Shown: one piece after another, positions 1 to 64,000 of the stretch | How positions within the stretch are numbered: position 1 is the first letter of the stretch | Layout: each line of letters opens with the position of its first letter | DNA from: Baekduia soli | GTDB lineage: Bacteria; Actinomycetota; Thermoleophilia; Solirubrobacterales; Solirubrobacteraceae | Direction: 5' to 3' | DNA length: 64,000 bases | NCBI RefSeq assembly: GCF_007970665.1 | Contig: NZ_CP042430.1 | Coordinates: 4,526,001 to 4,590,000, forward strand | Notes under the pieces: generated by a model | What the model was told of the DNA's origin: nothing | Seen by the model: the letters and a program-made list of their open reading frames with translations, nothing else | The model's database searches: none | Position numbers and translations under genes: made by a program

Positions 1-828
1 GTCGTGGGCCCGAAGATCGTCGGCGTCATCGAGGAGAAGCCGCTCCCGGTCGTCAAGAAGCGCCTGCAGGAGAAGCCCAAGCGCGAGCCGCTGCCCTGGC
101 CCGAGCTGCGGGCCGCCGTCGCCGCGACCCGCGACGACCTCGATGTCGCCGAGCTCAAGGAGCTCTTCCGCCTGTTCCCGCAGAAGCTGCGCGACGAGGT
201 CACCGAGAGCGTGCGCGGCTTCCAGAAGGGTGCGCGGCGCCCCGTCTCCCAGCACGCCGCCAAGCAGCTGGCCCGTGCGTCGCACACCGCCCGGCGGATG
301 AAGAAGAACTCGCATCCGAGCTCCGAGGTCGGCGAGGCGCTCGGCCAGGCCATGGCCGCCGAGCTCATCGCGTCGCTGGAGCCCGAGAAGGCCGCCCAGG
401 TCATCCTCCCCAAGCGCGACCTGCTCGAGCGCGAGGCGCGCCAGGCCCACCGCCGCGCCCGCGACGAGGAGGACAGGCGCCGCGACGAGCAGCGCCGCAA
501 GCGGCGCGAGGACGCCCGCTCCTCACGTCAGCAGACCTCCTTCGGCGAGTTCTCCGGGGCCAAGATCAAGGGCCTGGACGAGATCGCCGCGCTGTTCCAG
601 CAGCCCGGCGGCGACCCGGAGCCCGAGCCGGAGGCGCCCGCTCCCGAGGCCCCCGAGCCCGCTGCCGCCCCCGAGCCCGCTGCCGCCCTCGAGGCCACCG
701 AGGCCACCGAGGCCACCGAGGCCCCCGAGGGCCAGGCGGTCCCGGCGCCCGAGCCGGACCCCGCCCCCGAGGCCGACGCCGCGCCCGGCGCCGCCGAGGC
801 CGCGGCGCCGGACCCCGACGCGTCCTGA
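1..828 (+). CDS. hypothetical protein, 5' end cut by window edge
   Basis: The frame is open from base 1, so the start codon may lie upstream; a GTG at 4 is the first possible start in view and would give 274 aa. The product is soluble and very charged. An Arg/Glu/Asp-rich stretch around residues 140-175 looks helical or coiled-coil. The last 70 residues are low-complexity Pro/Glu/Ala with repeated 'EATEATEAT' and 'PEPEPEAPAPEAPEP' segments, probably disordered. No enzymatic motif or membrane segment is visible and I do not recognise the family. The SCO1 gene follows after 25 bp with its own -10 box, so the two are probably separate transcripts. The Ala/Pro/Glu tail could tether or space something, but that is inference. 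Confidence 0.6.
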   Translation, partial: VVGPKIVGVIEEKPLPVVKKRLQEKPKREPLPWPELRAAVAATRDDLDVAELKELFRLFPQKLRDEVTESVRGFQKGARRPVSQHAAKQLARASHTARRMKKNSHPSSEVGEALGQAMAAELIASLEPEKAAQVILPKRDLLEREARQAHRRARDEEDRRRDEQRRKRREDARSSRQQTSFGEFSGAKIKGLDEIAALFQQPGGDPEPEPEAPAPEAPEPAAAPEPAAALEATEATEATEAPEGQAVPAPEPDPAPEADAAPGAAEAAAPDPDAS

Positions 829-853
829 GCCGGACGCCTACCCTCTGAGGCGC

Positions 854-1456
854 ATGCCGGCCCGCGCCCGTCTGACGCTCCTGCTGACCGCGAGCCTCGT
901 GCTCGTCGCCGCGCTGGCGATCGTGGTCTTCGCGGGCTCGGGCGGCCACGAGCGCTCGGGCAAGGGCTTCGAGGGCTCCCTGCGCCCCGAGGGCATCCCG
1001 CCGGCCGACTTCTCCCTGCGCGACCAGGACGGCAGGACCGTCAGCCTGGCGGCCTACCGCGGCCGGCCGGTGATCCTCACGTTCATGTACTCGACCTGCA
1101 AGGACACGTGCCCGCTCACGGCCCAGCAGATCCGGATCGCGATGGACGACCTCGGCCACGACGTCCCGGCGCTGGCCGTCTCCGTCGACCCGGCCAACGA
1201 CACCGAGCTCAACGCGAAGCGCTTCCTGCTCCAGCAGCACCTCAGCGGACGCATGCGGTTCCTGATGGGCAGCCGCGCGCAGCTGCAGCCCATCTGGAAG
1301 GCCTACGGCATCGAGCCGCAGGGCAAGAAGTTCGACCACTCGGCCTACGTGCTGCTCATCGACGCGCGCGGCGTCCAACGCATCGGCTGGCCCGTGTCCC
1401 AGCTGACGCCCGAGGGCCTGGCGCATGACCTGCGCCTGCTCGGCGCCGCGGCCTGA
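854..1456 (+). CDS. SCO1/SenC family copper chaperone
   Basis: 200 aa. An N-terminal hydrophobic helix (about residues 7-28) anchors the protein on the outer face of the membrane, followed by a thioredoxin-fold SCO domain. The copper-binding C-x3-C motif is C82-K-D-T-C86, and the partner His is H162 in 'KKFDHSAYVLLID'. Proteins of this family deliver copper to the CuA site of cytochrome c oxidase or act as thiol oxidoreductases. The start is set by a TACCCT -10 box at 839-844, nine nt before the ATG, which suggests leaderless mRNA. No oxidase subunit is in the window, but the operon running toward it from 3518 has copper-protein features. Confidence 0.92.
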   Translation: MPARARLTLLLTASLVLVAALAIVVFAGSGGHERSGKGFEGSLRPEGIPPADFSLRDQDGRTVSLAAYRGRPVILTFMYSTCKDTCPLTAQQIRIAMDDLGHDVPALAVSVDPANDTELNAKRFLLQQHLSGRMRFLMGSRAQLQPIWKAYGIEPQGKKFDHSAYVLLIDARGVQRIGWPVSQLTPEGLAHDLRLLGAAA

Positions 1457-1477
1457 GCGCCGCGCGCCCGGCCGCGC

Positions 1478-1642
1478 TCAGACCGGACGGCCCTCGTCGG
1501 GCTCCTCGTCCTCGCCGCCGCCCGAGCGCCGGTCCTTCCAGCTCTGGTAGCCCAGCGCGCCCACGACGACGGCCACGGGCGCCAGGTACAGCAGCCCGGC
1601 GATCCAGTGGCCCGCGTGGGCCACGATGAGCAGCGCGGTCAT
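1478..1642 (-). CDS. small single-span membrane protein
   Basis: 54 aa. One hydrophobic helix (about residues 12-32) is followed by a short polar, acidic tail rich in Glu, Asp and Gly. Its ATG overlaps the stop of the upstream membrane protein as ATGA (1639-1642), so translation is coupled and it is the third gene of an operon transcribed from 3518. Two His residues (in 'AHAGHW') sit at the start of the helix. The family is not recognised. Tiny coupled membrane peptides like this often stabilise a larger membrane partner, here most likely the product of 1639-3063; that role is inference. The gene ends 21 bp from the convergent SCO1 stop. Confidence 0.7.
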   Translation of the reverse strand: MTALLIVAHAGHWIAGLLYLAPVAVVVGALGYQSWKDRRSGGGEDEEPDEGRPV

Positions 1643-3063
1643 TGCTGGGCGGCGGCCGACAGCAGCCACAGGCCGAGGGAGGTGAACGCCACCATGACCG
1701 CCAGCATCCAGTACTGCGAGCGGGTCGCGTCGCGCACGCGGTCGAAGACGGCCAGCGCCCGGTCGTGGGCCAGCGTCAGGCCGGCCACGTGGCCGAGGAC
1801 GAGCGCAGCGACCTGCACGTACCAGATGCCCGTGGCGCTGATCCACGTGTAGTTGATCGTCCACGAGCGCGTGCCCAGCAGGTCGGAGCCGTGACCGAGC
1901 GGGTCGGAGAGCAGGGCGCCCAGCGCCTGGCCCTGGTAGGCCAGCAGCGAGAAGTAGTGCGCCACGACGTAGGCCAGTGCGATGGGGACCAGCGTGTGGG
2001 CGAAGGAGGGCGCCAGCTCGGACGCCGGCCGGCGCCGGCCGACGGTGTGCATCCCGGCCACGCCCAGGCGGTACAGGAGCCCGATGAGGGCGACCATGAC
2101 GAGCATGCCCACCGTGCCCGCCCACTCCAGCGCGTGCTCGGCATTGAGCCCCAGGTCGGCGAAGAAGCTCTGCAGGTGCGGGACGATCGAGTTCCACAGG
2201 CGGCCCTGCGAGAAGCCGTCGAAGCTCGTCGTGCCGATCATCGTGCACAGCAGCGCGACGGTGCCCGCAACGGGCGTCAGCGACGGGACGCCGCCCAGCG
2301 GCGGCCGGCGCCACAGCGCACGATCGTGCCAGTGCAGCGGCGAGACGCAGGCGAAGAGGCCGAAGTAGACGCCGAAGGCGTCGCCGCGCCGCGACCACGC
2401 CTCGACCCCGTAGAGGCTCTGGCCCACGAGCTGCACGGCGGCGTAGGCGACCGCCATGATCGCCAGCTTCGTGGGGTCGTCCTTGTTGGCGTAGACGAGC
2501 TCGACCCAGGCGAAGACGAGGATGCCCACCACGGCCGGCCAGCGCCCCAGCGCCGGCGGGTAGGGCAGCGGGTCCAGCCCCGCGTCGGCGCCGCCGAGCC
2601 GGCGGCTCGCCCACCCCACGGCCTTGCCGACCGCCAGCCAGGGGTTGAACGCGCGGAAGACGTCGCCGAGCAGCGCGGAGGCGAACGGGAACCCGACCCA
2701 GAACAGGACGTAGATGACGGTCGGCGCGAGGTTGGCGGTCGCCGACTGCGTCCCCGCGAAGCCCGCGTAGACCGTGAGGGCGAACGCGGCGACGCCGACC
2801 ATGCCGGCCAGGACCTCCAGGATCCGCGGGACGCCGGCGACGCGGTGCTCGACCACGTGCTGCAGGCGCGGGACGGCCCACAGCACCGCCAGGCCGACGA
2901 ACGAGGCGACGAGCACCACGGCCGCCGCCCAGGCGAACAGCCAGCGCGGGATCGGCAGGTCCTGCTTGCCCACCAGGCCGTGGGCGGAGGCCGCGGCGGG
3001 CAGCGCCAGCGCGGCGGCCGTGACGAGCAGGGCGACGCGCGCGCCGAGGCGCGCGCGGCTCAC
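1639..3063 (-). CDS. polytopic membrane protein with N-terminal signal peptide
   Basis: 474 aa starting at a GTG that overlaps the preceding stop as GTGA. Residues 1-27 form a clear signal peptide (Arg-rich start, Ala/Leu core, 'ASA' cleavage site) and the predicted mature protein begins with His ('HGLVGKQDLPIP'). About ten to twelve hydrophobic helices follow, and several loop His residues are visible ('SPLHWHD', 'GMHTV', 'VAHYF'). No transporter or enzyme motif is obvious. From memory, related proteins in high-GC actinobacteria carry the label 'fenitrothion hydrolase', which I treat as an unreliable inherited name. The cupredoxin-like gene upstream, the small membrane protein downstream and the nearby SCO1 gene suggest a metal or electron-transfer membrane complex (inference). 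Confidence 0.72.
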   Translation of the reverse strand: MSRARLGARVALLVTAAALALPAAASAHGLVGKQDLPIPRWLFAWAAAVVLVASFVGLAVLWAVPRLQHVVEHRVAGVPRILEVLAGMVGVAAFALTVYAGFAGTQSATANLAPTVIYVLFWVGFPFASALLGDVFRAFNPWLAVGKAVGWASRRLGGADAGLDPLPYPPALGRWPAVVGILVFAWVELVYANKDDPTKLAIMAVAYAAVQLVGQSLYGVEAWSRRGDAFGVYFGLFACVSPLHWHDRALWRRPPLGGVPSLTPVAGTVALLCTMIGTTSFDGFSQGRLWNSIVPHLQSFFADLGLNAEHALEWAGTVGMLVMVALIGLLYRLGVAGMHTVGRRRPASELAPSFAHTLVPIALAYVVAHYFSLLAYQGQALGALLSDPLGHGSDLLGTRSWTINYTWISATGIWYVQVAALVLGHVAGLTLAHDRALAVFDRVRDATRSQYWMLAVMVAFTSLGLWLLSAAAQQ

Positions 3064-3518
3064 GGGGTGACCTCGAGCTCGGCGATCTGCGTGGCGTGGC
3101 CCTCGAGCTCGACGACGAACCGGCCCTCGATGCGCCCGGGGATCGTGAAGCTCGCCGAGCCGCCCTGCCCCACGTCGGCGTGGACGTCGTAGCCGTGGAC
3201 GTGGATCTCGTCGGCGGTGTCGGAGCGCACGCGGAAGCGGATCGTGTCGCCGCGCGTGAAGCTCAGGCGCTTGACGCCGCCCTTGGGCCTGGCGTCGACG
3301 ACCTGGACGACGGGGATCGCGGGCGCCTTGGGCGCGGTCTGGGTCGTCGCCGCCGGGATGGTCGCACCGGTCGTCGCCGGCGCGGGCCTCGCGACGGCGA
3401 CCTCGGGAGCCGTCGCCGTGGCCGGGGACGAGTCGTCCGATCCGCGGGCCACGACGAAGGCCACGACGAGCGCGACGACGGCGAGCACGAGGATCGCGAT
3501 CCGGGCGCGGGGCGTCAT
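3060..3518 (-). CDS. membrane-anchored cupredoxin-like protein
   Basis: 152 aa. The ATG at 3518 is preceded by a purine-rich ribosome-binding site (GGAAGGG); an ATG 33 bp upstream has no such site. One N-terminal helix (about residues 5-23) is followed by a Pro/Ala/Thr-rich linker to about residue 75. A C-terminal beta domain has the pattern of EfeO-type cupredoxin-like domains: 'SFTRGDTIRFRVRSD', then the His cluster 'HVHGYDVH', then 'EGH' near the end. The Cys and Met ligands of a blue-copper site are absent, so metal binding would rely on His residues. It is the first gene of a coupled three-gene operon. Confidence 0.75.
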   Translation of the reverse strand: MTPRARIAILVLAVVALVVAFVVARGSDDSSPATATAPEVAVARPAPATTGATIPAATTQTAPKAPAIPVVQVVDARPKGGVKRLSFTRGDTIRFRVRSDTADEIHVHGYDVHADVGQGGSASFTIPGRIEGRFVVELEGHATQIAELEVTP

Positions 3519-3563
3519 GGCCCCACACCCTTCCAAATGCGGTGGCGGCACGTCGAGGACGCG

Positions 3564-3591
3564 GAGAGGCGCGCCCGGGGGCGCGCCTCTC
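3564..3591. terminator. hairpin between 3636-4379 gene and the cupredoxin operon
   Basis: A perfect 12-bp inverted repeat (arms GAGAGGCGCGCC and GGCGCGCCTCTC) with the loop CGGG. It sits 45 bp past the minus-strand stop at 3636 and just before the promoter region of the operon starting at 3518. There is no T-run, as is common for hairpin terminators in high-GC actinobacteria. Confidence 0.6.
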
Positions 3592-3635
3592 GGTCCCGCA
3601 TCGCTATCCGGCGCGCCGGGCCGCGCCGGACGCGA

Positions 3636-4379
3636 TCAGCACTTGCCGATGTTCTTGGTCAGCGGCGTCACGACGCCGGCCTCGGAGGTGAACGTCACCG
3701 ACGCGGAGCGCTGCTTGGTCTTGCAGCCGACGGACGAGAAGTAGCCGACCTTCTTGCCCTTGATGGTGCGCGACAGCTTCTTCCACGTGGACTTCACCGA
3801 CGTCACGGCGACGTCGAGCCCGAGCTGGTGGCGCAGGCCGTTCGGCACGGTGAACGAGAGCGCGGCGCCCTTGCTCGTGTTGGCCCACTTGGCGTCGATG
3901 GCCTGCGAGATCGGGGCCACGCAGGCGCCCGGGGCGGTGCCGTCGAGGAACAGCGCGACCTTGTTGGTGCCTGCGGCGTAGGCCGTGAGCGTCAGGGTGC
4001 AGGTGGCGCTCTTGGGCGTGCCGACCTGGCCGATGTCGGCCGAGATCGAGCCGGTGCCGACGATGGCCTTCTTCGAGCAGCCCTGGTCGTTGGTGGCCGC
4101 GTTGATCTTGGCCGCGGTGCACGTCGTGGTGACCGCCCTCGTGTTCACCTTGGCCCCGCCGATGGTGAACTTGTAGGCCTTGACGATCTGCGGCAGGTTG
4201 CCCGCAGGATCGGTGATCGTGTAGTTGAAGCTGAAGCCCGTGATCTTGGGCTTGGCCTTCGTGCCGCCGGCCGGCACCTTGCCGGTGAAGTCATACGCGT
4301 TGGTCTGGGCGAAGGCGGTGGCGGCGATGCCGAGGACGGCGATCAGAGCAGCGACCACGAGGAAGCGCGACTTGCGCAA
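3636..4379 (-). CDS. secreted beta-rich protein of unknown function
   Basis: 247 aa. The TTG start at 4379 is chosen because AGGAGAGA lies just upstream and because a typical signal peptide begins there ('RKSRFLVVAALIAV', cleavage near 'AFAQT'). The mature protein is rich in Thr, Ala, Lys and Gly with alternating hydrophobic residues, as in a beta-sandwich. It has a 'KITGFSFNYTITD' region near the start and seven Cys spread along the chain, including 'TTTCTAAK', 'DQGCSKK', 'ATCTLT', 'APGACVAP', 'VGCKTK' and the C-terminal 'GKC', which suggests disulfides outside the cell. No enzymatic motif is visible. It is followed by a strong terminator-like hairpin and appears monocistronic. Confidence 0.72.
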   Translation of the reverse strand: MRKSRFLVVAALIAVLGIAATAFAQTNAYDFTGKVPAGGTKAKPKITGFSFNYTITDPAGNLPQIVKAYKFTIGGAKVNTRAVTTTCTAAKINAATNDQGCSKKAIVGTGSISADIGQVGTPKSATCTLTLTAYAAGTNKVALFLDGTAPGACVAPISQAIDAKWANTSKGAALSFTVPNGLRHQLGLDVAVTSVKSTWKKLSRTIKGKKVGYFSSVGCKTKQRSASVTFTSEAGVVTPLTKNIGKC

Positions 4380-4513
4380 CGGTTCTCTCCTCTTGTACTG
4401 ATGGGGACAGGGAACGACGGTCCGACTCTGCCACAACCCGCCACCGCGTGCCGAGTTGCGGTGGGCCTCGGGAAGGTCCGCGGACAGCCGTCTGCGCTAC
4501 CGTCGCTGCGCGC

Positions 4514-5260
4514 ATGAGGGTGCCCACGGACACGATCGCCGCCCCGATGTTCCCCGCCGCCCTGCGGTGGCTCAACGTGGCGTCCCTGCGCATGGACCAG
4601 CAGCGCGGACGGCCCGTGCTGCTCGAGTTCTTCGACGTCTGCCGGCCGGCCTCCCTGCGGACGCTGCCCTACCTGCAGGCCTGGCACGAGCGCTACGAGG
4701 CCGACGGCCTGCGGGTCATCTCCGTCCACGCGCCCGGCTTCGCACCGGGCCGCGATGAGGCGGTCGTCGCCGCCGCCGTCGCGCGCCTGGGCATCGCGCA
4801 CCCGGTGCTGCTCGACACCGAGCTGCAGCTCTGGCGCATCTACGAGAACGAGGGCTGGCCGGCCCGCTACCTCTTCGACCGCGATCTGCGGCTGTTCGAG
4901 GTCCACTTCGGCGAGGGCGGCTACCACGAGACCGAGGCGGCCATCCAGGAGCTGCTCGGCGTCGAGCGCGACCCGGTCGCCTTCCTGCACCCCGAGGACG
5001 ACCCCGACGCGCGGATCGTCGTCCCCACGCCCGACCAGGAGGGCGCGTGGTCGGGCCCCTACGAGGCCGGCGCGGTCTGGGCGGTGCTCGAGGGGACCGG
5101 GACGCTGCGGGTCAACGGCGCCGACCGCGAGGTCGCCTGGACCGGCGCGCACCTGCTCGTCGACCACGGCCGCCACGAGCACGGCGTGCTCGAGATCGAG
5201 GCCGGGCCGGGAGTGACGGTCCATGCCGTCTGCTTCACGCCGGGTCTGGCCGCGGGCTGA
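4514..5260 (+). CDS. thioredoxin-like protein with C-terminal beta domain
   Basis: 248 aa from the ATG at 4514, which lies ten nt after a TACCGT -10 box (4498-4503). The upstream in-frame ATG at 4448 would add 22 residues of unlikely sequence. Residues 20-150 follow the thioredoxin/TlpA fold ('GRPVLLEFFDVCRPASLR', then 'HPVLLDTELQLWRIYENEG'), but the usual C-x-x-C is reduced to one Cys in 'VCRPAS', so ordinary disulfide exchange is unlikely. Residues 165-248 form a second beta-rich domain ('GTGTLRVNG...HGVLEIEAGPG') resembling the extra domain in DipZ-type proteins. It overlaps the convergent metallophosphoesterase gene by 26 bp. No signal peptide is visible. Confidence 0.75.
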   Translation: MRVPTDTIAAPMFPAALRWLNVASLRMDQQRGRPVLLEFFDVCRPASLRTLPYLQAWHERYEADGLRVISVHAPGFAPGRDEAVVAAAVARLGIAHPVLLDTELQLWRIYENEGWPARYLFDRDLRLFEVHFGEGGYHETEAAIQELLGVERDPVAFLHPEDDPDARIVVPTPDQEGAWSGPYEAGAVWAVLEGTGTLRVNGADREVAWTGAHLLVDHGRHEHGVLEIEAGPGVTVHAVCFTPGLAAG

Positions 5261-6326
5261 AGTCCTGCAGCAGGCGCAGCAGCTGCGGCGCCCCCTCGTC
5301 GGCCACCACGATCGCGCCGCCCGGCCAGTAGGGGCTGGCCGACCGCGTGCGGTCGGTGAACCAGCCCTCGTTGACCCAGCTGCCGGTGTTGTGCAGCCAC
5401 GCGCCCGAGGCCGTGCGCCACTCGAGCAGGTCGTCGTCGGGCAGCGGCCCCGTCCGGTGGCTGTGGCCGAAGATCACGTGCTCGGCCACGATGCCCAGGC
5501 GAGCCGTGACCTGCCCCATGCCCGTCAGCGCGTTGCGGCGCAACGCCGCCGAGGACAGGTCGCTGCTCAGCGGCCCGATGCCCAGGAGGTTCAGCCCGCC
5601 GATGCCGAGCGGGAACGCGGCGGCCAGCGCGCGGGCGCGGATGGGCCGGTGCCCGTCGCCGCTGAGCATGGAGTAGGCCCGGCCCGCGCGCCCGGCCCCG
5701 GCGGCGGGGCGGTCGTCGCCCGCGCGCTGGGCGGCCGCGTCGATCCAGGCGTACAGCGGGGCCAGCACGCGCTCGTAGTCCTCGGCGACGGCCGGCGAGG
5801 GCACGGCCTGCGCGAGGCGCTGCATCGCGCCGGCCGCGAGGCGCTCGAACGTCGGCACGGTGCCGTGCGGGTCGAGGTAGTGGCCGTGGGTCGCGTAGAC
5901 GTCGTCGCGCAGCCAGAGCCCCGGATAGGCCAGGTCCACCGCCCGACCCTCCCCCGCCCCCAGCCACGCGGCGACCTGCCCGGCGGCCGGCGAGGCCTCC
6001 GCGGGAGCGATCCACGTCTCGAGGCCCAGCGGCCCGGCATGGGCGGCCAGCCACGGGGCGGCCAGCGCGTAGTCGTGGTTGCCGGGGACGAGCACGACCT
6101 CGGCGCCGCGCGGCAGCGCGCCGGCGAGGTCGCGCAGGACCGGCTCGGCGCGGCCCAGCGCCTCGCGCACGGGCCCCTGGCGCAGCTCGAGCGTGTCGCC
6201 GAGCAGCACGAGGCGGTCGGCGCCGGCGACCTCGGCGAGCAGAGGCGGCCGCGCCTCGGGCCGGCGCAGCACGTCCACCCCCGTGCGCCCGCCGAGGTGC
6301 AGATCCGAGACGACGAGCGTGCGCAT
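5235..6326 (-). CDS. calcineurin-like metallophosphoesterase
   Basis: 363 aa. The dinuclear metal motifs occur in order: 'DLHLGG' (D-x-H, residues 8-10), 'LLGDTLE' (GD), 'PGNHDYA' (GNHD), 'ATHGHY' and 'IFGHSHRTG' (GHSH). This is the full set for a metal-dependent phosphoesterase of the UDP-2,3-diacylglucosamine hydrolase/SbcD-like superfamily; the substrate cannot be told from sequence. No signal peptide is seen, so it is probably cytoplasmic. The start is set by a TAGCCT box (complement of 6336-6341) nine nt before the ATG, consistent with a leaderless message. The gene is monocistronic and its 3' end overlaps the convergent thioredoxin-like gene. Confidence 0.88.
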   Translation of the reverse strand: MRTLVVSDLHLGGRTGVDVLRRPEARPPLLAEVAGADRLVLLGDTLELRQGPVREALGRAEPVLRDLAGALPRGAEVVLVPGNHDYALAAPWLAAHAGPLGLETWIAPAEASPAAGQVAAWLGAGEGRAVDLAYPGLWLRDDVYATHGHYLDPHGTVPTFERLAAGAMQRLAQAVPSPAVAEDYERVLAPLYAWIDAAAQRAGDDRPAAGAGRAGRAYSMLSGDGHRPIRARALAAAFPLGIGGLNLLGIGPLSSDLSSAALRRNALTGMGQVTARLGIVAEHVIFGHSHRTGPLPDDDLLEWRTASGAWLHNTGSWVNEGWFTDRTRSASPYWPGGAIVVADEGAPQLLRLLQDFSPRPDPA

Positions 6327-6360
6327 CCGGCGACGAGGCTATCCGCCGCCGCAGGCGCCC

Positions 6361-6981
6361 TCAGGCGATCCCGGCCGCCCGCCGCGGCGGCGTGGCCTCC
6401 GAGCGCGACGAGATGACCCGGTCGACGAGCCCGTAGGCCACGGCCTCGTGGGCGGTGAAGTAGCGGTCGCGCTCGATGTCGGCCTTGACCCGCGCCGCGT
6501 CCTGGCCCGTGTGCTCGGCGTAGAGCTCCTCGTAGCGCCGGCGCAGGGCGATGGCCTCACGGGCGTGGATCTCCATGTCGGTGGACTGCCCCTGGTAGGA
6601 GCCGTGCGGCTGATGGATGAGGATCCGCGCGTTGGGCAGGGCCATGCGCTTGCCCAACGCGCCGCCGGCCAGGACGAGCGACCCGCCCGACATGGCGATC
6701 CCGCAGCAGATCGTCGCGACGTCGCAGGCGACGAACTGCATCGCGTCGTAGATCGCCAGCGCCGCGTAGGCCGAGCCGCCCGGGGAGTTGACGTACAGGC
6801 TGATGTCCTTGTCGGGGTCGTCGGCCTCGAGGTGGATGAGCTGGGCGACGATGAGGTTGGCGATCTCGTCGTCGATCTGGCTGCCGAGGAACACGACGCG
6901 GTCGTTGAGCAGGCGGGAGTAGATGTCGAACGAGCGCTCGCCGCGCGGCGACTGCTCGACGACCATGGGGACGAGGGGCAT
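6361..6981 (-). CDS. clpP: ATP-dependent Clp protease proteolytic subunit ClpP
   Basis: 206 aa, normal ClpP length. The triad aligns one residue after E. coli numbering: Ser98 in 'GIAMSGGS', His123 in '[10 protein letters not shown]', Asp172 in 'IERDRYF'. The motif after the Ser is G-G rather than the usual M-G, which suggests one of the second or third ClpP copies found in actinobacteria. The ATG at 6981 has AGGAGA eight nt upstream. ClpP rings degrade proteins delivered by ClpX or ClpC; no chaperone or trigger factor gene lies beside it. The region in front of it contains an operator-like palindrome (7003-7020) shared with the divergent SRPBCC/ArsR genes, so its expression could be tied to that ArsR protein. 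Confidence 0.9.
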
Positions 6982-7002
6982 CGGCTGGTCTCCTTTTCCG
7001 TG

Positions 7003-7020
7003 CGCAACCATTTGGTTGCG
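7003..7020. promoter_or_regulatory. ArsR-type operator, upstream copy
   Basis: The inverted repeat CGCAACCA-TT-TGGTTGCG (8-bp arms) lies between the divergent clpP and SRPBCC/ArsR genes. A second, degenerate copy sits 40 bp away, about four helical turns. The placement fits autoregulation by the ArsR protein encoded at 7462-7770. Confidence 0.65.
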
Positions 7021-7035
7021 CGTTGGGCAGGACGG

Positions 7036-7041
7036 TAGCAT
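7036..7041 (+). promoter_or_regulatory. -10 box of the SRPBCC/ArsR transcript
   Basis: TAGCAT ends eight nt before the ATG at 7050. It lies between the two operator copies, so a repressor bound at either or both would block RNA polymerase. Confidence 0.55.
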
Positions 7042-7043
7042 TC

Positions 7044-7059
7044 GCAACCATGGAGTTGC
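7044..7059. promoter_or_regulatory. ArsR-type operator, copy overlapping a start codon
   Basis: GCAACCATGGAGTTGC matches the upstream copy (GCAACCATTTGGTTGC) at 13 of 16 positions and keeps the GCAAC/GTTGC arms. The ATG of the SRPBCC gene (7050-7052) lies inside it. Confidence 0.55.
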
Positions 7060-7454
7060 ACGAAGAGGTCGGCGCCGTGCGCCGCGAGACCGAGCTCGAC
7101 GCGCCGCGCGAGGCCGTCTGGCCGCTGCTGGGCCAGCCCGCCGGGCTGGCGTCCTGGCTGGCCGACGACGTCGACCTGGCGGCCGTGGCGCCGGGCGAGC
7201 GCGGGACCGTGCGCGAGGACGGCGAGGAGCGACTGGTCTGCGTCGAGGAGGTCGAGGAGGGCCGCCGCGTCGCGCTGTCATGGTGCGCGCCCGCGGGCGA
7301 TCCGTCGCTCGTCGAGCTCACGCTCGACGACCTCGAGGACGGGCGCACGCGCCTGGTCGTCGTGGAGATCCCGCTCGTGGCGCTGCGGATGGCCGCGACG
7401 GCCACGACCGCGTCGCTGCGCCGCGCCCACGGCCCGCAGATGGCGGCGGTCTGA
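7050..7454 (+). CDS. SRPBCC (START/AHSA1-like) domain protein
   Basis: 134 aa. The sequence '[19 protein letters not shown]' followed by '[11 protein letters not shown]' is the typical first strand and helix of the SRPBCC/AHSA1 ligand-binding fold; the C-terminal helix is '[16 protein letters not shown]'. The start at 7050 is supported by a -10 box eight nt upstream and by where the domain begins. It is followed after seven bp by an ArsR repressor gene, a common pairing in which the SRPBCC protein is thought to bind a hydrophobic ligand or help sense it. Function beyond that is unknown. Confidence 0.8.
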
Positions 7455-7461
7455 GCCGCCG

Positions 7462-7770
7462 ATGGCCGATGATCCGGGACCCGTCTTCGCCGCGCTGGCC
7501 GACCCGACGCGCCGCGAGGTGGTGCGACTGCTGGCCCGCACCCCGGGACTGACCGCCTCGGCGCTGGCCGGCGAGCTGCCCGTGAGCCGGCAGGCCATCG
7601 CCAAGCACCTGGTCCTCCTGCGCGACGCGGGCCTGGCCGAGGCCGAGCACGCCGGGCGCGAGACCCGGTACCGCCTCACGCCCGAGCCGCTGACCGGGGC
7701 GATGGCGTGGATGGCCGAGGCCGGCGGGCGCTGGGACACCCGGCTGGACCGCCTGCGGCGCCGGCTGTAG
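7462..7770 (+). CDS. ArsR family winged-helix repressor
   Basis: 102 aa, typical ArsR size. The helix-turn-helix is 'LTASALAGELPVSRQAIAKHLVLLRDAGL' (about residues 30-58) and the wing is 'RETRYRLTPEPL'. No metal-binding Cys pair is present, so this belongs to the non-metal SdpR/ArsR group usually paired with SRPBCC genes. It is the second gene of a two-gene operon, seven bp after the SRPBCC gene and without a clear ribosome-binding site, suggesting coupled translation. The two inverted repeats around 7003-7059 are the likely autoregulatory sites. Confidence 0.88.
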   Translation: MADDPGPVFAALADPTRREVVRLLARTPGLTASALAGELPVSRQAIAKHLVLLRDAGLAEAEHAGRETRYRLTPEPLTGAMAWMAEAGGRWDTRLDRLRRRL

Positions 7771-7773
7771 CGG

Positions 7774-8439
7774 CTAGACGGGCTGGTCGGACAGCAGAGC
7801 GGCGGCCCGCCGGCGCTGCTTGGTCAGGCGCAGGTGGAGGTCGGCCTTCTCGAGCAGGTCGTCGGGCGTCGCGCCGTCCTGCGGGAACACCGCCACGCCG
7901 ATCGAGGCCCGCACGGGCGTGTGGTCGGCCGCGTCGATGCGAGCCAGCGCCGCCTCGATGCGCTGGACCAGCAGCGTGGCGCCGTCGGCGTCGGCCTCCG
8001 GGACCAGCACGGCGAACTCGTCGCCGCCCTGGCGGGCCACGACATCGGAGCCGCGGACGTTCTCGACGAGCACGCGGCCGACCTCCTGGAGCAGGCGGTC
8101 GCCCTCCAGGTGGCCGTGGGTCTCGTTGATCGCCTTGAAGGAGTCGACGTCGAGCGTCAGCAGCGCGAAGCGCTCGGGGTCCTGCGCGGTGACCTCGTGG
8201 AGGCGCTCGTGCAGGCGGCGATAGTTGCCCACGCCGGTCAGCGGATCGGCCAGCGAGAGCTCGCGCTGGCGCACGGCGTGGCGCTCGGCCGCCCGGGCCC
8301 GGGCGATCGTCAGCGCCGCCAGGCCCGCGAAGCACGCCGTGGCCGTGGGCCAGGCGCCGTAGACCGTCCCGGCCACCAGGCCGGCCACCGAGAGCAGGAC
8401 GCGCGTCGCCGCGCCGAAGAACGGGTGTCGGAGGGACAT
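7774..8439 (-). CDS. membrane-anchored GGDEF diguanylate cyclase
   Basis: 221 aa. Two short hydrophobic helices (residues about 10-48) place the protein in the membrane, followed by a GGDEF domain. The catalytic motif is intact (GGDEF, residues 138-142). An RxxD inhibitory site ('RGSD', residues 129-132) lies five residues before it, so product inhibition by c-di-GMP is expected. 'DPLTGVGNYRRL' is the usual domain start. No EAL domain or sensory domain is attached. It converges on the ArsR gene with only three bp between the stops. Confidence 0.92.
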   Translation of the reverse strand: MSLRHPFFGAATRVLLSVAGLVAGTVYGAWPTATACFAGLAALTIARARAAERHAVRQRELSLADPLTGVGNYRRLHERLHEVTAQDPERFALLTLDVDSFKAINETHGHLEGDRLLQEVGRVLVENVRGSDVVARQGGDEFAVLVPEADADGATLLVQRIEAALARIDAADHTPVRASIGVAVFPQDGATPDDLLEKADLHLRLTKQRRRAAALLSDQPV

Positions 8440-8502
8440 TCCGTCCCCGTTGGTCGGTCGGGCGGCCCCCCGACTTGAGCGCCGGGGCGCGCCGGCGGCG
8501 CG

Positions 8503-9471
8503 TCAGGCCGCGGGCGTGGCGCCCGCGAGGGCCTGGCGGATCGACTTGGGGAGCATGAAGCGGACGTCCTCCTGGACGACCTTGAACTCCTCCACGTCCG
8601 TCACGCCGCGCGCGCGGAAGAACTCCACGACGCGCGTGACGAGCTCCTCCGGGGCGCTGGCGCCGGAGCTGATGCCGACGACGCGGACGCCCTCCAGCCA
8701 CGACTCATCGATCTCGCGGACGTCGTCGATGAGGTGCGAGGCCGTGCCCAGCTCGCGCGTGACCTGCACGAGGCGGTTGGAGTTCGACGAGTTGCGCGAC
8801 CCGACGACGAGCAGCAGGTCGCAGTGGCCGGCCATCTGCTTGACGGCCGCCTGGCGATTGGTCGTGGCGTAGCAGATGTCGTCGGTGCGGGGCCCGGTGA
8901 TCGCCGGGAAGCGCTCGCGCAGCCGGTTGATGATCGAGCGGGTCTCGTCGACCGACAGGGTCGTCTGCGAGATGTAGGCGATCTTGGTCTCGTCGGGGAC
9001 CTGGAGCGTGTCCACGTCCTCCTCGGTCTCGACGAGCACCATGTTGTCGGGGGCCTCGCCCATCGTGCCCTCGACCTCCTCGTGGCCGGCGTGGCCGATG
9101 AGGACGATCGTGTAGCCCTCGGCGGCGAACTTGACGGCCTCGCGGTGCACCTTGGTCACCAGCGGGCAGGTGGCGTCGATCGTCCGCAGGCCGCGCCGGG
9201 CGGCGTCGTCGTGGACCATCGGCGAGACGCCGTGGGCGGAGAAGACGGTCGTCGCGCCCTCCGGGATCGAGTCGTCGAGCTCGTCGACGAAGATCGCGCC
9301 GCGGGTGCGCAGCTGCGCCACGACGTGCTTGTTGTGCACGATCTCCTTGCGGACGTACACGGGCGCGCCGTAGAGCGCGAGCGCGTGCTCGACGGTCTGG
9401 ACGGCGCGATCCACCCCGGCGCAGTATCCGCGAGGGGCGGCCAAGAGGAGCTTCTCGACGGTGGCGGCCAT
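8503..9471 (-). CDS. ispH: 4-hydroxy-3-methylbut-2-enyl diphosphate reductase
   Basis: 322 aa. The three cluster-binding Cys of IspH are present: Cys17 ('PRGYCAGV'), Cys102 ('DATCPLV') and Cys200 ('[11 protein letters not shown]'), as is '[13 protein letters not shown]'. The enzyme carries out the last step of the non-mevalonate isoprenoid pathway, reducing HMBPP to IPP and DMAPP with an iron-sulfur cluster. The start at 9471 is supported by a TACACT -10 box (complement of 9482-9487), ten nt upstream. It stands alone in the window; no other MEP-pathway gene is present. Confidence 0.95.
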
Positions 9472-9501
9472 GCGGGTCACGAGTGTAGAGCGCTCGATCG
9501 G

Positions 9502-9526
9502 GGCCCGGACCGCGCAGGTCCGGGCC
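9502..9526. terminator. hairpin after the M28 peptidase gene
   Basis: A perfect 10-bp inverted repeat (GGCCCGGACC and GGTCCGGGCC) around a five-nt loop GCGCA. It lies 17 bp beyond the minus-strand stop at 9543 and just before the ispH -10 box. There is no T-run. Confidence 0.6.
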
Positions 9527-9542
9527 GGGCGCGTCCCCGCGC

Positions 9543-10529
9543 TCAGCCGGCCGGCGTACCGTCGGTCGGCCAGGTGCGGATGAGCTCGGTGATCGTCTCG
9601 CCGACGGCGTCGACGCTGTCGACCGACAGCTTGTCGTAGGTGTCCTGGAGCCCGTCCTTGTACTTGTAGCTCCAGTCGATGAGGTCCACCGCCGGGATGC
9701 CCGCGCGCAGGAACGGCGTGTGGTCGTCGAAGATCGACACCTCGGAGCGGTTGGGGAAGATGCCCTGGACCCCGACGCGGTCGGCCGCGCCGCGCACCTG
9801 GCTCCACAGCGACGGGGTGCTGGTCCCCTCGCGCGGGAAGCGGACGCCCGTGTTGCCGATGTAGTCCAGCAGGATCATCGCCCGGACCTCCTCGGCGTGG
9901 ATCTGGACGTAGGACTTCGAGCCGCGCAGCGCGTCGCGGTAGAAGTCGCTGGTCGGGAAGGGCTCCTCCTCGCCGTCGAAGAGCACGAAGCGGATGCCCG
10001 GCGACACCGCGGTGCGCCGCAGGCGCCTGATCGAGCGGGCGAGCTCGATCACGGTGCCGACCGCCGCCGCCGCGTCGTTGGCCCCCACGAAGCCCTTGGG
10101 GTGGTATTCGCTGTCGTAGTGGGCGCCGATGACGATGACCGGGCCCGGGCCCGGCAGCTGGCCGACGATGTTGCGCAGCCCGGGGTGGCCGGGCACGTCC
10201 TCGAAGTGCGCGTCGGGCAGCAGCCCGGCGAGCTTGACCGCCAGCCGGCGCAGCTGGGGTGAGCCCGCGGGGCGCTGGCCGGCGTCGACCTGGAGCTTGG
10301 CGATGCGCATCGCGGCGGCGCCGTCGAAGCGATCGAAGCGGGCGTGCGGCACCTTGCCGGCCACGGCCGTCTGGGCCTCCGGGCCGCCGCCCTTGTCCTT
10401 GGCGCCCGTGAACGGCAGGCCGCCGACGGCCAGCAGCACGAGCACGCCGATGAGCGCGACCTGGCCCACGATCGCCACGACGATCAGGCGGGGCGAGAAG
10501 CGGCCTCCGTCGTTCTCGGAGACGGCCAC
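9543..10529 (-). CDS. M28 family zinc peptidase, membrane-anchored
   Basis: 328 aa from a GTG at 10529. One helix at residues about 12-36 anchors the enzyme. Zinc-site motifs of M28 aminopeptidases are visible: 'GAHYDSEYH' (His and Asp), '[10 protein letters not shown]' (bridging Asp) and 'FDGEEEPF' (catalytic Glu pair), with a distal Asp/His region 'LLDYIGN' and '[11 protein letters not shown]'. The catalytic domain therefore looks intact and probably faces outside the cell, cleaving N-terminal residues of peptides. No Shine-Dalgarno is seen before the GTG. A nine-codon reading frame (10561-10532) ends three bp before it and could be a tiny coupled leader, but I would not insist on it. Confidence 0.82.
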
Positions 10530-10655
10530 GGTCAGGAGCGGATCGGCAGGACGGGGGCCATGGCGTGCCCGGGCACGGTACCGGGCGCACCTGAGGGCAT
10601 GCAGCGGCCGGAGGCCCGGAGTAGGCTGCCGCCACGTGACTGACGGGAGGCCGCG

Positions 10656-12140
10656 ATGGCACAGCAGCACCTGGATCGACTGACCGCGATCGACGCCTCG
10701 TTCCTGGCCCAGGAGGGTCCGGCGTCGCACATGCACATCGGCGGGGTCGTGCTGTGCGAGGGCCCCGCCCCCCGGTTCGAGGAGATCCTCGACCACATCC
10801 GCTCGCGGCTGCACCTCGTCCCCCGCTACCGCCAGCGCCTGGCCGAGCCGCCCCTGGAGGCCGGCCGCCCGCTGTGGGTCGACGACCCGACGTTCAACCT
10901 CGAGTACCACGTGCGCCAGACCGCGCTGCCCGCTCCGGGCACCGAGGACCAGCTCTGGCGGCTGGTCGGCCGCCTCATGTCCCAGCAGCTGGACCGCTCC
11001 AAGCCGCTGTGGGAGATGTGGATCGTCGAGGGCCTGGAGCGCGGCGGCTTCGCGCTGCTGTCCAAGACCCATCACTCGCTCATCGACGGCATCTCTGGCG
11101 TCGACCTCGCGACGGTGATGTTCGACGTCACGCCCGTGCCCGCCGAGGTCCCGCACCCCGACGAGCCCTGGCGACCGCACCGCGAGCCGACGCCCGTCGA
11201 CCTCGTCGCCGGCGGGGCGATCGGCCTGGCCAAGGCCGCGGCCGCCGGCGTGGCGGGCGTGCTCGGCGCGATCGCGCGGCCCCAGTCGGCGCTGCGCGCC
11301 GCGACGGAGGCGGCCGAGGGCGTCGGCGAGGTCGTGTGGGCCGGGCTGAACCCCGCGCCAGCGACGCCGCTGAACGTCGAGATCGGCCCCCACCGCCGCT
11401 ACACGGTCGTCCGCAACAGCCTCGCCGACTTCAAGCTCATCAAGAACGCGTTCGGCGGGACGGTCAACGACGTCGTGCTCACCGTCGTCAGCGGCGCGCT
11501 GCGCGCGTGGCTGCACGGCCGCGGCGTGCGTACGGAGGGCGTCGAGCTGCGGGCGCTGGTGCCCGTCTCCACGCGCGGCAACCACGAGGCCAACACGCTC
11601 GGCAACCGGATCGCCGCGATGCGCGCGCCGCTGCCGGTCTACATCGACGACCCCGTGGCACGCCTGCGCGCCGTCAAGCTCGCGATGGACGGGCTCAAGG
11701 AGTCCAAGCAGGCCGTGGGCGCCGAGGTGCTCACCGGCGTGCAGGGCTTCGCCCCGCCGACGATCCTCGCCCAGGCCTCGCGCCTGAACTTCTCGACGCG
11801 GCTGTTCAACCTCATCGTCACCAACGTCCCGGGACCACAGCTGCCGCTCTACGTGCGCGGGCGCGAGATGACCGACGTGTTCCCTGTCGCGTTCCTGCCC
11901 AAGAACCACGCGCTGGCCGTGGCGATCATGTCCTACAACGGCCAGATGAACTTCGGGCTGCTGGGCGACTACGACGCGCTGAGCGACCTCGAGGACTTCG
12001 CGGAGGGCATCCGCACCTCGCTGGCCGAGCTCGTCGCGCTGGCGCGCAGCCGCACCTCGCCGCCCCGCGCCGCCGGTGAGGCCAACGGCGCGTCGGCCAA
12101 CGGCGCCTCGGCACGGCGCGGCGCGGGCGCGCGCGGCTGA
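10656..12140 (+). CDS. wax ester synthase/diacylglycerol acyltransferase (WS/DGAT)
   Basis: 494 aa. The catalytic motif H-H-x-x-x-D-G is intact as 'HHSLIDG' (residues 139-145). The N-terminal '[16 protein letters not shown]' and the C-terminal '[15 protein letters not shown]' blocks are family signatures. The enzyme uses acyl-CoA to make triacylglycerol or wax ester storage lipid at the membrane. The start has GGGAGG five nt upstream, and a TAGGCT box at 10622-10627 would give a 5' leader of about 22 nt. The gene stands alone between the divergent peptidase and the convergent subtilase. An Ala/Asn/Gly-rich tail ('[12 protein letters not shown]') extends beyond the usual end. Confidence 0.93.
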
Positions 12141-12155
12141 GCGCCGCGGCCCGCG

Positions 12156-13817
12156 TCAGCGGCGGGCGATGCGCACGCTGGCGTCCGCGCGCACGGGCGG
12201 CGCCTCGCGGTTGCCCGCGCGGTCGACGGCGATCGTGAAGAAGCCGTAGCGCTGGCCGCGCATCCCGCGCAGCTGCATCGAGCGCGCGCGGGTGGTGGCG
12301 ATGCGCCGCGCCGGGCGGCCGCCGGCCGAGCGCCAGACCTCGAAGTGGTCGATGCCCGTCGAGGCCACGCCGGGCAGCGTGTCGTCCTCGCCGCGCCAGC
12401 GCAGGCGGATCGAGCGCCCGCGGACCACGGGGCGCTGCAGCGACGACGTCGGCGCCGTGCGGTCGATGGCGCGGGCGGCCGCCATGGCGGCGCCGGCGTC
12501 CAGGATGCCCCAACCCAGGTCGCCGGTCCAGCCGACCGCCGAGGGGCGGTGGGCGGTCTGCTTGAGCAGCCGCACGACGTCGGCGGGCGGCAGCGCCGGG
12601 TTGACCGCGCGCATGAGCGCCGCGACCGCGGCGACCTGCGGCGCGGCCATCGACGTGCCGGGCAGGTAGGCGTAGCGCGGGTCGCCGTCGAACGTCGTGC
12701 GGCAGTGGCACGGCGGCTGGTCGGAGGTCGGCCCGCCGCGCTCCAGCGCGGTGGTCTGCGCGGGGAACGCGCCGAGCAGGCCGTTGGGGCCGCTGCCGCC
12801 GTACGTGCCGTAGGCGGCCATGGAGATCTGCCCGCCGCGGCCGGCGAACGAGGCGCGGGCGTCGGCGGCGGTCGCCGCGGTCACCGACAGGCCGAGGTTC
12901 TGGGTGATGTCGGGGCCCGTGCCGGTGGGCTGCAGCACGTTGGCCGGGTCGCCCTGCTCGGTGACGGGGTCGTCGGCCGCCGCGGCCACGAGCACCGAGC
13001 CGTGCGCGGCGGCGTAGCGCAGCGCCTGCACCACGGCGTCGGAGGCGGGGACGCGCCCGTCGGTGCCGAAGCTCATGACGATGGACTGCGCGCCGTTGTC
13101 GGCCGCCCACACCAGGGCCTCGGCGACGCTGCCCTCCGTCAGGTCGCTCTTGGCGATGAGCAGGTCGCAGTTGCCGCCCGCCCCGGCAAGGCCGATCCCG
13201 TTGCCGGATGTCGCGCAGGCCAGGGAGGCGACGTGGGTCCCGTGGCCGACCTCGTCGACGGTCGCGGGGCCGTCGGCGCTGTCGGCGTCGAAGTCGGCGG
13301 TCGCGACGATGCGCGCGGCCAGGTCGGGATGGGTGGCGTCCACGCCGGTGTCGATGACGGCCACGCGGGCGCCGTCGCCGCGCGTGACGTCCCAGGCGCT
13401 CGGCAGGCTCTCGCGGGCCGCCCACCATTCGACGACGGTGCCGGGCTCGGCGCGCGGCTCGGGGTCGGTCAGCGCCGGGTCGTCGGGCACGTAGCGCAGC
13501 GTGAAGCGCCGCTCGGCCCGCACGGAGGCCACCGCCGGGTCGGCCCGCAGCCGGCGGGCCAGCGCGCGCAGCGACGCGCCGTGCCGGGCGCGGACGCCGA
13601 CCAGCCGCAGCTGCGGCACCGACAGGCCCGCGGGGCGGGCACCCGCGCGCGCGGCCACCGCCCGGGCCGCGGCGGCCTGCGCCGTGCCGTGGGCCGGCGG
13701 GCGCAGCGTGACGAGCAGCCGGCCCGTGGGCGGCGTGGGCGCCGGAGCCGCGACCGCGGCGCCGGGCGCGACCGTCAGCCCGGCGAGCACCACGGCGCAG
13801 ACCACCGGACCTCGCAT
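12156..13817 (-). CDS. secreted S8 family subtilisin-like serine protease
   Basis: 553 aa. A signal peptide (residues 1-24, ending 'AVAAPA') and an I9-like propeptide region (about 33-110) precede the S8 domain. The triad is Asp156 ('AVIDTGVDATHPDL'), His192 ('GHGTHVASL') and Ser389 ('PGTSMAAPQVAA'). About 100 C-terminal residues form a beta-sandwich with 'GIDHFEVWRS' and 'YGFFTIAVDRAGNRE', typical of Ig or fibronectin-like adhesion domains. The start at 13817 has a TACCCT box (complement of 13826-13831) eight nt upstream. It is probably an extracellular scavenging protease and is monocistronic. Confidence 0.92.
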   Translation of the reverse strand: MRGPVVCAVVLAGLTVAPGAAVAAPAPTPPTGRLLVTLRPPAHGTAQAAAARAVAARAGARPAGLSVPQLRLVGVRARHGASLRALARRLRADPAVASVRAERRFTLRYVPDDPALTDPEPRAEPGTVVEWWAARESLPSAWDVTRGDGARVAVIDTGVDATHPDLAARIVATADFDADSADGPATVDEVGHGTHVASLACATSGNGIGLAGAGGNCDLLIAKSDLTEGSVAEALVWAADNGAQSIVMSFGTDGRVPASDAVVQALRYAAAHGSVLVAAAADDPVTEQGDPANVLQPTGTGPDITQNLGLSVTAATAADARASFAGRGGQISMAAYGTYGGSGPNGLLGAFPAQTTALERGGPTSDQPPCHCRTTFDGDPRYAYLPGTSMAAPQVAAVAALMRAVNPALPPADVVRLLKQTAHRPSAVGWTGDLGWGILDAGAAMAAARAIDRTAPTSSLQRPVVRGRSIRLRWRGEDDTLPGVASTGIDHFEVWRSAGGRPARRIATTRARSMQLRGMRGQRYGFFTIAVDRAGNREAPPVRADASVRIARR

Positions 13818-13858
13818 CCCGGACGAGGGTACGCCGGCCGCGGCGCGCCGGCGGCGGC

Positions 13859-14155
13859 TCAGTAGCCGAGGGCGAACTTCGCGTCCTCGGACATCCGGTC
13901 CGGGGTCCAGGGCGGGGTGAAGACCATCGAGGACTCGACCGACGTGACGCCGTCGAGCTCGGTGACGAACTCCTCGATCTGCTCGCTGACCTGCGGTCCG
14001 ATCGGGCACCCGGGCGACGTCAGCGAGAAGGTCACGTGGACGTCCCCGCCGGTCACCTCGATGCCGTAGATCAGGCCCAGCTCGACGAAGTCCAAGCCGA
14101 GCTCGGGGTCGATCACGTTGGTGAGGGCCGCTTCCACATCTTCAACAGACGGCAT
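13859..14155 (-). CDS. DUF59/MIP18 family iron-sulfur assembly protein (SufT-like)
   Basis: 98 aa. 'VIDPELGLDFVELGLIYGIEV' is the DUF59 signature, followed by 'TSPGCPIGPQV' with the conserved Cys; this matches SufT/PaaD-type factors that help mature Fe-S proteins. The start at 14155 has a TAGACT box eight nt upstream (complement of 14164-14169), with AAGGA between. No suf genes are nearby, so it acts as a stand-alone carrier or maturation factor. ispH, whose product needs an Fe-S cluster, lies about five kb away, but a link is only suggestive. Confidence 0.85.
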   Translation of the reverse strand: MPSVEDVEAALTNVIDPELGLDFVELGLIYGIEVTGGDVHVTFSLTSPGCPIGPQVSEQIEEFVTELDGVTSVESSMVFTPPWTPDRMSEDAKFALGY

Positions 14156-14223
14156 ATTCCTTGAGTCTAGCCCCGGCGCTCATGTAGGTTCGCGAGATCG
14201 TCTCCTTCAGCGAACATCCTGCC

Positions 14224-14514
14224 GTGTTGCGCTGCACCGGGGACGAGGACCGGTCCACCCAGAGCCTGCGCCGGCAGGCCCTCTCGCGGGCCCTGCACGC
14301 CGAGGGGCCGCTCGTCGTCGACCTCAACGAGCTGGCGTTCGCCGACCCCTCGCTGATGGTCGATCTCGCGATGGTGTCGCGCCGCGTTCGCCACGCCGGC
14401 GGGATCGTGCACATCCACGGCGCCCAGCCGCAGATCCTGCGGCTCATCGAGCTCGTCGGCCTGCACCGCCTCCCCGGCGTGGTCGTCGAGCCCGCCGCGC
14501 CGCTGCCCGCCTGA
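14224..14514 (+). CDS. STAS domain protein
   Basis: 96 aa from the GTG at 14224. The pattern 'GPLVVDLNELAFADPSLMVDLAMVSRRVRHAGGIVHIHG' fits the central strand and helix of a STAS domain, as in anti-sigma factor antagonists. The usual phospho-acceptor Ser appears in 'DPSLM'. The start is uncertain: a TAGGTT box at 14185-14190 is 33 nt upstream, and leaderless initiation at an ATC codon (14197) would add nine residues, 'VSFSEHPAV', that complete the first strand. It is the first gene before fxsA, from which it is separated by its own -10 box. Confidence 0.7.
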   Translation: MLRCTGDEDRSTQSLRRQALSRALHAEGPLVVDLNELAFADPSLMVDLAMVSRRVRHAGGIVHIHGAQPQILRLIELVGLHRLPGVVVEPAAPLPA

Positions 14515-14551
14515 GCCGGTCCCGCGCGCGACCGCGTAGCCTCTGGGCCCC

Positions 14552-15028
14552 ATGCCCCTCCTGGTGCTCCTGGCCCTGTTCGTGGTCGTCCCGATCCTCG
14601 AGATCTACGTGATCATCCAGGTCGGCCAGGCGATCGGCGCCCTCTGGACGATCGCCCTGCTCATCGGCGACTCCCTCGTCGGCAGCATCCTCATGAAGTC
14701 CCAGGGCCGGGCGGCCTGGCAGCGCTTCCGGGCGGCGCTGGCCGAGGGCAGGATGCCCGCCCGCGAGGTCCTCGACGGCGTGCTCATCATCTTCGGCGGC
14801 GCGTTCCTGGTCACCCCCGGGTTCTGCAGCGACGTCGTCGGTGCCCTGCTCCTGCTGCCGCCCACGCGCACCGTCCTGCGCCGCGTGCTCGTGCGCCGCT
14901 TCAGCTTCGCGATGCTCGCCGACCTGCCCAACCCGCGGATGCCCGGGGGCCGCGGCCGGCGGCCGGGCGGCCAGGGCTTCGACGTGGACGGCACCGCGAC
15001 CGAGATCGACCCCAGGAGGCTCCCGTGA
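14552..15028 (+). CDS. fxsA: FxsA family membrane protein
   Basis: 158 aa. Residues 1-45 and 75-110 are hydrophobic and carry the family patterns 'VVPILEIYVIIQVG', 'GDSLVGSILMKSQGR' and 'GGAFLVTPGFCSDVVGALLLLPPTR'. E. coli FxsA is a cytoplasmic-membrane protein whose overproduction suppresses phage T7 exclusion by F; its normal role is unclear. The start has TAGCCT (14537-14542) nine nt upstream. The C-terminal tail is Gly/Arg-rich. Its TGA overlaps the next gene's GTG, so the two are translationally coupled. Confidence 0.92.
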   Translation: MPLLVLLALFVVVPILEIYVIIQVGQAIGALWTIALLIGDSLVGSILMKSQGRAAWQRFRAALAEGRMPAREVLDGVLIIFGGAFLVTPGFCSDVVGALLLLPPTRTVLRRVLVRRFSFAMLADLPNPRMPGGRGRRPGGQGFDVDGTATEIDPRRLP

Positions 15029-15996
15029 CCGTGACCCCCGACGCCGAGGACCCGCGCGAGCTGGCCGAGGGCGAGAGCGACGCGGTGACCGTCGCGTTCA
15101 GCGACGCGACGGCCGACGTGTGCGGCGTGGCGCGGATCGGCCGGGCGCGCAGCGGCGGCGAGATCGTCACGAGCGGCCTGGCGATGCTCTTCGCCGGCGG
15201 CGGCCCCGTCGCGGTGCGGGCCGAGGGGGGCACGGAGCCCGACGCCGAGACGACCTCCTGGGGCGGCATCGAGGCCGCCGGGCTGGAGACCGAGATCGTC
15301 GAGCCGCTGCGCGCCTGGCGCGTGCACTTCGCCGACGCCGACGGCCGCCACGGCTTCTCCCTGGACCTCTCGGCGCTCAGCGAGCCCGCGGTCCTGGAGG
15401 CCGGCCTGCCCGCAAGCCGGCTGGGCGGCATGGAGGGCTACGACCAGCTCGTGCACGTCAGCGGCAGCGTCGTGGTCGACGGCCAGACGCGGCGCTTCAC
15501 GGGCCGCGGCCAGCGCGGCCACTCCTGGGGCACGCCGGACTGGGACAAGCTCGCGCTCGCGCGCACGATCGGCGTCTGGCTCGAGGACGGCCGCGGCGTG
15601 ACGATGACGACCGTGCGCCCGGCCAAGGCGGCCTCCCATGCCGAGGAGGCGATCCATGCCGTCCTGCTCGCGCCGCCGGGCGAGGACGACGACGAGCACG
15701 TCGGCGGCGGGGCGGCCGTGGCGCTCGGCGGCGCCGTGGCGACGGTCATCGCCGACCCGCGCCTGTCGACGACCTACGACGCCGAGGGCCGCCAGCGCCA
15801 CGCGGGGCTCGAGCTCTACGTCGGCGCCGACGACGACCACGCGCACCGCGCGGCGGGCGAGGCGGCCTGCGGGACGACCCTGGACCTCGGGCGCCTGCGC
15901 CTGGACTGCGCGTTCTTCACCTGGCGCATGGAGGGCCAGTCGGGCGTCGGCCGCTACGACGTGCTGCGTCGCGTGGCCGACGGCGCCGCGGCCTGA
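15025..15996 (+). CDS. AttH/CrtC-like lipocalin-type protein (DUF7064/7065-like)
   Basis: 323 aa, starting at a GTG coupled to the fxsA stop. The chain is beta-rich throughout, and 'GRGQRGHSWGTPDWDK' near residue 165 matches the H-S-W-G block found in AttH, carotenoid 1,2-hydratase (CrtC) and DUF7064-type proteins, which form double lipocalin-like barrels. A second Trp-rich block, 'FFTWRMEGQSGVGRYDV', lies near the C-terminus. There is no signal peptide, so it is probably cytoplasmic. Family members bind or modify hydrophobic substrates such as terpenoids or steroids; the ligand here cannot be deduced. Confidence 0.65.
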   Translation: MTVTPDAEDPRELAEGESDAVTVAFSDATADVCGVARIGRARSGGEIVTSGLAMLFAGGGPVAVRAEGGTEPDAETTSWGGIEAAGLETEIVEPLRAWRVHFADADGRHGFSLDLSALSEPAVLEAGLPASRLGGMEGYDQLVHVSGSVVVDGQTRRFTGRGQRGHSWGTPDWDKLALARTIGVWLEDGRGVTMTTVRPAKAASHAEEAIHAVLLAPPGEDDDEHVGGGAAVALGGAVATVIADPRLSTTYDAEGRQRHAGLELYVGADDDHAHRAAGEAACGTTLDLGRLRLDCAFFTWRMEGQSGVGRYDVLRRVADGAAA

Positions 15997-16008
15997 GCGG
16001 CGCCCGGG

Positions 16009-16499
16009 CTAGTTGTCGGAGCCCAGCCGGTCCCAGAGGTAGAGCTCGAGGCACTCGCTCGCGAGCTCCAGCGAGCGGGCGCGCGAGAGGCGCGGCAGGA
16101 CCGTGTCCAGCGCCTGGTCCTCGGCGACCCCGGCCTCGAAGGCCTCCTCGCCGCGGAAGCCCGCCGCGATCTTCAGCGCCTCCCGGCGGTTCTCGCCGAG
16201 GGTCGGGAAGACGTTCATGAGGAAGTCGCGGTTGGCGATGGGCTGGCCGACCTCCAGCGAGGCGTGCCACGCGGCGAGCATGGAGAGGTCGTGCTCGTCG
16301 AGGTCGGCGACGGCCTTGGCGTAGTGCGTGTCGAGCTCACGCTCGGGATCTCGTCCACCCAGGCGCGAACGAGCTCGCCGAGCAGCTGCCGCCGGGCCTC
16401 CCGGCCGACGGAATCAGCGATGACGCGGATGGCGTCATGAGGTTCGATGAAGCAGAGGGGCACCTGCGCTCCCAGCGCTCGTGGGACTTCGGACGGCAT
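16009..16499 (-). pseudogene. hypothetical gene broken by one missing base
   Basis: Two reading frames join into one plausible protein of about 163 aa. The N-terminal part (ATG at 16499) reads through 'PHDAIRVIADSVGREARRQL' to 'RAWVDEIP', and the C-terminal part continues as 'ERELDTHYAKAVADLDEHDL' to the stop at 16009. Restoring one C on the coding strand, in the CCC run at 16345-16347, fuses them in frame as 'WVDEIPERELD'. The product would be soluble, helical and acidic; I do not recognise the family. The lesion is of the same kind as in three other genes of the window, which argues for a base-calling error. The gene is divergent from the GntR operon. Confidence 0.6.
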
Positions 16500-16632
16500 G
16501 ACGGTACGAGGGCCCCCGGACGGCAAACCGGCGCTGTTCGCGGGTCGGCGCGTTCCTCCTGCATCTGACGGGATTGCGCGTGCGCGCTGCGCGTCCGGGC
16601 GTCCGGCAGGGGCCGGACCGAACCGCGCGCGA

Positions 16633-16644
16633 ATTGCATGCAAT
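16633..16644. promoter_or_regulatory. palindromic operator of the GntR operon
   Basis: ATTGCATGCAAT is a perfect 12-bp palindrome ending four bp before the TATGCT -10 box (16649-16654) of the GntR gene, inside the promoter spacer. Its position and AT-rich outer bases in a GC-rich genome fit an autorepressor site. Confidence 0.7.
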
Positions 16645-16648
16645 GTCG

Positions 16649-16654
16649 TATGCT
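16649..16654 (+). promoter_or_regulatory. -10 box of the GntR catabolic operon
   Basis: TATGCT ends six nt before the GTG start at 16661, so transcription is expected to begin at the start codon. Confidence 0.55.
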
Positions 16655-16660
16655 CGGCGC

Positions 16661-17326
16661 GTGTCGACCAAGGTCACCGATTCCTACCGCGTGCTGCGTG
16701 AGGGCATCGCGACCGGCGCGTATCGCCTCGGCGAGCCCCTCCGCGCCGCGACGATCGCCGGCGAGCTGGGCATCAGCCGCACGCCCGTGCGCGAGGCGTT
16801 CATGCGCCTGGCCAGCGAGGGCCTCGTGGACTATTCGCCGCGCTACGGCGCCCGGGTCTCCGACCTGCGCGCGGAGGAGCTCGAGGAGCTCTTCGAGCTG
16901 CGCGCGGCGATCGAGGCCGTGGCCGTGCGCCACGCCTGCGCCCGCGCCACCCCGGCCGACGTCGCACACCTGCGTCGCCTGTGCACCGCCTGCCACGACG
17001 CCGTCGGCGCCGACGACGTCGACGCGGTCATCGCCGCCAACATCGCCCTGCATGACGCGGTCAACCGCCTCTCGGGCCGCGAGCGCACGATCGAGCTCGT
17101 CGACCTGCTGCGCGACCGGGCCCGCCCCTACCGCGTGCTCGCTCTCTACGACGACGACGAGCGCCGCGCCTCGCTGGCCGAGCACGACGACCTCGTCGAC
17201 CTCATCGAGGCCGGCGACGCCGACGGCGCCGCGGCCCTGCTGGGCGAGCACTTCGCCCGCCCGCTCGCGCGCCTGATGCGCTACCTCGGCGACCGCGGGC
17301 GGCGCCCGCAGCGGCTGGCGTCATGA
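16661..17326 (+). CDS. GntR family (FadR/FCD type) repressor
   Basis: 221 aa from the GTG at 16661; the ATG at 16643 overlaps the operator and lies before the -10 box, so it is less likely. The winged helix occupies residues 5-65 ('LREGIATGAYRLGEPLRAA', 'LGISRTPVREAFMRLASEGL'). The C-terminal helical FCD ligand domain carries metal-site residues in 'NIALHDAVNRLSGRE' and 'LAEHDDLVDLIEAGD'. Its TGA overlaps the next ATG. It most likely represses the five-gene operon by binding ATTGCATGCAAT, with an intermediate of the pathway as inducer. Confidence 0.9.
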   Translation: MSTKVTDSYRVLREGIATGAYRLGEPLRAATIAGELGISRTPVREAFMRLASEGLVDYSPRYGARVSDLRAEELEELFELRAAIEAVAVRHACARATPADVAHLRRLCTACHDAVGADDVDAVIAANIALHDAVNRLSGRERTIELVDLLRDRARPYRVLALYDDDERRASLAEHDDLVDLIEAGDADGAAALLGEHFARPLARLMRYLGDRGRRPQRLAS

Positions 17327-18021
17327 GCCTCGCCGACGACCAGACCACGATCCGCTCGCTCGTCGGGCGCCTGCCCGACCCGGCGACGGACCCGGCCACG
17401 ACCGCGCTGGTCGTCATCGACCTGCAGCTCCTGGACGCCGACGCCGACGGTGAGCACGGCATCCGCGCGCGCGAGCGCGGGATGTGGGACGAGCTCGAGG
17501 CCTACTTCACGCGCTGCGCGCAGGTCGTCGTGCCCGCCGTCGCGCGCGTCGCCGATGCGCTGCGCGCCGCCGGCGGCACGATCGCCTGGATCCGCTGCGA
17601 GGCCCAGGAGCCCGACGCCTCCGACACCCGCCGGCGCTTCCGCGCGTTCGACATCATCGTCCCGCCCGGCGATCCGCAGGCCGCGTTGCTGGACGGCCTG
17701 CCCGTCGCGCCCGAGGACCTCGTCCTGGGCAAGACGACCGCCAGCCCGTTCTGGTCGACCGACCTGGCCGAGCAGCTCCGCGCGCGCGGAATCCAGACCG
17801 TGCTCGTGGCCGGCGTCGTGACGAGCGGCTGCGTGGAGAGCACGATCCGCGACGCCTGCGACCTGGACTTCGAGGTCGTCCTCATCGAGGACGGCTGCGC
17901 CGACCGCCGGCCCGAGGCCCACGCCGACGCCATCCGCCGCCTGGACGGCAACTTCGCCATCGCCTGGAGCGCGCAGGAGACCCTCGCGCGCCTGTCCCCC
18001 ACCCCCATGGAGTCCGCATGA
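17323..18021 (+). CDS. isochorismatase-fold cysteine hydrolase (amidase type)
   Basis: 232 aa, ATGA-coupled to the GntR gene. The catalytic triad of the cysteine hydrolase superfamily is present: Asp33 ('LVVIDLQLL'), Lys137 ('VLGKTTASPF') and Cys170 ('GVVTSGCVEST'). Relatives include N-carbamoylsarcosine amidase, ureidoacrylate hydrolase RutB, biuret hydrolase and nicotinamidase. Placed beside a dihydropyrimidinase-type enzyme, the most likely role is removing the carbamoyl group from an N-carbamoyl product, releasing CO2 and ammonia (inference). It is soluble and cytoplasmic. Its stop overlaps the next ATG. Confidence 0.85.
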   Translation: MSLADDQTTIRSLVGRLPDPATDPATTALVVIDLQLLDADADGEHGIRARERGMWDELEAYFTRCAQVVVPAVARVADALRAAGGTIAWIRCEAQEPDASDTRRRFRAFDIIVPPGDPQAALLDGLPVAPEDLVLGKTTASPFWSTDLAEQLRARGIQTVLVAGVVTSGCVESTIRDACDLDFEVVLIEDGCADRRPEAHADAIRRLDGNFAIAWSAQETLARLSPTPMESA

Positions 18022-18908
18022 CCCCCACCAACGCCCGCCGCCTGCGCGAGCTCATCGCCGCCCCCGAGATGGCGGTGCTGCCCGGCGCCTACGACGGGCT
18101 GTCGGCCCGCCTGGTCCAGCGCGCCGGCTTCGACGCCATCTACTTCTCCGGAGGCCTGTCGGGATCGTCGTTCCCCGGCGTGCCGGACTTCGGCATCCGC
18201 ACCCTGACCGAGATGGTCGCCCAGGTCGGCGGCGCGGTGCGCTCCACGCGCATGCCGATCCTCGCCGACGGCGAGGCCGGCTACGGCTCGGTGCTCTCGA
18301 CGCAGCGGCTGATCTACGAGCTCGAGAACGTCGGCGCCGCCGGCATGCACCTCGAGGACCAGGACGTCCCGCGCCGCTGCGGGCACTACGCCTCCAAGCG
18401 CCTGGTCAGCGCCGAGGAGCACGCGGGCCGCATCGCCGCCGCCGTCGACGCGCGCCGCGACCCCGACTTCCTCATCGTCTCGCGCACCGACGCCGTGTCG
18501 GTCACGGGCTTCGACGACGCCGTCGCGCGCACCCACGCCTACATCGAGGCCGGCGCCGACATGGTGTTCTTCGACGGCATCGAGACGCGCGAGCAGCTCG
18601 AGGCCGTGCCCAAGCTGTTCAGCGTGCCCGCGATGGCCAACATGGTCGAGCAGGGCAAGACGCCGGTGCTGCCGGCCAAGGAGCTGGAGGCCATGGGCTA
18701 CGCCCTGACCATCTTCTCCACCATCCTGTACTTCACGGCGATGGGCGCGATGCGCGAGGCGCTCAAGACGCTGAAGGACGTCGGGACGAGCGAGCCGCTG
18801 TGGGACACGATGGGCGGCTTCCGCGAGTGGCAGGAGGTCACCCAGGTCGACGAGCACCTGGCGGTCGTGGACCGCTTCGAGCCCGAGCTGACCAGTGCCG
18901 ACGCCTGA
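18018..18908 (+). CDS. isocitrate lyase/PEP mutase superfamily lyase
   Basis: 296 aa, ATGA-coupled to the hydrolase gene. The TIM-barrel signatures are 'LPGAYDGLSARL', 'ADGEAGYG' (85-90) and the active-site loop 'LEDQDVPRRCGHY' (about 112-124), equivalent to the K-R-C-G-H loop that carries the catalytic Cys in isocitrate and 2-methylisocitrate lyases. Members cleave C-C bonds of 2-hydroxy or 2-oxo acids or act on phosphonates. In this operon it probably splits the carbon skeleton left after ring opening and decarbamoylation (inference). A Lys-to-Arg change at the first loop position separates it from true isocitrate lyases. Confidence 0.85.
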   Translation: MTPTNARRLRELIAAPEMAVLPGAYDGLSARLVQRAGFDAIYFSGGLSGSSFPGVPDFGIRTLTEMVAQVGGAVRSTRMPILADGEAGYGSVLSTQRLIYELENVGAAGMHLEDQDVPRRCGHYASKRLVSAEEHAGRIAAAVDARRDPDFLIVSRTDAVSVTGFDDAVARTHAYIEAGADMVFFDGIETREQLEAVPKLFSVPAMANMVEQGKTPVLPAKELEAMGYALTIFSTILYFTAMGAMREALKTLKDVGTSEPLWDTMGGFREWQEVTQVDEHLAVVDRFEPELTSADA

Positions 18909-20298
18909 CCTGCTGCTGCGCGGCGGCACGCTGGTCGACGACGCGCAGGAGCTGCGCGCCGACCTGGTCATCGACGGCGGCGTGATCGTCGCCGTCGCCG
19001 CGCCGGGGACGGTCGACGGGGCGCGGCGCATCATCGACGTGGACGGCGCGCTCGTGGTCCCGGGCGGCGTCGACGCCCACGTGCACTTCGACTTCGCCCT
19101 GCCGCCGCTGGTCTCCCAGGGCTACGAGCAGGGCAGCATCGCCGCGCTGCACGGCGGCACGACGACCATCATCGACTTCGCCGAGCGCATGCCCGGCGGC
19201 GGCGGCCTGGCCGAGGCCGTCGCGGCCAAGCGCGCGGCGGCCGACGGGTCGATGCACTGCGACTACGCGCTGCACCTGATCGTCGCCGGCGAGGTCGGCG
19301 CCTCCGAGCTGGCCGAGGTCCCCGCGGTCTTCGATGCCGGCGTCACGTCGTTCAAGCTGTTCATGAACTCGCACGCCATGTGGCCGGGCGACGGCGCGGT
19401 CGCCGAGCTGCTCGAGGTCGTCGGCGCCCACGGTGGCTGCGCGGTGCTGCACTGCGAGAACGCCGACGTCATCGACCGCCGCACCGCGGCGCTGGTGGCC
19501 GCCGGCAGGACGTCGTACCGGTTCACCGAGGACAGCCGGCCCGCGTGGGTCGAGGGCGAGGCCACGGCCCGGTCGATCCGGATCGCGCGCGCCGCCGACT
19601 GCCCGATCTACATCTTCCACGTCACGTGCGCCGACGCGGCCCGGGAGATCGCCGACGCGCAGGCCCGTGGCTGGGACGTGTTCGCCGAGACCTGCCACAA
19701 CTACCTCGTCTTCTCCAAGGACGACGTCGTGGAGCGCCCCGACGGCGCCAACTGGGGCAACTATCCGCCGCTGCGCCCCCCGGAGCACCGCGACGCGATC
19801 TGGGCCGCGCTGCGCGACGGCACGATCGACCACGTCTCGACCGACGACTACACCTCGACGCTCGAGAACCGCAACTCGATCGGGCTCGAGCTGCCGGCGA
19901 CGCCCGCGGGCCACAACGGCGTCGAGACGCGGATGGCCGTGCTCTACACGGAGGCCGTCGTGCGGCGCGGGATGCCGGTGACCGACTTCGTCGGCCTGTC
20001 GAGCAGCCGCATCGCCAAGCGCCTGGGGCTGTGGCCGCGCAAGGGCTCGCTGCAGGTCGGCGCCGACGCCGACGTCACCGTGATCGACCCGGGCCGCTCG
20101 GGCACGTTCCGCCTCGAGGACCTGCACACCGTCGACTACTCGATCTGGGACGGATACGCCTACACGGGCGCGCCGGTCATCACGATCGCGCGCGGCGAGG
20201 TCGTCGTGCAGGACGGCGCGTTCGCCGGCGGCCCGCCCGCCGGGTCCTTCCTGCACCGCAAGGGCCGCGCCCGTGCCGGTGGCGCCACAGCTCGCTGA
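18895..20298 (+). CDS. dihydropyrimidinase/D-hydantoinase family cyclic amidohydrolase
   Basis: 467 aa; the GTG start lies 14 nt inside the preceding gene. The dinuclear zinc site is complete: H62-x-H64 ('DAHVHFDF'), the carboxylated Lys154 ('TSFKLFMNS'), His186 ('LHCENAD'), His242 ('FHVTCAD') and Asp317/318 ('VSTDDYTS'). These enzymes open cyclic ureides such as dihydropyrimidines or hydantoins to N-carbamoyl amino acids. The substrate loop 'MNSHAMWPGDGAVAELL' differs from textbook dihydropyrimidinases, so the true substrate may be another cyclic amide. It overlaps the next gene by 26 nt and supplies the probable first step of this pathway. Confidence 0.88.
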   Translation: MPTPDLLLRGGTLVDDAQELRADLVIDGGVIVAVAAPGTVDGARRIIDVDGALVVPGGVDAHVHFDFALPPLVSQGYEQGSIAALHGGTTTIIDFAERMPGGGGLAEAVAAKRAAADGSMHCDYALHLIVAGEVGASELAEVPAVFDAGVTSFKLFMNSHAMWPGDGAVAELLEVVGAHGGCAVLHCENADVIDRRTAALVAAGRTSYRFTEDSRPAWVEGEATARSIRIARAADCPIYIFHVTCADAAREIADAQARGWDVFAETCHNYLVFSKDDVVERPDGANWGNYPPLRPPEHRDAIWAALRDGTIDHVSTDDYTSTLENRNSIGLELPATPAGHNGVETRMAVLYTEAVVRRGMPVTDFVGLSSSRIAKRLGLWPRKGSLQVGADADVTVIDPGRSGTFRLEDLHTVDYSIWDGYAYTGAPVITIARGEVVVQDGAFAGGPPAGSFLHRKGRARAGGATAR

Positions 20299-21133
20299 CG
20301 CCGAGCTGCTCGCCGGGGCGGTGGACCTCCACGTCCACGGCGGCCCCGACGTGCTGGCCCGGCGCCACAGCGACCTCGAGCTGGCGCGCCGCGCCCAGGC
20401 GGCGGGCATGGCCGGCCTCGTGCTCAAGTGCCACAACGAGTCCACGGTCGGCCGGGCGGCGGGCGCGCGCGAGGCGACGGGCTTCCCGGTCTCCGGCGGG
20501 CTGGTGCTCAACCCGGCGGTCTCGGGCGGCATCGAGCCCGACGCGGTGCTGACGAGTCTCGAGCTCGGCGCGCGCGTGATCTGGATGCCGACGCTGGCGG
20601 CCACGGAGCACCTGCGCGCGTTCCCGGGCGCCGCGCCGGGCACCAACCGCGCGGCGGCGCGCCCGGCCCGCGTCAGCCGCTCGGCGATCCGGGCGATCTG
20701 CGTCCACGTCGCGCGCCACGACGCGTTCGTGGCCACGGGCCATCTCGGCCGCGTGCACTCCGCGCTGGTGGCCGAGGAGGCCGCCGCGGCGGGCGCTCGC
20801 GTGCTCTTCCAGCATCCGGACTACACCGTGCCGGGGCTCAGCCTGCGCGCGCAGGCCTCGCTGGCCCAGCGCTTCCCGGACGCGCTGTTCGAGCGCTGCG
20901 CGTACGTCGTGTCGGCCGACGCGCCGCGCCCGACCACGGTCGAGCGTGTGGCGGCGGCGATCCGCGCGGTCGGCGTGGAGCGCAACGTGATCTCCAGCGA
21001 CCTGGGCCAGCCGGCCAACGGCGACTACCCCGACGGCCTGGCGGCCTTCGCCCGCTCCCTCATCGGGACGGGCCTGGGGATCGGCGAGGTGCGCGAGATG
21101 CTCACCGAGCGGCCGGCGGCGCTGCTGCGCTGA
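20273..21133 (+). CDS. DUF6282 family amidohydrolase-like protein
   Basis: 286 aa, starting at a GTG 26 nt inside the hydantoinase gene. Its metal-type motif 'AVDLHVHGGPDVLARRH' near the N-terminus, 'LVLKCHNEST', 'FVATGHLGRVHS' and 'VISSDLGQPANGDYPDG' give the His, Lys, His and Asp positions expected of an amidohydrolase-superfamily barrel, although the overall sequence is far from known enzymes. It is the last gene of the GntR operon, with tight coupling to the preceding ring-opening enzyme. A second hydrolytic step on the same substrate family is a reasonable guess; no experimental role is known to me. Confidence 0.8.
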   Translation: MPVAPQLADAELLAGAVDLHVHGGPDVLARRHSDLELARRAQAAGMAGLVLKCHNESTVGRAAGAREATGFPVSGGLVLNPAVSGGIEPDAVLTSLELGARVIWMPTLAATEHLRAFPGAAPGTNRAAARPARVSRSAIRAICVHVARHDAFVATGHLGRVHSALVAEEAAAAGARVLFQHPDYTVPGLSLRAQASLAQRFPDALFERCAYVVSADAPRPTTVERVAAAIRAVGVERNVISSDLGQPANGDYPDGLAAFARSLIGTGLGIGEVREMLTERPAALLR

Positions 21134-21183
21134 CGTCGCTCTGGTGCGTTGACGGCGCGCGGGCGGTCTGGGAGGGTCGGGGC

Positions 21184-21444
21184 ATGCCAGCGCCGGGCCG
21201 GGCCCAGGGTGAGCACGCCACGCCGGCGACGCCTCGGCTCGCCCGGACACCTGGGCCTGCGGCGGTTCGCGCGGTGCGCCCCAGCGACCGGATCCTGACG
21301 CTGCAGCGCCAGGCGGGCAACGCCGCGGTGGCGGCGTTGGCGGCCCGGTCGCGCACGCTGGCGCGATGCGGGTGCGGTGCCGTCGGTCCGGCGCCGTGCT
21401 CGTGCGGCTCGCACGACGCCGAGGCCGAACTCGAGGCCGACTAG
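21184..21444 (+). CDS. orphan stub with eCIS-cargo-like LQRxAGNAAV motif
   Basis: 86 aa with GGAGGG seven nt before the ATG. The first 35 residues are Pro/Arg/Ala-rich, then comes 'RILTLQRQAGNAAVAAL', a signature found at the N-terminus of many actinobacterial proteins linked to extracellular contractile injection systems and DUF4157 proteins. A small Cys cluster, 'CGCGAVGPAPCSCG', resembles the Cys-rich knuckle that follows the motif in those proteins. It stops right after, where longer relatives carry DUF4157 or toxin domains, so it looks like a truncated N-terminal stub. Its TAG shares the CTAG at 21441-21444 with the convergent gene. No injection-system structural genes are in the window. 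Confidence 0.6.
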   Translation: MPAPGRAQGEHATPATPRLARTPGPAAVRAVRPSDRILTLQRQAGNAAVAALAARSRTLARCGCGAVGPAPCSCGSHDAEAELEAD

Positions 21445-22658
21445 CGCGCCAGGCGCAGGGTGGCGCTGCGGGTGCCCGGCCGGGTGTCGGCGTCGCCGGC
21501 GTAGGTGACGGTGACGGTCGCCCTGCGGGCGGGCGCCACGCGCGACGGAAGCGTCAGCGTCGTGTGCCAGGCGCCGCGGTGGATCGCGGCGCGGGTGGTC
21601 AGCGTTGTCGTCCGACCCGCGCGGCGGACGCGGTAGCGGATCGTCACGCGCCCGGAGGCGAGCCGCGTGAGCGTGCCGGCGACGGCGACGCGGCGCCCGA
21701 CGCGGCGCAGCGTGGCGAGCCGAAGGCCGGCCGGGACCCTCGCGGTGGCCGAGGGCGTGACCGGCAGGATGGGCGTGGCGCAGCAGTCGATCGGGAGCGT
21801 GAGCGTGGACGGGTCGGTGCCGGGCGCTGGCGCCGGCGGTGCGGGCGTCTCCGCGGAGGCGCGGGTCAGGGCGACCGTGGCCGCGGCCCCTGGAGCCTCG
21901 TGGCCGAGGCCGTCGGCGAGCCACACCCGCAGCGTCGCTGGCCCCGACCCGGACGGGACCGGCGCGTCGAGGTGGGTCAGCCCCGGCGCGGTGGCGACGG
22001 GACCGCAGGAGCCGCCCTGGCAGACCTGGTAGCGCGCCGCCGTGATGGGCGTGCCGGTGTCGGCGGGCAGCGACCAGTCGGCCGAGAAGCTAGGGGCCGT
22101 CGCCGCCGCGACCGGTGACCGCAACCCGACCGGGGCGGCCGGCGCCCGGGTGTCGACGAGCAGCGGCCGCGGACGACGGAGGCTGACGGTGTTGTCGGCG
22201 GCGTCAGCGTAGCTGTTGCCCATCGCCTTCAGCCACATCGCGCGCAGCTCCTGGGGCTTGAGGCGCCTGAGCGCCTCGGCCGCGCGGGTGGCGCGGTCGC
22301 TGGTCAGCACGCGCTCCTCGGGCGAGGCGACGTGCCGCGCCTCGTGGAGCTCGTAGTCGATGTCGATCGGCGGCACGGCCTGCGAGCGGGCACGCCGCAC
22401 GTCGATCGCCTCGTGGCGGATCACGACGTGCAGCCAGCGCTCGGCGGTCGCGGGGTCCAGGGTCGCCGCGCGACGCATGAAGATCTCCAGGCCGCGCTGG
22501 TAGGCGTCCTGGGCGTCGTCGAAGCAGAGGCTGTTGCGGCGGGCGGTGCGCAGCAGCGCGTCGGCGTGCCGGGCAACGGTCTGCAGCACGAGGTGCTGCG
22601 CCTCCTGCTCGGTCAGCCGGGGCCGAGCATCCTGCTCGGGCGAGGCGAGTTCGGTCAT
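21441..22658 (-). CDS. chimera: truncated sigma-70-like factor fused to secreted Ig-like tail
   Basis: 405 aa in one uninterrupted frame. Residues about 15-150 read as an ECF-type sigma factor: region 2 ('FDDAQDAYQRGLEIF', 'HVVIRHEAIDVRRARS') and the start of region 4 ('LRRLKPQELRAMWLKAMGNS'). The sequence then passes, near residues 150-156, into 'VDTRAPAAPVGL', a typical linker of large extracellular proteins in these bacteria, followed by fibronectin/Ig-like beta repeats to the end ('RVTIRYRVRRAGRT', 'VTVTYAGDADTRPG'). The DNA-binding half of region 4 is lost, and there is no signal peptide or membrane helix between the parts. It looks like a deletion fusion of two genes; whether it is functional is unknown. 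Confidence 0.7.
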   Translation of the reverse strand: MTELASPEQDARPRLTEQEAQHLVLQTVARHADALLRTARRNSLCFDDAQDAYQRGLEIFMRRAATLDPATAERWLHVVIRHEAIDVRRARSQAVPPIDIDYELHEARHVASPEERVLTSDRATRAAEALRRLKPQELRAMWLKAMGNSYADAADNTVSLRRPRPLLVDTRAPAAPVGLRSPVAAATAPSFSADWSLPADTGTPITAARYQVCQGGSCGPVATAPGLTHLDAPVPSGSGPATLRVWLADGLGHEAPGAAATVALTRASAETPAPPAPAPGTDPSTLTLPIDCCATPILPVTPSATARVPAGLRLATLRRVGRRVAVAGTLTRLASGRVTIRYRVRRAGRTTTLTTRAAIHRGAWHTTLTLPSRVAPARRATVTVTYAGDADTRPGTRSATLRLAR

Positions 22659-23011
22659 CGTTCCATCCGTGGCGGGGTTGGCGTCCGTGGGCTCTAGGGC
22701 GCCGCGGAGCGCTTCTCACCCCTGCCGGGATGCTGCTCGTCCGTGCGCCGACACCGCTGCGTCCATGAGCGGCGAGCACGGATATCGCCGGGCCCTCGAG
22801 CGTCGTCGATGACCGCGGGGCGACGTGGCCGGCGTGACGCGGTACGGGTGACCCGACCTCACCGCCGCCTTTGTCCGCACCTTGCGGGAATCCGGCGTCC
22901 GACTCAGGACTTCTGAGCGTTCAACGACGGCCGAGCGGACGTCCGGACGGACCTCGGCGTTTCGTCCAGCCCGCTCGCCACATTGGGGGAGGGGCCGGAC
23001 GGGCCGCGGAC
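22659..23011. other. gene-free stretch upstream of the chimeric gene
   Basis: No credible coding sequence is seen on either strand in these 353 bases; the open frames have no family signal and poor codon pattern. The promoter of the chimeric gene at 22658 should lie here, but no clear TANNNT box sits close to its ATG. The stretch ends in the strong hairpin at 23012-23043. Confidence 0.45.
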
Positions 23012-23043
23012 ATCACCGGCGCCCCGGACGGGGCGCCGGTGAT
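23012..23043. terminator. strong hairpin after the DUF6131 gene
   Basis: A perfect 15-bp inverted repeat (arms ATCACCGGCGCCCCG and CGGGGCGCCGGTGAT) with only GA between them. It lies seven bp past the minus-strand stop at 23050 and is the strongest hairpin I found in the window. No T-run follows. Confidence 0.65.
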
Positions 23044-23049
23044 CGAGAC

Positions 23050-23205
23050 CTAGAAGTAGTGCCGGCGACCGCCGACCGCGCGATCCATCGTGCCGAGCAG
23101 GTACAGGACGGCGCCCACGACCAGCAGCACGATGCCGATGGTCCACAGGATGCCGCTTCCGATGACGATGCCCAGGATGAGGAGGATGAGTCCGAGGATG
23201 ATCAC
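23050..23205 (-). CDS. DUF6131 family small membrane protein
   Basis: 51 aa. The GTG at 23205 has GGAGG eight nt upstream and gives the usual DUF6131 beginning ('MIILGLILLILGIVIG'); an in-frame ATG at 23238 would add 11 residues. Two hydrophobic helices (about 1-17 and 20-38) are followed by the family's C-terminal signature 'RAVGGRRHYF'. These tiny membrane proteins are widespread in actinobacteria and have no assigned function. A 14-bp sequence, CCGGYCGTAGATGA, occurs twice upstream (23217-23230 and 23262-23275) and may be regulatory. Confidence 0.85.
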   Translation of the reverse strand: MIILGLILLILGIVIGSGILWTIGIVLLVVGAVLYLLGTMDRAVGGRRHYF

Positions 23206-23335
23206 TGCAATGGCCTCCGGCCGTAGATGACTGTTCATCGACCGCCCGGAGCAGCCCATCCCCGGTCGTAGATGATGACCCTGACCGTTCCCGCCGCACG
23301 CCCATGTCATGCAGCGACTTCGTCGCGCAGGCGCC

Positions 23336-24319
23336 CTACAGGCCGAACGAGCCCGCGATCCGCTCGCGCTCGGCCGCGTCGGCCATGGCGGTGCAGCCCG
23401 CCGTGACACGCGCCTCGGGGCTGGGAGCGGCCCAGTTGTAGAACCCGAGGTCCAGCGCCTCGACGGGCACCCCGGCCGCGTGGGCGACCTCGCGCTGGCG
23501 GCGCTGGAGCAGGACGGGGTCGCCGATGCCCAGGATGCGCTTGGCCGCGATGGCCACGGGATCCAGCGCGGCCGCGGTGCTGAGGTGCAGCGTCCACGGG
23601 TCGAGCTCGACGAGGCCGAGGTGGTGGGCCAACGTGAGGAACTCGACGCGGTTGGGGCGCCCGAAGCCCGGCATCCCGAGCCGCTCGTAGCCGCGGTCGT
23701 AGCGGTGCTGCAGCGTCCAGGACTCCTCCCCGGCCAGCGAGGCGATCTGGCCGCCGCCGCGCTGCGCCCAGGCCCGGTAGGCCACCAGCGCCGCCGTGCC
23801 GCGCTTGGGGTCGAAGGCGGTCCGCGGGCCGGTCTGCGCGCCCTCGAGGTCGGGGATCTCGCCCGAGGCCCAGGTCGTGCGGACCGCCTGGATGCCCGAG
23901 AACGGGTCCTCCGTGCCCTCCAGCGGGCTCAGGAACGCGATGAGGAACGTCAGCCAGGCGGCCTCCTCGCGGTCCTCGGAGCGCTTGACCTCGCCGTAGA
24001 GGCCGGGCGGGTCGATGTCGAGCTGGCGCAGGCGCGCCGCCGAGAAGGCCAGCTCGTCGGCCAGGCGCCGGGCGTCCTCGCTGGCGCGCAGGCCGGGCAC
24101 CAGGTCGTTCTCGTAGCCGTCGTCCTCGGCCCGCGCCAGCCGGCGGACGGTCATGCCGCCCGACACCGAGCGCTTGGGCGCTCGCGCCGAGCGCACGCCC
24201 GCGGGGCGCGACTCGCGGCGGGGGACCGCCCGCGCCGGGCTCGAGGAGACGCGAGACGCCGACTTGGAGCAGATCGGGCAGTTCTCGACGAGCCGGTTGT
24301 GGCGGCAGAAGGTGGGCAC
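23336..24319 (-). CDS. conserved protein with N-terminal CxH...CPIC zinc-like motif
   Basis: 327 aa from a GTG at 24319, six nt after a TAGACT box (complement of 24326-24331). The N-terminus is 'PTFCRHNRLVENCPIC', three Cys and one His spaced like a zinc knuckle. A basic Ser/Pro/Arg linker to residue 55 leads to a mostly helical domain with 'FLIAFLSPLEGTEDPFSGI' and 'RTAFDPKRGTAALVAYRAW'. I recall similar actinobacterial proteins being linked to a clade of alpha-glutamyl/putrescinyl thymine pyrophosphorylases, a DNA-base-modification family, but I cannot confirm that from the sequence. It has no membrane segment and no operon partner. Confidence 0.62.
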   Translation of the reverse strand: MPTFCRHNRLVENCPICSKSASRVSSSPARAVPRRESRPAGVRSARAPKRSVSGGMTVRRLARAEDDGYENDLVPGLRASEDARRLADELAFSAARLRQLDIDPPGLYGEVKRSEDREEAAWLTFLIAFLSPLEGTEDPFSGIQAVRTTWASGEIPDLEGAQTGPRTAFDPKRGTAALVAYRAWAQRGGGQIASLAGEESWTLQHRYDRGYERLGMPGFGRPNRVEFLTLAHHLGLVELDPWTLHLSTAAALDPVAIAAKRILGIGDPVLLQRRQREVAHAAGVPVEALDLGFYNWAAPSPEARVTAGCTAMADAAERERIAGSFGL

Positions 24320-24441
24320 GCTCCCAGTCTACGAGCCCGGCCCTCCCGTCCCGGTCACCGGGACGAGCCGGCCGACCCACCGACGACGACGGGCGCCGCG
24401 ATCACGGCGCCCGTCGGTCCTGCGTCAGCGACGACCGCGCC

Positions 24442-25389
24442 CTAGGGGCGGCAGGTCGCCGAGGTGCGCTTCTGGACGACCGTGTAGCCCTCGCGGAGCG
24501 TGTTGTCCGGGTTGATCAGGCCGGCATCGAAGTCGTTGGAGGCGTCGGCCCCGTTGAACTGGTAGATGTACAGCCGCTTGATCTGCTTGTAGCGCCTGGG
24601 CATCGAGAACATGCACTTCAGCGCCTTGGCCGCCTTGGCCTCCCCGTAGACCTTGCCGCGCAGCTTGAGCTGCCCGCCGGTCTCGGTGAGCCAGATCTGC
24701 GCCCTCTTGTTGCCGATCTCCTTGATCAGCCGCGAGGTGCGCGAGTACGAGCCGCGGTTCGTGTCGCTGTAGTTGTGGATGCCCCAGTACGTCGGCGTGC
24801 CCTTGACGTACTTCTTGAACTTGCGCAGGTAGCTGACGGCGCCGCCCACGTTGGAGCCATCCAGGATGTCCAGGGCCACGATCTTGCGGCCCTTGAACAC
24901 CGACCGCGCGGCCGAGTAGTACTGGGCGACGAGCTTGGGCCCGGTGGCCGACTTGCAGATCTTCGCGGGCTGGCCCTCCTGGCGGCCCTTGGCCTGGCAG
25001 ACGTTGACCTCGTTCCAGGGCGAGATGTCGAACTTGCTGCCGTACTTCTTCTTGAACGCCTTGATGGCCTTCGTGTAGGTGGCCACGCTCGGCGCCTTGT
25101 TGTACTTCGAGGGCACGCGGGAGTGCTCGAAGGAGATGAGCATCGTCTGCTTGGCGAGCTTGGCGTTGTGGATCCACTCGTCCAGACGGGCCTTCTCGGC
25201 CGGCTCCTTCAGGACGTCGTAGGGGGTGATCACGCGCGCGACCTTGAGCTTCAGGGGCGCGTAGAGGGGGTTCGTGAAGGTCGAGGGCTGCTGGTCGGAG
25301 ATGCCGACCGTGGCGGCCGAGGCGCTCGCGGGGATCGCGGCGGCCATGACGGCGCAGAACAGCAGGGTCATGCGGATGGGACGTCGCAT
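24442..25389 (-). CDS. secreted TIM-barrel glycoside hydrolase-like protein
   Basis: 315 aa. The ATG at 25389 starts a signal peptide ('MTLLFCAVMAAAIPASASAA'). The mature protein has the two acidic residues of a clan GH-A barrel: Glu127 in 'SPWNEVNV' (acid/base) and Glu236 in 'WLTETGG' (nucleophile), with 'YWGIHNYSDTN' between them. It is therefore probably an active retaining glycosidase outside the cell, but the glycan is unknown. Lys-rich surface segments ('AFKKKYGSKF', 'KFKKYVKG') are unusual for this GC-rich genome. A TAGGCT box (complement of 25465-25470) would give a 5' leader of about 70 nt carrying an AAGGAG site. Confidence 0.78.
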   Translation of the reverse strand: MRRPIRMTLLFCAVMAAAIPASASAATVGISDQQPSTFTNPLYAPLKLKVARVITPYDVLKEPAEKARLDEWIHNAKLAKQTMLISFEHSRVPSKYNKAPSVATYTKAIKAFKKKYGSKFDISPWNEVNVCQAKGRQEGQPAKICKSATGPKLVAQYYSAARSVFKGRKIVALDILDGSNVGGAVSYLRKFKKYVKGTPTYWGIHNYSDTNRGSYSRTSRLIKEIGNKRAQIWLTETGGQLKLRGKVYGEAKAAKALKCMFSMPRRYKQIKRLYIYQFNGADASNDFDAGLINPDNTLREGYTVVQKRTSATCRP

Positions 25390-25517
25390 CGGGATGCGGG
25401 GGCTCCTTCGCTGGCGTCGGAGGGACGGGTGACAGGGCGCGCTCGGCACCCTGAGGACTCAGACAGCCTAGCCCGCCCCGAAGTTGCGGTGCGGCGTCCG
25501 CCTTGCAGGACCCGGAG

Positions 25518-26120
25518 CTATGCGCCCGCGGCGGAGAGTCCGGCGATGAACAACGCCGAGACGAACTCCGTGGCCCGGCGGGGGTCCGGACGGTCGCTGT
25601 CGAGCATGCGTGCGCCGATCTCCAGCGCCGCGCCGACCATGGCGGCCGCCATGTACTCGACGTCGTGGGGCGGAATGAGCCCGGCGGCCACCCCGGCGGC
25701 GAGGTCCTCGGCCAGCTCCTCGGTGCCCGCGACGAGCGAGGGCTCCTGGTACATCGCGCGGATCGTGCCCGCGTTGCGCGCGAGCAGCTGGGAGGTCGCG
25801 GGATCCTCGAGCAGGAAGTCGAAGTACGCGCGGAACCCGTCGCGGACGAACGCGTCGAGCGTCGTGCCGCTGCGCCGGGCGGCCCGCACGCGCAGGCGGG
25901 CCTCCCCCGCCGACTCCTCCAGCAGCGCGACGAGCACCGAGCGCTTGTCGGGGAAGTAGTTGTAGAAGGTCCCGCTGGCCAGGTCGGTGCCGCGGACGAT
26001 GTCGCGCACCGACGCCGCGCCGAAGCCGATGTCGGCGAAGACCTCGCGGGCGGCCTCGAGGATCGCGGCCCGGTTGGCCTGCTTGGTCTGCTCGCGCCGG
26101 CCCGCCGTCCGGGCGCTCAC
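25518..26120 (-). CDS. TetR family transcriptional repressor
   Basis: 200 aa from a GTG that overlaps the monooxygenase stop as GTGA. The N-terminal helix-turn-helix is standard ('ILEAAREVFADIGFGAASV', 'VRGTDLASGTFYNYFPDK'), followed by an alpha-helical ligand domain. As second gene of the operon it probably controls the monooxygenase gene, whose promoter (-35 TTGACG, -10 TACGCT) lies at 27506-27533. A GACACGGTGTC inverted repeat (27549-27559) sits in the shared promoter region and is a candidate binding site. The inducer is unknown. Confidence 0.9.
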   Translation of the reverse strand: MSARTAGRREQTKQANRAAILEAAREVFADIGFGAASVRDIVRGTDLASGTFYNYFPDKRSVLVALLEESAGEARLRVRAARRSGTTLDAFVRDGFRAYFDFLLEDPATSQLLARNAGTIRAMYQEPSLVAGTEELAEDLAAGVAAGLIPPHDVEYMAAAMVGAALEIGARMLDSDRPDPRRATEFVSALFIAGLSAAGA

Positions 26121-27499
26121 GCCGCCACCGCGGCGGCGGTGCGCGGCGCATCGGCCACGCGGTGGGGCACGGGCAGCGCGTTGCCGCGCGCCTGCGCCCG
26201 ACGGGCTCCGGCCTCGCGCTCAGCGGCCAGGTCGGCGAGGTAGTCGTCGAAGTCGACCTGGATCGTGTGGCGCTTGGAGGCGACGTAGCGCCGGTGCATC
26301 GCGCGCTGGTCGGCGGCGATGTCGGCGAGCAGCTCGTCGCGGGGCGGCAGCGCGTAGGCCCCGGTGAGGTAGGCGGCCAGCCACTGGCCCTGCGCCTCGG
26401 CCAGCGGCATGATCGCGCCGAGGGGCTGCAGCAGCCCGACGAACGCCAGGTCGTCGTGGTCGGGGTGGAAGACGCGCCGGAACAGCTCGATGCGGTTGTC
26501 GGGCGCGGACATGAAGTCCACGTCAAAGAACGGGAAGGTGATCTTGTAGCCCGTGCAGTAGACGATGACGTCGACGTCCTCGTGCGTGCCGTCGGCGAAC
26601 TCGACCTGACCGCCGTCGAGACGGCGGATGTTGGGCTTGGGCGTGATGCGCCCGTGCTGGATGCGGTCCAGCAGGCGGCCGGAGACCGTGGGGTGGGCCT
26701 CGCCGAAGCGGTGGTCGGGCCGCGGCAGCCCGTAGCGCGTCAGGTCGCCGGTGTGCAGGCGCACGATGCCGTGGATGACGCGCTGGCGGATCTTGAACGG
26801 GATCCGCGGGTCGTTCTTGAGCTGGTCCGAGGGGCGCCCGAAGAGGTACTTGGGGATGATCCAGGCCCCGCGGCGGGCGGCCAGGAACGTCCGGTCGGCG
26901 ACGTAGCTGGCCTCGACGGCGATGTCGACGGCCGAGTTGCCCATGCCGAGCACGAGCGCGCGGCGCCCCGCGAAGATCGTGTTGTCCACGTAGGCGTGGG
27001 CGTGCATCTGGCGGCCCGTGAACGTGTCGGCGCCCTCGAAGGCGGGCTCGGGCCAGCGGGGGTTCCAGTGGTGGCCGTTGGCGACGAGCACGACGTCGTA
27101 GGACCGCGTGGTGCCGTCGGCGGTGCGAACGTCGTAGCCGCCCTGCGGCCGGCGGGCGACGTGCTGCACCGACGTCTCGAACAGGATGTGGTCGCGGAAG
27201 CCGAAGTGGTCGACGTAGTCCTCGAAGTAGGCCGCGATCTGGGCGTGGTGCGGGTAGTCGGGATAGCTCGCCGGCATCGGGAAGTCCGAGTAGGCCATGC
27301 GATCGCGCGAGGTGTTGATGTGCAGGTCGCGGTAGGCCGCCGACATGCCGTTGCGGTTGCCGAACACCCAGTTGCCGCCGACCCGGTCGGAGGCCTCGAG
27401 GCAGTCGAACGGCACGCCGTGCTCGTGCAGCGCCTTGGCGACGGCGATCCCGGAGGAGCCGGCGCCGATGAGGCAGACGGTGGGCAGCGCGGCGGGCAT
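26117..27499 (-). CDS. flavin-containing monooxygenase (FMO/Baeyer-Villiger type)
   Basis: 460 aa. Two Rossmann motifs, 'GAGSSG' (12-17, FAD) and 'GMGNSA' (185-190, NADPH), flank the FMO fingerprint F-x-G-x3-H-x3-Y as 'FTGRQMHAHAY' (160-170). The Tyr followed by Val-Asp keeps it close to both FMO and Baeyer-Villiger groups. Such enzymes insert oxygen into ketones or oxidise N or S atoms of small molecules. The start is fixed by the promoter: the -10 box ends six nt before the ATG. TetR is coupled downstream. The penicillin acylase gene is divergent from a back-to-back promoter. Confidence 0.9.
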   Translation of the reverse strand: MPAALPTVCLIGAGSSGIAVAKALHEHGVPFDCLEASDRVGGNWVFGNRNGMSAAYRDLHINTSRDRMAYSDFPMPASYPDYPHHAQIAAYFEDYVDHFGFRDHILFETSVQHVARRPQGGYDVRTADGTTRSYDVVLVANGHHWNPRWPEPAFEGADTFTGRQMHAHAYVDNTIFAGRRALVLGMGNSAVDIAVEASYVADRTFLAARRGAWIIPKYLFGRPSDQLKNDPRIPFKIRQRVIHGIVRLHTGDLTRYGLPRPDHRFGEAHPTVSGRLLDRIQHGRITPKPNIRRLDGGQVEFADGTHEDVDVIVYCTGYKITFPFFDVDFMSAPDNRIELFRRVFHPDHDDLAFVGLLQPLGAIMPLAEAQGQWLAAYLTGAYALPPRDELLADIAADQRAMHRRYVASKRHTIQVDFDDYLADLAAEREAGARRAQARGNALPVPHRVADAPRTAAAVAA

Positions 27500-27505
27500 G
27501 GGCGC

Positions 27506-27533
27506 AGCGTACTGAAGATGACGCACCCGTCAA
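27506..27533 (-). promoter_or_regulatory. promoter of the monooxygenase/TetR operon
   Basis: On the minus strand a -35 TTGACG and a -10 TACGCT are separated by 16 nt, and the -10 ends six nt before the ATG at 27499. This is the clearest complete promoter in the window. It lies in a locally AT-richer patch around 27530-27542. Confidence 0.7.
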
Positions 27534-27548
27534 GTTTATAACGCGTCG

Positions 27549-27559
27549 GACACGGTGTC
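27549..27559. promoter_or_regulatory. candidate TetR operator
   Basis: GACAC-G-GTGTC inverted repeat between the two divergent promoters. It is a candidate site only; its short arms make chance occurrence possible. Confidence 0.35.
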
Positions 27560-27571
27560 AGCCCCGGCGGA

Positions 27572-27577
27572 TAGGTT
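27572..27577 (+). promoter_or_regulatory. -10 box of the penicillin acylase gene
   Basis: TAGGTT ends six nt before the ATG at 27584, giving a leaderless transcript divergent from the monooxygenase operon. Confidence 0.55.
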
Positions 27578-27583
27578 GCGCTG

Positions 27584-30025
27584 ATGTCCCGTCCCATCGC
27601 CTTGCTGGCGTGCGCGATGTCCCTCGCGCTCGTGTCCACCGCGGCTGCCGCCGACTACGCCGGCACCGCCCTCAACATCATCCCCTCCGGTCAGTACGGC
27701 AGCGTGCCGGCCCCCGCCGGAGCCGACCAGCAGGCCCAGATGTACGCAGGCCTGACGCCGCTGTACGACCAGGTCACACCCGACGACCTGACCAAGTACT
27801 ACAAGTCCGAGAAGCTGACCGCCTCGGACTCCTGTCCGTGCAAGAGGGAGTCGGTCCCGCGCAAGGGCGTCTCCATCACGCGCGACCGCTTCAACGTCCC
27901 GCACATCACCGCCACCTCGCGCGACAACCTCACCTGGGCGACGGGCTGGGTGCTCGAGGAGGACCGCTCGCTCCTGCTGTCCATCGGCCGCTACCCGGCC
28001 CGCCTGGCCGCCATCGACGCGCCGAACACCGACGCCTTCGGCCTGGTCACCGGCGTCAAGCCCGTCGTGCCCTCCAAGCAGGTCGAGCGCATCATCGGCC
28101 GCCAGACCGGCGTGCTCAAGAAGACCTCCGACGGACGCGCGCTGCTGCACGACGTCGACGTCTACGTCCAGGGCATCAACGCCCGGCTGAAGGCCGAGAA
28201 GTCCAAGGAGAAGCCCTTCACGCGCATCGACATCTATGCCGTCAACGCGCTCGTCGGCCAGATCTTCGGCCAGGGCGGAGGCGACGAGGTCCGGCGGGCC
28301 GAGCTGCTCAGCGGTCTGGAGAAGCGCCTCGGCGCGGCCGACGGCCGGTCCCTGTTCAACGACCTCTCCGAGCACAACGACGCCGAGGCGCCGAACACGA
28401 CCGACCGCAGCTTCCCGTTCCTGCCCGTGCCCGCCAAGGCCACCGGCAACCGGGTCGTCGACGACGGCTCGTTCGTCCCCGCCACCGGCGCCAACACGCT
28501 GGCGGGCGCCGCGCGCGCGGCGGCCGCGCGCATCCCCGGTCCCGAGCACATGTCCAACTTCCTGCTCGTGGGCGCCAACCGCTCGGCGACGGGTCACCCG
28601 ATCTTCGTGGCCGGCCCGCAGATCGGCTACTTCTACCCCGGCCTGACCCTGGAGATGGACCTCAAGGCGCCGGGCTTCCAGGCCCGAGGGGCCTCCGCCC
28701 CGGGCTTCCCGGGCAACATCCTCATCGGCCGCGGCCAGGACAACGCCTGGACGCTGACCTCCGCCGGCTCGGACAACATCGACAACTACGTCGAGACCCT
28801 CTGCGGCGGCAGCACCAGGCGCTACCGCTACAAGGGCAGGTGCCGCACGATGGGCACCGTCAACGCCGGCACCGTGGCAGGCAAGGCGTTCCGCTACCGC
28901 ACGACGGTCCACGGGCCGGTCATCGGCTACGCCACGAGCAACGGCGCGAAGGTCGCGATCACGCGCAAGCGCTCGAGCTACGGCCAGGACATCCTGTTCC
29001 AGCTCCCGTTCCGCGACATGACGCTCAACCGCGTGCACAACGCCAAGCAGTTCGTGAGGTCCTTCGAGAAGTCGCCGTTCACGTTCAACGCCGGCTATGC
29101 CGACGACCGTGACATCGCGTTCTACTCGGCGGGCCGGCTGCCGCTGCGCGGCGCGGGCGTCGACCCGCGGCTGCCCACCAACGGCGACGGCCGGCACGAG
29201 TGGCGCGGCTACCTGGCCGACGCCGCCCACGCCCAGGCGATCAACGCCCCCGACGGGACGCTGGTCAACTGGAACAACCGCCCCGCCGCAGGCTGGGGCG
29301 CCGCCGACGACAACTGGGAGTACGGCGCCGTCCACCGCGTGCAGATGCTCGACGCCGGTCTGGCCCGGACCGACAAGCAGACCCCGGCGACCGTCGTGTC
29401 GGCGATGAACCGGGCCGCGACGACCGACCTGCGCGTCGAGCAGGTCCTCGGCGTCGTGGAGGACGTCCTGCGCACGGGCCCGGCGCCCAGCGCCCAGGAC
29501 GAGCGGATGCTGCAGCTCATCGACGCCTGGCGGGCCGCCGGCCCGGCGTGGCTGGACCGCGACGGCGACGGCAAGGTCGACGACGCCGCCGCGCCCATCG
29601 TCCAGTCGCTGTACCCGAAGATCGCCGACGCCGTGATGAGCGGGGCGCTCGGGCCGCAGAATGCCCAGTTCACGGCGCTGGTCGGCACCAACGCCGACCC
29701 GGGCTCCGACTTCACCGGAGGCCGGATGGGCTACGTGGTCAAGGACCTGCGGACGCTGCTCGGCCAGCCCGTCCGCTCGCCGTTCTCGACGCGCTTCTGC
29801 GGCGCCGGCAACCTCGACGCCTGCCGGGACGCCCTCTGGGGCGCCGTCTCGGCGGCCGGCGCCGAGCTGACCGCGGCACAGGGCACGGCGACGCCCGACG
29901 ACTGGCGGATCGATGAGCCGATCATCAGGTTCCGCCCGCTGGGCACGCCGACGATCCCCTACACGAACCGCCCCTCGGGGATCCAGCAGGTCCTGAGCTT
30001 CACCGGACACCGCCCGGCGAAGTGA
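27584..30025 (+). CDS. secreted penicillin acylase family (Ntn) amidase
   Basis: 813 aa. A signal peptide (residues 1-23) precedes an alpha chain with 'VSITRDRFNVPHITATSRDN' (about 96-115), a family hallmark. The autocatalytic site is 'PEHMSNFLLVGANRSATGHP': cleavage before Ser324 would free the nucleophile of the beta chain. Later blocks such as 'VHGPVIGYA' and 'TVHGP...LVNWNNRPAAGWG' match penicillin G acylase, acyl-homoserine-lactone acylase PvdQ and relatives. It probably hydrolyses N-acyl amides outside the cytoplasm; the substrate could be quorum signals or lipopeptides. A Cys-rich spot ('SDSCPCKRES') is extra. The 3' end is embedded in a 59-bp tandem repeat. Confidence 0.9.
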   Translation: MSRPIALLACAMSLALVSTAAAADYAGTALNIIPSGQYGSVPAPAGADQQAQMYAGLTPLYDQVTPDDLTKYYKSEKLTASDSCPCKRESVPRKGVSITRDRFNVPHITATSRDNLTWATGWVLEEDRSLLLSIGRYPARLAAIDAPNTDAFGLVTGVKPVVPSKQVERIIGRQTGVLKKTSDGRALLHDVDVYVQGINARLKAEKSKEKPFTRIDIYAVNALVGQIFGQGGGDEVRRAELLSGLEKRLGAADGRSLFNDLSEHNDAEAPNTTDRSFPFLPVPAKATGNRVVDDGSFVPATGANTLAGAARAAAARIPGPEHMSNFLLVGANRSATGHPIFVAGPQIGYFYPGLTLEMDLKAPGFQARGASAPGFPGNILIGRGQDNAWTLTSAGSDNIDNYVETLCGGSTRRYRYKGRCRTMGTVNAGTVAGKAFRYRTTVHGPVIGYATSNGAKVAITRKRSSYGQDILFQLPFRDMTLNRVHNAKQFVRSFEKSPFTFNAGYADDRDIAFYSAGRLPLRGAGVDPRLPTNGDGRHEWRGYLADAAHAQAINAPDGTLVNWNNRPAAGWGAADDNWEYGAVHRVQMLDAGLARTDKQTPATVVSAMNRAATTDLRVEQVLGVVEDVLRTGPAPSAQDERMLQLIDAWRAAGPAWLDRDGDGKVDDAAAPIVQSLYPKIADAVMSGALGPQNAQFTALVGTNADPGSDFTGGRMGYVVKDLRTLLGQPVRSPFSTRFCGAGNLDACRDALWGAVSAAGAELTAAQGTATPDDWRIDEPIIRFRPLGTPTIPYTNRPSGIQQVLSFTGHRPAK

Positions 30026-30196
30026 GCACGGGCCTGGGGCGCCGCCGCACCGGGCGGCGTCCCAGACACCGCCCGGCGAAGTGAGCGCGGGCCTGGGGCG
30101 CCGCCGCACCGGGCGGCGTCCCAGACACCGCCCGGCGAAGTGAGCGCGGGCCTGGGGCGCCGCCGCACCAGGCGGCGTCCCAGACACCGCCCGGCG
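30006..30196 (+). repeat. 59-bp tandem repeat, about 3.2 copies, each with a hairpin
   Basis: Copies begin at 30006, 30065, 30124 and (partial) 30183, with an exact 59-bp period and very few differences. The first copy contains the last codons and stop of the acylase gene ('RPAK' then TGA). Each full copy carries an 11-bp RNA stem, GGGGCGCCGCC with GGCGGCGTCCC, closed by one G-U pair around a six-nt loop. So the gene's 3' end with its terminator-like hairpin has been multiplied, giving three hairpins in a row. Confidence 0.9.
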
Positions 30197-30213
30197 TGGG
30201 ATCGTTGGGGATC

Positions 30214-31518
30214 ATGCGACGACGCCCGCTGCTCGTGTCCGTGGTGCTCACCGCCTCCGTGCTCGCGCTGCCCGCGGGCGCCCGGGCCGCGTGGGGTCCG
30301 CCGGTGGCGATCTCGCCCGCCGGCCAGGACGTGTCGGCCGCGGCGCTGGCCGTCGACGACGGCGGACGGCCCGCGGTGCTGCTCGAGGCGCGCGGGCGCG
30401 GGGCCGCGACGACGCTCAGGCTGCGGCGCGGAACCGCCCGCGGCGGGCTGACGGCGCCGGCCACGGTCACCTCCTCGCCGCACATCATCGAGTCGGCCAT
30501 GCTGTTCACCGGGCGCGGCAGCGACCTCGTCGCGGGCTGGCTGGACATCGTCAACGGCGCGCGCCGGCCCGTCGTGGCCACGGGCTCGCGGCTCGCCGAC
30601 CGCCAGGTCCTCGCGCCCGGCCCGCGCAGCACGCAGTTCCTCGCGCTGGCCGCTGACCGGCGCGGCGACGCCGCCGTCGCCTTCTGGCGCTACAGCGGCA
30701 ACGTGTACTCCGTGTGGGCGGCCTACCGGCTCGCCGGCGGGCGCTTCGGCGCCGCCCAGCAGCTCGCCGTGGGCCGGGTGGGCAACCCCGTGGTCGCCGT
30801 CGGGCCCGGCGGCGAGGCCGTCGTGGCCTGGGGCACCCCGGAGGGCCTGCAGGTCGCCGAGCGCACGGCCGGGGCGACGGCCTTCGCCACCCCCTCCCAG
30901 CTCCCCACGGCGTCGAGCCCGCTGAGCGAGCCCGGCGTCGGGATCGCCGGCGGCCACGTCGTGCTGGCATGGGTCACCGGCACGGCCGGCGGCGGGCGCT
31001 CGCTCGTCGCCGCCGAGAGCGCCGCCGCGGGCTCGCCGCCGGCCGCCCCCGTCGCGATCGACCCCGGCGCGTCCTCCCTGCCGCCGCGCCCCGGCGCGCC
31101 GACCGTGACCGTGCAGCCCGGCCGCTCGCTGGTGGCCTGGGTGCGCGGACCGCGCGGCAGCACGGCCCGCGACACCGGCGCGCTGGCCGTCAGCACGACG
31201 CCGGGGACGTGGGGCGCGGTGCAGCGCCTCGCCGCCCCCGGCCGGGCGCACGCCGGAGCCGCCGACCTGACGGCGCCCGCCCCCGGGCGGCCGCCGATCC
31301 TCGCCCTGACCACCCAGCAGGGCGCCCGCTCGGGCGTGGCGACCGCGAACCTGCGCGCCGACGGCACCCTGGGGCCCCGGCGCGTCCCGGTCGCCGGACC
31401 GGTCCGGCCCGGCGCCCGCGTCGCCCAGGGCGGCGGACGGGCGTGGCTGGCCGCCACCCGCGAGGTCGGGACGACGCGGCACCCCTCGGGGCGCGCCCTC
31501 CTGCTCAGCGACGCCTGA
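30214..31518 (+). CDS. secreted beta-propeller-like protein of unknown function
   Basis: 434 aa from the ATG at 30214, where a signal peptide begins ('RRRPLLVSVVLTASVLALPA', cleavage near 'ARAAWG'). The mature chain repeats a pattern of about 45-50 residues with 'AALAVDDGGRPAVLL', 'LALAADRRGDAAVAFW' and 'PVVAVGPGGEAVVAWG', typical of the blades of sialidase-like or extracellular propellers. No catalytic Asp-box set is clear. It starts just past the tandem repeat, so it probably has its own promoter, though I see no clean -10 box. Its 3' end overlaps the convergent amine oxidase gene by 14 bp. Confidence 0.72.
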   Translation: MRRRPLLVSVVLTASVLALPAGARAAWGPPVAISPAGQDVSAAALAVDDGGRPAVLLEARGRGAATTLRLRRGTARGGLTAPATVTSSPHIIESAMLFTGRGSDLVAGWLDIVNGARRPVVATGSRLADRQVLAPGPRSTQFLALAADRRGDAAVAFWRYSGNVYSVWAAYRLAGGRFGAAQQLAVGRVGNPVVAVGPGGEAVVAWGTPEGLQVAERTAGATAFATPSQLPTASSPLSEPGVGIAGGHVVLAWVTGTAGGGRSLVAAESAAAGSPPAAPVAIDPGASSLPPRPGAPTVTVQPGRSLVAWVRGPRGSTARDTGALAVSTTPGTWGAVQRLAAPGRAHAGAADLTAPAPGRPPILALTTQQGARSGVATANLRADGTLGPRRVPVAGPVRPGARVAQGGGRAWLAATREVGTTRHPSGRALLLSDA

Positions 31519-33001
31519 GCGCCGCCGAGACCTCCGTGGCGGCGCGCTCGCCGGCGCGGACGGCGCCGTCCATGTAGCCGAGCCAGTGGTCCGCGGTCTC
31601 GGTGCCGGCGAAGTGCACGCGGCCGACGGGCTTGCGCAGCCAGGCGCCGTGCCTGGCCAGCACCGCGTCGGCGCCGCCGCCGAAATGCCCGACGGGACAG
31701 CCGCGCGTCCACGTCTCGGTCGTCCAGTCCTTCTCGATGAACTCGTCGGGCGTGCGGGCGCGCTCGTCGCCGGTGAAGCGGACGAAGTCGTCCAGGACGG
31801 CCGCACGGCGCTCGGCGGTGCCGAGCGCCGCCCACGCCGCGTGCTGCTTTCCGCCGATGAACGAGAAGAAGACGCCGGCGCTGCCGTCGGGCGGGCTGTT
31901 GTCGTAGGGCACCCGCGCGAGGCCGGTGTCGCTGACGCCCTGGCCGCTGAGCCCGGCCTCGCGCCAGAAGGGCGTGGGGTAGACGGCCTCGACCTTGGTC
32001 AGCGAGCCGGGCGTCATGGCCCTGAGCAGCGTGCGCTTGGCGGCCGGCAGGCCCGGCGCGTAGGCGATGCGGGCCGCCAGCACCGGCGGGAGGGCCACGA
32101 TCGCCTGCCGGGCGTGCACGGTGATCCCGTCGGCGACGACCCGCACGCCGTCGCGGCCATCGACGATCCGGCGCACCGGCGCGCCGAGCACCACGCGCGA
32201 CCCCAGCTTGGCGGCGACCTTCTCGGCGATGAGCACCGAGCCCCCGACCAGGCGGCGCTCCTGCGCCCCGCCGCCGGTGGCGATGAGCCGCGCGAAGGAC
32301 CCCGGTGTGGCCCTGTCCCCCGCCGCCGCGACGTAGAGCAGGACATAGAGCAGCGAGAGGTCCTCGGGGTCGGCGCCCCAGATCGCCTCGCACACCGCGT
32401 CGACGACGGCGCGGCCGGTCGGGGTCGTCACCTTGCCGGCCAGCCACTGCGCCAGCGTCTGGCGGTCGTAGGCCGCCGCCTTGGGATGCTTCCAGGGCGC
32501 GCGGACGCCGACGGCCTTCGCAAGCTTGTCGAGCTCGATCAGGGGGGCCAGCGCGGCCAGGACATCGGGGTCGTCGGGGATCCCGACCGACGCCGGGTAG
32601 GTCGTGCGCGCGCCGCGCGCGACGAAGATGCTCGAGCCCTCGTTGTAGACCGGGAACGTCGCCACGCCCACGGCCTCGGCCAGCGCGAGGATGCGGTCCT
32701 GCGTCGGGCCGACGAACTCGCCGCCGATCTCCGTGATCGCCCGGCCGCCGGCGATCGTGGCGTTGGCCGTGCGCCCGCCGACGCGGTCGCGCGCCTCCAG
32801 GACCACCACCGACCGCCCCGTCGCGACCAGGCGTCGGGCGGCGGCCAGCCCGGAGAAGCCGGCGCCGATGACGACGACGTCCGCCCGGCGCGTCCGGCGG
32901 GCGGCGGCGAACGCGGCCGTCGGGCCGTCGAGGACCGTCAGGGCGGCGCCGGCGGCGCCGGCCTTCAGCAGTCGTCGGCGGGTGACCCGCGGGGTGCTCA
33001 T
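31505..33001 (-). CDS. Tat-exported flavin monoamine oxidase
   Basis: 498 aa. The N-terminus carries a twin-arginine signal ('RVTRRRLLKAGAAGAAL'), so the folded FAD protein is exported. The FAD motif 'DVVVIGAGFSGLAAARRL' is followed by 'VLEARDRVGGRT', and the C-terminus has 'GRVHFAGTETADHWLGYMDGAV', the second FAD block of amine oxidases. Amine oxidases of this type deaminate amines or L-amino acids, making aldehyde or keto acid, ammonia and H2O2. The start has a TACGGT box (complement of 33009-33014) seven nt upstream. It is separate from gltD. Confidence 0.92.
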   Translation of the reverse strand: MSTPRVTRRRLLKAGAAGAALTVLDGPTAAFAAARRTRRADVVVIGAGFSGLAAARRLVATGRSVVVLEARDRVGGRTANATIAGGRAITEIGGEFVGPTQDRILALAEAVGVATFPVYNEGSSIFVARGARTTYPASVGIPDDPDVLAALAPLIELDKLAKAVGVRAPWKHPKAAAYDRQTLAQWLAGKVTTPTGRAVVDAVCEAIWGADPEDLSLLYVLLYVAAAGDRATPGSFARLIATGGGAQERRLVGGSVLIAEKVAAKLGSRVVLGAPVRRIVDGRDGVRVVADGITVHARQAIVALPPVLAARIAYAPGLPAAKRTLLRAMTPGSLTKVEAVYPTPFWREAGLSGQGVSDTGLARVPYDNSPPDGSAGVFFSFIGGKQHAAWAALGTAERRAAVLDDFVRFTGDERARTPDEFIEKDWTTETWTRGCPVGHFGGGADAVLARHGAWLRKPVGRVHFAGTETADHWLGYMDGAVRAGERAATEVSAALRRR

Positions 33002-33051
33002 CGGCCCGACCGTATCGGGCCGTCCGGGCGCGCGTCCACGCGCGCCGCGCG

Positions 33052-34605
33052 TCAGTCCTCGACGGTCAGGGCGCCGTCGGCGTGCGAGGGCGGGCCCTCG
33101 GGGCCGTCGTCGGCGTCGTGCACATTGCCCGCCAGCACCGGCTCGGTCTCCTGGGCGGCCAGCCCGTGCAGGTAGCGGTCGGCCATCCGCGCGGCCTGGC
33201 GGCCCTCGTTGATCGCCCAGACGATGAGCGACTGGCCGCGGCGCGCGTCGCCGGCCGCGAAGACGCCCTTGACCGACGTCGCGTAGGTCGGTGCCTTGAC
33301 GTTGCCGCGCTGGTCCAGCGCGACGTCGAGCTGCTCGACGATGCCGGCGTGCTCGGGGTGCAGGAAGCCCATCGCCAGCAGGACGAAATCGGCCTGCATC
33401 TCGCCGCCGGCGCCTTCGACCGGCGCGAACGGCGGCGCCGCCTGGGCCTCGGCGTACTGCAGGGTCGTGACGTGCCCGTCCTCGCCGCCGAACGCGGTGG
33501 TGACGATGGAGAAGTCCTGCTCGCCCTTGCCGATGGCCTGGGCCTCCTCCATCGCGTAGGAGAGGCGGAACTTCTGCGGCCACAGGGGCCACGGGGTGCG
33601 GTCGTCGGGGCGGTGGGCCGGCGGCTCGGGCAGCAGCTCGAGCTGGGTGACGCTGAGGGCGCCCTCGCGCACGGAGTGCCCGACGCAGTCGGCCCCGGTG
33701 TCGCCGCCGCCGATGACGATGACGTGCTTGCCCGCGGCGGTGATCGCGCCGGGCTCGCCGCGCGGGTCGACGGTGGGCGCAGGGCCGACCTCCTGGGCGA
33801 TCGCGCGGTTGCGGCCGTAGAGGTACTCCATCGCGAAGTGGATGCCCTGCAATCCGCGGCCGGGGACGTCCAGGTCGCGCGGCACGCGCGAGCCGATCGT
33901 CAGCACGACGGCGTCGAACTCGGCGCGCAGCTCGTCGGCGGTGACGTCGCGCCCGACGTCGACGCCGCAGCGCACCTCGACGCCCTCCTGGCGCAGCTGC
34001 TCCACGCGGCGCTCGACGAGCCACTTCTCGATCTTGAAGTCCGGGACGCCGAAGCGGACCAGCCCGCCGCCGGCCTCGTCGCGCTCGAAGAGCACGACGC
34101 GGTGCCCGGCGCGGCGCAGCTGCTGGGCGGCCGCCATCCCGGCGGGCCCGGCGCCGACGACCGCGGCGCTGCGGCCGGTCTCGTGGGCCGGCGGCTGCGG
34201 CACGACCCAGCCCTCGTCCCAGGCGCGGTTGATGATCGCGTTCTCGATCTGCTTGATCGTGACCGCGTCGCCCTCGCGGATCTCCAGGACGCACGCGGCC
34301 TCGCACGGTGCGGGGCACAGGCGGCCCGTGAACTCGGGGAAGTTGTTCGTCGCGTGCAGCTGGCGGATGGCGTCGGGCCAGCGCTCGCGGTAGACGAGGT
34401 CGTTCCAGTCCGGGATGAGGTTGCCCAGCGGGCAGCCGTTGTGGCAGAACGGCACGCCGCACTCCATGCAGCGCCCGCCCTGGGCCGACAGCTCCTCGTC
34501 GGTGCGCGGGACCAGGAACTCGCGGAAGTCGCCGACGCGCTCCTTGGGGTCCCGGTAGGGCACGTTGGAGCGATCGACCCTCAGGAACCCGCCGAGCTCG
34601 CCCAT
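33052..34605 (-). CDS. gltD: glutamate synthase small subunit
   Basis: 517 aa. An N-terminal Cys-rich domain ('[18 protein letters not shown]', later 'CPAPCEAAC') holds two [4Fe-4S] clusters. It is followed by the FAD motif '[17 protein letters not shown]' and the NADPH motif '[16 protein letters not shown]', and ends with '[19 protein letters not shown]'. It passes electrons from NADPH to the large subunit. Its ATG comes two nt after the gltB stop, so the two subunits are co-translated. A short acidic tail ('[15 protein letters not shown]') goes past the usual end. Confidence 0.96.
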
Positions 34606-34607
34606 GC

Positions 34608-39209
<4,602 letters not shown>

Positions 39210-39233
39210 GAGTGTCCCGTGGCGGCCCGGGGG

Positions 39234-39304
39234 CACGGGCTCGGGTGGTGCCCGTGGTCGCCGGTGGCGCGGGCTCCCAAGCCTTTGGAGGAGTCGGCAG
39301 AGTA
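39234..39304 (-). promoter_or_regulatory. gltBD promoter and structured leader
   Basis: On the minus strand TACTCT (complement of 39299-39304) is the best -10 box. The predicted leader of about 80 nt contains a 7-bp stem (CACGGGC with GCCCGTG) around a nine-nt loop. This is unusual here because most genes in the window look leaderless. I do not recognise a known riboswitch. Confidence 0.4.
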
Positions 39305-39690
39305 GCAAGCGGCCGTTGGCATGGACAGGCGTACGCGATCACGTACAGCCCCGGCGCAGCCCCCGGGAACGGGCGCAGGACCCCAGGGTTTCGGTCTGCG
39401 CGCAGACGCTCGCGGACCCCCCGGGCCGGGTTCCTGTTTGCCGCCCGCCGGCCAGGGGATGCACTCCTCGCGGGATCGATGCTCCCGCTTCACGTCGCGT
39501 CACGGAATGCGCCGGACCTGCCTCGGTGCGATGCGATGACCTCCCCCACACGCGTCGAGCCATCCACCGGTGGCTCGACGTGGTTAACGGCCTCGTGCGG
39601 CCACCGTCCGTCCGCCGCAGGACGTTCTATGCTGCGCCGGATCGCGCGGACGGTTGCGATTCGCGACTAGGACGGGGACGGGGCGGGCAT
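39305..39690. other. gene-free stretch between gltB and the anti-sigma gene
   Basis: No credible gene is seen in these 386 bases. It contains a 10-bp inverted repeat at 39553-39580 and a TATGCT box at 39628-39633 pointing toward the anti-sigma factor gene. Together with the gltB leader this is the longest non-coding region of the window. Confidence 0.5.
39553..39580. repeat. inverted repeat upstream of the anti-sigma cassette
   Basis: Arms CGTCGAGCCA and TGGCTCGACG (10 bp) around TCCACCGG, with the inner palindrome CCACCGGTGG. It lies about 50 bp upstream of the TATGCT box, so it could be a regulator site or a terminator for an antisense transcript. Confidence 0.5.
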
Positions 39691-40158
39691 ATGGCAGCCG
39701 ATGACGATCCCGGGGCCGGGATGCCCCGGCATGACCCTGACCAGGAGCTCCTGACGCCCGACTTCGAGTTGACCCTGCCGGCCCGCGCCGAGAACGTGGC
39801 GGTCGTCCGGCATGCCTTCGGGGGCCTCGGAGACGCCCTCGACGTGCCCGACCACGCCCTGGCCGACGTCAAGCTGGCCGTCACCGAGGCCTGCACGAAC
39901 GTCGTCGTCCACGCCTATCCCGACGGTGAGGGCTCGATGGCGGTCTCCGCCGGCCTGCGCGACGGCGCGCTGACCGTGATCGTCGCCGACGAGGGCCGCG
40001 GCATCCTGCCGCGTCCCGACAGCCCGGGCCTCGGCCTCGGCCTGCCGCTCATCGCGACCCTGGCGTCCTCGCTGGAGCTCGGCACCAACGATCGGGAGGA
40101 GACCGAGGTGCGCATGACCTTCGAGCTCGACCGCCGCCCGGAGGGCGACCCCGCGTGA
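39691..40158 (+). CDS. RsbW-like anti-sigma factor (HATPase)
   Basis: 155 aa. The Bergerat ATP-binding boxes are present: N box 'VTEACTNVVVHAYPDG', G1 'VADEGRGI' and G2 'GLGLGLPLIATLA'. Proteins of this family bind SigB/SigF-type sigma factors and phosphorylate their STAS antagonists. The ATG at 39691 is chosen as the first start ahead of the domain; no strong ribosome-binding site is seen. It is coupled by GTGA to the next gene, and a STAS protein gene follows. Two matching sigma factor genes lie eight to ten kb away, at 48532 and 50561. Confidence 0.88.
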   Translation: MAADDDPGAGMPRHDPDQELLTPDFELTLPARAENVAVVRHAFGGLGDALDVPDHALADVKLAVTEACTNVVVHAYPDGEGSMAVSAGLRDGALTVIVADEGRGILPRPDSPGLGLGLPLIATLASSLELGTNDREETEVRMTFELDRRPEGDPA

Positions 40159-40538
40159 GCCCCACCGCGGCCGCGTCCAACGAGGCGACGGTCACCGTGC
40201 GGCGCCCCGAGCTGCTGGGACCGGTCCTCGGACGGGTCGTCGGGATGCTCGCCGCCCGCGCCCACTGCCCCATCGACCGCCTCGACGACGCCCTGCTGCT
40301 CACCGATGCCGTCGCGGCCCACGCCCCCGACCACACCGCCGACGGGCGGGTCACCGTCCACGTGGTCGCCGAGCCCGAGGGGCTGTCGCTCAGCGTCGGC
40401 CCCCTGCCGCCCGCGGGCGCCCAGGCCCTCATCGCCGCCGCCACCCTGCCGGGGATCGGCAACGTCTTCCAGCGCGTCGCCGACGACGTCCAGGCCGAAG
40501 GATCCGAGCTGCACCTGCGGCTCACGTTCGCAGGATGA
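40155..40538 (+). CDS. probable degenerate anti-sigma HATPase-like protein
   Basis: 127 aa, starting at a GTG overlapping the RsbW stop. The layout (an N-terminal strand 'VTVRRPELLGPVLGRVVGML', a helix pair with 'LDDALLLTDAVAAHAPDH', then strands 'VTVHVVAEPEGLSLSVGPL') follows the HATPase fold of its neighbour, but the N and G boxes are not conserved, so ATP use is doubtful. It may bind the same sigma factor or STAS protein without kinase activity. I infer the relationship from fold pattern and operon position only. Confidence 0.6.
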   Translation: MSPTAAASNEATVTVRRPELLGPVLGRVVGMLAARAHCPIDRLDDALLLTDAVAAHAPDHTADGRVTVHVVAEPEGLSLSVGPLPPAGAQALIAAATLPGIGNVFQRVADDVQAEGSELHLRLTFAG

Positions 40539-40605
40539 GCCCGCCGCGGCGCCTGCCCGCCGCCGGGACCGCCCCCGGCGTGCGTTCGTCACACTAGGAG
40601 GACCG

Positions 40606-40977
40606 ATGCCACCCGAATTCGCACTGACCCAGGACGCCGTCGACGACGCCACGCAGGTCGTGGCCGTCCGCGGCGAGATCGACCTGTTCACCGCCCCCGA
40701 GCTCAAGGCCGCGCTGGGCGAGGCCATCGAGGGCGGCAAGACCCGCGTCGTCGTCGACCTCGAGGAGACGACCTTCCTGGACTCGACCGCGCTCGGCGTG
40801 CTGATCGGCACCGTCAAGCGCCTGCGCTCGCGCGACGGCCGGCTGACGATCGTCAACGTCGACCAGAACATCGCCAAGACGTTCGAGATCACCGGCCTGG
40901 ACCAGATCTTCACGATCCGCGCCAGCCGCGACGAGGCCGTGTCGGCACTCGACGAGGAAGAGGCGCCGGCGTCCTAG
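40606..40977 (+). CDS. STAS-domain anti-sigma factor antagonist (RsbV-like)
   Basis: 123 aa. The phospho-acceptor Ser60 is in '[16 protein letters not shown]', the standard RsbV/SpoIIAA site, with '[15 protein letters not shown]' forming the first strands. When unphosphorylated it should free a sigma factor from the RsbW-like protein encoded just upstream. AGGAGG lies five nt before the ATG, the best Shine-Dalgarno in the window, so this protein may be made in excess over its partners. A short acidic tail ('[10 protein letters not shown]') closes the protein. Confidence 0.9.
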
Positions 40978-40979
40978 AC

Positions 40980-41884
40980 GTCACGGAGCTGCCGCGGCGC
41001 GACCCGTTCGACGCGGCGGCGCTGCTGGGGTGGCTGGCGGTGCGCGCGGTGCCCGGCGTCGAGGAGGTCGACGGGACCACGTACCGCCGCAGCCTCGGGC
41101 TCGACCACGGCGACGGGATCGTCGAGCTCGTGCTCGACGGAGGGCCGGTGACGGCCCGCCTGTGGCTCGACGACGCCCGCGACCGCGGCGCGGCGCTGGC
41201 GCGCTGCCGCCGGCTGCTGGACCTCGACCAGGACCCCGCCGCGGTGACCGCGGCGCTCGGGACCGACGTGGTCCTGGGCCCCTGCCGCGCCGCCCACCCG
41301 GGGCTGCGCTGCCCCGGCTCGGTCGACGGCGCCGAGACCGCGGTGCGCGCCGTCCTCGGCCAGCAGGTCTCGCTCGCCGCCGCGCGCACGCTCGCGGCCC
41401 GGCTGGTCGCCGCGGCCGGGCGCCCGCTGCGCGCGCCGCGCGGCACGATCACCCACCGCTTCGTCACCCCGCCGAGCTCGCGGCCGTGGACCCCGCGACG
41501 CTGGCCATGCCCCGGACCCGCCGGCAGGCCCTGGCCGGGCTGGCGGGCGCCCTGGCCGGAGACGGAGCGCCCGTCCTGGAGCCCGGCGCCGACCGCGACG
41601 CCACCCGCGCGGCGCTGCTGGCCCTGCCGGGCATCGGGCCGTGGACGGCCGACTACGTCCTCATGCGCGCCCTCGGCGACCCCGACGTCCTGCTGGCCGG
41701 CGACCTCGGCGTGCGCCAGGCGCTCGCCCGGCTGGGCGCCGAGCCGGCGCCCACCGCCTGGGCGCCGTGGCGATCCTACGCCACGCAGCACCTCTGGCAG
41801 CTGCTCGCCGACGTCGCGGCGGCCGGCCTCACGCCGCCAGCGGCGCGGCGGGCTCGGCCAGCGCGGGCGAGTCCTCGCCCGTGA
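40980..41884 (+). pseudogene. AlkA-like DNA-3-methyladenine glycosylase, frameshifted
   Basis: The first frame (recognisable from 40980; first GTG at 41040) runs '[20 protein letters not shown]', '[20 protein letters not shown]' up to 'GTITHRFVT'. The second frame continues '[20 protein letters not shown]', '[20 protein letters not shown]' (helix-hairpin-helix) and '[12 protein letters not shown]' with the catalytic Asp. One extra C in the CCCC run at 41467-41470 would join them as '[12 protein letters not shown]'. No ATG or GTG exists before residue 20 of the homologous region, so the 5' end is also uncertain. The intact enzyme would excise alkylated bases. The stop lies inside the convergent topoisomerase gene. 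Confidence 0.75.
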
Positions 41885-42917
41885 GCAGCTGCAGCACCGC
41901 GAGCTCGACGTCGCCCTGGATCGCCGTGCCGTCGCCGGCCTCGGCCAGGTCGGGCAGGACGCCGGCGATCGTGATGCCGTCCTGGTAGCGCTCGAACGTG
42001 CGGGGGTCGATGTAGGAGGCGCGGGCCACCGCGGGCGTGTTGCCCAGGTAGTGGGCGACCTCCTTGACGACCCGGGCCATCGCGCGCTTGCGCGCCGTCT
42101 TGGTGTCGGGCACCGGGCTGACCGCCAGGCCCAGCGCGGCGAGCACGGTGGCCCCCCAGGTGCGGAAGTCCTTGGCCGAGACGTCGGCGCCCGTGGCGTC
42201 CTTGAGGTAGGCGTTGATGTCGGGCGAGCGGATGTCGACCCAGCGTCCGCGCGGTGGGCTGCTGCGGTAGGCCAGCAGCTCGTCGCCGCCGCCGCGACGG
42301 CGCTTGAGCGTGCAGATGTCGTCGGCCAGCGCCGGATCCACGACGGCCTGCACGCGGCGCTTGTTGTGCTTGGCCGGGTAGTCGAAGAGCAGGACGCCGT
42401 CGCGCACCCGTACGTGGCGCTTCTTCATCGTGGCCAGCCCGTAGGTCTCGTTCGTGACGGCGTAGTCCTCGGAGCCGATCCGGAAGAACCCGCGGTCCAG
42501 CAGGCGGACGCCGAGCGCGAGGACGTGGTCGCGGCCCAGATCCCCGCGGGCCAGGTCGTCCTGCACGCGCTTGCGCAGCGCGGGCAGGACGCGCGCGAAG
42601 GCGATCATGTCGTCGAACTTGGCCTGGTCGCGGCGCAGGCGCCAGCGCTGGTGGTACAGGTACTGCTTGCGGCCCTTCTGGTCGATGCCCGTCGCCTGGA
42701 TGTGGCCGCCGGGGTACGGGCAGATCCAGACGTCCTCCCAGGCCGGGGGGATGACGAGCTCGGTGATGCGCTGCAGGACCTCGGGTTCCTGCACCCGCTC
42801 GCCGTCGGGATCCAGGATCGAGAAGCCGCGCCCACGGCGCACGCGCCGCAGCCCGGGCCCCGAGCAGTCCACCCTGCGCAGGCGGATGGGGGGCGGGGCC
42901 TTGGCGGTGGCAGGCAC
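41829..42917 (-). CDS. type IB DNA topoisomerase (poxvirus-like)
   Basis: 362 aa. The catalytic Tyr302 is in '[14 protein letters not shown]', and the Arg/Lys residues of the core are in '[19 protein letters not shown]', 'HNKRRVQAV' and '[12 protein letters not shown]'. This is the small bacterial topoisomerase IB that relaxes supercoils through a 3'-phosphotyrosine. The GTG start at 42917 lies 29 bp after the ku stop, and a hairpin in that gap touches the start codon. A C-terminal acidic tail of about 40 residues is extra. Confidence 0.9.
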
Positions 42918-42938
42918 CCCGCGGACATACCCGCGGGG
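42917..42938. promoter_or_regulatory. hairpin between ku and the topoisomerase start
   Basis: CCCCGCGG and CCGCGGGG (8-bp arms) around ACATAC. One arm begins at the first base of the topoisomerase GTG codon on the minus strand. It could end some ku transcripts or limit translation of the downstream gene. Confidence 0.45.
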
Positions 42939-42946
42939 CGCCGCGT

Positions 42947-43855
42947 TCAGCGCTTGGCCTTGGGCTTGGCGCGCGAGGCGGGCGCCTTGGCCTTCGGCGC
43001 GGCGCCGGAGCCGGACCCGCCGGTGGTGGTGCGCCGACGCTTGGGCTTGGGCTTGGCGTCGCCGCCGCCGCTGCGCTCGCGCACGGCGTCGAGGCTGGCC
43101 TTCAGGGCGGACATGAGGTCGGGCACCGGCGTGGCCTCCTCGGTCTCGGGCTGCACGGCGATCTCCTCGCCGGCGGCCTTCTTCTCGATCATGTCCAGGA
43201 CGGCCTGGCGGTAGGTGTCGGAGTACTTCTCGGGCTCGAAGTCGCCGGCCAGGGAGTCGACGAGCTGCTTGGCGATGTCGATCTCGCGCTCGGACATCTC
43301 GACGTCGTCGGCGTCGGGGACGCCGTCGATCGTCCCCGGGTCGACGACCTCGTCGGCGAAGAGCATCGTCGCCATGCCGAGCACGTCGCCCATCGGCCGC
43401 ACGGCGACCAGGCTCTCCTTGGAGCGGATGACGACCTTGGCGATCGCGACCTTGTTGGTCTCGCGCATCGCCTCCAGCAGCAGCCGATAGGGCTTGGCGC
43501 CCCCGGGCCCGGGCGCCAGGTAGTACGGGTGGTCGTAGAAGATCGGGTCGATGTCGTCGAGGTCGACGAAGTCCTCGATGTCGATGGTCTTGGTCTTCTT
43601 GGGCTCGACGGACTCGAGCTCGGCCGGGTCGATGACGACGTAGCGGTCCGGGCTGAGCTCGAAGCCCTTGACGAGGTCCTCGTAGGCGACCTCGTCGCCG
43701 GTGGACGCGTCGACGCGTCGTTGCTGGATCCGCGAGCCCGTCTTCTGGTTGAGCTGGTGGAAGCGGACGGTCTTGCGGTTGACGGCGCTGTAGAGCTTGA
43801 CGGGCACGGTGACGAGCCCGAAGCTGATCGCGCCGGTCCAGATCGAACGGGGCAT
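42947..43855 (-). CDS. ku: Ku protein of bacterial non-homologous end joining
   Basis: 302 aa. The Ku core begins 'PRSIWTGAISFGLVTVPVKL', with 'YDHPYYLAPGPGGAKPYRLL' and 'MGMATMLFADE'-like blocks. The ATG at 43855 is the standard family start; an in-frame ATG 39 bp upstream adds nothing conserved. The C-terminal 40 residues are Lys/Pro/Ala-rich ('KPKPKRRRTTTGG', 'SRAKPKAKR'), like the DNA-bridging tails of actinobacterial Ku. Ku binds broken ends and recruits LigD; no LigD gene is in the window. It is probably cotranscribed with topoisomerase IB. Confidence 0.95.
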   Translation of the reverse strand: MPRSIWTGAISFGLVTVPVKLYSAVNRKTVRFHQLNQKTGSRIQQRRVDASTGDEVAYEDLVKGFELSPDRYVVIDPAELESVEPKKTKTIDIEDFVDLDDIDPIFYDHPYYLAPGPGGAKPYRLLLEAMRETNKVAIAKVVIRSKESLVAVRPMGDVLGMATMLFADEVVDPGTIDGVPDADDVEMSEREIDIAKQLVDSLAGDFEPEKYSDTYRQAVLDMIEKKAAGEEIAVQPETEEATPVPDLMSALKASLDAVRERSGGGDAKPKPKRRRTTTGGSGSGAAPKAKAPASRAKPKAKR

Positions 43856-43921
43856 GGACCGCCTAGTGTGCCCGACCGGACCCCGTGCGCACACCCCACG
43901 CAGGGGTTCTTGCGTCCGGCC

Positions 43922-44599
43922 TCAGGTGCGCAGCGCCGCCAGCGACGCGCGCTGGCGGCCCCGGGCGTCGAAGTTGGCGGGGTCCAGCCACGCCTCCAGC
44001 GCGGCCTTCACCGCCGGCCAGTCGCCGTCGACGATCGCGAACCACGCCGTGTCGCGGTTGCGGCCCTTGACGATCATGTGCTGGCGGAACGTGCCCTCGT
44101 AGGTGAACCCCAGCCGCAGCGCGGCGGCGCGCGAACGGGCGTTGGCGGCGTCGCACTTCCACTCCAGCCGCCGGTGGCCGAGGTCGTCGAACGCGTGGCG
44201 GGCGAGCAGGGCGATGGCCTCCGTCGCCTGCGGGGTGCGCTGCAGCGCCGCGCCGAACCAGACGTTGCCGATCTCGATGCAGCCGTTGGCGCAGTCGACG
44301 CGCATGAGGCTCACGACGCCCCCGGCGCGCCCGGTCACGCGGTCGACCACGGCGTAGAAGCGCGGGTCCTCGCCGTCCTCGCGCTCCCGGGCCCACGCCG
44401 CCAGGGCCGCGGCATCGGGGAACGGCCCGTAGGCCATGTGGTCCCACAGGTGCGGGTCGGCGTCACGGCCGTGGGCGGCGGCGAACAGGTCGGCGGCGTG
44501 GCGCGCGGCCTGCAGCGGCTGCAGCTCCACGCGCCGACCCGTCAGCGCCTCGGGGCCCGGAGCGCCGGCGGCGGTCCAGGTCGCGAGGCGGTCGTCCAC
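43922..44599 (-). CDS. GNAT family N-acetyltransferase (RimJ/RimL-like)
   Basis: 225 aa. 'LTGRRVELQPLQAARHAADL', 'IEIGNVWFGAALQRTPQATEA' and 'RRLEWKCDAANARSRAAALR' are the successive blocks of RimJ/RimL-type GNAT domains, and 'LGFTYEGTFRQHMIVKGRNRD' ends the acceptor side. It acetylates an amino group of an unknown protein or small molecule with acetyl-CoA. The GTG start lies six nt after TAGGAT (complement of 44606-44611), and that TAG is also the stop codon of the preceding PfpI gene. Confidence 0.88.
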   Translation of the reverse strand: MDDRLATWTAAGAPGPEALTGRRVELQPLQAARHAADLFAAAHGRDADPHLWDHMAYGPFPDAAALAAWAREREDGEDPRFYAVVDRVTGRAGGVVSLMRVDCANGCIEIGNVWFGAALQRTPQATEAIALLARHAFDDLGHRRLEWKCDAANARSRAAALRLGFTYEGTFRQHMIVKGRNRDTAWFAIVDGDWPAVKAALEAWLDPANFDARGRQRASLAALRT

Positions 44600-44608
44600 G
44601 CGACGATC

Positions 44609-45217
44609 CTAGGTCGTCGCGCGGTCCTTCTCGAACCGGGCGCCGCCGCCGCCGCGCCTCTGGCCCTCGTGGCGGCCCTCGGCGAACTCCTCGAGCATCT
44701 TGGCGTTGAACGCCTCGAGGTCGTCGGGCTTGCGGCTGGTCACGAGGCCCTGGTCGACGACGACCTCCTCGTCGACCCACGTCGCGCCCGCGTTGCGAAG
44801 GTCGGTCTGCAGCGACGGCCATGAGGTCAGCGTCCGCCCGCGCACGACGTCGGCCTCGATGAGCGTCCAGGGGGCGTGGCAGATCGCCGCGACGGGCTTG
44901 CCCGCGTCGAAGAAGCCACGGACCAACGCGACGGCGCCGGCGTCGGTGCGCAGCGCGTCGGGGTTGGCGACGCCGCCCGGCAGCATGAGCGCGTCGTAGT
45001 CGGAGGCCGAGACGTCCGATGCGGCCTTGTCGGCGGTGAACGTGTCGGCCTTGTCGAGGTGGTCGAAGGCCTGGACCTCGCCGGCCTCGGTGGAGACGAG
45101 GTGGACCGTCGCCCCGGCCTCCTCGAGGGCCCTGCGGGGCTCGACGAGCTCGACCTGCTCGATGCCCTCGGTGGCCACGAGGATCGCCACCGTCCTGCCT
45201 GCCAGCGTCTGCGCCAT
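44609..45217 (-). CDS. DJ-1/PfpI family protein
   Basis: 202 aa. The nucleophile elbow 'AAICHAPW' carries the conserved Cys, with 'LMLPGGVANPDALR' supplying the acid side and 'VTSRKPDDLEAFNAKMLEEF' the family C-terminus. PfpI/YhbO-like proteins are linked to stress protection and glyoxal detoxification; protease activity is doubtful. AGGAGG precedes the ATG by nine nt. The protein ends with an unusual basic Gly/Arg tail ('[16 protein letters not shown]'). It is divergent from a ferritin-like gene, fitting an oxidative-stress setting. Confidence 0.9.
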   Translation of the reverse strand: MAQTLAGRTVAILVATEGIEQVELVEPRRALEEAGATVHLVSTEAGEVQAFDHLDKADTFTADKAASDVSASDYDALMLPGGVANPDALRTDAGAVALVRGFFDAGKPVAAICHAPWTLIEADVVRGRTLTSWPSLQTDLRNAGATWVDEEVVVDQGLVTSRKPDDLEAFNAKMLEEFAEGRHEGQRRGGGGARFEKDRATT

Positions 45218-45278
45218 GATGTGCCGCCTCCTGGGTCGGGTGTCTGGTGCGTGGGGTGCTCTGGGTAGTGCTCACCAC

Positions 45279-45791
45279 ATGGCCACCACACGAAACGCGA
45301 GCCAGGGGATCCTGGCCGACGACAAGACCGCCGAGCGCGAGCGGATCGTCGACATGCTCAAGAAGGCGTACTGGATGGAGATCGAGACGGTGATGTCCTA
45401 CATCGCCAACTCGGTCAACCCCGACGGTGTCCGGGCGCAGGAGATCATCGAGTCGCTCAACGCCGACATCCAGGAGGAGCTCGGCCACGCGCAGCAGTTC
45501 GCCGCCCGCATCAAGGAGCTCTATGGGGTCGTCCCGGGCTCCCTGGAGTTCTCCGCCGAGCAGGACTACCTCCAGCCGCCCGAGCAGCAGACCGACGTCG
45601 TGCACGTCATCAAGGGCGTCATCGAGGCCGAGACCGGGGCCATCGAGCACTACAACGCGATCATCGAGGCGACGGAGGGCACCGACCCCGTCACGAACGA
45701 CATGGTCATCGCGATCCTGCGTGACGAGGAGGGCCACCGCCGGCTCTTCGAGGGCTACCTGCGGGAGTACGAGGCCGAGGGTCTCGCCTAG
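45279..45791 (+). CDS. ferritin-like (bacterioferritin/DPS-type) protein
   Basis: 170 aa. A four-helix ferritin-like bundle with metal-ligand patterns 'YWMEIETVMSYIAN', 'EELGHAQQF', 'IEAETGAIEHYNAI' and 'LRDEEGHRRLFEGYL' (E-x2-H type). It should bind a diiron centre and store or detoxify iron. The ATG follows the divergent PfpI promoter region. It has no C-terminal encapsulin-targeting peptide, unlike the ferritin-like cargo encoded 1.0 kb further on, so the two probably act separately. Confidence 0.85.
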   Translation: MATTRNASQGILADDKTAERERIVDMLKKAYWMEIETVMSYIANSVNPDGVRAQEIIESLNADIQEELGHAQQFAARIKELYGVVPGSLEFSAEQDYLQPPEQQTDVVHVIKGVIEAETGAIEHYNAIIEATEGTDPVTNDMVIAILRDEEGHRRLFEGYLREYEAEGLA

Positions 45792-45928
45792 GTCGCCGCG
45801 GACTCGGCGTCGGGGGTCCCGGCGTCGTTCGCGGGCAGCGCTGCCGCGGCACCCGGGCGGCCGGACGGAGGCTGCGAGCCCCCGGAGTGACACGAGCGCC
45901 CACGGCGGAGAACGACCGCAGCGCAGCC

Positions 45929-46732
45929 TCAGCGCACGATCGCCACCGCCGCCTCCGGGCTCGCCACCCGGAAGGAGAACGTCTCCTCCAGGTACAGCGA
46001 CACGGCCTCGGCGTCGTGGCCCGCATAGCCCACCGCGAGGTCCTGGCCGCACTCGAACAGGAAGTCGCCGCCGCGCTGGCTGACGACCACCCCGCCCTGC
46101 ACGCCCGGCGCCCACACGATGGGGCCGCCCAGGATCTCGCGCAGGTGGTCGAGCAGCAGGTGGCCACCGAGCTCGGCGGTCTCGATGACGCGGGTGTACT
46201 CCTCGCGGCCCAGCGCGAGGCCGTACGGGCCCGCCACGCCGTCGCGCAGCAGCGTCTCCACCGCGCGGGCCACGAAGCCCGGGTAGCGGTCGATGTCGTC
46301 GCCGCAGGGCACCGCCGCGTGCGGCGACGCGGGGATGATGCCCTCGATCCCCGCCTGGGGCCAGCCGTGGAAGACCGCCGTGTTCTCGGCGACGACCATC
46401 CGCTGCGCGGCGTCGTCCAGCGCGTCGAAGTCGACGTCCTGGGCGCCGCGGTCGCCGGCGCGCAGCTCCTCCTGGCCGACCGTGAACGGCGCCCGCAGCT
46501 CGACGAGCGCGAGCACGCGCCGGCGATGGCCCTCGACCTCGCCGAGCGGGCTGACGTCGAGCGGCTCGATGCGGCCGAGGTTCGTCGCCGAGTGCTCCCA
46601 GCCCAGCGGGCCGGCGAAGTCGACCAGGCGGCGAGCGGCCAGCCCGGGCGTGAGGCGGTCGCGCGCCTCCTCGTCGATGCGTGCCCAGCCCTCGTCGGTG
46701 ATCGGCGCATGCCCGCGCAGGAGGTGGCTCAC
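45929..46732 (-). CDS. family 1 encapsulin shell protein
   Basis: 267 aa, the usual size for the HK97-fold encapsulin. The N-terminal 'LRGHAPITDEGWARIDEEAR' helix, 'LVDFAGPLGWEHSATNLGR', 'VPCGDDIDRYPGFVARAVE' and 'GGVVVSQRGGDFLFECGQDL' are family blocks. It self-assembles into an icosahedral shell that packages enzymes bearing a C-terminal loading peptide. The GTG start overlaps the cargo gene's stop as GTGA, so shell and cargo are co-translated. The N-terminal helix that forms the cargo-binding groove is present. Confidence 0.95.
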   Translation of the reverse strand: MSHLLRGHAPITDEGWARIDEEARDRLTPGLAARRLVDFAGPLGWEHSATNLGRIEPLDVSPLGEVEGHRRRVLALVELRAPFTVGQEELRAGDRGAQDVDFDALDDAAQRMVVAENTAVFHGWPQAGIEGIIPASPHAAVPCGDDIDRYPGFVARAVETLLRDGVAGPYGLALGREEYTRVIETAELGGHLLLDHLREILGGPIVWAPGVQGGVVVSQRGGDFLFECGQDLAVGYAGHDAEAVSLYLEETFSFRVASPEAAVAIVR

Positions 46733-47118
46733 AGCCCTGCCCCCCTCAGGCTGCCGATGCCCAGGGAGGGGCCGCCGGAGCCGACGGCCGCCGCGCCGTC
46801 GTCGTCGTCGGCGCCCTCCTCGGCGGCCTCGCCGTGGGCGACGATGTCGCCGTCCTGGAACAGCACGCCCTCGGCGATCTCCCGCCACCGCGGCGTGCGC
46901 CGCAGCAGGAACTCCAGGTCCATCGAGAAGTGCTTGTACTCCTCGCCCACGGCGTTGGCCATGACGGCCCGTGCCTCGGGGTCGCGCTCGACGGCCAGCC
47001 GCTGCGCGTACCAGCCGATCGCCTCGGCCTCCTCGGTCAGCGACGCGCAGAGTCGCGCGAAGGTGCGGGTCTCGGCCGGCAGCTCGTCCGGCGGCTCGTG
47101 GTACTGGTCGAAGCCCAT
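46729..47118 (-). CDS. encapsulated ferritin-like protein (EncFtn) cargo
   Basis: 129 aa. 'LTEEAEAIGWY' and 'GEEYKHFSMDLEFLLRR' provide the E-x-H ferroxidase ligands of the two-helix EncFtn fold, which forms decamers. After an acidic linker ('EEGADDDDGAAA') the protein ends in 'GGPSLGIGSLRG', matching the consensus loading peptide that docks cargo inside encapsulin. It oxidises Fe(II) so that iron can be mineralised in the shell. A TAGCGT box (complement of 47125-47130) six nt before the ATG gives it its own leaderless promoter. Confidence 0.95.
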   Translation of the reverse strand: MGFDQYHEPPDELPAETRTFARLCASLTEEAEAIGWYAQRLAVERDPEARAVMANAVGEEYKHFSMDLEFLLRRTPRWREIAEGVLFQDGDIVAHGEAAEEGADDDDGAAAVGSGGPSLGIGSLRGAGL

Positions 47119-47127
47119 GGCGGAACG

Positions 47128-47331
47128 CTACTCCGCGGGTGCGCTGGGCGCGGGGGGCTCGACGGGATCCTCGCGGGGCGTGTCGGGCGCCGGGACGTCG
47201 GGGCCCACGGGATCGCCCGGGGTCCCGGGCTCGATCGCCGGCTCGGGGTCTGGGACCGCCGGGGCGTCGGGCACCACGGGCGTCGCGGGCTCGACGGGCT
47301 GGGGGACTTCGAGCAGCGGTGTGGGGCTCAT
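47128..47331 (-). CDS. 67-aa Pro/Glu/Val-rich low-complexity protein
   Basis: The composition is almost entirely Pro, Val, Ala, Glu, Asp, Thr and Gly, with repeated 'PxxP' and 'VPDPEPAIEPG' patterns, no Cys, no Lys and no aromatic residue. It should be disordered and acidic. It lies nine bp after the HAD gene and nine bp before the encapsulin cargo gene, and its TAG stop forms part of the cargo gene's -10 box. I do not recognise a family. It could be a chance frame, but the start codon, spacing and operon position support it. A role with the encapsulin is speculative. Confidence 0.5.
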   Translation of the reverse strand: MSPTPLLEVPQPVEPATPVVPDAPAVPDPEPAIEPGTPGDPVGPDVPAPDTPREDPVEPPAPSAPAE

Positions 47332-47340
47332 GTCCCGGCC

Positions 47341-48009
47341 CTACCCGAACGGCGTGTCGTCCAGCGCGAGGCGCAGCTCGTCGATCGAGCCGAAGACCGC
47401 CGAGGCGCCCGCGTCGCGCAGCTCGCCCTCCGAGAACCCGCCCGTGAGCACGGCGATCGACTCCAGGCCGGCGCGCTTGGCCGCCTCGCAGTCCCACGTC
47501 GAGTCGCCGACCATGACCGCCGGCGCGCCGTCGAGGAGCTCCATGGCGGCGAGCACGAGGTCGGGGGCGGGCTTGGTGCGCTGCACGTCGGCCGACGTCG
47601 TCCACCCCGTGGCCAGCTCACGCGCATCGAGCAGGTCGAGGTAGTGATCGACCTCCTGGGCCTTCGCGCTGGAGGCCAGGACGATCTTGCGGCCGCGGTC
47701 GCGCAGGTCCTCCAGCAGCGCGCGGGCGCCGCGCAGCGGCTCGACCTCGGCGATGAACACGAGGTACAGCGCCTTCTCGGCCTCGCGGATGGCGTCGCCC
47801 TCGGCTCGCTCGACCTCGTCGCTGAGCAGCGAGCCGACCATCTGGTCGCCGCCCATCCCGATGTGGCGGTGGATGCGCCACAGCGGCACGACGTGGCCGT
47901 GCTGGCGGAACGCGCGGAACCACGCGACGGCATGGTGGTAGTTCGTGTCGACGAGGGTGCCGTCGATGTCGAGGATGGCGGCTGCGGGCTGGCGTCGGCT
48001 GGGGCTCAC
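47341..48009 (-). CDS. HAD family hydrolase (phosphatase, beta-phosphoglucomutase-like)
   Basis: 222 aa from a GTG overlapping the DUF6328 stop. The HAD motifs are intact: I 'ILDIDGTLVDTN' (nucleophile and acid Asp), II 'LASSAKA' (Ser), III 'TKPAPD' (Lys) and IV 'VGDSTWDCEAA' (Asp). A helical cap follows motif I. These enzymes dephosphorylate small metabolites; the substrate is unknown. It is probably cotranscribed with DUF6328 upstream and the Pro-rich gene downstream. Confidence 0.9.
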   Translation of the reverse strand: MSPSRRQPAAAILDIDGTLVDTNYHHAVAWFRAFRQHGHVVPLWRIHRHIGMGGDQMVGSLLSDEVERAEGDAIREAEKALYLVFIAEVEPLRGARALLEDLRDRGRKIVLASSAKAQEVDHYLDLLDARELATGWTTSADVQRTKPAPDLVLAAMELLDGAPAVMVGDSTWDCEAAKRAGLESIAVLTGGFSEGELRDAGASAVFGSIDELRLALDDTPFG

Positions 48010-48497
48010 CACGCGGTTCTGCCCGAAGCGAGGCGCCGCCACGCCAGCCCGAACCACAGCCAGCCGAACAGCGCCGCCGTGGCCGCGACGACGACCACGA
48101 CGGTCGTCGTCCGGAAGACGATGTCCATCAGCAGCAGGACGGCGCCGTTCATGGCCAGCGCGAGCAGCGCCATGCCCGCGATCGCCTGCCGGGTGCCCAG
48201 CCGCACGAGGTACGGCTTCTGACCCGCGCGGAACGTGAGGCGGTGGAAGGCCGAGGGGCCCATGAGGAATGCGGCGGCCGCGGTGGTCAGCAGCAGCGTC
48301 ACGACGTAGACGATGCGTTGGAAGCCGTCGATGCGCGCGAAGCCCTGCTGGAACGGGACCGTCAGCAGGAAGCCGAACAGGAGCTGGACGCCCGGCATGA
48401 CCACGCGCAGCTCGTTGAGCAGCTCGAGGAGCTCGCGGTCCAGGCGCTCGGCCTCGTCCTCGTCCTCCCGCGCCTGCGACTTCGAGTGCTCCTCCAT
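48006..48497 (-). CDS. DUF6328 family four-helix membrane protein
   Basis: 163 aa. An acidic helical N-terminus ('AEELDRELLELLNELRVVMP'-like segment, residues about 10-36) precedes four hydrophobic helices between residues 38 and 150; 'LLFGFLLTVPFQQGF' and 'FLMGPSAFHRLTFR' are typical of DUF6328. It has no known activity and is common in actinobacteria. As first gene of the HAD operon it is 34 bp from the end of the sigma factor gene at 48532. Confidence 0.82.
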   Translation of the reverse strand: MEEHSKSQAREDEDEAERLDRELLELLNELRVVMPGVQLLFGFLLTVPFQQGFARIDGFQRIVYVVTLLLTTAAAAFLMGPSAFHRLTFRAGQKPYLVRLGTRQAIAGMALLALAMNGAVLLLMDIVFRTTTVVVVVAATAALFGWLWFGLAWRRLASGRTAW

Positions 48498-48531
48498 CGC
48501 AGGCCGACGTTCGCGCCGCGGTCCCGCGATG

Positions 48532-49293
48532 TCAAGCGGCCTGGGGCAGCGCGATGCGGTCGCGCAGACCCTGCACCGTGCGGCGGATGAGCCGCGAGAC
48601 GTGCATCTGGGAGATCCCGATCCGGTCGGCGATCTCGCGCTGGGTCAGGCCCTCGTAGAACCGCAGGCGGACGATCTCGCGCTCGCGCGGCGGCAGCTCG
48701 TGCAGGCTGTCGGCCAGCATCGCGCGGGCCTCCGCGCGCTCGAACCCGTCGTCGTCGCCGCCCAGGCTCTCCAGCGGGCCCGTGCCGTCGGCGTAGGGCT
48801 GGTCGAGCGACATCATGCGGTAGGCGGCCGCGGCGGCCAGAGCCTCCCGCACGCGGTCCTCGTCGCAGTCCAGCGCCCGCGCCAGCTCGGCCGCCGTCGG
48901 CGACCGCGACAGGTCGCCGATGAGCCGCTCGCGCACGACGGAGATGCGCCCGGTCAGCTCCTGCACCTCGCGCGGCACGCGCATCATCCACCCGCGGTCG
49001 CGGAAGTGGCGCTTGAGCTCGCCGGCGATCGTCGGCACCGCGTAGGTGGCGAAGCGCACGTCGCGCGTGAGGTCGAAGCGGTCGATCGCCTTGATGAGCC
49101 CGACGCAGGCGACCTGCTCGAGGTCGTCCAGCGGCTCGCCCTTGTTCGCGTAGCGCCGCGCGAGGCTGCGGGCCAACGGCAGCATCTCGTCGACCAGCAG
49201 GTCGCGCGCCACGCGGTCCCCGTGGTCCTGCCACCGGCGCAGCAGCGTGCGCACGTCATCCCGGCCCCCGGCACCAGGCGTCATAGGGTCCAT
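48532..49293 (-). CDS. SigB/SigF/SigG-type RNA polymerase sigma factor (first of two)
   Basis: 253 aa. Region 2 ('LARRYANKGEPLDDLEQVAC', 'IKAIDRFDLTRDVRFATYAV'), region 3 ('ELTGRISVVRERLIGDL') and region 4 ('LPPREREIVRLRFYEGLTQREI') are all present. This is the stress/sporulation-type sigma group that RsbW-like kinases hold inactive. GGGAGG lies four nt before the ATG. A 7-bp inverted repeat (49311-49339) sits just upstream. The partner anti-sigma genes are probably those at 39691-40977 (inference). Confidence 0.93.
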   Translation of the reverse strand: MDPMTPGAGGRDDVRTLLRRWQDHGDRVARDLLVDEMLPLARSLARRYANKGEPLDDLEQVACVGLIKAIDRFDLTRDVRFATYAVPTIAGELKRHFRDRGWMMRVPREVQELTGRISVVRERLIGDLSRSPTAAELARALDCDEDRVREALAAAAAYRMMSLDQPYADGTGPLESLGGDDDGFERAEARAMLADSLHELPPREREIVRLRFYEGLTQREIADRIGISQMHVSRLIRRTVQGLRDRIALPQAA

Positions 49294-49310
49294 CGGTCCT
49301 CCCGATCCAC

Positions 49311-49339
49311 ATGGTTCTCCCCTGCCCTGCGTGAACCAT
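49311..49339. repeat. inverted repeat in the divergent sigma/MerR promoter region
   Basis: ATGGTTC and GAACCAT separated by 15 nt. It lies 18 bp upstream of the sigma factor start and may bind a dimeric regulator, for example the MerR-type protein encoded on the other side. Confidence 0.4.
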
Positions 49340-49410
49340 CCTCACTTTTGGGGAGGGGCTGACAAGGTGGTCACGATTGGGCAACGCGAGAATCGGCCAT
49401 AACCGCGGGC

Positions 49411-50634
49411 GTGGACGGGATGGACAAGGCCGGTCAGACGATCAGCGCGACGCGCTTCGCGCAGCTCACCGGCGTGTCACGCGAGCGGCTGCGCACCTGG
49501 GAGCGCCGCCACGGCTTCCCGCGGCCCGTGCGCGTGGCCGGCGGGCCGCGGCGCTACCTCGTCTCCGACATCACCCGGGTGGTCGCCGTGCGGCGCGCCG
49601 CACAGGACGGTGCGCCCCTGCCGGCCGCCATCGAGCACGTCGGCCGGGTGGCCGACGGCGCCGGGCCGCCGGCCGAGGCCTTCCGCGCCACGCTGGAGCT
49701 GGCCCCGGTCGCGGTGGCGCTCGTCTCGGGTCCTGACCCCCTGCGCCTGGAGTGGGCCAACGCGGCCCTGCGCGCGCTGCGCGGCCCCGCCCCGCCGGGC
49801 GCCGAACTGGCCGAGGAGGAGGCGCGGGACCTGGCCGAGCCGCTGCGCCTGCACTTCACGGGCGACGTGCCGGCCGTCGAGGTCGTCCACCGCCCCTGGG
49901 GCGCGTGCTCGGCCGCCGTGCGCCCTGAGAGCCCGACGCGATCGATGCTCTACCGCCTCCCGGTCGGGCCGGGCCAGCGGCCCGTCGTGGCCATCGTGGG
50001 CATCGAGACCGCCGCGGTGCGCGACGCCCGCGCGGCGCTGGCCGCCGAGCAGGCCGAGCTGGCCGAGCTGCGCCGGCGCACCGAGCGCCACGATCGCTGG
50101 CTCGACGCGCTCTCGGCCCTGGCCGTCGCGTTCCAGCGCGAGCCCGGCCCCGCCGTCATCGGCTCGGCGCTCGACGTCCTCGTGCGCCAGACGCGCGCCG
50201 TCGACGCGGGCCTGGCCAGCTACCTCAGCGGCCGGCTCATCCTGCACGGCTCGCGGCGCGGCGCGCTGCGCGCATGCGGGCTGACCGTGGCGGGCCATCC
50301 GGCCCTCGGGCGGGCCCTGCGCGACGTCGAGGGCCAGTGGCTGGACCCGGCCGCCGCCGCGACGCTCGGCGTGCCCGAGGGCCTGCACGCCGCGGGGCTG
50401 CCGATCGCCGTGGCGGGCGAGGTCCTCGGGCTGCTCGTGATGGTCTTCGACGAGGTCGAGCCCCACGACGCCGACAACCGGCGCCTGCTGCAGGCCGTCT
50501 CGGCCGCGGTCGGGTTCGCGCTGCTTCGCGACCGGCTGCAGCGCGAGGTCCGGGCGACGGTCAGCGCTGACGCGACGTCACGTCCGGGTCGGTATGCGCC
50601 GCGAGCCGCAGGCGCGATACGGCCTGACGGATGA
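49411..50634 (+). CDS. MerR-type HTH regulator with PAS-like and GAF domains
   Basis: 407 aa from a GTG (an ATG three codons later is possible). Residues 10-75 are a MerR-like winged helix ('LTGVSRERLRTWERRHGFPR', 'RYLVSDITRVVAVRRAAQDG'). Residues 90-200 look PAS-like ('LELAPVAVALVSGPDPLRLE'). A coiled coil ('LAAEQAELAELRRRTERHDR') leads to a GAF domain at 225-380. A regulator with this order is unusual: MerR proteins normally have a short effector domain. Its last 25 codons overlap the convergent sigma gene by 74 bp, longer than other overlaps here, so the true 3' end may be misread. Divergent from the first sigma factor. Confidence 0.75.
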   Translation: MDGMDKAGQTISATRFAQLTGVSRERLRTWERRHGFPRPVRVAGGPRRYLVSDITRVVAVRRAAQDGAPLPAAIEHVGRVADGAGPPAEAFRATLELAPVAVALVSGPDPLRLEWANAALRALRGPAPPGAELAEEEARDLAEPLRLHFTGDVPAVEVVHRPWGACSAAVRPESPTRSMLYRLPVGPGQRPVVAIVGIETAAVRDARAALAAEQAELAELRRRTERHDRWLDALSALAVAFQREPGPAVIGSALDVLVRQTRAVDAGLASYLSGRLILHGSRRGALRACGLTVAGHPALGRALRDVEGQWLDPAAAATLGVPEGLHAAGLPIAVAGEVLGLLVMVFDEVEPHDADNRRLLQAVSAAVGFALLRDRLQREVRATVSADATSRPGRYAPRAAGAIRPDG

Positions 50635-51340
50635 GGCGCGAGACCTGCATCTGCGAGACGCCGATGATCTCGCCGATCTCGGCCTGGGTGAGGTCCTCCT
50701 CGAAGCGCAGGCGCAGCACCTCGCGCTCGCGCGGCGTGATCGCCCGCATGAGCTGAGCGATCGTCGCACGGGCCTCGGCCCGGTCGTAGCCGTCCTCGTC
50801 GCCGCCGATCGTGTCGGCCAGCGTCTCCCCCGGCTCGGCCTCCGAGCCGCGCGGGGTCTCCAGCGACGTGGCGTGGTAGGCGCCGGCGGCCTCGAGGGCC
50901 TCGAGCACCTGCTCCTCGTTGGCCCCCACCCGCTCCGACAGCTCGGTCACCGACGGCGACCGGTGCAGCTCGCGGGTCATGTCCCCCACGGTCCGCTCGA
51001 CCTTGAGCGCGAGCTCCTGCAGGTCGCGCGGCACGCGCACCGACCAGGTGCGGTCGCGGAAATGGCGCTTGATCTCTCCGAGGATCGTCGGCACGGCGTA
51101 GCTGGAGAACGCGACGGCGCGGGTGGCGTCGAAGCGGTCGATGGCCTTGACGAGCCCGAGGGCGGCCACCTGGACGAGGTCGTCCATGGGCTCGTCCGGG
51201 CGCTGGTAGCGGCGCGCGAGCTGGCGCGCGAGCGGCAGGTAGCGCTCGACAAGCTGGTCCCGCAGGGCGGGATCGCGGGTCGCCGCGAGGCGGGTGAAGA
51301 GGAGCCGTTCCTCCTGGGCGCGGGAGATGTCGTGCTGCAT
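50561..51340 (-). CDS. SigB/SigF/SigG-type RNA polymerase sigma factor (second of two)
   Basis: 259 aa. The same architecture as its neighbour at 48532: region 2 'LARRYQRPDEPMDDLVQVAA', region 3 'VERTVGDMTRELHRSPSVTE' and region 4 'ITPREREVLRLRFEEDLTQA' with the HTH 'IGVSQMQVSRLIRQAV'. The ATG at 51340 begins 'MQHDISRAQEERLL'. The two sigma factors flank a MerR-PAS-GAF regulator and are clearly paralogous, perhaps from an old duplication. It is divergent from the ANTAR regulator, from which about 90 bp separate it. Confidence 0.93.
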   Translation of the reverse strand: MQHDISRAQEERLLFTRLAATRDPALRDQLVERYLPLARQLARRYQRPDEPMDDLVQVAALGLVKAIDRFDATRAVAFSSYAVPTILGEIKRHFRDRTWSVRVPRDLQELALKVERTVGDMTRELHRSPSVTELSERVGANEEQVLEALEAAGAYHATSLETPRGSEAEPGETLADTIGGDEDGYDRAEARATIAQLMRAITPREREVLRLRFEEDLTQAEIGEIIGVSQMQVSRLIRQAVSRLRLAAHTDPDVTSRQR

Positions 51341-51431
51341 GGCGAAAGCGCACGACACCGGGGGGATGGGGCGTCGGAAGGTGGGGCCCTCGGGCGGGTG
51401 TTTCGGCCCAGGCCGACGTAGTATAGGACGC

Positions 51432-52045
51432 GTGACGGATCCCGCAGAGGGCCTCCGCATCCTCGCGGCCGACGAGGACCGCGAGGCATTGGAGCGCACC
51501 TCGACCAGCCTGCAGCGCCTGGGCCACCAGGTCACGGCCACGGCGATCGACCTCGCCGAGGTCACGGAGGCCGTGGCGCGCGAGGACCCCGAGCTCTCGG
51601 TCGTCGTGGTCCACGACGACGACGAGCACGCCCTTGACCTCATCGAGGAGATCGCGGCGTTCGCGGCCGGACCCGTCATCGCGCTCGTCGCCCATGACGA
51701 GGGCGGCGACTTCATCCCCCGCGCCGCCGACCGGGCATCTACGCCGCCGTGCGCGACGGCGACGAGCAGAGCCTGCAGGCGGCCATCGAGGTCGCCATGC
51801 GCCGCCACGCCGAGACCACGCGCCTGGAGGAGCAGGTCGGCCGCCTGGAGACCGCGATCGAGCGGCGGGCGACGATCGAGCGCGCCAAGGGCATCCTCAT
51901 GGAGCGCCACGGGCTCTCGGACCGCACGGCCTTCGAGCGGCTGCGCACCCACGCGCGGTCGCGCAACCGCACGGTGATCGACGTCGCCTCCGCGGTGACC
52001 GAGGGTCATGGGCTGCTCGGCGACAGCGCTCGCGCGGGCGAATAG
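51432..52045 (+). pseudogene. response-regulator-like ANTAR protein, frameshifted
   Basis: The first frame (GTG at 51432, seven nt after TAGTAT at 51419-51424) encodes a pseudo-receiver domain: 'LRILAADEDREALERTSTSL', 'SVVVVHDDDEHALDLIEEIA', 'GPVIALVAHDEGGDF'. After the GGG run at 51733-51735 the frame shifts, and the second part continues 'VRDGDEQSLQAAIEVAMRRH' into an ANTAR RNA-binding domain ('IERAKGILMERHGLSDRTAF'). One extra G would give 'AADRGIYAAVRDGDE', exactly what receiver-ANTAR proteins have. ANTAR proteins bind hexaloop hairpins in mRNA leaders to prevent termination. Probably a base-calling error rather than a dead gene. Confidence 0.78.
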
Positions 52046-52076
52046 CCCGCGCCGCGGGAGGGGACCCTCCCAGGGC

Positions 52077-52244
52077 ATGCTCGGAACGCTGCTCACCCTC
52101 GTCGCCGCCGCGGTGCTCGTCGCCGCGTGCGTCCTGGCGGGCCTGCCGTCGCTCGTCGCGGTGGTCGTGGCGATCCTCGTGCTCATCGGCGGCATCGGCG
52201 GGACCGGGCATGACCTGGGTCTCGGCGGCCGCCACCAGCACTGA
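52077..52244 (+). CDS. small membrane protein with two helices
   Basis: 55 aa from the ATG at 52077. Two hydrophobic stretches (residues about 3-21 and 24-38) are followed by a Gly/His-rich end ('GGTGHDLGLGGRHQH'). A GGGAGGG-GA-CCCTCCC hairpin (52056-52071) just upstream carries the only Shine-Dalgarno-like purines, so translation could depend on its unfolding. The family is not recognised. The YihY gene starts two bp after its stop (or inside it, if the ATG at 52210 is used), so the two are probably coupled. Confidence 0.6.
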   Translation: MLGTLLTLVAAAVLVAACVLAGLPSLVAVVVAILVLIGGIGGTGHDLGLGGRHQH

Positions 52245-52245
52245 G

Positions 52246-53151
52246 ATGGCGTCGCCGGAGCCGAGCGCGACCTCGCTGACGGGCGCCGCGAAGCGGGCCT
52301 TCGCCGCGTTCCGCCACCACCAGATGACCGACGTGGCGGCCGCGCTGACCTACTACGCGATGATGTCGCTGTTCCCGGCGCTGGTGCTCGCGACGTCGCT
52401 GTTCTCGCTCGTGGGCGACCGCAGCACGGTCTCCAAGGCCGTCGACTACCTGGCGCGCCAAGGCGCCGACCGGCCGACGCAGCAGGCGGTGCAGGAGGTC
52501 ATGAACAAGCTGGTCACGGCCTCGGGTGGCGCGGTGTCGATCGCCCTTGTGTTCTCCATCCTCTTCGCGCTCAACGGCGCGTCCGGCGCGTTCGGCGCCG
52601 CGGGCCGGGCGCTGAACCGCGTCGCCGGCGTCGAGGAGGACCGCGGCTTCGTGCGGCGCAAGGTCACCGACATGGGCATGACGCTGGTGATCGTCGTGCT
52701 CCTGCTGATCGTCGTGGCGGCGCTGTTCCTGGGCGGCCGGATCGCCGAGGACCTCCTGGGGACGATCGGGCTCGGCCGCAGCGCGGCCACCACGTGGTCC
52801 ATCGTCCGCTGGCCCCTGGCGCTGTTCGTGATGCTCATCGCCTACGCGTTGATCTACGCGTTCGCCCCCGACCGCGAGCCGCGCACGCTTCGCTGGCTCA
52901 CCCCGGGCGCGATGGCGGGCGTGCTCATCTGGATCGTCGCGTCGGTGGGCTTCGCGATCTACATCAAGAACTTCAGCTCCTACGGCGCCGCCTACGGGGC
53001 GGCGGGCACGGTCGTCGTGCTGCTGCTGTGGCTCTGGCTCTCGGGCTGCGCGCTGCTCTTCGGCGCCGAGCTCAACGCCGAGCTCGAGCGGGCCGGAGGT
53101 GGCCGGCCGCGGCGGGCCGCCGTTCCCGATGCCCCCGCCCGGTGCGCCTAG
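52246..53151 (+). CDS. YihY/virulence factor BrkB (UPF0761) membrane protein
   Basis: 301 aa from the ATG just after the preceding stop; an in-frame ATG at 52210 would overlap that gene. The family pattern is clear: 'VAAALTYYAMMSLFPALVLA', 'LIYAFAPDREPRTLRWLTPG', 'FAIYIKNFSSYGAAYGAAG' and 'LWLWLSGCALLFGAELNAEL'. Six hydrophobic helices are expected. Once called ribonuclease BN, the family is now regarded as a membrane protein of uncertain, possibly transport, function. Its stop shares a CTAG tetranucleotide (53148-53151) with the convergent addA gene. Confidence 0.9.
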   Translation: MASPEPSATSLTGAAKRAFAAFRHHQMTDVAAALTYYAMMSLFPALVLATSLFSLVGDRSTVSKAVDYLARQGADRPTQQAVQEVMNKLVTASGGAVSIALVFSILFALNGASGAFGAAGRALNRVAGVEEDRGFVRRKVTDMGMTLVIVVLLLIVVAALFLGGRIAEDLLGTIGLGRSAATTWSIVRWPLALFVMLIAYALIYAFAPDREPRTLRWLTPGAMAGVLIWIVASVGFAIYIKNFSSYGAAYGAAGTVVVLLLWLWLSGCALLFGAELNAELERAGGGRPRRAAVPDAPARCA

Positions 53152-56100
53152 CCGGTCGGGGCCGACGGCCGGGGCGCGTCCCGGAGCGTGAGCTCCTCGG
53201 GGTGGTGGCAGAGCGCGCGCCGCCCTGGGCAGGTCAGGCACAGCGCGCGGTGCGGCTCGTCGGTGGGGACGAAGCGCCCGGCGGCGAGGTCGGCGATGCG
53301 GGCCTGGATGTCGGCGCGCAGGCGCGGGACGTCGGCGCGGTCGTAGACCGCGACCACCGGCGCGTGCGGGCGGGCCAGGTAGAGGTGGGCCACCTCGACG
53401 TCGGGTGCCCCGGCGCCGAGCGCGGCCAGGGCGTAGATGTGGCGCTGGATGCCGTAGTCGGCCTCGACGTGGGCCTCGAGGTCGGCGTCGCCGGCGACGA
53501 CGTCGGTCTTGTAGTCGACGACGAGCGCGCCGCCCTGTGCCTCGAAGGCCAGGACGTCGATCACGCCGTGCAGCAGCGGCGCCGCATCGTCGCCCAACCC
53601 GACGACGAAGCCGTGCTCGCGGCGCACGTCGGGCGCGGCGGCAAGGCGCCCGGCCAGCGGGCCGTCCACGAACGCGGCCACCAGGGCCTGCAGGTCGGCC
53701 ACGTCGGCGTCGGTGACCTCGGCCTCGTGCAGCTCGGCGAGCTCGCGGACCGCCTCGGCGCCGGGCGGTGCGGGCGCCGCAAGGTCCAGCCCCTCAAGCA
53801 GCAGGTGGGCCAGCGAGCCGCGCACGAGCGGGTCCAGACCGGCCGGCCCGCCGACCGCCGCGGGGTCCTCGCCGCACGCGGCCGCGGCCGTGGCGGCGTC
53901 GGCCTCCTCTCGCGGCAGGCGCAGCACGCGCTCGAGGTACCAGCGGTAGCCGCAGCGGTCGTAGGCCGACAGCGACGAGTAGCTCAGGGCCGCGGGCAGC
54001 GGCCGGGGCGGCGTGCCGGAGGTCGCGGGGCGCACGGGCGGCCCGCCGGCGCCGGCGCCGGCGGGCGGCGGCGCCGCGGCCGCCGCGGGCTCGGCGAACA
54101 GGTCGAGCGTGAGCTGGCCCCCGGGGGCGGCCGCGGGCGGCTCGGGCAGGCCGGGCCCGGGCGCCTCGGCGGCGACCGGCGAGGGCAGCGCACGCGGCAT
54201 GGCCGGAGGGGTCCGGTGCACGGTGACCGTGACGCGCGGCGCCGGCGCGGCGGGATCGGGGTCGCCCGGCCACGACTCGCCGTCGGGCGCCTCCGGCAGC
54301 GCGCGCTGGAGCCCGGCGACGACGCGCGGCGCCAGCCAGCGCAGCGGCGCGACGGCGGGCCGCGGCGCGCCGAGCCAGCGGTCGGCCTCGAACGTTCCGC
54401 TGAGCAGCAGCCGCTCCTGGGCGCGCGTCATCGCCACGTGCAGGATCCGCCGCTCCTCGTCGGCCCCCGCGGCCGCCTGCTCGTCGCGCAGCGCCTCCCA
54501 GTCCAGTGCCTTGGCCGACCCGCCGTCGACCGTGCGCAGCCGCAGGCCGACCCGGCCGCCCTGCACGAGCAGGTCGTCGGCGTCGCTGCGCCCGGCCCGG
54601 CCGAGGTCGGCGATGACGACCACCGCGAACTCCAGGCCCTTGGCGGCGTGCATCGTCATGAGGCGCACGGCACCCCCGGGGTTGCTCGGCGCGGCCTCCA
54701 CCGGCGCGTCGGTCTCGCGCGCCTGGGCCTCGAGCTCGGCCGTGGCGAGGTCGATGAGGCCGCGCAGGTCGCGCCCGCGGCGGCCCTCGAAGCCGGCGGC
54801 CAGGCGTTGCAGCTTGAGCACGTTGGCCCACCGCCGGCGCCCGCCGGGCAGGCCGAGCACGTGCAGGTCATAGCCCGTGCGGTCCACGGCGCGCTCCAGC
54901 AGCTCGTCGAGCCCCAGACGCGGGGCGCGCTCGCGCTCGGCGGCGAACCACGGGCAGAAGTTGGCAAGCGCGTCGCGGTCGGCGTCGGGCAGGTCGGCCG
55001 CCACCGGCGAGCGCTCGCCCGCGACGAAGGCCGACGCCAGCGCCTCCCAGCGCGCCCCGCGGGCGGTGCCGCGGGCCAGGATGGCCAGGCCGTCGGCGCC
55101 GAGGCCCACCAGCGGCGAGGCCAGCAGGCCGAAGAGCGCGAGCTCGTCGCGCGGGTTGGCCAGCGCGCCGAGGTAGGCGCACAGGTCGAGCACCTGCTGG
55201 CGTCCCCAGTAGCCGCGCCCGCCGGCCGCCAGCGTGGTCAGGCCCTCCTCCTCCAGCGCGCGCTCGAAGACCGCCATGTCGGTCGCGGCGCGCAGCAGCA
55301 CGACGACGTCGGCGGGATCGACCCCCTCCTCGCCGACCAGGGCGGCCACCCGGGCGGCCACGACCCGTGCCTCGGCGCGGCGGCGCTCGGGGCTCAGGGG
55401 CAGCGAGGCCAGCGTCTCCGGCGGCCACGCGGCGACCGCGTCGGCGTCGGTCAGCAGGAGCTCGACCCGCGCCCCAGAGGCCGTGTCCGCCGCCTCGCGC
55501 CCGGCCACGAACGGCACGTGGGCGGGGCCGTGCAGGTCGCCCGTGGCGTCGTCGATGACGCTCAGGATCTCCGGGCGGCTTCTGAAGTTGGCGGCCAGCG
55601 CGGCGGCGTCCCCGGTCTGCTGCAGCGCCGCGCGCTGGGCGCGGAAGATGCGCACGTCGGCGTGGCGGAAGCCGTAGATGGACTGCAGCTCGTCGCCGAC
55701 GACGAAGCGCTCGCCGCCCAGGAGCTCGAGCAGATGCAGCTGCACGGCGTTCGTGTCCTGGAACTCGTCGACCATCACCCGCTCGAACCGGTCGGCATAG
55801 GCCGCGCGCACGGCCGGCGCGTCGGCGAGCAGGTCGCGCGCCAGCAGCTCGAGGTCATCGAAGTCCAGGGCGCCGCGGGCGCGCTTGGCCGCCGCGTAGG
55901 CGTCGGCGTGCCGGCCGAGCAGCTCGTTGAGCAGGGCGACCGCCCGCGCGGCCAGGGCGTCGCGCGTGGCCCCGGCGAACACCTCCAGCGCGGCGAGGTA
56001 GGCCGCGCACGCGTCGCTCTTGAGGGCCTTGGTGTTGCCGGGCCGGAACGCGGCGGCCTCCAGGCCCGCGAGCGTCGGCGCGTTCCTCTCCAGGAGCTGC

Positions 56101-56813
56101 GTGCAGGCCGCCAGTGCGGCACCGGCCCCGGCGATCGTCTTGCCTTCCAGCCCCGCCAGGTCGGCCTGCGCGGCGCGCAGCGCCGCGGCCAGGGGCGCCG
56201 GGTCGGGTGCCTCGGCCCGCACGGGCGGCAGCGCAGGCCGCGTCATCCCGGAGCTGCGCAGCTGGTCGTGGGTGCGCACGATCGTCGCCTGGAGCGCGTC
56301 GACGCCGTAGGCCGCGGCGAGGTCGAGCGCCTCCTCGCGCTCGCCGGCCAGGAAGGCCGCCAGCGCCGCCTCAAAGGCCTCGGAGCGCACGTCGCGGGCC
56401 TCGGCGTCCTCGAGCACCCCGAACGCCGGGTCCAGCCCGGCGCGGACGGCGTGGGAGCGCAGGATGCGGGCGCACAGCCCGTGGAAGGTCGAGATCCACG
56501 CGGCCTCGAGGTCGCGGGCGCGGTCGCGGCGGCCGAGCTCGACGAAGCGCGCGCGCACCCGCGCCCGCAGCTCGCCGGCCGCCTTGTCGGTGAAGGTGAT
56601 CGCCAGGATCCGGCCGGGCTCCAGGTCGTCCTCGAGCACGGAGCGCACGAAGCGCTCGCTGAGCACGGAGGTCTTGCCCGACCCGGCGTTGGCCGAGAGC
56701 AGCAGCGCGCCCTCGCGGCGGGCGATCGCCGTGGCCTGCTGGGCCGTGAACGGCAGGCCGTCGCGGCCGACCATCGCCCCGCCGTCGTCGTACAGGCGCC
56801 CGGCGGCGGTCAT
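53148..56813 (-). CDS. UvrD-type helicase-nuclease, AddA-like
   Basis: 1221 aa. Walker A is 'ANAGSGKT' (41-48), Walker B 'VMVDEFQDTN', and further UvrD motifs are 'FRSRPEIL' and 'MTMHAAKGLEFAVVVIADLG'. The C-terminal nuclease has 'GVIDVLAFEAQGGALVVDYK' (PD-(D/E)XK with D-Y-K), and Cys residues in 'YDRCGYRWYLE' and 'CLTCPGRRALC' could hold an Fe-S cluster, as in AddB and AdnB. With the partner gene upstream (ATGA overlap) it forms an AddAB/AdnAB-like complex that resects double-strand breaks for recombination. A long Pro/Ala linker (about residues 900-960) separates helicase and nuclease. Confidence 0.9.
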   Translation of the reverse strand: MTAAGRLYDDGGAMVGRDGLPFTAQQATAIARREGALLLSANAGSGKTSVLSERFVRSVLEDDLEPGRILAITFTDKAAGELRARVRARFVELGRRDRARDLEAAWISTFHGLCARILRSHAVRAGLDPAFGVLEDAEARDVRSEAFEAALAAFLAGEREEALDLAAAYGVDALQATIVRTHDQLRSSGMTRPALPPVRAEAPDPAPLAAALRAAQADLAGLEGKTIAGAGAALAACTQLLERNAPTLAGLEAAAFRPGNTKALKSDACAAYLAALEVFAGATRDALAARAVALLNELLGRHADAYAAAKRARGALDFDDLELLARDLLADAPAVRAAYADRFERVMVDEFQDTNAVQLHLLELLGGERFVVGDELQSIYGFRHADVRIFRAQRAALQQTGDAAALAANFRSRPEILSVIDDATGDLHGPAHVPFVAGREAADTASGARVELLLTDADAVAAWPPETLASLPLSPERRRAEARVVAARVAALVGEEGVDPADVVVLLRAATDMAVFERALEEEGLTTLAAGGRGYWGRQQVLDLCAYLGALANPRDELALFGLLASPLVGLGADGLAILARGTARGARWEALASAFVAGERSPVAADLPDADRDALANFCPWFAAERERAPRLGLDELLERAVDRTGYDLHVLGLPGGRRRWANVLKLQRLAAGFEGRRGRDLRGLIDLATAELEAQARETDAPVEAAPSNPGGAVRLMTMHAAKGLEFAVVVIADLGRAGRSDADDLLVQGGRVGLRLRTVDGGSAKALDWEALRDEQAAAGADEERRILHVAMTRAQERLLLSGTFEADRWLGAPRPAVAPLRWLAPRVVAGLQRALPEAPDGESWPGDPDPAAPAPRVTVTVHRTPPAMPRALPSPVAAEAPGPGLPEPPAAAPGGQLTLDLFAEPAAAAAPPPAGAGAGGPPVRPATSGTPPRPLPAALSYSSLSAYDRCGYRWYLERVLRLPREEADAATAAAACGEDPAAVGGPAGLDPLVRGSLAHLLLEGLDLAAPAPPGAEAVRELAELHEAEVTDADVADLQALVAAFVDGPLAGRLAAAPDVRREHGFVVGLGDDAAPLLHGVIDVLAFEAQGGALVVDYKTDVVAGDADLEAHVEADYGIQRHIYALAALGAGAPDVEVAHLYLARPHAPVVAVYDRADVPRLRADIQARIADLAAGRFVPTDEPHRALCLTCPGRRALCHHPEELTLRDAPRPSAPTG

Positions 56814-59736
56814 GCCGTCATGCACCGGCAGATCGTCGGGTGCGCGCAGCCGCCGCCGTAGGCGCAGCGGTCGGGCGCCGGCGCCAGGGCGCCGCGGCGC
56901 AGCTCGGACACGGCGTCCCGCGCGGCCTGGGTGCACGCCTCCAGGAGGGCCTCGAGCTCCTCGGGCGCGACGCGGTCGGTGCCCACCGTGTCCAGCCCCG
57001 GGTCGGCGTCGCGCCGCACGGCGCCGCGGGGGCGCTGGGCGTCGGGCGCGGCGCCCAGCGGCTGGTAGAGGCCGCCGACGGGCTCCAGGCCGAGCACGTG
57101 GCGGACCATGAGCAGGTACAGCGCGACCTGGAGCTTGCCCTCGTCCTGCCAGCGGGCCTGCGCGGTCGCGGTCTTGCCCTTGTAGTCGTAGACGATGGCC
57201 TGGCGGGGGCTGCCGCCCGGCGCGAGGTCCACGCGGTCGATGCGCCCCGCGATCCGCAGCGCGCCGTCGTCGAGCTCCAGCGGCGGGTAGGGGTCCTCGG
57301 GCTGCCCGAACGTCACCTCGAACAGCGACGGCCGGAAGCTGCCGCCGGCGTGGGCGGCGTACTCCAGGTAGCGCAGCAGGTCGACCTCCAGGCGGCGCAG
57401 AGCGCTGCGCAGGCGCTCGGGGTTGGGCGAGATCCGGAAGTCCTGGGCGTGCTCGGCCAGCGCGGCGTGCACGAGCGCCCGCGCATCGGGCAGGCGCTCG
57501 GGGACCAGGCCGCCGCCGTCGGCGGCCAGCGCCGACAGCGCATGCTCGAGCACGCGGTGGGCCAGCTCGCCGCGCAGCATGGGCTCGGGGTCGGGGACCA
57601 GCACGGCCGGGCGCAGGTGGCGCTCGACGAACCAGCGCACGGGGCAGGAGGCCCACGCCTCCAGCTGCGAGGCCGACCACGTGTGGCGCTCGCGCAGCGG
57701 CCCCAGCGCCGCCGGAGCGCGCAGTGGGCCGATCGCCTCGGGCTGGGCGGGCGGGGCGTCGGCCGCGGCGAAGCGCGCCGCCTCGCGCTCGGTCGGCGCC
57801 GCGTCCCGGGGCCAGCCCGCGGCGCCGAGCTCGCGCCGCTGCGCCCGCTGCGCCCAGCCCGCATCGAGGAGGTCGGCGACGTCGTCGACGAGCAGCGACC
57901 GTACGCTCGGCGAGCCGTCGTCGGTGGCGGCGTGCCAGCCCAGGACCAGCAGCTCGGTGGGCCGCGAGACCGCGGCGTAGAAGAACAGGCGCTCGACCTG
58001 CAGCGCGTCCTCGTGCAGGCGCAGCCGCAGGCCCGTCGCCGCGTTGATCTCGCGCCGCTCGTCGTCGCCCAGGAACGGCTCAGGCCGCGACGGCGCCGGG
58101 AAGACACCCTCCTGCAGGCCGATGCAGAACAGGGCGCGCACGCGCCGCGCGCGCAGGCTCTGGGGCCGCGTGATCGTGATGCGCCCGGGCCCGGCCGGCG
58201 CGCCGAGGAACACGGGCAGCGCCTCGAGCGTGGCCGCCAGCTCGGCCGGGCCGGGCTGCATCGCCGGCGGCAGCGCGGCGAGCTCGGACAGGGCGCGGCG
58301 CAGCGCCGAGGCGACCCGGGCGTCGACCTCGCCCTCCTCGTCGAGCACGGGGGCCTGGCGGCGCCAGGGCGCCGCGAGCATCGTGGCGGCCTCGGCGGCC
58401 AGCCGCTCGCCGACGGCGCGCACCCCACCGCGCTCGTGGGCTCGGGCCAGGTGGTCCAGGGCCTCGAGGGGCCAGTGCTCCTGCTCCCACAGCGCCCGGG
58501 CCTCGCGCGCGGTGCGCGCTCCGTCGCGGCGGGCGCGCGCCTCGAGGCGGTCGGCGAACGCCGGCACGCGCAGGACGCCCGGGGTGCGCAGCCACGCCAG
58601 CAGATCGTCGGCGCTGCCGTCCAGCAGCGCGCAGCGCAGCAGCGCGATGAGCCCGCGGCCGAGCGCGGCGTGCCCGGCGCGGATCTCGCGGTCCAGCGCG
58701 ACGGGCAGGTCGTAGGCGCGGAACACCTGGTCCAGCAGCGGGGCGGCCGTCTCCAGGCCGCGGTGCACGACGGCGATCTCCTCGGGCGCCATGCCCCGCG
58801 CACCAGCGCGGCGATCCGGGCGGCGACGAGCTCGGCCTCGGCGCGCTCGCCCCCGCCCTGCAGCGCCTGGACGGCGTCGCCGGCGGGCGCGCGCGGGCGG
58901 TCGGGCTCGAAGAGGCCGCGCTCGAGGTGGTGCAGGACCGCGCGCGCCCCGGGCGCGTAGTACTCCGCGGAGGGCTCCAGGCGCTGCTCGGCGGCGCCGA
59001 GCGCCAGGAGCTCCTGGTGCAGCGTGGCGCGCGCGGCGAACGCGGCCCGCCCCGGCTCGAACGTCAGCGACAGCATGACGTCGGCGCCGACGGCGTTGGC
59101 CAGCGTGTCGACGACGTCGCGCTGCAGCGGGGTCAGGTCGTCGAAGCCGTAGAGGAAGACCGGCGTCCTGCCCCAGCGGCCCGGGGCGACCCGCAGCGCG
59201 TCCAGCGCGGCGGTGACGTGCTGGGCGCGGGCACGGCGCCCCGTCTGCTCCAGCGCGCGCCCGTGGGCGAGCACGAGCGCTCCGAGCTCGTCGGCGTAGG
59301 CACGCCGGGCGCCGTCGGGGCCCGCCCAGTCGCGGAGGGCGCGCACGAAGCGCGGCGGCGCGATGCGGGCCTCCCCCAGCTCGGCGCAGAAGCGCACGAG
59401 CGCCCGGGCGAAGCCGGGCGTGGCGGCCGCGTCGGCCAGGCGCTCCAGTGGCGTGGCGGCGATGGCCGCGGCGGCCACGCGCTCCTCCTGCAGCGGGCTG
59501 AGCACGCGCCCGGGCACGCGGGCGCGGACGGGCAGCTCGCGCAGGAACCCGTTGAGCGCCGAGACGCGGACGCCGAGCACCGCGCCGCCGGCCACGAGCT
59601 CGCGGCGGTAGCGCTCGACGTCGGCGAACGTCGGCACGACGAGCAGCGGCGACTGCGCCGAGCGGGCGCGCGCGGCGTCCAGGACGACACGTGCCTTGGC
59701 GGCGTTGGCGGGACCGGTGACGAGCGTGAGGGGCAT
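56810..59736 (-). pseudogene. AddB-like helicase-nuclease subunit, frameshifted
   Basis: About 975 aa if repaired. The N-terminal part (ATG at 59736) has a degenerate Walker A ('VTGPANAAKARVVLDAARAR') and 'TPLQRDVVDTLANAVGADVM'. It loses frame after 'VAARIAALVRG', and the C-terminal part resumes at 'MAPEEIAVVHRGLETAAPLL'. One extra base in the CCCC run at 58794-58797 (GGGG on the coding strand) restores 'VRGGMAPEEIAV'. The C-terminus holds the nuclease ('GRIDRVDLAPGG', 'VYDYKGKT') and Fe-S Cys ('WASCPVRWF', 'CAYGGGCAHPTIC'). Both subunits thus carry nuclease domains. The lesion is probably a sequencing error, since the downstream addA is intact and coupled. Confidence 0.82.
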
Positions 59737-59750
59737 CCGGGGGTCGTCAA

Positions 59751-59767
59751 GGGTGGCAGCGCCACCC
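59751..59767. repeat. inverted repeat upstream of addB
   Basis: GGGTGGC-AGC-GCCACCC, a perfect 7-bp stem with a three-nt loop, 15 bp upstream of the addB start and between it and the uvsE remnant. It could be an operator or a short terminator. Confidence 0.45.
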
Positions 59768-59839
59768 GACGGTGTGGCAGAACGGCGCAGGGCGGTCCGG
59801 GCGCCCGGTCGCACCCGCGGCGGGCCAGCGTGCCCGGGG

Positions 59840-60220
59840 ATGCGTCTCGGCTTGTCGGTGAAGGTCCTCTCCGACGGGGACCTGGCCTCCCACGACACGC
59901 GACGCCGGGCCGTCCGGGCCGTCGCTGGTCGTGTCGCTGGACCGCCTGGAGGCGAGCCTGCGCCACGCGGCCGCGCACGACATCGCGCTGTACAACGTGG
60001 GCCGGCGCGCCGAGCGCCGCCCTCGTGCCCGCGCCGGCGCGCGCCCACGCCGACACGATCGACCCGTTCGCGTTCGAGCGCCTGGTCCGCGAGATCGCCG
60101 CGGGCATCGACGCCGACGTCATGCTCGAGGCCAGGGCCAAGGACCTCGCGCTTGCTGGCCCTGCGGGACCACCCGGAGGAGCGCGGCCTGGCCGTCGGCC
60201 GCGCCCCGGCTCACCGGTAG
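59840..60220 (+). pseudogene. degraded remnant of a UvsE-type UV-damage endonuclease gene
   Basis: Pieces of one family appear in three frames. Near the start is 'RLGLSVKVLSDGDLASHDTR', then 'VVSLDRLEASLRHAAAHDIA', then 'HADTIDPFAFERLVREIAAG' and 'ADVMLEARAKDLAL', then 'LLALRDHPEERGL'. They follow the order of a UvsE/UvdE endonuclease: N-terminal strand, first helix, and the C-terminal 'DVMLEAKxKDLALL' block. Roughly 150 residues of the middle barrel are missing, and at least three frame changes are needed, including an added base near 60151. Unlike the other frameshifted genes this cannot be one base-calling error, so it is most likely a true relic. Confidence 0.6.
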
Positions 60221-61026
60221 CCCCAGGCCTTCAGGCGCCGCAGCAGCAGCGCCCGGTACTGCGGGCGGATCCGGTGGCGGCGCAGCTGGTGGGCCAGCTC
60301 GGCCCGCGCCGTCGCCGCGCGTCCCAGGGAGTACTCGTCGGCGACGTAGGCCGCCAGCAGGCCGCGCACGTCGTCGCCCCGGCGCAGGCGTCGCAGGTCG
60401 CGCAGTTGGCGGCGGGCGTCGGCGGCCACGACGGCCGGGAAGCGCCGCGTGACGTCGGCCACGGCGCCGTGGGTCACCTGCAGCACCTGGGCCGGGAACC
60501 CGGAGGCCGCGAACGCCGTGAAGGCCCCGGAGAAGCGCGGGTCGGCGCCGACGAGCTCCGGCCGCCCGTCGCCGTCCGCGTCACGCAGCCGGTAGCCCAC
60601 GTCGCCCCAGAAGATGTCGGTCGGCGTGTAGGCGCTGCCGTCGAACGTCAGCACGCGCGTGGTCACGCAGCAGTGCGCGCCGCCGGAGAACGTGTCCACG
60701 AGGACCTCGGGCTCGCCGTCGGCGTCGAGGTCGGCCACCTTGAGCACGGAGTCGCCCGGCGCAGTGTGGGCGTCGTCGGCGACGAGGATGCAGCCCTCCT
60801 GGCAGATGTCGGTGATCGCGACGTCGTAGGACACGCCCGCGCGGGTGATCGCCAGCCGCGGGTCGGTGATCCCGAAGTCGGCAGCGCCCCAGGACAGCGT
60901 CGCGGACGTCGCCCCGGCGGCATGCGTGACCGTGCCCGCGTCCATCGCGGGCGCCGGCGCGGCGTACAGCGCCAGGACCGCCAGCGTGCCGGCCAGGCCG
61001 GCGCCGAGGGGCCTACGCCGCCGCAC
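60211..61026 (-). CDS. secreted FG-GAP/VCBS-like repeat protein
   Basis: 271 aa. The GTG at 61026 begins a signal peptide ('RRRRPLGAGLAGTLAVLALY', cleavage near 'PAMDAG') and overlaps the topoisomerase III stop by 14 bp. Two calcium-type repeats are visible: 'KVADLDADGEPEVLVDTFSG' and 'LRDADGDGRPELVGAD', the D-x-D-x-D-G loops of FG-GAP/VCBS proteins. Cys pairs in 'DICQEGC' and 'AHCCVTTR' may form disulfides outside the cell. The C-terminal 90 residues are Arg-rich and helical. Function is unknown; exported Ca-binding or cell-surface roles are typical. Confidence 0.72.
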   Translation of the reverse strand: MRRRRPLGAGLAGTLAVLALYAAPAPAMDAGTVTHAAGATSATLSWGAADFGITDPRLAITRAGVSYDVAITDICQEGCILVADDAHTAPGDSVLKVADLDADGEPEVLVDTFSGGAHCCVTTRVLTFDGSAYTPTDIFWGDVGYRLRDADGDGRPELVGADPRFSGAFTAFAASGFPAQVLQVTHGAVADVTRRFPAVVAADARRQLRDLRRLRRGDDVRGLLAAYVADEYSLGRAATARAELAHQLRRHRIRPQYRALLLRRLKAWGYR

Positions 61027-63277
61027 TCTCGTCGTCGCCGGTGCCGGACGTCGCCGCCACGGGCGTCGCGGCCGCGGCCTCGTCCTCGGCCTCGGGCGGC
61101 TTGGCGCCCTCCTTGGCCCACGGCTCGTCGAACTCCACGCGCCAGCGGCCCTCCTCGTTCTGCATGAGCGCGAGGCGGGCCCGGAACGACCGTCCGCTGC
61201 GACCCTTGAAGCCCGTGACGGGCTTCTCGGTGCGCCCGCGGGCGATGAGCTCCTTGGCGATGGCGGGCGGCATGTTCTTGCCCGCCTTGGACTTCCAGAT
61301 GACGAAGCCGCAGCCCGGGTCCTCGCGGCCCCAGCACGAGTAGCCCTTGCGGTTCTCGACGATGTCGCGGCCGCAGACCGGGCACGGGCCCAGGTTGGCG
61401 CGCGGGATGCGGACGTCCTTGAGCTTGGCGTCGAGCTCGCCCACCGTCGAGCCGGCGAACTTGGCGATGTCGGCCATGAAGCGCTTGCGCTCCTGGTCGC
61501 CGCGCTCGATCTCGGCCAGCCGGCGCTCCCAGTCACCGGTCAGCGACGGCGAGGTCAGCGGGTGCTCGCCGAGCAGGCGGATGACGTTCATGCCCTTCTC
61601 CGTGGGCACGAGGGCACGGCCGTCGCGCTCGACGTAGCCGACGTCGATGAGCCGCTCGATGATCGCCGCCCGCGTGGCCGGCGTGCCGATGCCCGACTCC
61701 TTCATGACCTCGCGCAGCTCGTCGTCGTCGACGAGCTTGCCCGCGGTCTCCATGGCGCCCAGCAGCGAGGCGTCGCTGTAGCGCCGCGGCGGCTTGGTCT
61801 CCTTGGCCAGGACCTCGACCGAGCGCGTCTCGACGCCCTCGCCCTGCTCGAGCTTGGGCAGCGTCTGGTCGCGGCCCTCGTCGTCCTCGTCGCGCGGGGC
61901 GCCGTCGTCGGCCTCCTCGCCATAGACGCCGCGCCAGCCGGGGACGACGAGCACCTTGCCGCGCGTCCGGAAGATGTGCTCGGAGACCGTCGTCTCGATC
62001 CGCGTGTTCTCGAAGACCGCCTCGGGGTGGAAGACCGCGAGGAACCGGCGCGCGACCATGTCGTACACCTTGCGGTCGTCGTCGTTCATCTTCTCGAGCT
62101 TGTGCGAGGCGTTGGTCGGGATGATCGCGTGGTGGTCGCCCACCTTCGCGTCGTCGACGACCCGCGACAGCGGCAGCAGGTCGAGCCCGGCGACGTAGGC
62201 GGCGCCGGCCGCGTACTCCTTGTGCTCACCGACGTGGCCGGCGATCGGCTTGAGCTCGGGGACCATGTCGGACGTCAGGAAGCGCGAGCTCGTGCGCGGG
62301 TAGGTCAGCGCCTTGTGCTCCTCGTAGCAGCGCTGGGCGGCGGCGAGCGTGCGCCGCGCGGAGAAGCCGAAGCGGGTGTTGGCCTCGCGCTGCAGCGACG
62401 TGAGGTCGTACAGGAGCGGCGCCTTCTCCTTGCGCGTCGTCTTCTCGAGCTTGGTGATCGAACCGCGCCGGTCGCGCACGGCGGCGGCGATCGCCTCGGC
62501 CTCCTCGGCGGTCCCGACGCGGGGCTTGGCGCCGGCGTGGAAGCGGCCCTCGTAGGTCCGCTCGCCCTCGGCGGCGAAGCGCGCGTCGACGAGCCAGTAG
62601 GGCTCGGGCACGAACGCGCGGATCTCCTCCTCGCGACGGGTCAGGATGGCGAGCGTCGGCGTCTGGACGCGGCCGAGCGAGACGGCGCCGTCGAACGACG
62701 AGCGCAGCCGGATCGTCGCGGCGCGGGTGGCGTTCATCCCGACGATCCAGTCGGCCTCCGACCGCGAGCGCGCGGCGTCCTCGAGGGTCGCCATCTCCTC
62801 GCCGTCGCGCAGCTGCCCGAACGCCTCGCGCATCGCGTCGTTGGTCATCGAGTTCAGCCACAGCCGCTTGACGGGCTTCTTGGCGCCCGCCTTCTCGAAG
62901 AGATAGGCGAAGATGAGCTCGCCCTCGCGGCCGGCGTCGCAGGCGTTGATGACGACGTCGACGTCGTCGCGGCGCAGGAGCTGGCGCACGACCGACATCT
63001 GCTTCTGGGAGCGCTCATCGCGCACGACGAGCTTGAAGCGCGCGGGCACGATCGGCAGGTCGGCCATCCGCCACTTCTTGTACTTGTCGTCGTACTCGTC
63101 GGGCTCGGCGAGCTGGACGAGATGGCCCACGGCCCAGCTGATGACGTGCTCGGGGCCCTCGAGCCAGCGCTCGGTCTTCTCCCCCGCCCCGGTCTTCTTC
63201 TCGAACGGGCCCGGAAGGATCCGCGCGAGGTCGCGGCCGACGGACGGCTTCTCGGCGATGACGAGGGTCTTTCCCAT
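61013..63277 (-). CDS. type IA DNA topoisomerase (topoisomerase III/TopB-like)
   Basis: 754 aa. The Toprim domain begins 'LVIAEKPSVGRDLARIL' and carries 'NACDAGREGELIFAY' (114-120). The catalytic Tyr326 is in 'HKALTYPRTSSRFLTSD'. After a Glu/Asp-rich insert ('DGAPRDEDDEGRDQ'), the C-terminus has a topoisomerase zinc ribbon ('GPCPVCGRDIVENRKGYSCW', 'DPGCGF') and an acidic Ala-rich tail. The length and 'GRVQTPTLAILTRREEEIR' pattern fit TopB rather than TopA. The start has TACGCT (complement of 63288-63293) ten nt upstream. It would act in decatenation beside the AddAB repair genes. Confidence 0.93.
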   Translation of the reverse strand: MGKTLVIAEKPSVGRDLARILPGPFEKKTGAGEKTERWLEGPEHVISWAVGHLVQLAEPDEYDDKYKKWRMADLPIVPARFKLVVRDERSQKQMSVVRQLLRRDDVDVVINACDAGREGELIFAYLFEKAGAKKPVKRLWLNSMTNDAMREAFGQLRDGEEMATLEDAARSRSEADWIVGMNATRAATIRLRSSFDGAVSLGRVQTPTLAILTRREEEIRAFVPEPYWLVDARFAAEGERTYEGRFHAGAKPRVGTAEEAEAIAAAVRDRRGSITKLEKTTRKEKAPLLYDLTSLQREANTRFGFSARRTLAAAQRCYEEHKALTYPRTSSRFLTSDMVPELKPIAGHVGEHKEYAAGAAYVAGLDLLPLSRVVDDAKVGDHHAIIPTNASHKLEKMNDDDRKVYDMVARRFLAVFHPEAVFENTRIETTVSEHIFRTRGKVLVVPGWRGVYGEEADDGAPRDEDDEGRDQTLPKLEQGEGVETRSVEVLAKETKPPRRYSDASLLGAMETAGKLVDDDELREVMKESGIGTPATRAAIIERLIDVGYVERDGRALVPTEKGMNVIRLLGEHPLTSPSLTGDWERRLAEIERGDQERKRFMADIAKFAGSTVGELDAKLKDVRIPRANLGPCPVCGRDIVENRKGYSCWGREDPGCGFVIWKSKAGKNMPPAIAKELIARGRTEKPVTGFKGRSGRSFRARLALMQNEEGRWRVEFDEPWAKEGAKPPEAEDEAAAATPVAATSGTGDDESAAA

Positions 63278-63340
63278 GTGGGTCCGCAGCGTAGCGGTCG
63301 GGCCGCGCGGTGCGGCCGGCTGTGGCGAAGTCGTGACAGG

Positions 63341-64000
63341 TCAGCCGGCGCACCGGCCCGTGGACACCGAGCCGCCGCCGGCCGCGCCGTCCAGGACGTC
63401 GCGCACGACCGCGTTGGGCACCCCGTATCCGCCCTGGCGGGTGCTGCCGCGCGCCTGCGCGAAGACCGTCGTCAGCACGCGGCCGTCGGTGCCCACGAGC
63501 GGGCCGCCCGAGTTGCCGGGGCGCACGCGGCCGCGGAAGGGCGTCATGCGGCGCGACACCGGCCCGTTGCCGTAGGCGTCCTGGGAGAGCACGGTGCGCG
63601 TCTGGCCCAGGCGCCCGGCCCGCACGTCGTAGGGGCCGTTCTGGGGGAAGCCGAGGATCGCGCCGCTGCGCCCCGAGGCCGGGTCGGCGTCCAGCGCCAG
63701 GGCCGGGGCGTGCAGCCCCTCGACGCGCAGGACCGCCACGTCGTTCGTCGCGTCGAAGGCCACGGCGCGGGCCTGCAGCCGGGGCCCGGTGCCGCGCTCC
63801 TGCACGACCGTGTCGTCCTCCCCGGCCACCACGTGCGCGTTGGTGACCACGATCCCGTCCCCCGCGACCCAGCCCGAGCCCTCGATGCCCAGCCCACAGG
63901 CCGTGCCGAGGACCCGCACCACGCTCGCGGCCGCGGCACGGACCTGGGGGTCGCGCGCCACCGCGGGCGCAGGCGCGGGGACGTCGGCCTCGGGCCCGTC
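63341..64000 (-). CDS. MarP-like trypsin-fold serine protease, 5' end cut by window edge
   Basis: The reading frame is open through the last base of the window, so the gene continues beyond it. The visible 219 codons hold the protease domain: 'VVRVLGTACGLGIEGSGWV', His in 'VVTNAHVVAGED', Asp in 'TNDVAVLRVEG' and Ser in 'RVRPGNSGGPLVG'. This matches the periplasmic protease of MarP (acid-resistance protease), whose N-terminal half is a CvpA-like membrane domain that should lie outside the window. Two Cys (in 'GTACGL' and the C-terminal 'TGRCAG') probably form the disulfide known in this family. Downstream of it is the topoisomerase III promoter. Confidence 0.85.
   Translation of the reverse strand, partial: DGPEADVPAPAPAVARDPQVRAAAASVVRVLGTACGLGIEGSGWVAGDGIVVTNAHVVAGEDDTVVQERGTGPRLQARAVAFDATNDVAVLRVEGLHAPALALDADPASGRSGAILGFPQNGPYDVRAGRLGQTRTVLSQDAYGNGPVSRRMTPFRGRVRPGNSGGPLVGTDGRVLTTVFAQARGSTRQGGYGVPNAVVRDVLDGAAGGGSVSTGRCAG

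Follow-up and report, generated by a model that had tools for sequence, protein, structure and literature searches.

Bacterial copper intake and the routing of copper to cuproenzymes are poorly known, and a paper of 2025 notes how scarce knowledge of either is for any bacterial species (PMC12362106). A broad, unnamed family of membrane proteins, encoded beside SCO, CopC, PCuAC, multicopper oxidase and copper monooxygenase genes, offers a concrete candidate that is open to deletion and testing, in hydrocarbon-oxidising mycobacteria and haloarchaea as well. One member is encoded in the window, i.e., the whole stretch of 64,000 nucleotides of Baekduia soli DNA that was analysed, and its locus raises the question whether the three-gene unit to which it belongs handles copper, and in which manner. 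The reading that is favoured here, at slightly better than even chance, is that the unit forms an extracytoplasmic-to-membrane copper relay for import or cuproenzyme loading. The locus is composed as follows:

854..1456, plus strand: SCO1/SenC family gene (200 aa), converging on the three-gene minus-strand unit
1478..1642, minus strand: gene of a 54-aa membrane peptide with a single helix, whose N-terminus carries a ..VAHAGHW motif
1639..1642, minus strand: ATGA overlap of the large gene stop and the peptide start
1639..3063, minus strand: gene of the large polytopic membrane protein (474 aa, GTG start, unnamed family)
3060..3063, minus strand: GTGA overlap of the cupredoxin stop and the large gene start
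3060..3518, minus strand: gene of the membrane-anchored cupredoxin-like protein (152 aa)

All four genes were also recovered by a codon-usage gene caller, which together with the sequence confirmed the genes, strands, coordinates, both overlaps and the converging SCO1 gene as described in an earlier note on this DNA. Members of the SCO1/SenC family are marked by a CxxxC motif plus a distal His. The product of 854..1456 carries CxxxC (YSTCKDTCPL) and a downstream His (KFDHSAY) and matches PF02630 (E 8.3e-21), by which it can be assigned to this family. The 54-aa peptide presumably has its N-terminus outside; among 50 relatives encoded near the large gene, the window included, A8 is kept in 46, H9 in 41 and P22 in all.

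The gene arrangement recurs beyond chance, since in related contigs able to show it the -1 position of the large gene is taken by the cupredoxin gene in 33 of 78, whereas at +1 the gene of the small peptide was found in 35 of 78, with 4-nt overlaps at the former junction in 26 of the 33 and at the latter in 20 of the 35, and since SCO is found at most four genes from the large gene in 26 of 80 related contigs, a set that includes near-duplicates and several paralogues of one genome. A number of gene families are found repeatedly in the vicinity of the large gene in these contigs, and the neighbourhood is therefore partly shared by descent. Inheritance alone, with unrelated functions of cupredoxin and membrane protein and a coincidental SCO, is nevertheless a very unlikely explanation, as the cupredoxin/large gene overlap recurs in 9 of 20 further Actinomycetota loci and in 6 of 7 plasmid loci with the cupredoxin gene at -1, and SCO stands beside the family again in a haloarchaeon. 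The dN/dS values (large gene 0.33-0.50 in four pairs, cupredoxin 0.62-0.90 in four pairs, peptide 0.67-0.79 in two pairs) are weak, and no support was drawn from them.

The outermost component of the proposed relay is the cupredoxin-like protein, in which two elements are relevant:

3195..3203, minus strand: HxH motif, His106-Val-His108 of the cupredoxin domain, both His present in all 64 sequences, that of the window among them
3447..3503, minus strand: N-terminal hydrophobic anchor

The soluble cupredoxin domain comprises residues 64-152. Its AlphaFold2 model (pLDDT 97.5) has eight strands, and the protein is predicted to have a cupredoxin fold, i.e., an eight-stranded Greek-key beta sandwich, which bears out the "cupredoxin-like" label of the earlier note. 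The closest folds are nitrosocyanin (Z 11.8, rmsd 1.8 over 85 of 89), to which a profile match was also obtained (E 1.2e-4), and Cupredoxin_1 proteins (Z 11.2, rmsd 1.9-2.2 over 83-86), followed by Brucella FtrB (Z 10.9, rmsd 2.2 over 86), a copper-bound Cupredoxin_1 protein (Z 10.6, rmsd 2.1 over 84) and the copper chaperone CupA (Z 10.3, rmsd 2.3 over 84); EfeO is also among the fold matches. The domain differs from nitrosocyanin and Cupredoxin_1 in its HxHGYD motif and lack of a conserved Cys, and aligns with them at 9-14% identity; the window's own domain gave no Pfam cupredoxin match, and four of 36 family members match Cupredoxin_1 in Pfam. Lipoprotein-like signals were found on the protein in two mycobacterial relatives.

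Besides the two invariant histidines, E137 is kept in 63 of the 64 sequences. Type-1 (blue) copper centres are built from Cys and two His, often complemented by Met. No conserved Cys or Met was found in the 64 sequences, and consequently the electron-transfer role that had been suggested for this module is unsupported, whereas the suggested link with copper gained from the fold and from the CopC and SCO linkage presented below. The same absence distinguishes the protein from PmoD, which is associated with copper monooxygenase genes and is a copper protein with a membrane anchor and a cupredoxin fold (PMC6189053). PmoD uses conserved Cys and Met.

The large protein is predicted to span the membrane with approximately 10 helices, probably with both termini outside, and its sequence elements of interest are:

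2983..3063, minus strand: signal-peptide-like leader, residues 1-27 ending ASA
2980..2982, minus strand: His28 codon, the predicted mature N-terminus (His in 77 of 80 rows, and in 74 of 83 of a wider set)
2500..2502, minus strand: Glu188, at the end of a membrane helix (80 of 83 rows)
1957..1959, minus strand: His369, mid-membrane by its place in a model helix (328-359, mature numbering; 83 of 83 rows)
1789..1791, minus strand: His425, mid-membrane by its place in a model helix (83 of 83 rows)
1765..1767, minus strand: His433, probably near the cytoplasmic end of the His425 helix (82 of 83 rows)
1693..1695, minus strand: Met457, in the last helix, probably at the depth of His425 (82 of 83 rows)

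A mature N-terminal His, as proposed earlier, fits the leader of the window protein, which from its sequence alone looks like a signal peptide cut at ASA/HG, and the His itself is conserved; however, 32 of 65 classified relatives have the same Ala-His in a leader of at most 13 residues, which is too short for a signal peptide. A free N-terminal His after signal peptide cleavage is a feature of copper proteins such as CopC and YcnI. The classification of the leaders left 18 of 83 rows unlabelled and includes four loci set to "signal peptide" by hand (L084, L138, L141 and L145), L084 being a guess, with its annotated start downstream of the His. The 80-row alignment excludes ORFs shorter than 400 aa as well as L001 and L002, and its three rows lacking His28 are two that were read in another frame (L044 and L048) and one shifted by two residues (L049); one haloarchaeal group is devoid of the conserved N-terminal His. 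Residues 1-9 of the large-protein model have pLDDT < 50.

The large protein gave no Pfam, NCBIfam or PDB-sequence match, Pfam did not match 12 diverse family members either, and PHROGs matched neither the large protein nor the 54-aa peptide. Among 552 Foldseek matches none reached E <= 0.001, and the best VIA-align row (TTYH2, Z 7.1, rmsd 9.4 over 145 residues) is in a range that the tool calls common; the missing clear match to a PDB fold does not prove a new fold. A "fenitrothion hydrolase" name for the family was rejected, as the 60 plasmid relatives listed are "hypothetical protein" wherever annotated.

Judged from the alignment, the family keeps three membrane histidines and one Met almost without exception, and the charged positions, His apart, that are kept in at least 80% of the 83 rows are E188, R253, D282 and D387. 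His369 and His425 are invariant, are expected at equal depth in adjacent helices and are each preceded by a small residue (A368 and G424, both kept in 80 of 83 rows), which would also suit a redox membrane protein that binds a b-type haem mid-membrane, with the cupredoxin as outer electron donor or acceptor. Some neighbouring genes agree with such a function (CtaA and the L136 neighbour, see below), but the cupredoxin is without the conserved Cys or Met of a redox-active type-1 centre and no Pfam cytochrome match was found above the cut-off, which makes the haem-binding explanation improbable; no cytochrome fold stands out among the fold matches, which in itself excludes nothing.

A close parallel in organisation is YcnI-YcnJ (CopC-CopD) of Bacillus subtilis, which combines an outer copper-binding domain with a polytopic putative importer through His-based sites (PMC12362106, PMC8424229). 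The window pair is likewise proposed to consist of an outer copper-binding partner and a polytopic membrane protein, but the partner is an HxH cupredoxin instead of DUF1775 and the large protein is not CopD: hhalign against eight CopD-type proteins, a set that in our reading of its HMxxHM consensus includes CtaG regions, gave probabilities of 0.3% and 0.1%, and no match was found to PF05425 or PF09678 (CopD/CtaG). The statement of the earlier note that the set is not a known copper operon held, in that no catalogued operon was matched in the libraries searched.

In the proposed relay the anchored cupredoxin-like domain would bind copper outside the membrane via its invariant HxH and the nearby Glu, and would hand it to the new polytopic membrane protein, so that copper would be imported or kept for the loading of cuproenzymes, with the neighbouring SCO1 as one putative receiver in Baekduia soli. 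The relay is based on the observed gene layout, conservation and copper-gene linkage, complemented by the predicted cupredoxin fold; from these we infer copper as the ion, a ladder of ligands and a direction, import or delivery appearing likelier than export.

Linkage was assessed in 43 genomes, the stronger matches out of 65 genomes with the family among 296 sampled Actinomycetota. Of 46 CopC places in these genomes, 5 are at most 5 kb from the large gene (0.16 expected), and of 16 SCO places 6 are (0.07 expected). Independent linkage events are few, because four of the CopC cases are from one unnamed family, with one other, and all SCO cases are in the window's own order. For the related contigs, SCO was counted by a single-query search, which replaced an iterated SCO profile that had drifted from 35 to 169 members. 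Per genome, CopC is present in 30 of 43 with the family and in 22 of 43 without it (Fisher P 0.12), from which no support was drawn, SCO is present in 12 of the 43, and the PpoB2 copper chaperone was found at 22 places in 15 of the 43, one of which (G183) adjoins the family. With respect to the co-occurrence with SCO1 and oxidase genes that the earlier note wished to see checked, SCO is close to the large gene above chance, but the module has no oxidase gene next to it: of the four COX1 genes in the Baekduia soli genome, the closest are approximately 56 and 62 kb away.

The family also occurs on plasmids of Proteobacteria and haloarchaea. The gene upstream of the large gene often encodes an HxH cupredoxin, in one lineage CopC, and in Haloferax a P19-like protein, there with a small peptide; the divergent neighbour of the large gene in Sulfitobacter and Natrononativus is PCuAC or SCO, and CtaA neighbours one haloarchaeal member. 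One neighbour at locus L136 resembles cytochrome oxidase subunit III, by reading of its sequence. The tally of neighbour Pfam domains covered 141 of 300 listed neighbour proteins. The upstream slot is thus shared by interchangeable partners, and the neighbour genes in both bacteria and archaea suggest copper handling by the large protein. In Mycolicibacterium chubuense NBB4 the family member is encoded close to the hydrocarbon monooxygenase, and Haloferax mediterranei is another host of the family. A more specific proposal, which is tentative, sees in the large protein a transporter of copper or a cuproenzyme of the membrane, with a fold absent from the PDB, in which copper would pass from the outer Ala-His tail to an invariant mid-membrane His-His-Met layer, and which would be served in bacteria and archaea by interchangeable outer donors (HxH cupredoxin, CopC, P19-like, and perhaps PCuAC and SCO).

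Part of the neighbourhood is reminiscent of iron uptake. Systems such as FtrABCD, P19 and EfeUOB combine a cupredoxin-fold partner (FtrB, EfeO), a P19-like protein and a membrane permease, and the Ftr1/EfeU permeases carry a REXXE motif in their membrane helices. The unit could be an iron-uptake module, with the cupredoxin oxidising or binding iron in the manner of FtrB or EfeO and the large protein serving as a new iron permease. This would be in line with the model matches to Brucella FtrB and EfeO and with the haloarchaeal loci, which often pair the large gene with P19-like and Dyp peroxidase genes or place it beside PF10634-type "iron transporter" genes. However, REXXE is absent from the positions that are at least 80% conserved in the 83 rows, and CopC, PCuAC, SCO, multicopper oxidase and copper monooxygenase neighbours in several lineages favour copper over iron, which is considered unlikely.

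The plasmid loci also bear on an enzymatic role, in which the large protein would be a copper-dependent membrane enzyme acting on hydrophobic substrates, with the outer His and the membrane His, Glu and Asp as metal site. Its invariant His and near-invariant Glu188 and Asp282 would fit, as would plasmid neighbours encoding copper monooxygenase, soluble diiron monooxygenase and methanol dehydrogenase, and the catabolic clusters of Alphaproteobacteria. Such clusters are nevertheless a minority among the loci examined, the partner genes look like traffic instead of catalysis, and the PF02461 copper monooxygenase subunit is present in one of the 43 genomes, so that this enzyme is not a general partner of the family and a catalytic role is highly improbable.

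The copper relay remains the preferred reading, although three of four alphaproteobacterial loci, which speak against it, are without a copper gene and three of four lie beside molybdenum hydroxylase genes. In its favour, a copper-protein gene was found in the flanks of 12 of the 26 annotated plasmid loci, two of which also carry copper monooxygenase subunits; this is a raw count on loci hand-picked for variety (27 of 63 records, one without annotation). Heavy-metal ATPases had initially been included as copper genes. Cu(I) pumps are recognised by YN and MxxSS signatures; the four haloarchaeal ATPases that were checked have CPC and are without these signatures, apart from one chance YN out of context. 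As these motifs leave the metal unsettled, the ATPases were rejected, the plasmid count was lowered from 17 to 12 of 26 and the confidence in the relay was slightly reduced. Such ATPases adjoin five haloarchaeal members of the family; in M. gallinarum the ATPase carries SPC.

The four genes on which the earlier note had built a copper/electron-transfer membrane module were all recovered with their positions and strands, and the same four were predicted by a purpose-written gene caller based on codon usage. They are located in a single-contig genome of 5.21 Mb, which its relatives place within Solirubrobacterales close to Conexibacter, with the last three on the strand opposite to SCO1:

854-1456, plus strand, SCO1 (PF02630 match, E 8e-21)
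1478-1642, minus strand, 54-aa peptide
1639-3063, minus strand, 474-aa membrane protein (the large protein)
3060-3518, minus strand, cupredoxin-like protein

The GTGA and ATGA overlaps within the minus-strand trio were confirmed from the sequence, and none of its three products had a Pfam or NCBIfam model above cut-off. Upstream of the module, positions 3636-4379 encode a 247-aa protein that looks secreted; other contigs have a secreted family (33 members, 21 loci) located shortly before the large gene. The gene at 4520-5260 resembles a thioredoxin-type domain fused to a cupin-like domain, and at 15 loci a family of similar appearance is found again in the vicinity of the large gene.

The cupredoxin domain was predicted with a pLDDT of 97.5, and nitrosocyanin was among the solved structures closest to this model (Z 11.8, rmsd 1.8 over 85), as were Cupredoxin_1 from Bacillus anthracis (Z 11.2, rmsd 1.9-2.2 over 83-86), FtrB from Brucella (Z 10.9, rmsd 2.2 over 86), and CupA, a copper chaperone of pneumococcus (Z 10.3, rmsd 2.3 over 84). 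In 64 sequences (window included) whose genes occupy the first or second position upstream of the large gene, H106 and H108 never vary, E137 is present in 63, and no Cys or Met is conserved, which favours metal binding and disfavours a blue copper electron carrier. Thus, the cupredoxin-like designation is borne out by the predicted fold, whereas the proposed electron transfer is not supported.

Relatives of the large protein numbered 123 in one scan of GTDB genomes, and the titles of the 80 that were kept are mostly those of Solirubrobacterales or other Thermoleophilia, with some reading only 'Actinomycetota' and two being MAGs titled Bifidobacterium breve. Moreover, a match was detected in 65 of 296 evenly sampled Actinomycetota genomes and in 63 plasmid records, of which the 60 listed include mycobacteria, Rhodococcus, Pseudonocardia, Rhizobium, Sulfitobacter, Variovorax, and many haloarchaea. 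No family member scanned had a Pfam match above cut-off, no PDB sequence matched the profile, and no PDB fold stood out even though AlphaFold2 modelled the mature protein with confidence (pLDDT 92.7, pTM 0.91, 65 sequences). None of the open-licence papers found on copper or cupredoxin in Solirubrobacter and Solirubrobacterales, on the monooxygenases of Mycobacterium chubuense and M. dioxanotrophicus, or on uncharacterised copper neighbours describes the family in its title or in the opening of its abstract. Long matches in four sampled genomes (G111, G235, G278, and G022) contain single in-frame stop codons, reflecting decay, frame errors or sequencing errors. Svornostia abyssi carries two copies of the large gene (L019, L021), one next to SCO and lacking a cupredoxin match, the other with a cupredoxin and with SCO located some 3.8 kb upstream. 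In the genome of the window itself, a 121-aa cupredoxin paralogue with the motif HFHGYDVHKDV lies at 4.021 Mb, and the 26 codons immediately after it match the large-protein C-terminus; this seems to be a second module from which almost the whole large gene has disappeared, with the cupredoxin still open.

Gene neighbours were counted in 80 related contigs, 19 plasmid loci, and 40 further Actinomycetota loci, in which the gene was called in 39, several being weak matches. A cupredoxin is encoded directly upstream on the same strand in 33/78, 7/19, and 20/38 of these, respectively, and a small peptide directly downstream in 35/78, 0/19, and 4/39. Co-occurrence with SCO, a check proposed in the earlier note, was seen within four genes in 26 of the 80 related contigs, in 0/39 further Actinomycetota loci, and in 0/19 plasmid loci. 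Among 141 neighbour proteins of the further Actinomycetota set, CopC headed the Pfam tally at five, tied with one AAA family, and in one unnamed family it occupies the slot held elsewhere by the cupredoxin. Genome-wide linkage, counted in 43 of the 65 genomes with the family, put 5 of 46 CopC places (0.16 expected) and 6 of 16 SCO places (0.07 expected) at 5 kb or less from the large gene. Four of the linked CopC cases belong to that same unnamed family and all linked SCO cases come from the taxonomic order of the window, so these counts represent few independent events. Mere synteny is considered very improbable.

Hand-picked for variety, 27 plasmid records (26 annotated) were read with flanks of 5-9 kb. 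Copper-protein genes were found in 12 of the 26, eight of which have a cupredoxin (seven by profile, the eighth, L176, by reading), accompanied in L083 and L087 by copper membrane monooxygenase subunits. The other four contain PCuAC, a multicopper oxidase, SCO, or a multicopper oxidase together with a plastocyanin-type protein. That the large protein is itself a new membrane cuproenzyme is likewise considered very improbable. Five more loci, all haloarchaeal, encode a heavy-metal ATPase that, on motifs inspected in four, was not counted for copper, and counted metal genes are absent from the fetched flanks of six. A P19-like 'iron transporter' is the only counted metal gene in three, and iron uptake, the main rival explanation, is considered unlikely. 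Molybdenum hydroxylase genes (nicotinate/6-hydroxynicotinate-type or other) and branched-chain amino acid ABC transporters adjoin the large gene on three alphaproteobacterial plasmids (L086, L095, L101), and other catabolic genes on a fourth (L100); a role in copper handling leaves such neighbours unaccounted for.

Outer copper-binding proteins of unrelated kinds adjoin the large gene in different lineages. Of the arguments that copper outside the membrane is what the large protein works with, this is regarded as the strongest. The module would form a relay that brings copper into the membrane or across it, a reading given slightly better than even chances. Its nearest working model is YcnI-YcnJ of Bacillus subtilis, of which the outer domains exchange Cu(II) next to a putative importer (PMC12362106); unlike that system, the window large protein is not CopD, as judged by profile comparison with CopD-type proteins.

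Helix positions in the model and the Lys/Arg distribution point to ten membrane-spanning helices, with the N- and C-termini probably both outside. Across 83 bacterial and archaeal rows, H369 and H425 are present in all, H433 and M457 in 82 each, E188 in 80, and Q450 and D282 in 79 each. Their locations within the final three helices of the model would put H369, H425, and M457 at a common mid-membrane depth, with H433 and Q450 at a second level closer to the cytoplasm. A haem redox protein is regarded as quite improbable.

The mature N-terminal His proposed previously fits the window protein, in which His28 follows a signal-peptide-like leader ending in ASA; Ala27 and His28 each occur in about 96% of 80 rows, and the His in 74 of 83 rows of the wider bacterial and archaeal set. 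It does not extend to the family as a whole: with the starts of the purpose-written gene caller, 33 of 65 classifiable leaders (window included) have signal-peptide length and 32 have at most 13 residues before the His (e.g., MLVLA|HG, MFLYA|HA). The tree shows no fewer than six switches from one type to the other, and one haloarchaeal group is devoid of the His. Eight loci (L064, L071, L073, L077, L081, L132, L152, L157) have an in-frame stop 6-13 codons before the His and, barring frame error, could not encode a signal peptide. Signal-peptide forms are also found in Haladaptatus and Neorhizobium. A similar motif occurs on the 54-aa peptide (A8 in 46/50, H9 in 41/50), and residues 1-9 of the large-protein model have pLDDT below 50. 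What is conserved is thus an Ala-His carried by an outer N-terminal tail, and although the window protein may have a free N-terminal His after cleavage, this is not a family rule.

Other neighbours were encountered as well. In Actinomycetota family f30 (L135, L137, L140, L143), the genes ahead of the cupredoxin and the large gene encode a protein of roughly 610-640 aa, for which the L135 member gave no Pfam match, and a one-helix peptide of 64-77 aa, possibly a further unnamed partner. Finally, a different small peptide stands beside the large gene in two haloarchaeal loci (L085 5468-5725, L183 6059-6334), with a C2H2-like zinc-finger start, one hydrophobic helix, and a 4-nt overlap with the large gene.

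What the first reader, a model, noticed from the sequence alone, without database searches (positions are those of the whole stretch)
16633..21133. Five-gene translationally coupled operon for an unassigned cyclic-ureide/amide pathway
GntR repressor, isochorismatase-fold hydrolase, PEP-mutase/isocitrate-lyase-type lyase, hydantoinase-type hydrolase and DUF6282 follow one another with ATGA or longer overlaps at every junction. All active sites look intact. The order suggests ring opening, decarbamoylation, then carbon-carbon cleavage, which is not a textbook reductive pyrimidine pathway (no dehydrogenase, no beta-ureidopropionase, and a lyase instead). DUF6282 has no assigned reaction that I know of. 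The substrate may be a cyclic ureide or imide that no described pathway covers.
Basis: partly seen in the sequence, partly recalled or inferred. Interest (0 to 1): 0.72.

Follow-up and report, generated by a model that had tools for sequence, protein, structure and literature searches.

The report
Orphan ring-opening catabolic operon with DUF6282
Five tightly overlapping genes in one actinobacterium form a real but one-off breakdown operon, probably opening a nitrogen-containing ring and cutting the product to small acids, and relatives of its uncharacterised member (DUF6282) sit in a known aromatic-degradation pathway at the one step that lacks an assigned enzyme.

Summary
The five genes are real, in the stated order, and overlap at every junction (4, 4, 14, 26 nt); third-position GC is 0.95-0.99. 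A perfect palindrome, ATTGCATGCAAT, at the operon head occurs once in the 5.2-Mb genome, a plausible operator for the GntR regulator.

The cluster is a singleton: samples of class, family and phylum genomes, plasmid records and one GTDB-wide scan found no second copy.

Catalytic residues are intact, but the hydantoinase-like enzyme is not a dihydropyrimidinase: it misses the family cut-off and has lost all three substrate-binding residues (Tyr155, Ser289, Asn337 become Ser, Tyr, Ala). It belongs to a rare clade with an HNG signature. The lyase has an unusual metal motif (DGE for DxD).

The most useful lead is DUF6282, probably an amidohydrolase-fold metal enzyme. Elsewhere it recurs beside C-C lyases or aldolases (11 of 20 plasmid loci, against about one in control sequence), and in Actinobacteria and Thermus it lies beside GalB and CHA aldolase, in the slot of a pyrone-dicarboxylate-type lactonase.

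Best reading: a ring-opening, amide-hydrolysing, C-C-cleaving catabolic operon, more likely for a cyclic imide than a ureide. The substrate is unproven.

The parts
16633..16644 (.). Perfect 12-bp palindrome ATTGCATGCAAT, putative GntR operator; it touches the first ATG of GntR, so the true start may be GTG 16661
   Evidence: Only exact copy in the whole 5.2-Mb genome; in the window only this site even at 2 mismatches, 0.11 expected
16643..17326 (+). GntR-family regulator, FCD (FadR-type) subfamily
   Evidence: PF00392 and PF07729 over cut-off; no NCBIfam equivalog reached
17323..18021 (+). Isochorismatase-like cysteine hydrolase (Asp33, Lys137, Cys170)
   Evidence: PF00857; RutB and BiuH models far below cut-off; triad residues aligned
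18018..18908 (+). PEP-mutase/isocitrate-lyase superfamily C-C lyase with RRCGH catalytic Cys, but DGE instead of DxD metal motif
   Evidence: PF13714; PrpB and CPEP-mutase cut-offs not met; alignment; equally close to petal death protein, PrpB, dimethylmalate lyase
18895..20298 (+). Cyclic-amidohydrolase (hydantoinase-like), GTG start; metal ligands His62, His64, Lys154, His186, His242, Asp317; substrate triad replaced; HNG signature 340-342
   Evidence: TIGR02033 386.2 bits, cut-off 393.25; alignment and tree
20273..21133 (+). DUF6282 protein, GTG start, amidohydrolase-like metal motifs (DxHxH 18-22, His157, His181, Asp243)
   Evidence: PF19799 167 bits, cut-off 26.8; invariants in 31 members; weak Amidohydro_2 match of a relative

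Best explanation
This is a self-contained, GntR-controlled catabolic operon read as one transcript with coupled translation. Proposed order: (1) the hydantoinase-clade enzyme opens a cyclic imide or related cyclic amide that is not a dihydropyrimidine, giving a half-amide; (2) the isochorismatase-like cysteine hydrolase removes the amide nitrogen as ammonia, as NicF does for maleamate; (3) DUF6282, an amidohydrolase-fold metal enzyme, hydrolyses or hydrates the intermediate to the acid that the lyase needs; (4) the PEP-mutase/ICL-type lyase cuts a substituted 2-hydroxy- or 2-oxo-succinate into a pyruvate-type 2-oxoacid and a second carboxylic acid. GntR binds the palindrome at the operon head and is released by substrate or product. 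Shown: gene structure, families, catalytic residues, loss of the dihydropyrimidinase substrate site, and the genome-unique palindrome. Inferred: co-transcription, operator function, order of steps, imide substrate, DUF6282 reaction.
For: Overlaps and coding bias. Genome-unique palindrome at the head. Loss of Tyr155/Ser289/Asn337 in a supported clade (0.99) with an HNG signature; these three residues bind dihydropyrimidines (PMC8860565). The dihydropyrimidinase fold has natural imidase activity: phthalimide hydrolysed at 25% of the dihydrouracil efficiency (PMC4437985). NicF, RutB and BiuH show the isochorismatase fold hydrolysing ring-opened amides (PMC5806882), and P0002 matches 3ot4/3uao (NicF) at 1.2e-12. 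Lyase catalytic core Asp/Glu/Cys/Arg is kept. DUF6282 lies beside C-C lyases or aldolases in 11 of 20 plasmid loci, against one HMG-CoA lyase in 196 kb of control. No dehydrogenase, transporter or beta-ureidopropionase in or directly beside the operon.
Against: No second copy of the gene set was found, so there is no comparative support that the enzymes share one pathway. The nearest relative of P0002 (40%) lies in an operon with an allantoate-amidohydrolase-type M20 enzyme and a dipeptide-type transporter, which favours a ureide theme for that gene. No substrate can be read from sequence. The DUF6282 here is a long branch, not in the GalB-linked clade.
Confidence: 0.38

Rival explanations
1. 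Cyclic ureide pathway: the hydantoinase-like enzyme opens a hydantoin- or pyrimidine-type ring, the isochorismatase-like enzyme removes the carbamoyl group, and the lyase acts later on the deaminated carbon skeleton.
For: Hydantoinase ancestry; an N-carbamoylsarcosine hydrolase structure and RutB are among P0002's matches; P0002's closest relative sits with an M20 carbamoylase/allantoate amidohydrolase.
Against: All three residues that bind the ureide ring in dihydropyrimidinase are replaced; no aminotransferase or dehydrogenase to turn an amino acid into a lyase substrate; RutB and BiuH cut-offs missed by more than 300 bits.
Confidence: 0.25
2. The genes are co-transcribed but do not form one linear pathway: a scavenging operon of broad-range hydrolases plus a lyase, assembled by chance and retained in one lineage.
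For: Singleton cluster with no conserved neighbourhood; all enzymes divergent from characterised ones.
Against: Overlap at all four junctions, a dedicated regulator and a unique palindrome; DUF6282 recurs beside C-C lyases elsewhere.
Confidence: 0.25
3. Lactone-type or mixed heterocycle route related to protocatechuate/gallate 4,5-cleavage: DUF6282 acts as a pyrone-dicarboxylate-type lactonase, and the lyase replaces CHA aldolase.
For: DUF6282-GalB-CHA aldolase clusters, several with GntR and extradiol-dioxygenase-type genes, in Actinobacteria and Thermus.
Against: No dioxygenase or GalB-type hydratase in this operon; the DUF6282 here falls outside the GalB-linked clade.
Confidence: 0.12

Closest known systems
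Dihydropyrimidinase / D-hydantoinase (TIGR02033; PDB 1k1d, 1nfg, 5ykd)
   Same: Same fold, binuclear metal ligands including the lysine, full-length alignment
   Different: About 35-38% identity, below the family cut-off; substrate-binding Tyr155, Ser289, Asn337 replaced; HNG signature shared with a rare clade
Nicotinate degradation maleamate amidohydrolase NicF (PDB 3uao)
   Same: Isochorismatase-like Asp-Lys-Cys triad; acts on a ring-opened half-amide
   Different: Low similarity (E 1.2e-12); no nicotinate genes nearby
2-Methylisocitrate lyase PrpB, 2,3-dimethylmalate lyase, petal death protein
   Same: Superfamily, catalytic Cys loop, core Asp/Glu/Arg
   Different: Equally distant from all three; DGE metal motif; Asp for the conserved Glu188; PrpB cut-off not met
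Protocatechuate/gallate 4,5-cleavage lower pathway (LigI-LigJ-LigK, GalD-GalB-GalC)
   Same: DUF6282 relatives occupy a slot beside GalB and CHA aldolase, in several loci with a GntR gene
   Different: This operon has no dioxygenase, GalB or CHA aldolase
Rut and reductive pyrimidine pathways
   Same: Isochorismatase-like and hydantoinase-like family members
   Different: No RutA/F, no dihydropyrimidine dehydrogenase, no beta-ureidopropionase

Membership tests
Dihydropyrimidinase/D-hydantoinase | NCBIfam TIGR02033 score at or above 393.25 bits | tested here: not met
   386.2 bits; a paralogue in the same genome reaches 506.3
Dihydropyrimidinase/D-hydantoinase | Binuclear metal ligands, 4 His, carboxylated Lys, Asp | tested here: met
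   His62, His64, Lys154, His186, His242, Asp317
Dihydropyrimidinase/D-hydantoinase | Substrate-binding Tyr155, Ser289, Asn337 | tested here: not met
   Ser159, Tyr290, Ala338; 42, 32 and 40 of 48 aligned proteins keep Tyr, Ser, Asn (roles in PMC8860565)
Methylisocitrate lyase PrpB | TIGR02317 cut-off 354.4 bits | tested here: not met
   263 bits
PEP-mutase/ICL lyase superfamily | Catalytic Cys in KKCGH-type loop, DxD metal motif | tested here: inconclusive
   RRCGH present; metal motif is DGE, unique among 32
RutB / BiuH | NCBIfam equivalog cut-offs | tested here: not met
   65 and 59 bits against 378 and 370
Isochorismatase-like hydrolases | Asp-Lys-Cys triad, PF00857 | tested here: met
Reductive pyrimidine degradation | Dihydropyrimidine dehydrogenase and beta-ureidopropionase with the hydantoinase | tested here: not met
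   Neither in the operon nor among the neighbouring genes examined
DUF6282 (PF19799) | Pfam gathering score 26.8 | tested here: met
   167.4 bits
Amidohydrolase superfamily (DUF6282) | Barrel with HxH after strand 1, His after strands 5 and 6, Asp after strand 8 | tested here: inconclusive
   DxHxH, His157, His181, Asp243 nearly invariant in 31 members; a relative matches PF04909 full length at 3e-5, just below its cut-off; profile comparison to hydantoinases 47-84% against about 0.1% for controls, although one PF04909-type pair also gave 0.1%; single-sequence model pLDDT 44 is too poor to use
GntR/FCD regulators | PF00392 plus PF07729 | tested here: met

The most novel reading that the evidence does not exclude
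An undescribed route that mineralises a substituted cyclic imide to a 2-oxoacid, with a hydantoinase clade of new specificity and DUF6282 as a new amidohydrolase-fold hydrolase or hydratase that feeds C-C lyases; the same DUF6282 family would supply the lactonase step of 4,5-cleavage in Actinobacteria and Thermus.
Probability: 0.22. Interest if true: 0.65.

Novelty: new variant of a known kind. Interest (0 to 1): 0.4.

Why it matters
The operon is a compact test case: four enzymes and one regulator. If the substrate is found, it would define the reaction of a hydantoinase clade that databases would call dihydropyrimidinase-like although it lacks that enzyme's substrate site. More broadly, the neighbourhood survey gives DUF6282, a family with no paper in the library searched, a concrete testable role next to GalB and CHA aldolase in aromatic (lignin-type) degradation.

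Tried and rejected
Conserved-neighbourhood inference for the whole operon failed: no synteny in class, family or phylum samples, plasmids, the GTDB scan with the hydantoinase or viral contigs with DUF6282 and the lyase. The GTDB scan relied on six exact peptide patterns and could miss relatives that differ in all of them. Single-sequence folding of DUF6282 gave pLDDT 44, so no fold search was run. Deeper sampling of the hydantoinase clade in two other phyla found almost no further members. I considered the two other hydantoinase-family genes of this genome as paralogous pathways: one is a canonical dihydropyrimidinase. Nicotinate fermentation (enamidase plus dimethylmalate lyase) and B6 degradation were considered from general knowledge and dropped because their companion genes are absent. 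Promoter and terminator scans found nothing.

Full report
Observation. The five reading frames are present at the stated place and in the stated order: GntR/FCD 16643-17326, isochorismatase-like hydrolase 17323-18021, PEP-mutase/ICL-type lyase 18018-18908, hydantoinase-like hydrolase 18895-20298 and DUF6282 20273-21133. The junctions overlap by 4, 4, 14 and 26 nt; the last two genes start with GTG. GC at third positions is 0.95-0.99 in all five, and operon GC (0.744) equals that of the window, so these look like living genes without a sign of recent import from a donor of different composition. The flanks are unrelated: FxsA, a wax-ester synthase-type gene and an Fe-S assembly gene upstream, a sigma-factor gene on the other strand downstream. 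No transporter or dehydrogenase belongs to the unit.

Regulation. A perfect 12-bp palindrome, ATTGCATGCAAT, at 16633-16644 lies at the head of the operon. It occurs exactly once in the 5.2-Mb genome, and the window holds no other copy even with two mismatches. FCD-type GntR regulators generally bind short palindromes and are released by a pathway metabolite (general knowledge), so autoregulation is likely but untested. The palindrome touches the first ATG, so translation may start at GTG 16661.

Distribution. The cluster is a singleton in everything that could be searched. DUF6282 relatives reach at most 43% identity over most of their length in 396 Actinomycetota genomes, and in the neighbourhoods read none lies beside the other four genes. 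The best hydantoinase relatives reach about 40% in the same phylum sample, 38% in 146 genomes of the family including others of the genus, and 35-36% in a scan of 84,980 species, which relied on six exact peptide patterns. The lyase and the isochorismatase-like protein reach about 43% and 38-40%. All plasmid matches are under 60%.

Hydantoinase-like enzyme. The six metal ligands are kept (His62, His64, Lys154, His186, His242, Asp317). The three residues that bind the substrate in dihydropyrimidinase, Tyr155, Ser289 and Asn337 (PMC8860565), are Ser159, Tyr290 and Ala338 here; 42, 32 and 40 of 48 aligned proteins keep Tyr, Ser and Asn. The protein misses the TIGR02033 cut-off (386 against 393 bits), whereas a paralogue of the same genome passes it with 506. 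A tree places it with four proteins from three metagenome-assembled genomes and a second paralogue of the same genome (support 0.99); five of the six share an HNG signature at 340-342. [quoted passage not shown]

Lyase. The catalytic Cys loop (RRCGH) and the core Asp, Glu and Arg are present, but the metal motif reads DGE where 31 of 31 homologues have DxD, and Asp replaces Glu188 (roles of the core residues in PMC7609661). It is equally close to petal death protein, PrpB, dimethylmalate lyase and CPEP mutase and fails the PrpB and CPEP-mutase cut-offs. By family, its substrate should be a 2-hydroxy- or 2-oxo-dicarboxylate.

Isochorismatase-like hydrolase. Asp33, Lys137 and Cys170 form the expected triad. 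RutB and biuret-hydrolase models are far below cut-off. Structural relatives include N-carbamoylsarcosine hydrolase, RutB and NicF. Its nearest relative (40%) lies in an operon with an allantoate-amidohydrolase-type M20 enzyme and a dipeptide-type ABC transporter, which keeps the ureide reading alive.

DUF6282. No paper in the library mentions it. In 31 members DxHxH, His157, His181, Glu207 and Asp243 are nearly invariant. One relative matches Amidohydro_2 over its full length at 3e-5, just below that family's cut-off, and others match other amidohydrolase-type families weakly. Profile comparison to hydantoinases gives 47-84% against about 0.1% for unrelated controls, though a thin Amidohydro_2-type alignment also gave 0.1%. 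The likely reading is an amidohydrolase-superfamily enzyme without the bridging lysine, the type that includes lactonases, decarboxylases and hydratases; this is an inference, since the single-sequence model was unusable. On 20 annotated plasmids, 11 DUF6282 genes lie within about 5 kb of a C-C lyase or aldolase; 196 kb of control sequence from four of the same plasmids holds one, an HMG-CoA lyase. These loci are not all independent. In five actinobacterial genomes and in Thermus oshimai, DUF6282 is followed by a PIG-L protein and CHA aldolase. The PIG-L protein of one of them has a single structural match, 4-oxalomesaconate hydratase, at 2.5e-58, and the two aldolases tested pass the curated cut-off. 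Extradiol-dioxygenase-type genes and, in two loci, an NAD-binding DUF1932 gene complete the set, with GntR genes nearby in several. In the known 4,5-cleavage route the steps are dioxygenase, dehydrogenase, LigI lactonase, hydratase, aldolase (enzymes named in PMC12314914; LigI as an amidohydrolase is cited in PMC5065237). DUF6282 is the obvious candidate for the LigI position.

Mechanism. The chemistry that uses all four enzymes best is ring opening of a cyclic imide or related amide, ammonia release from the half-amide, a DUF6282 step of hydrolysis or hydration, and C-C cleavage to a pyruvate-type acid. The imide reading is preferred to the ureide reading because the lyase needs a succinate-type skeleton, the ureide-binding residues are gone, and this fold hydrolyses imides naturally (PMC4437985). 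The ureide reading, a mixed operon, and a lactone route remain open.

Verdict. A real, probably regulated, orphan catabolic operon; the substrate cannot be named from sequence. The result that makes something directly testable is the DUF6282 link to GalB and CHA aldolase.

Noticed in passing
L067 9732-13013, L065 2823-6533, L058 7479-9750, L059 6731-10855, L064 7282-9642, L019 6324-10990: DUF6282, GalB-like PIG-L protein and CHA aldolase form a compact cluster, with an extradiol dioxygenase-type gene and GntR in several; DUF6282 fills the lactonase slot of the 4,5-cleavage pathway.
   Followed up: partly
L025, L186, L188 (Rhodobacterales plasmids): TRAP transporter, dihydroorotate-dehydrogenase-like flavoprotein (in L025 and L186; another oxidoreductase in L188), DUF6282 and HpcH-type aldolase in one gene run, substrate unknown.
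   Followed up: no
L162 2969-18001 (own genome, about 1.77 Mb): Second member of the aberrant hydantoinase clade, near another amidohydrolase, an M20 enzyme, a 2-hydroxyacid dehydrogenase and an HpcH aldolase.
   Followed up: partly
L161 8694-11892 (own genome, about 1.49 Mb): Canonical dihydropyrimidinase divergent from another PEP-mutase/ICL-type lyase gene.
   Followed up: partly
L165 9562-17211: Nearest relative of the isochorismatase-like protein in an operon with dipeptide-type ABC transporter genes and an allantoate-amidohydrolase-family M20 enzyme.
   Followed up: partly
L018 4164-9746, L020 4167-9754, L181 634-6255 (haloarchaeal plasmids): Conserved set of FAD/Fe-S oxidase, DUF6282 and an amidohydrolase-family gene, with a divergent nitrilase-type gene.
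   Followed up: no
window 16009-16281: Small ORF on the minus strand divergent from the operon, good coding bias, no Pfam match.
   Followed up: no
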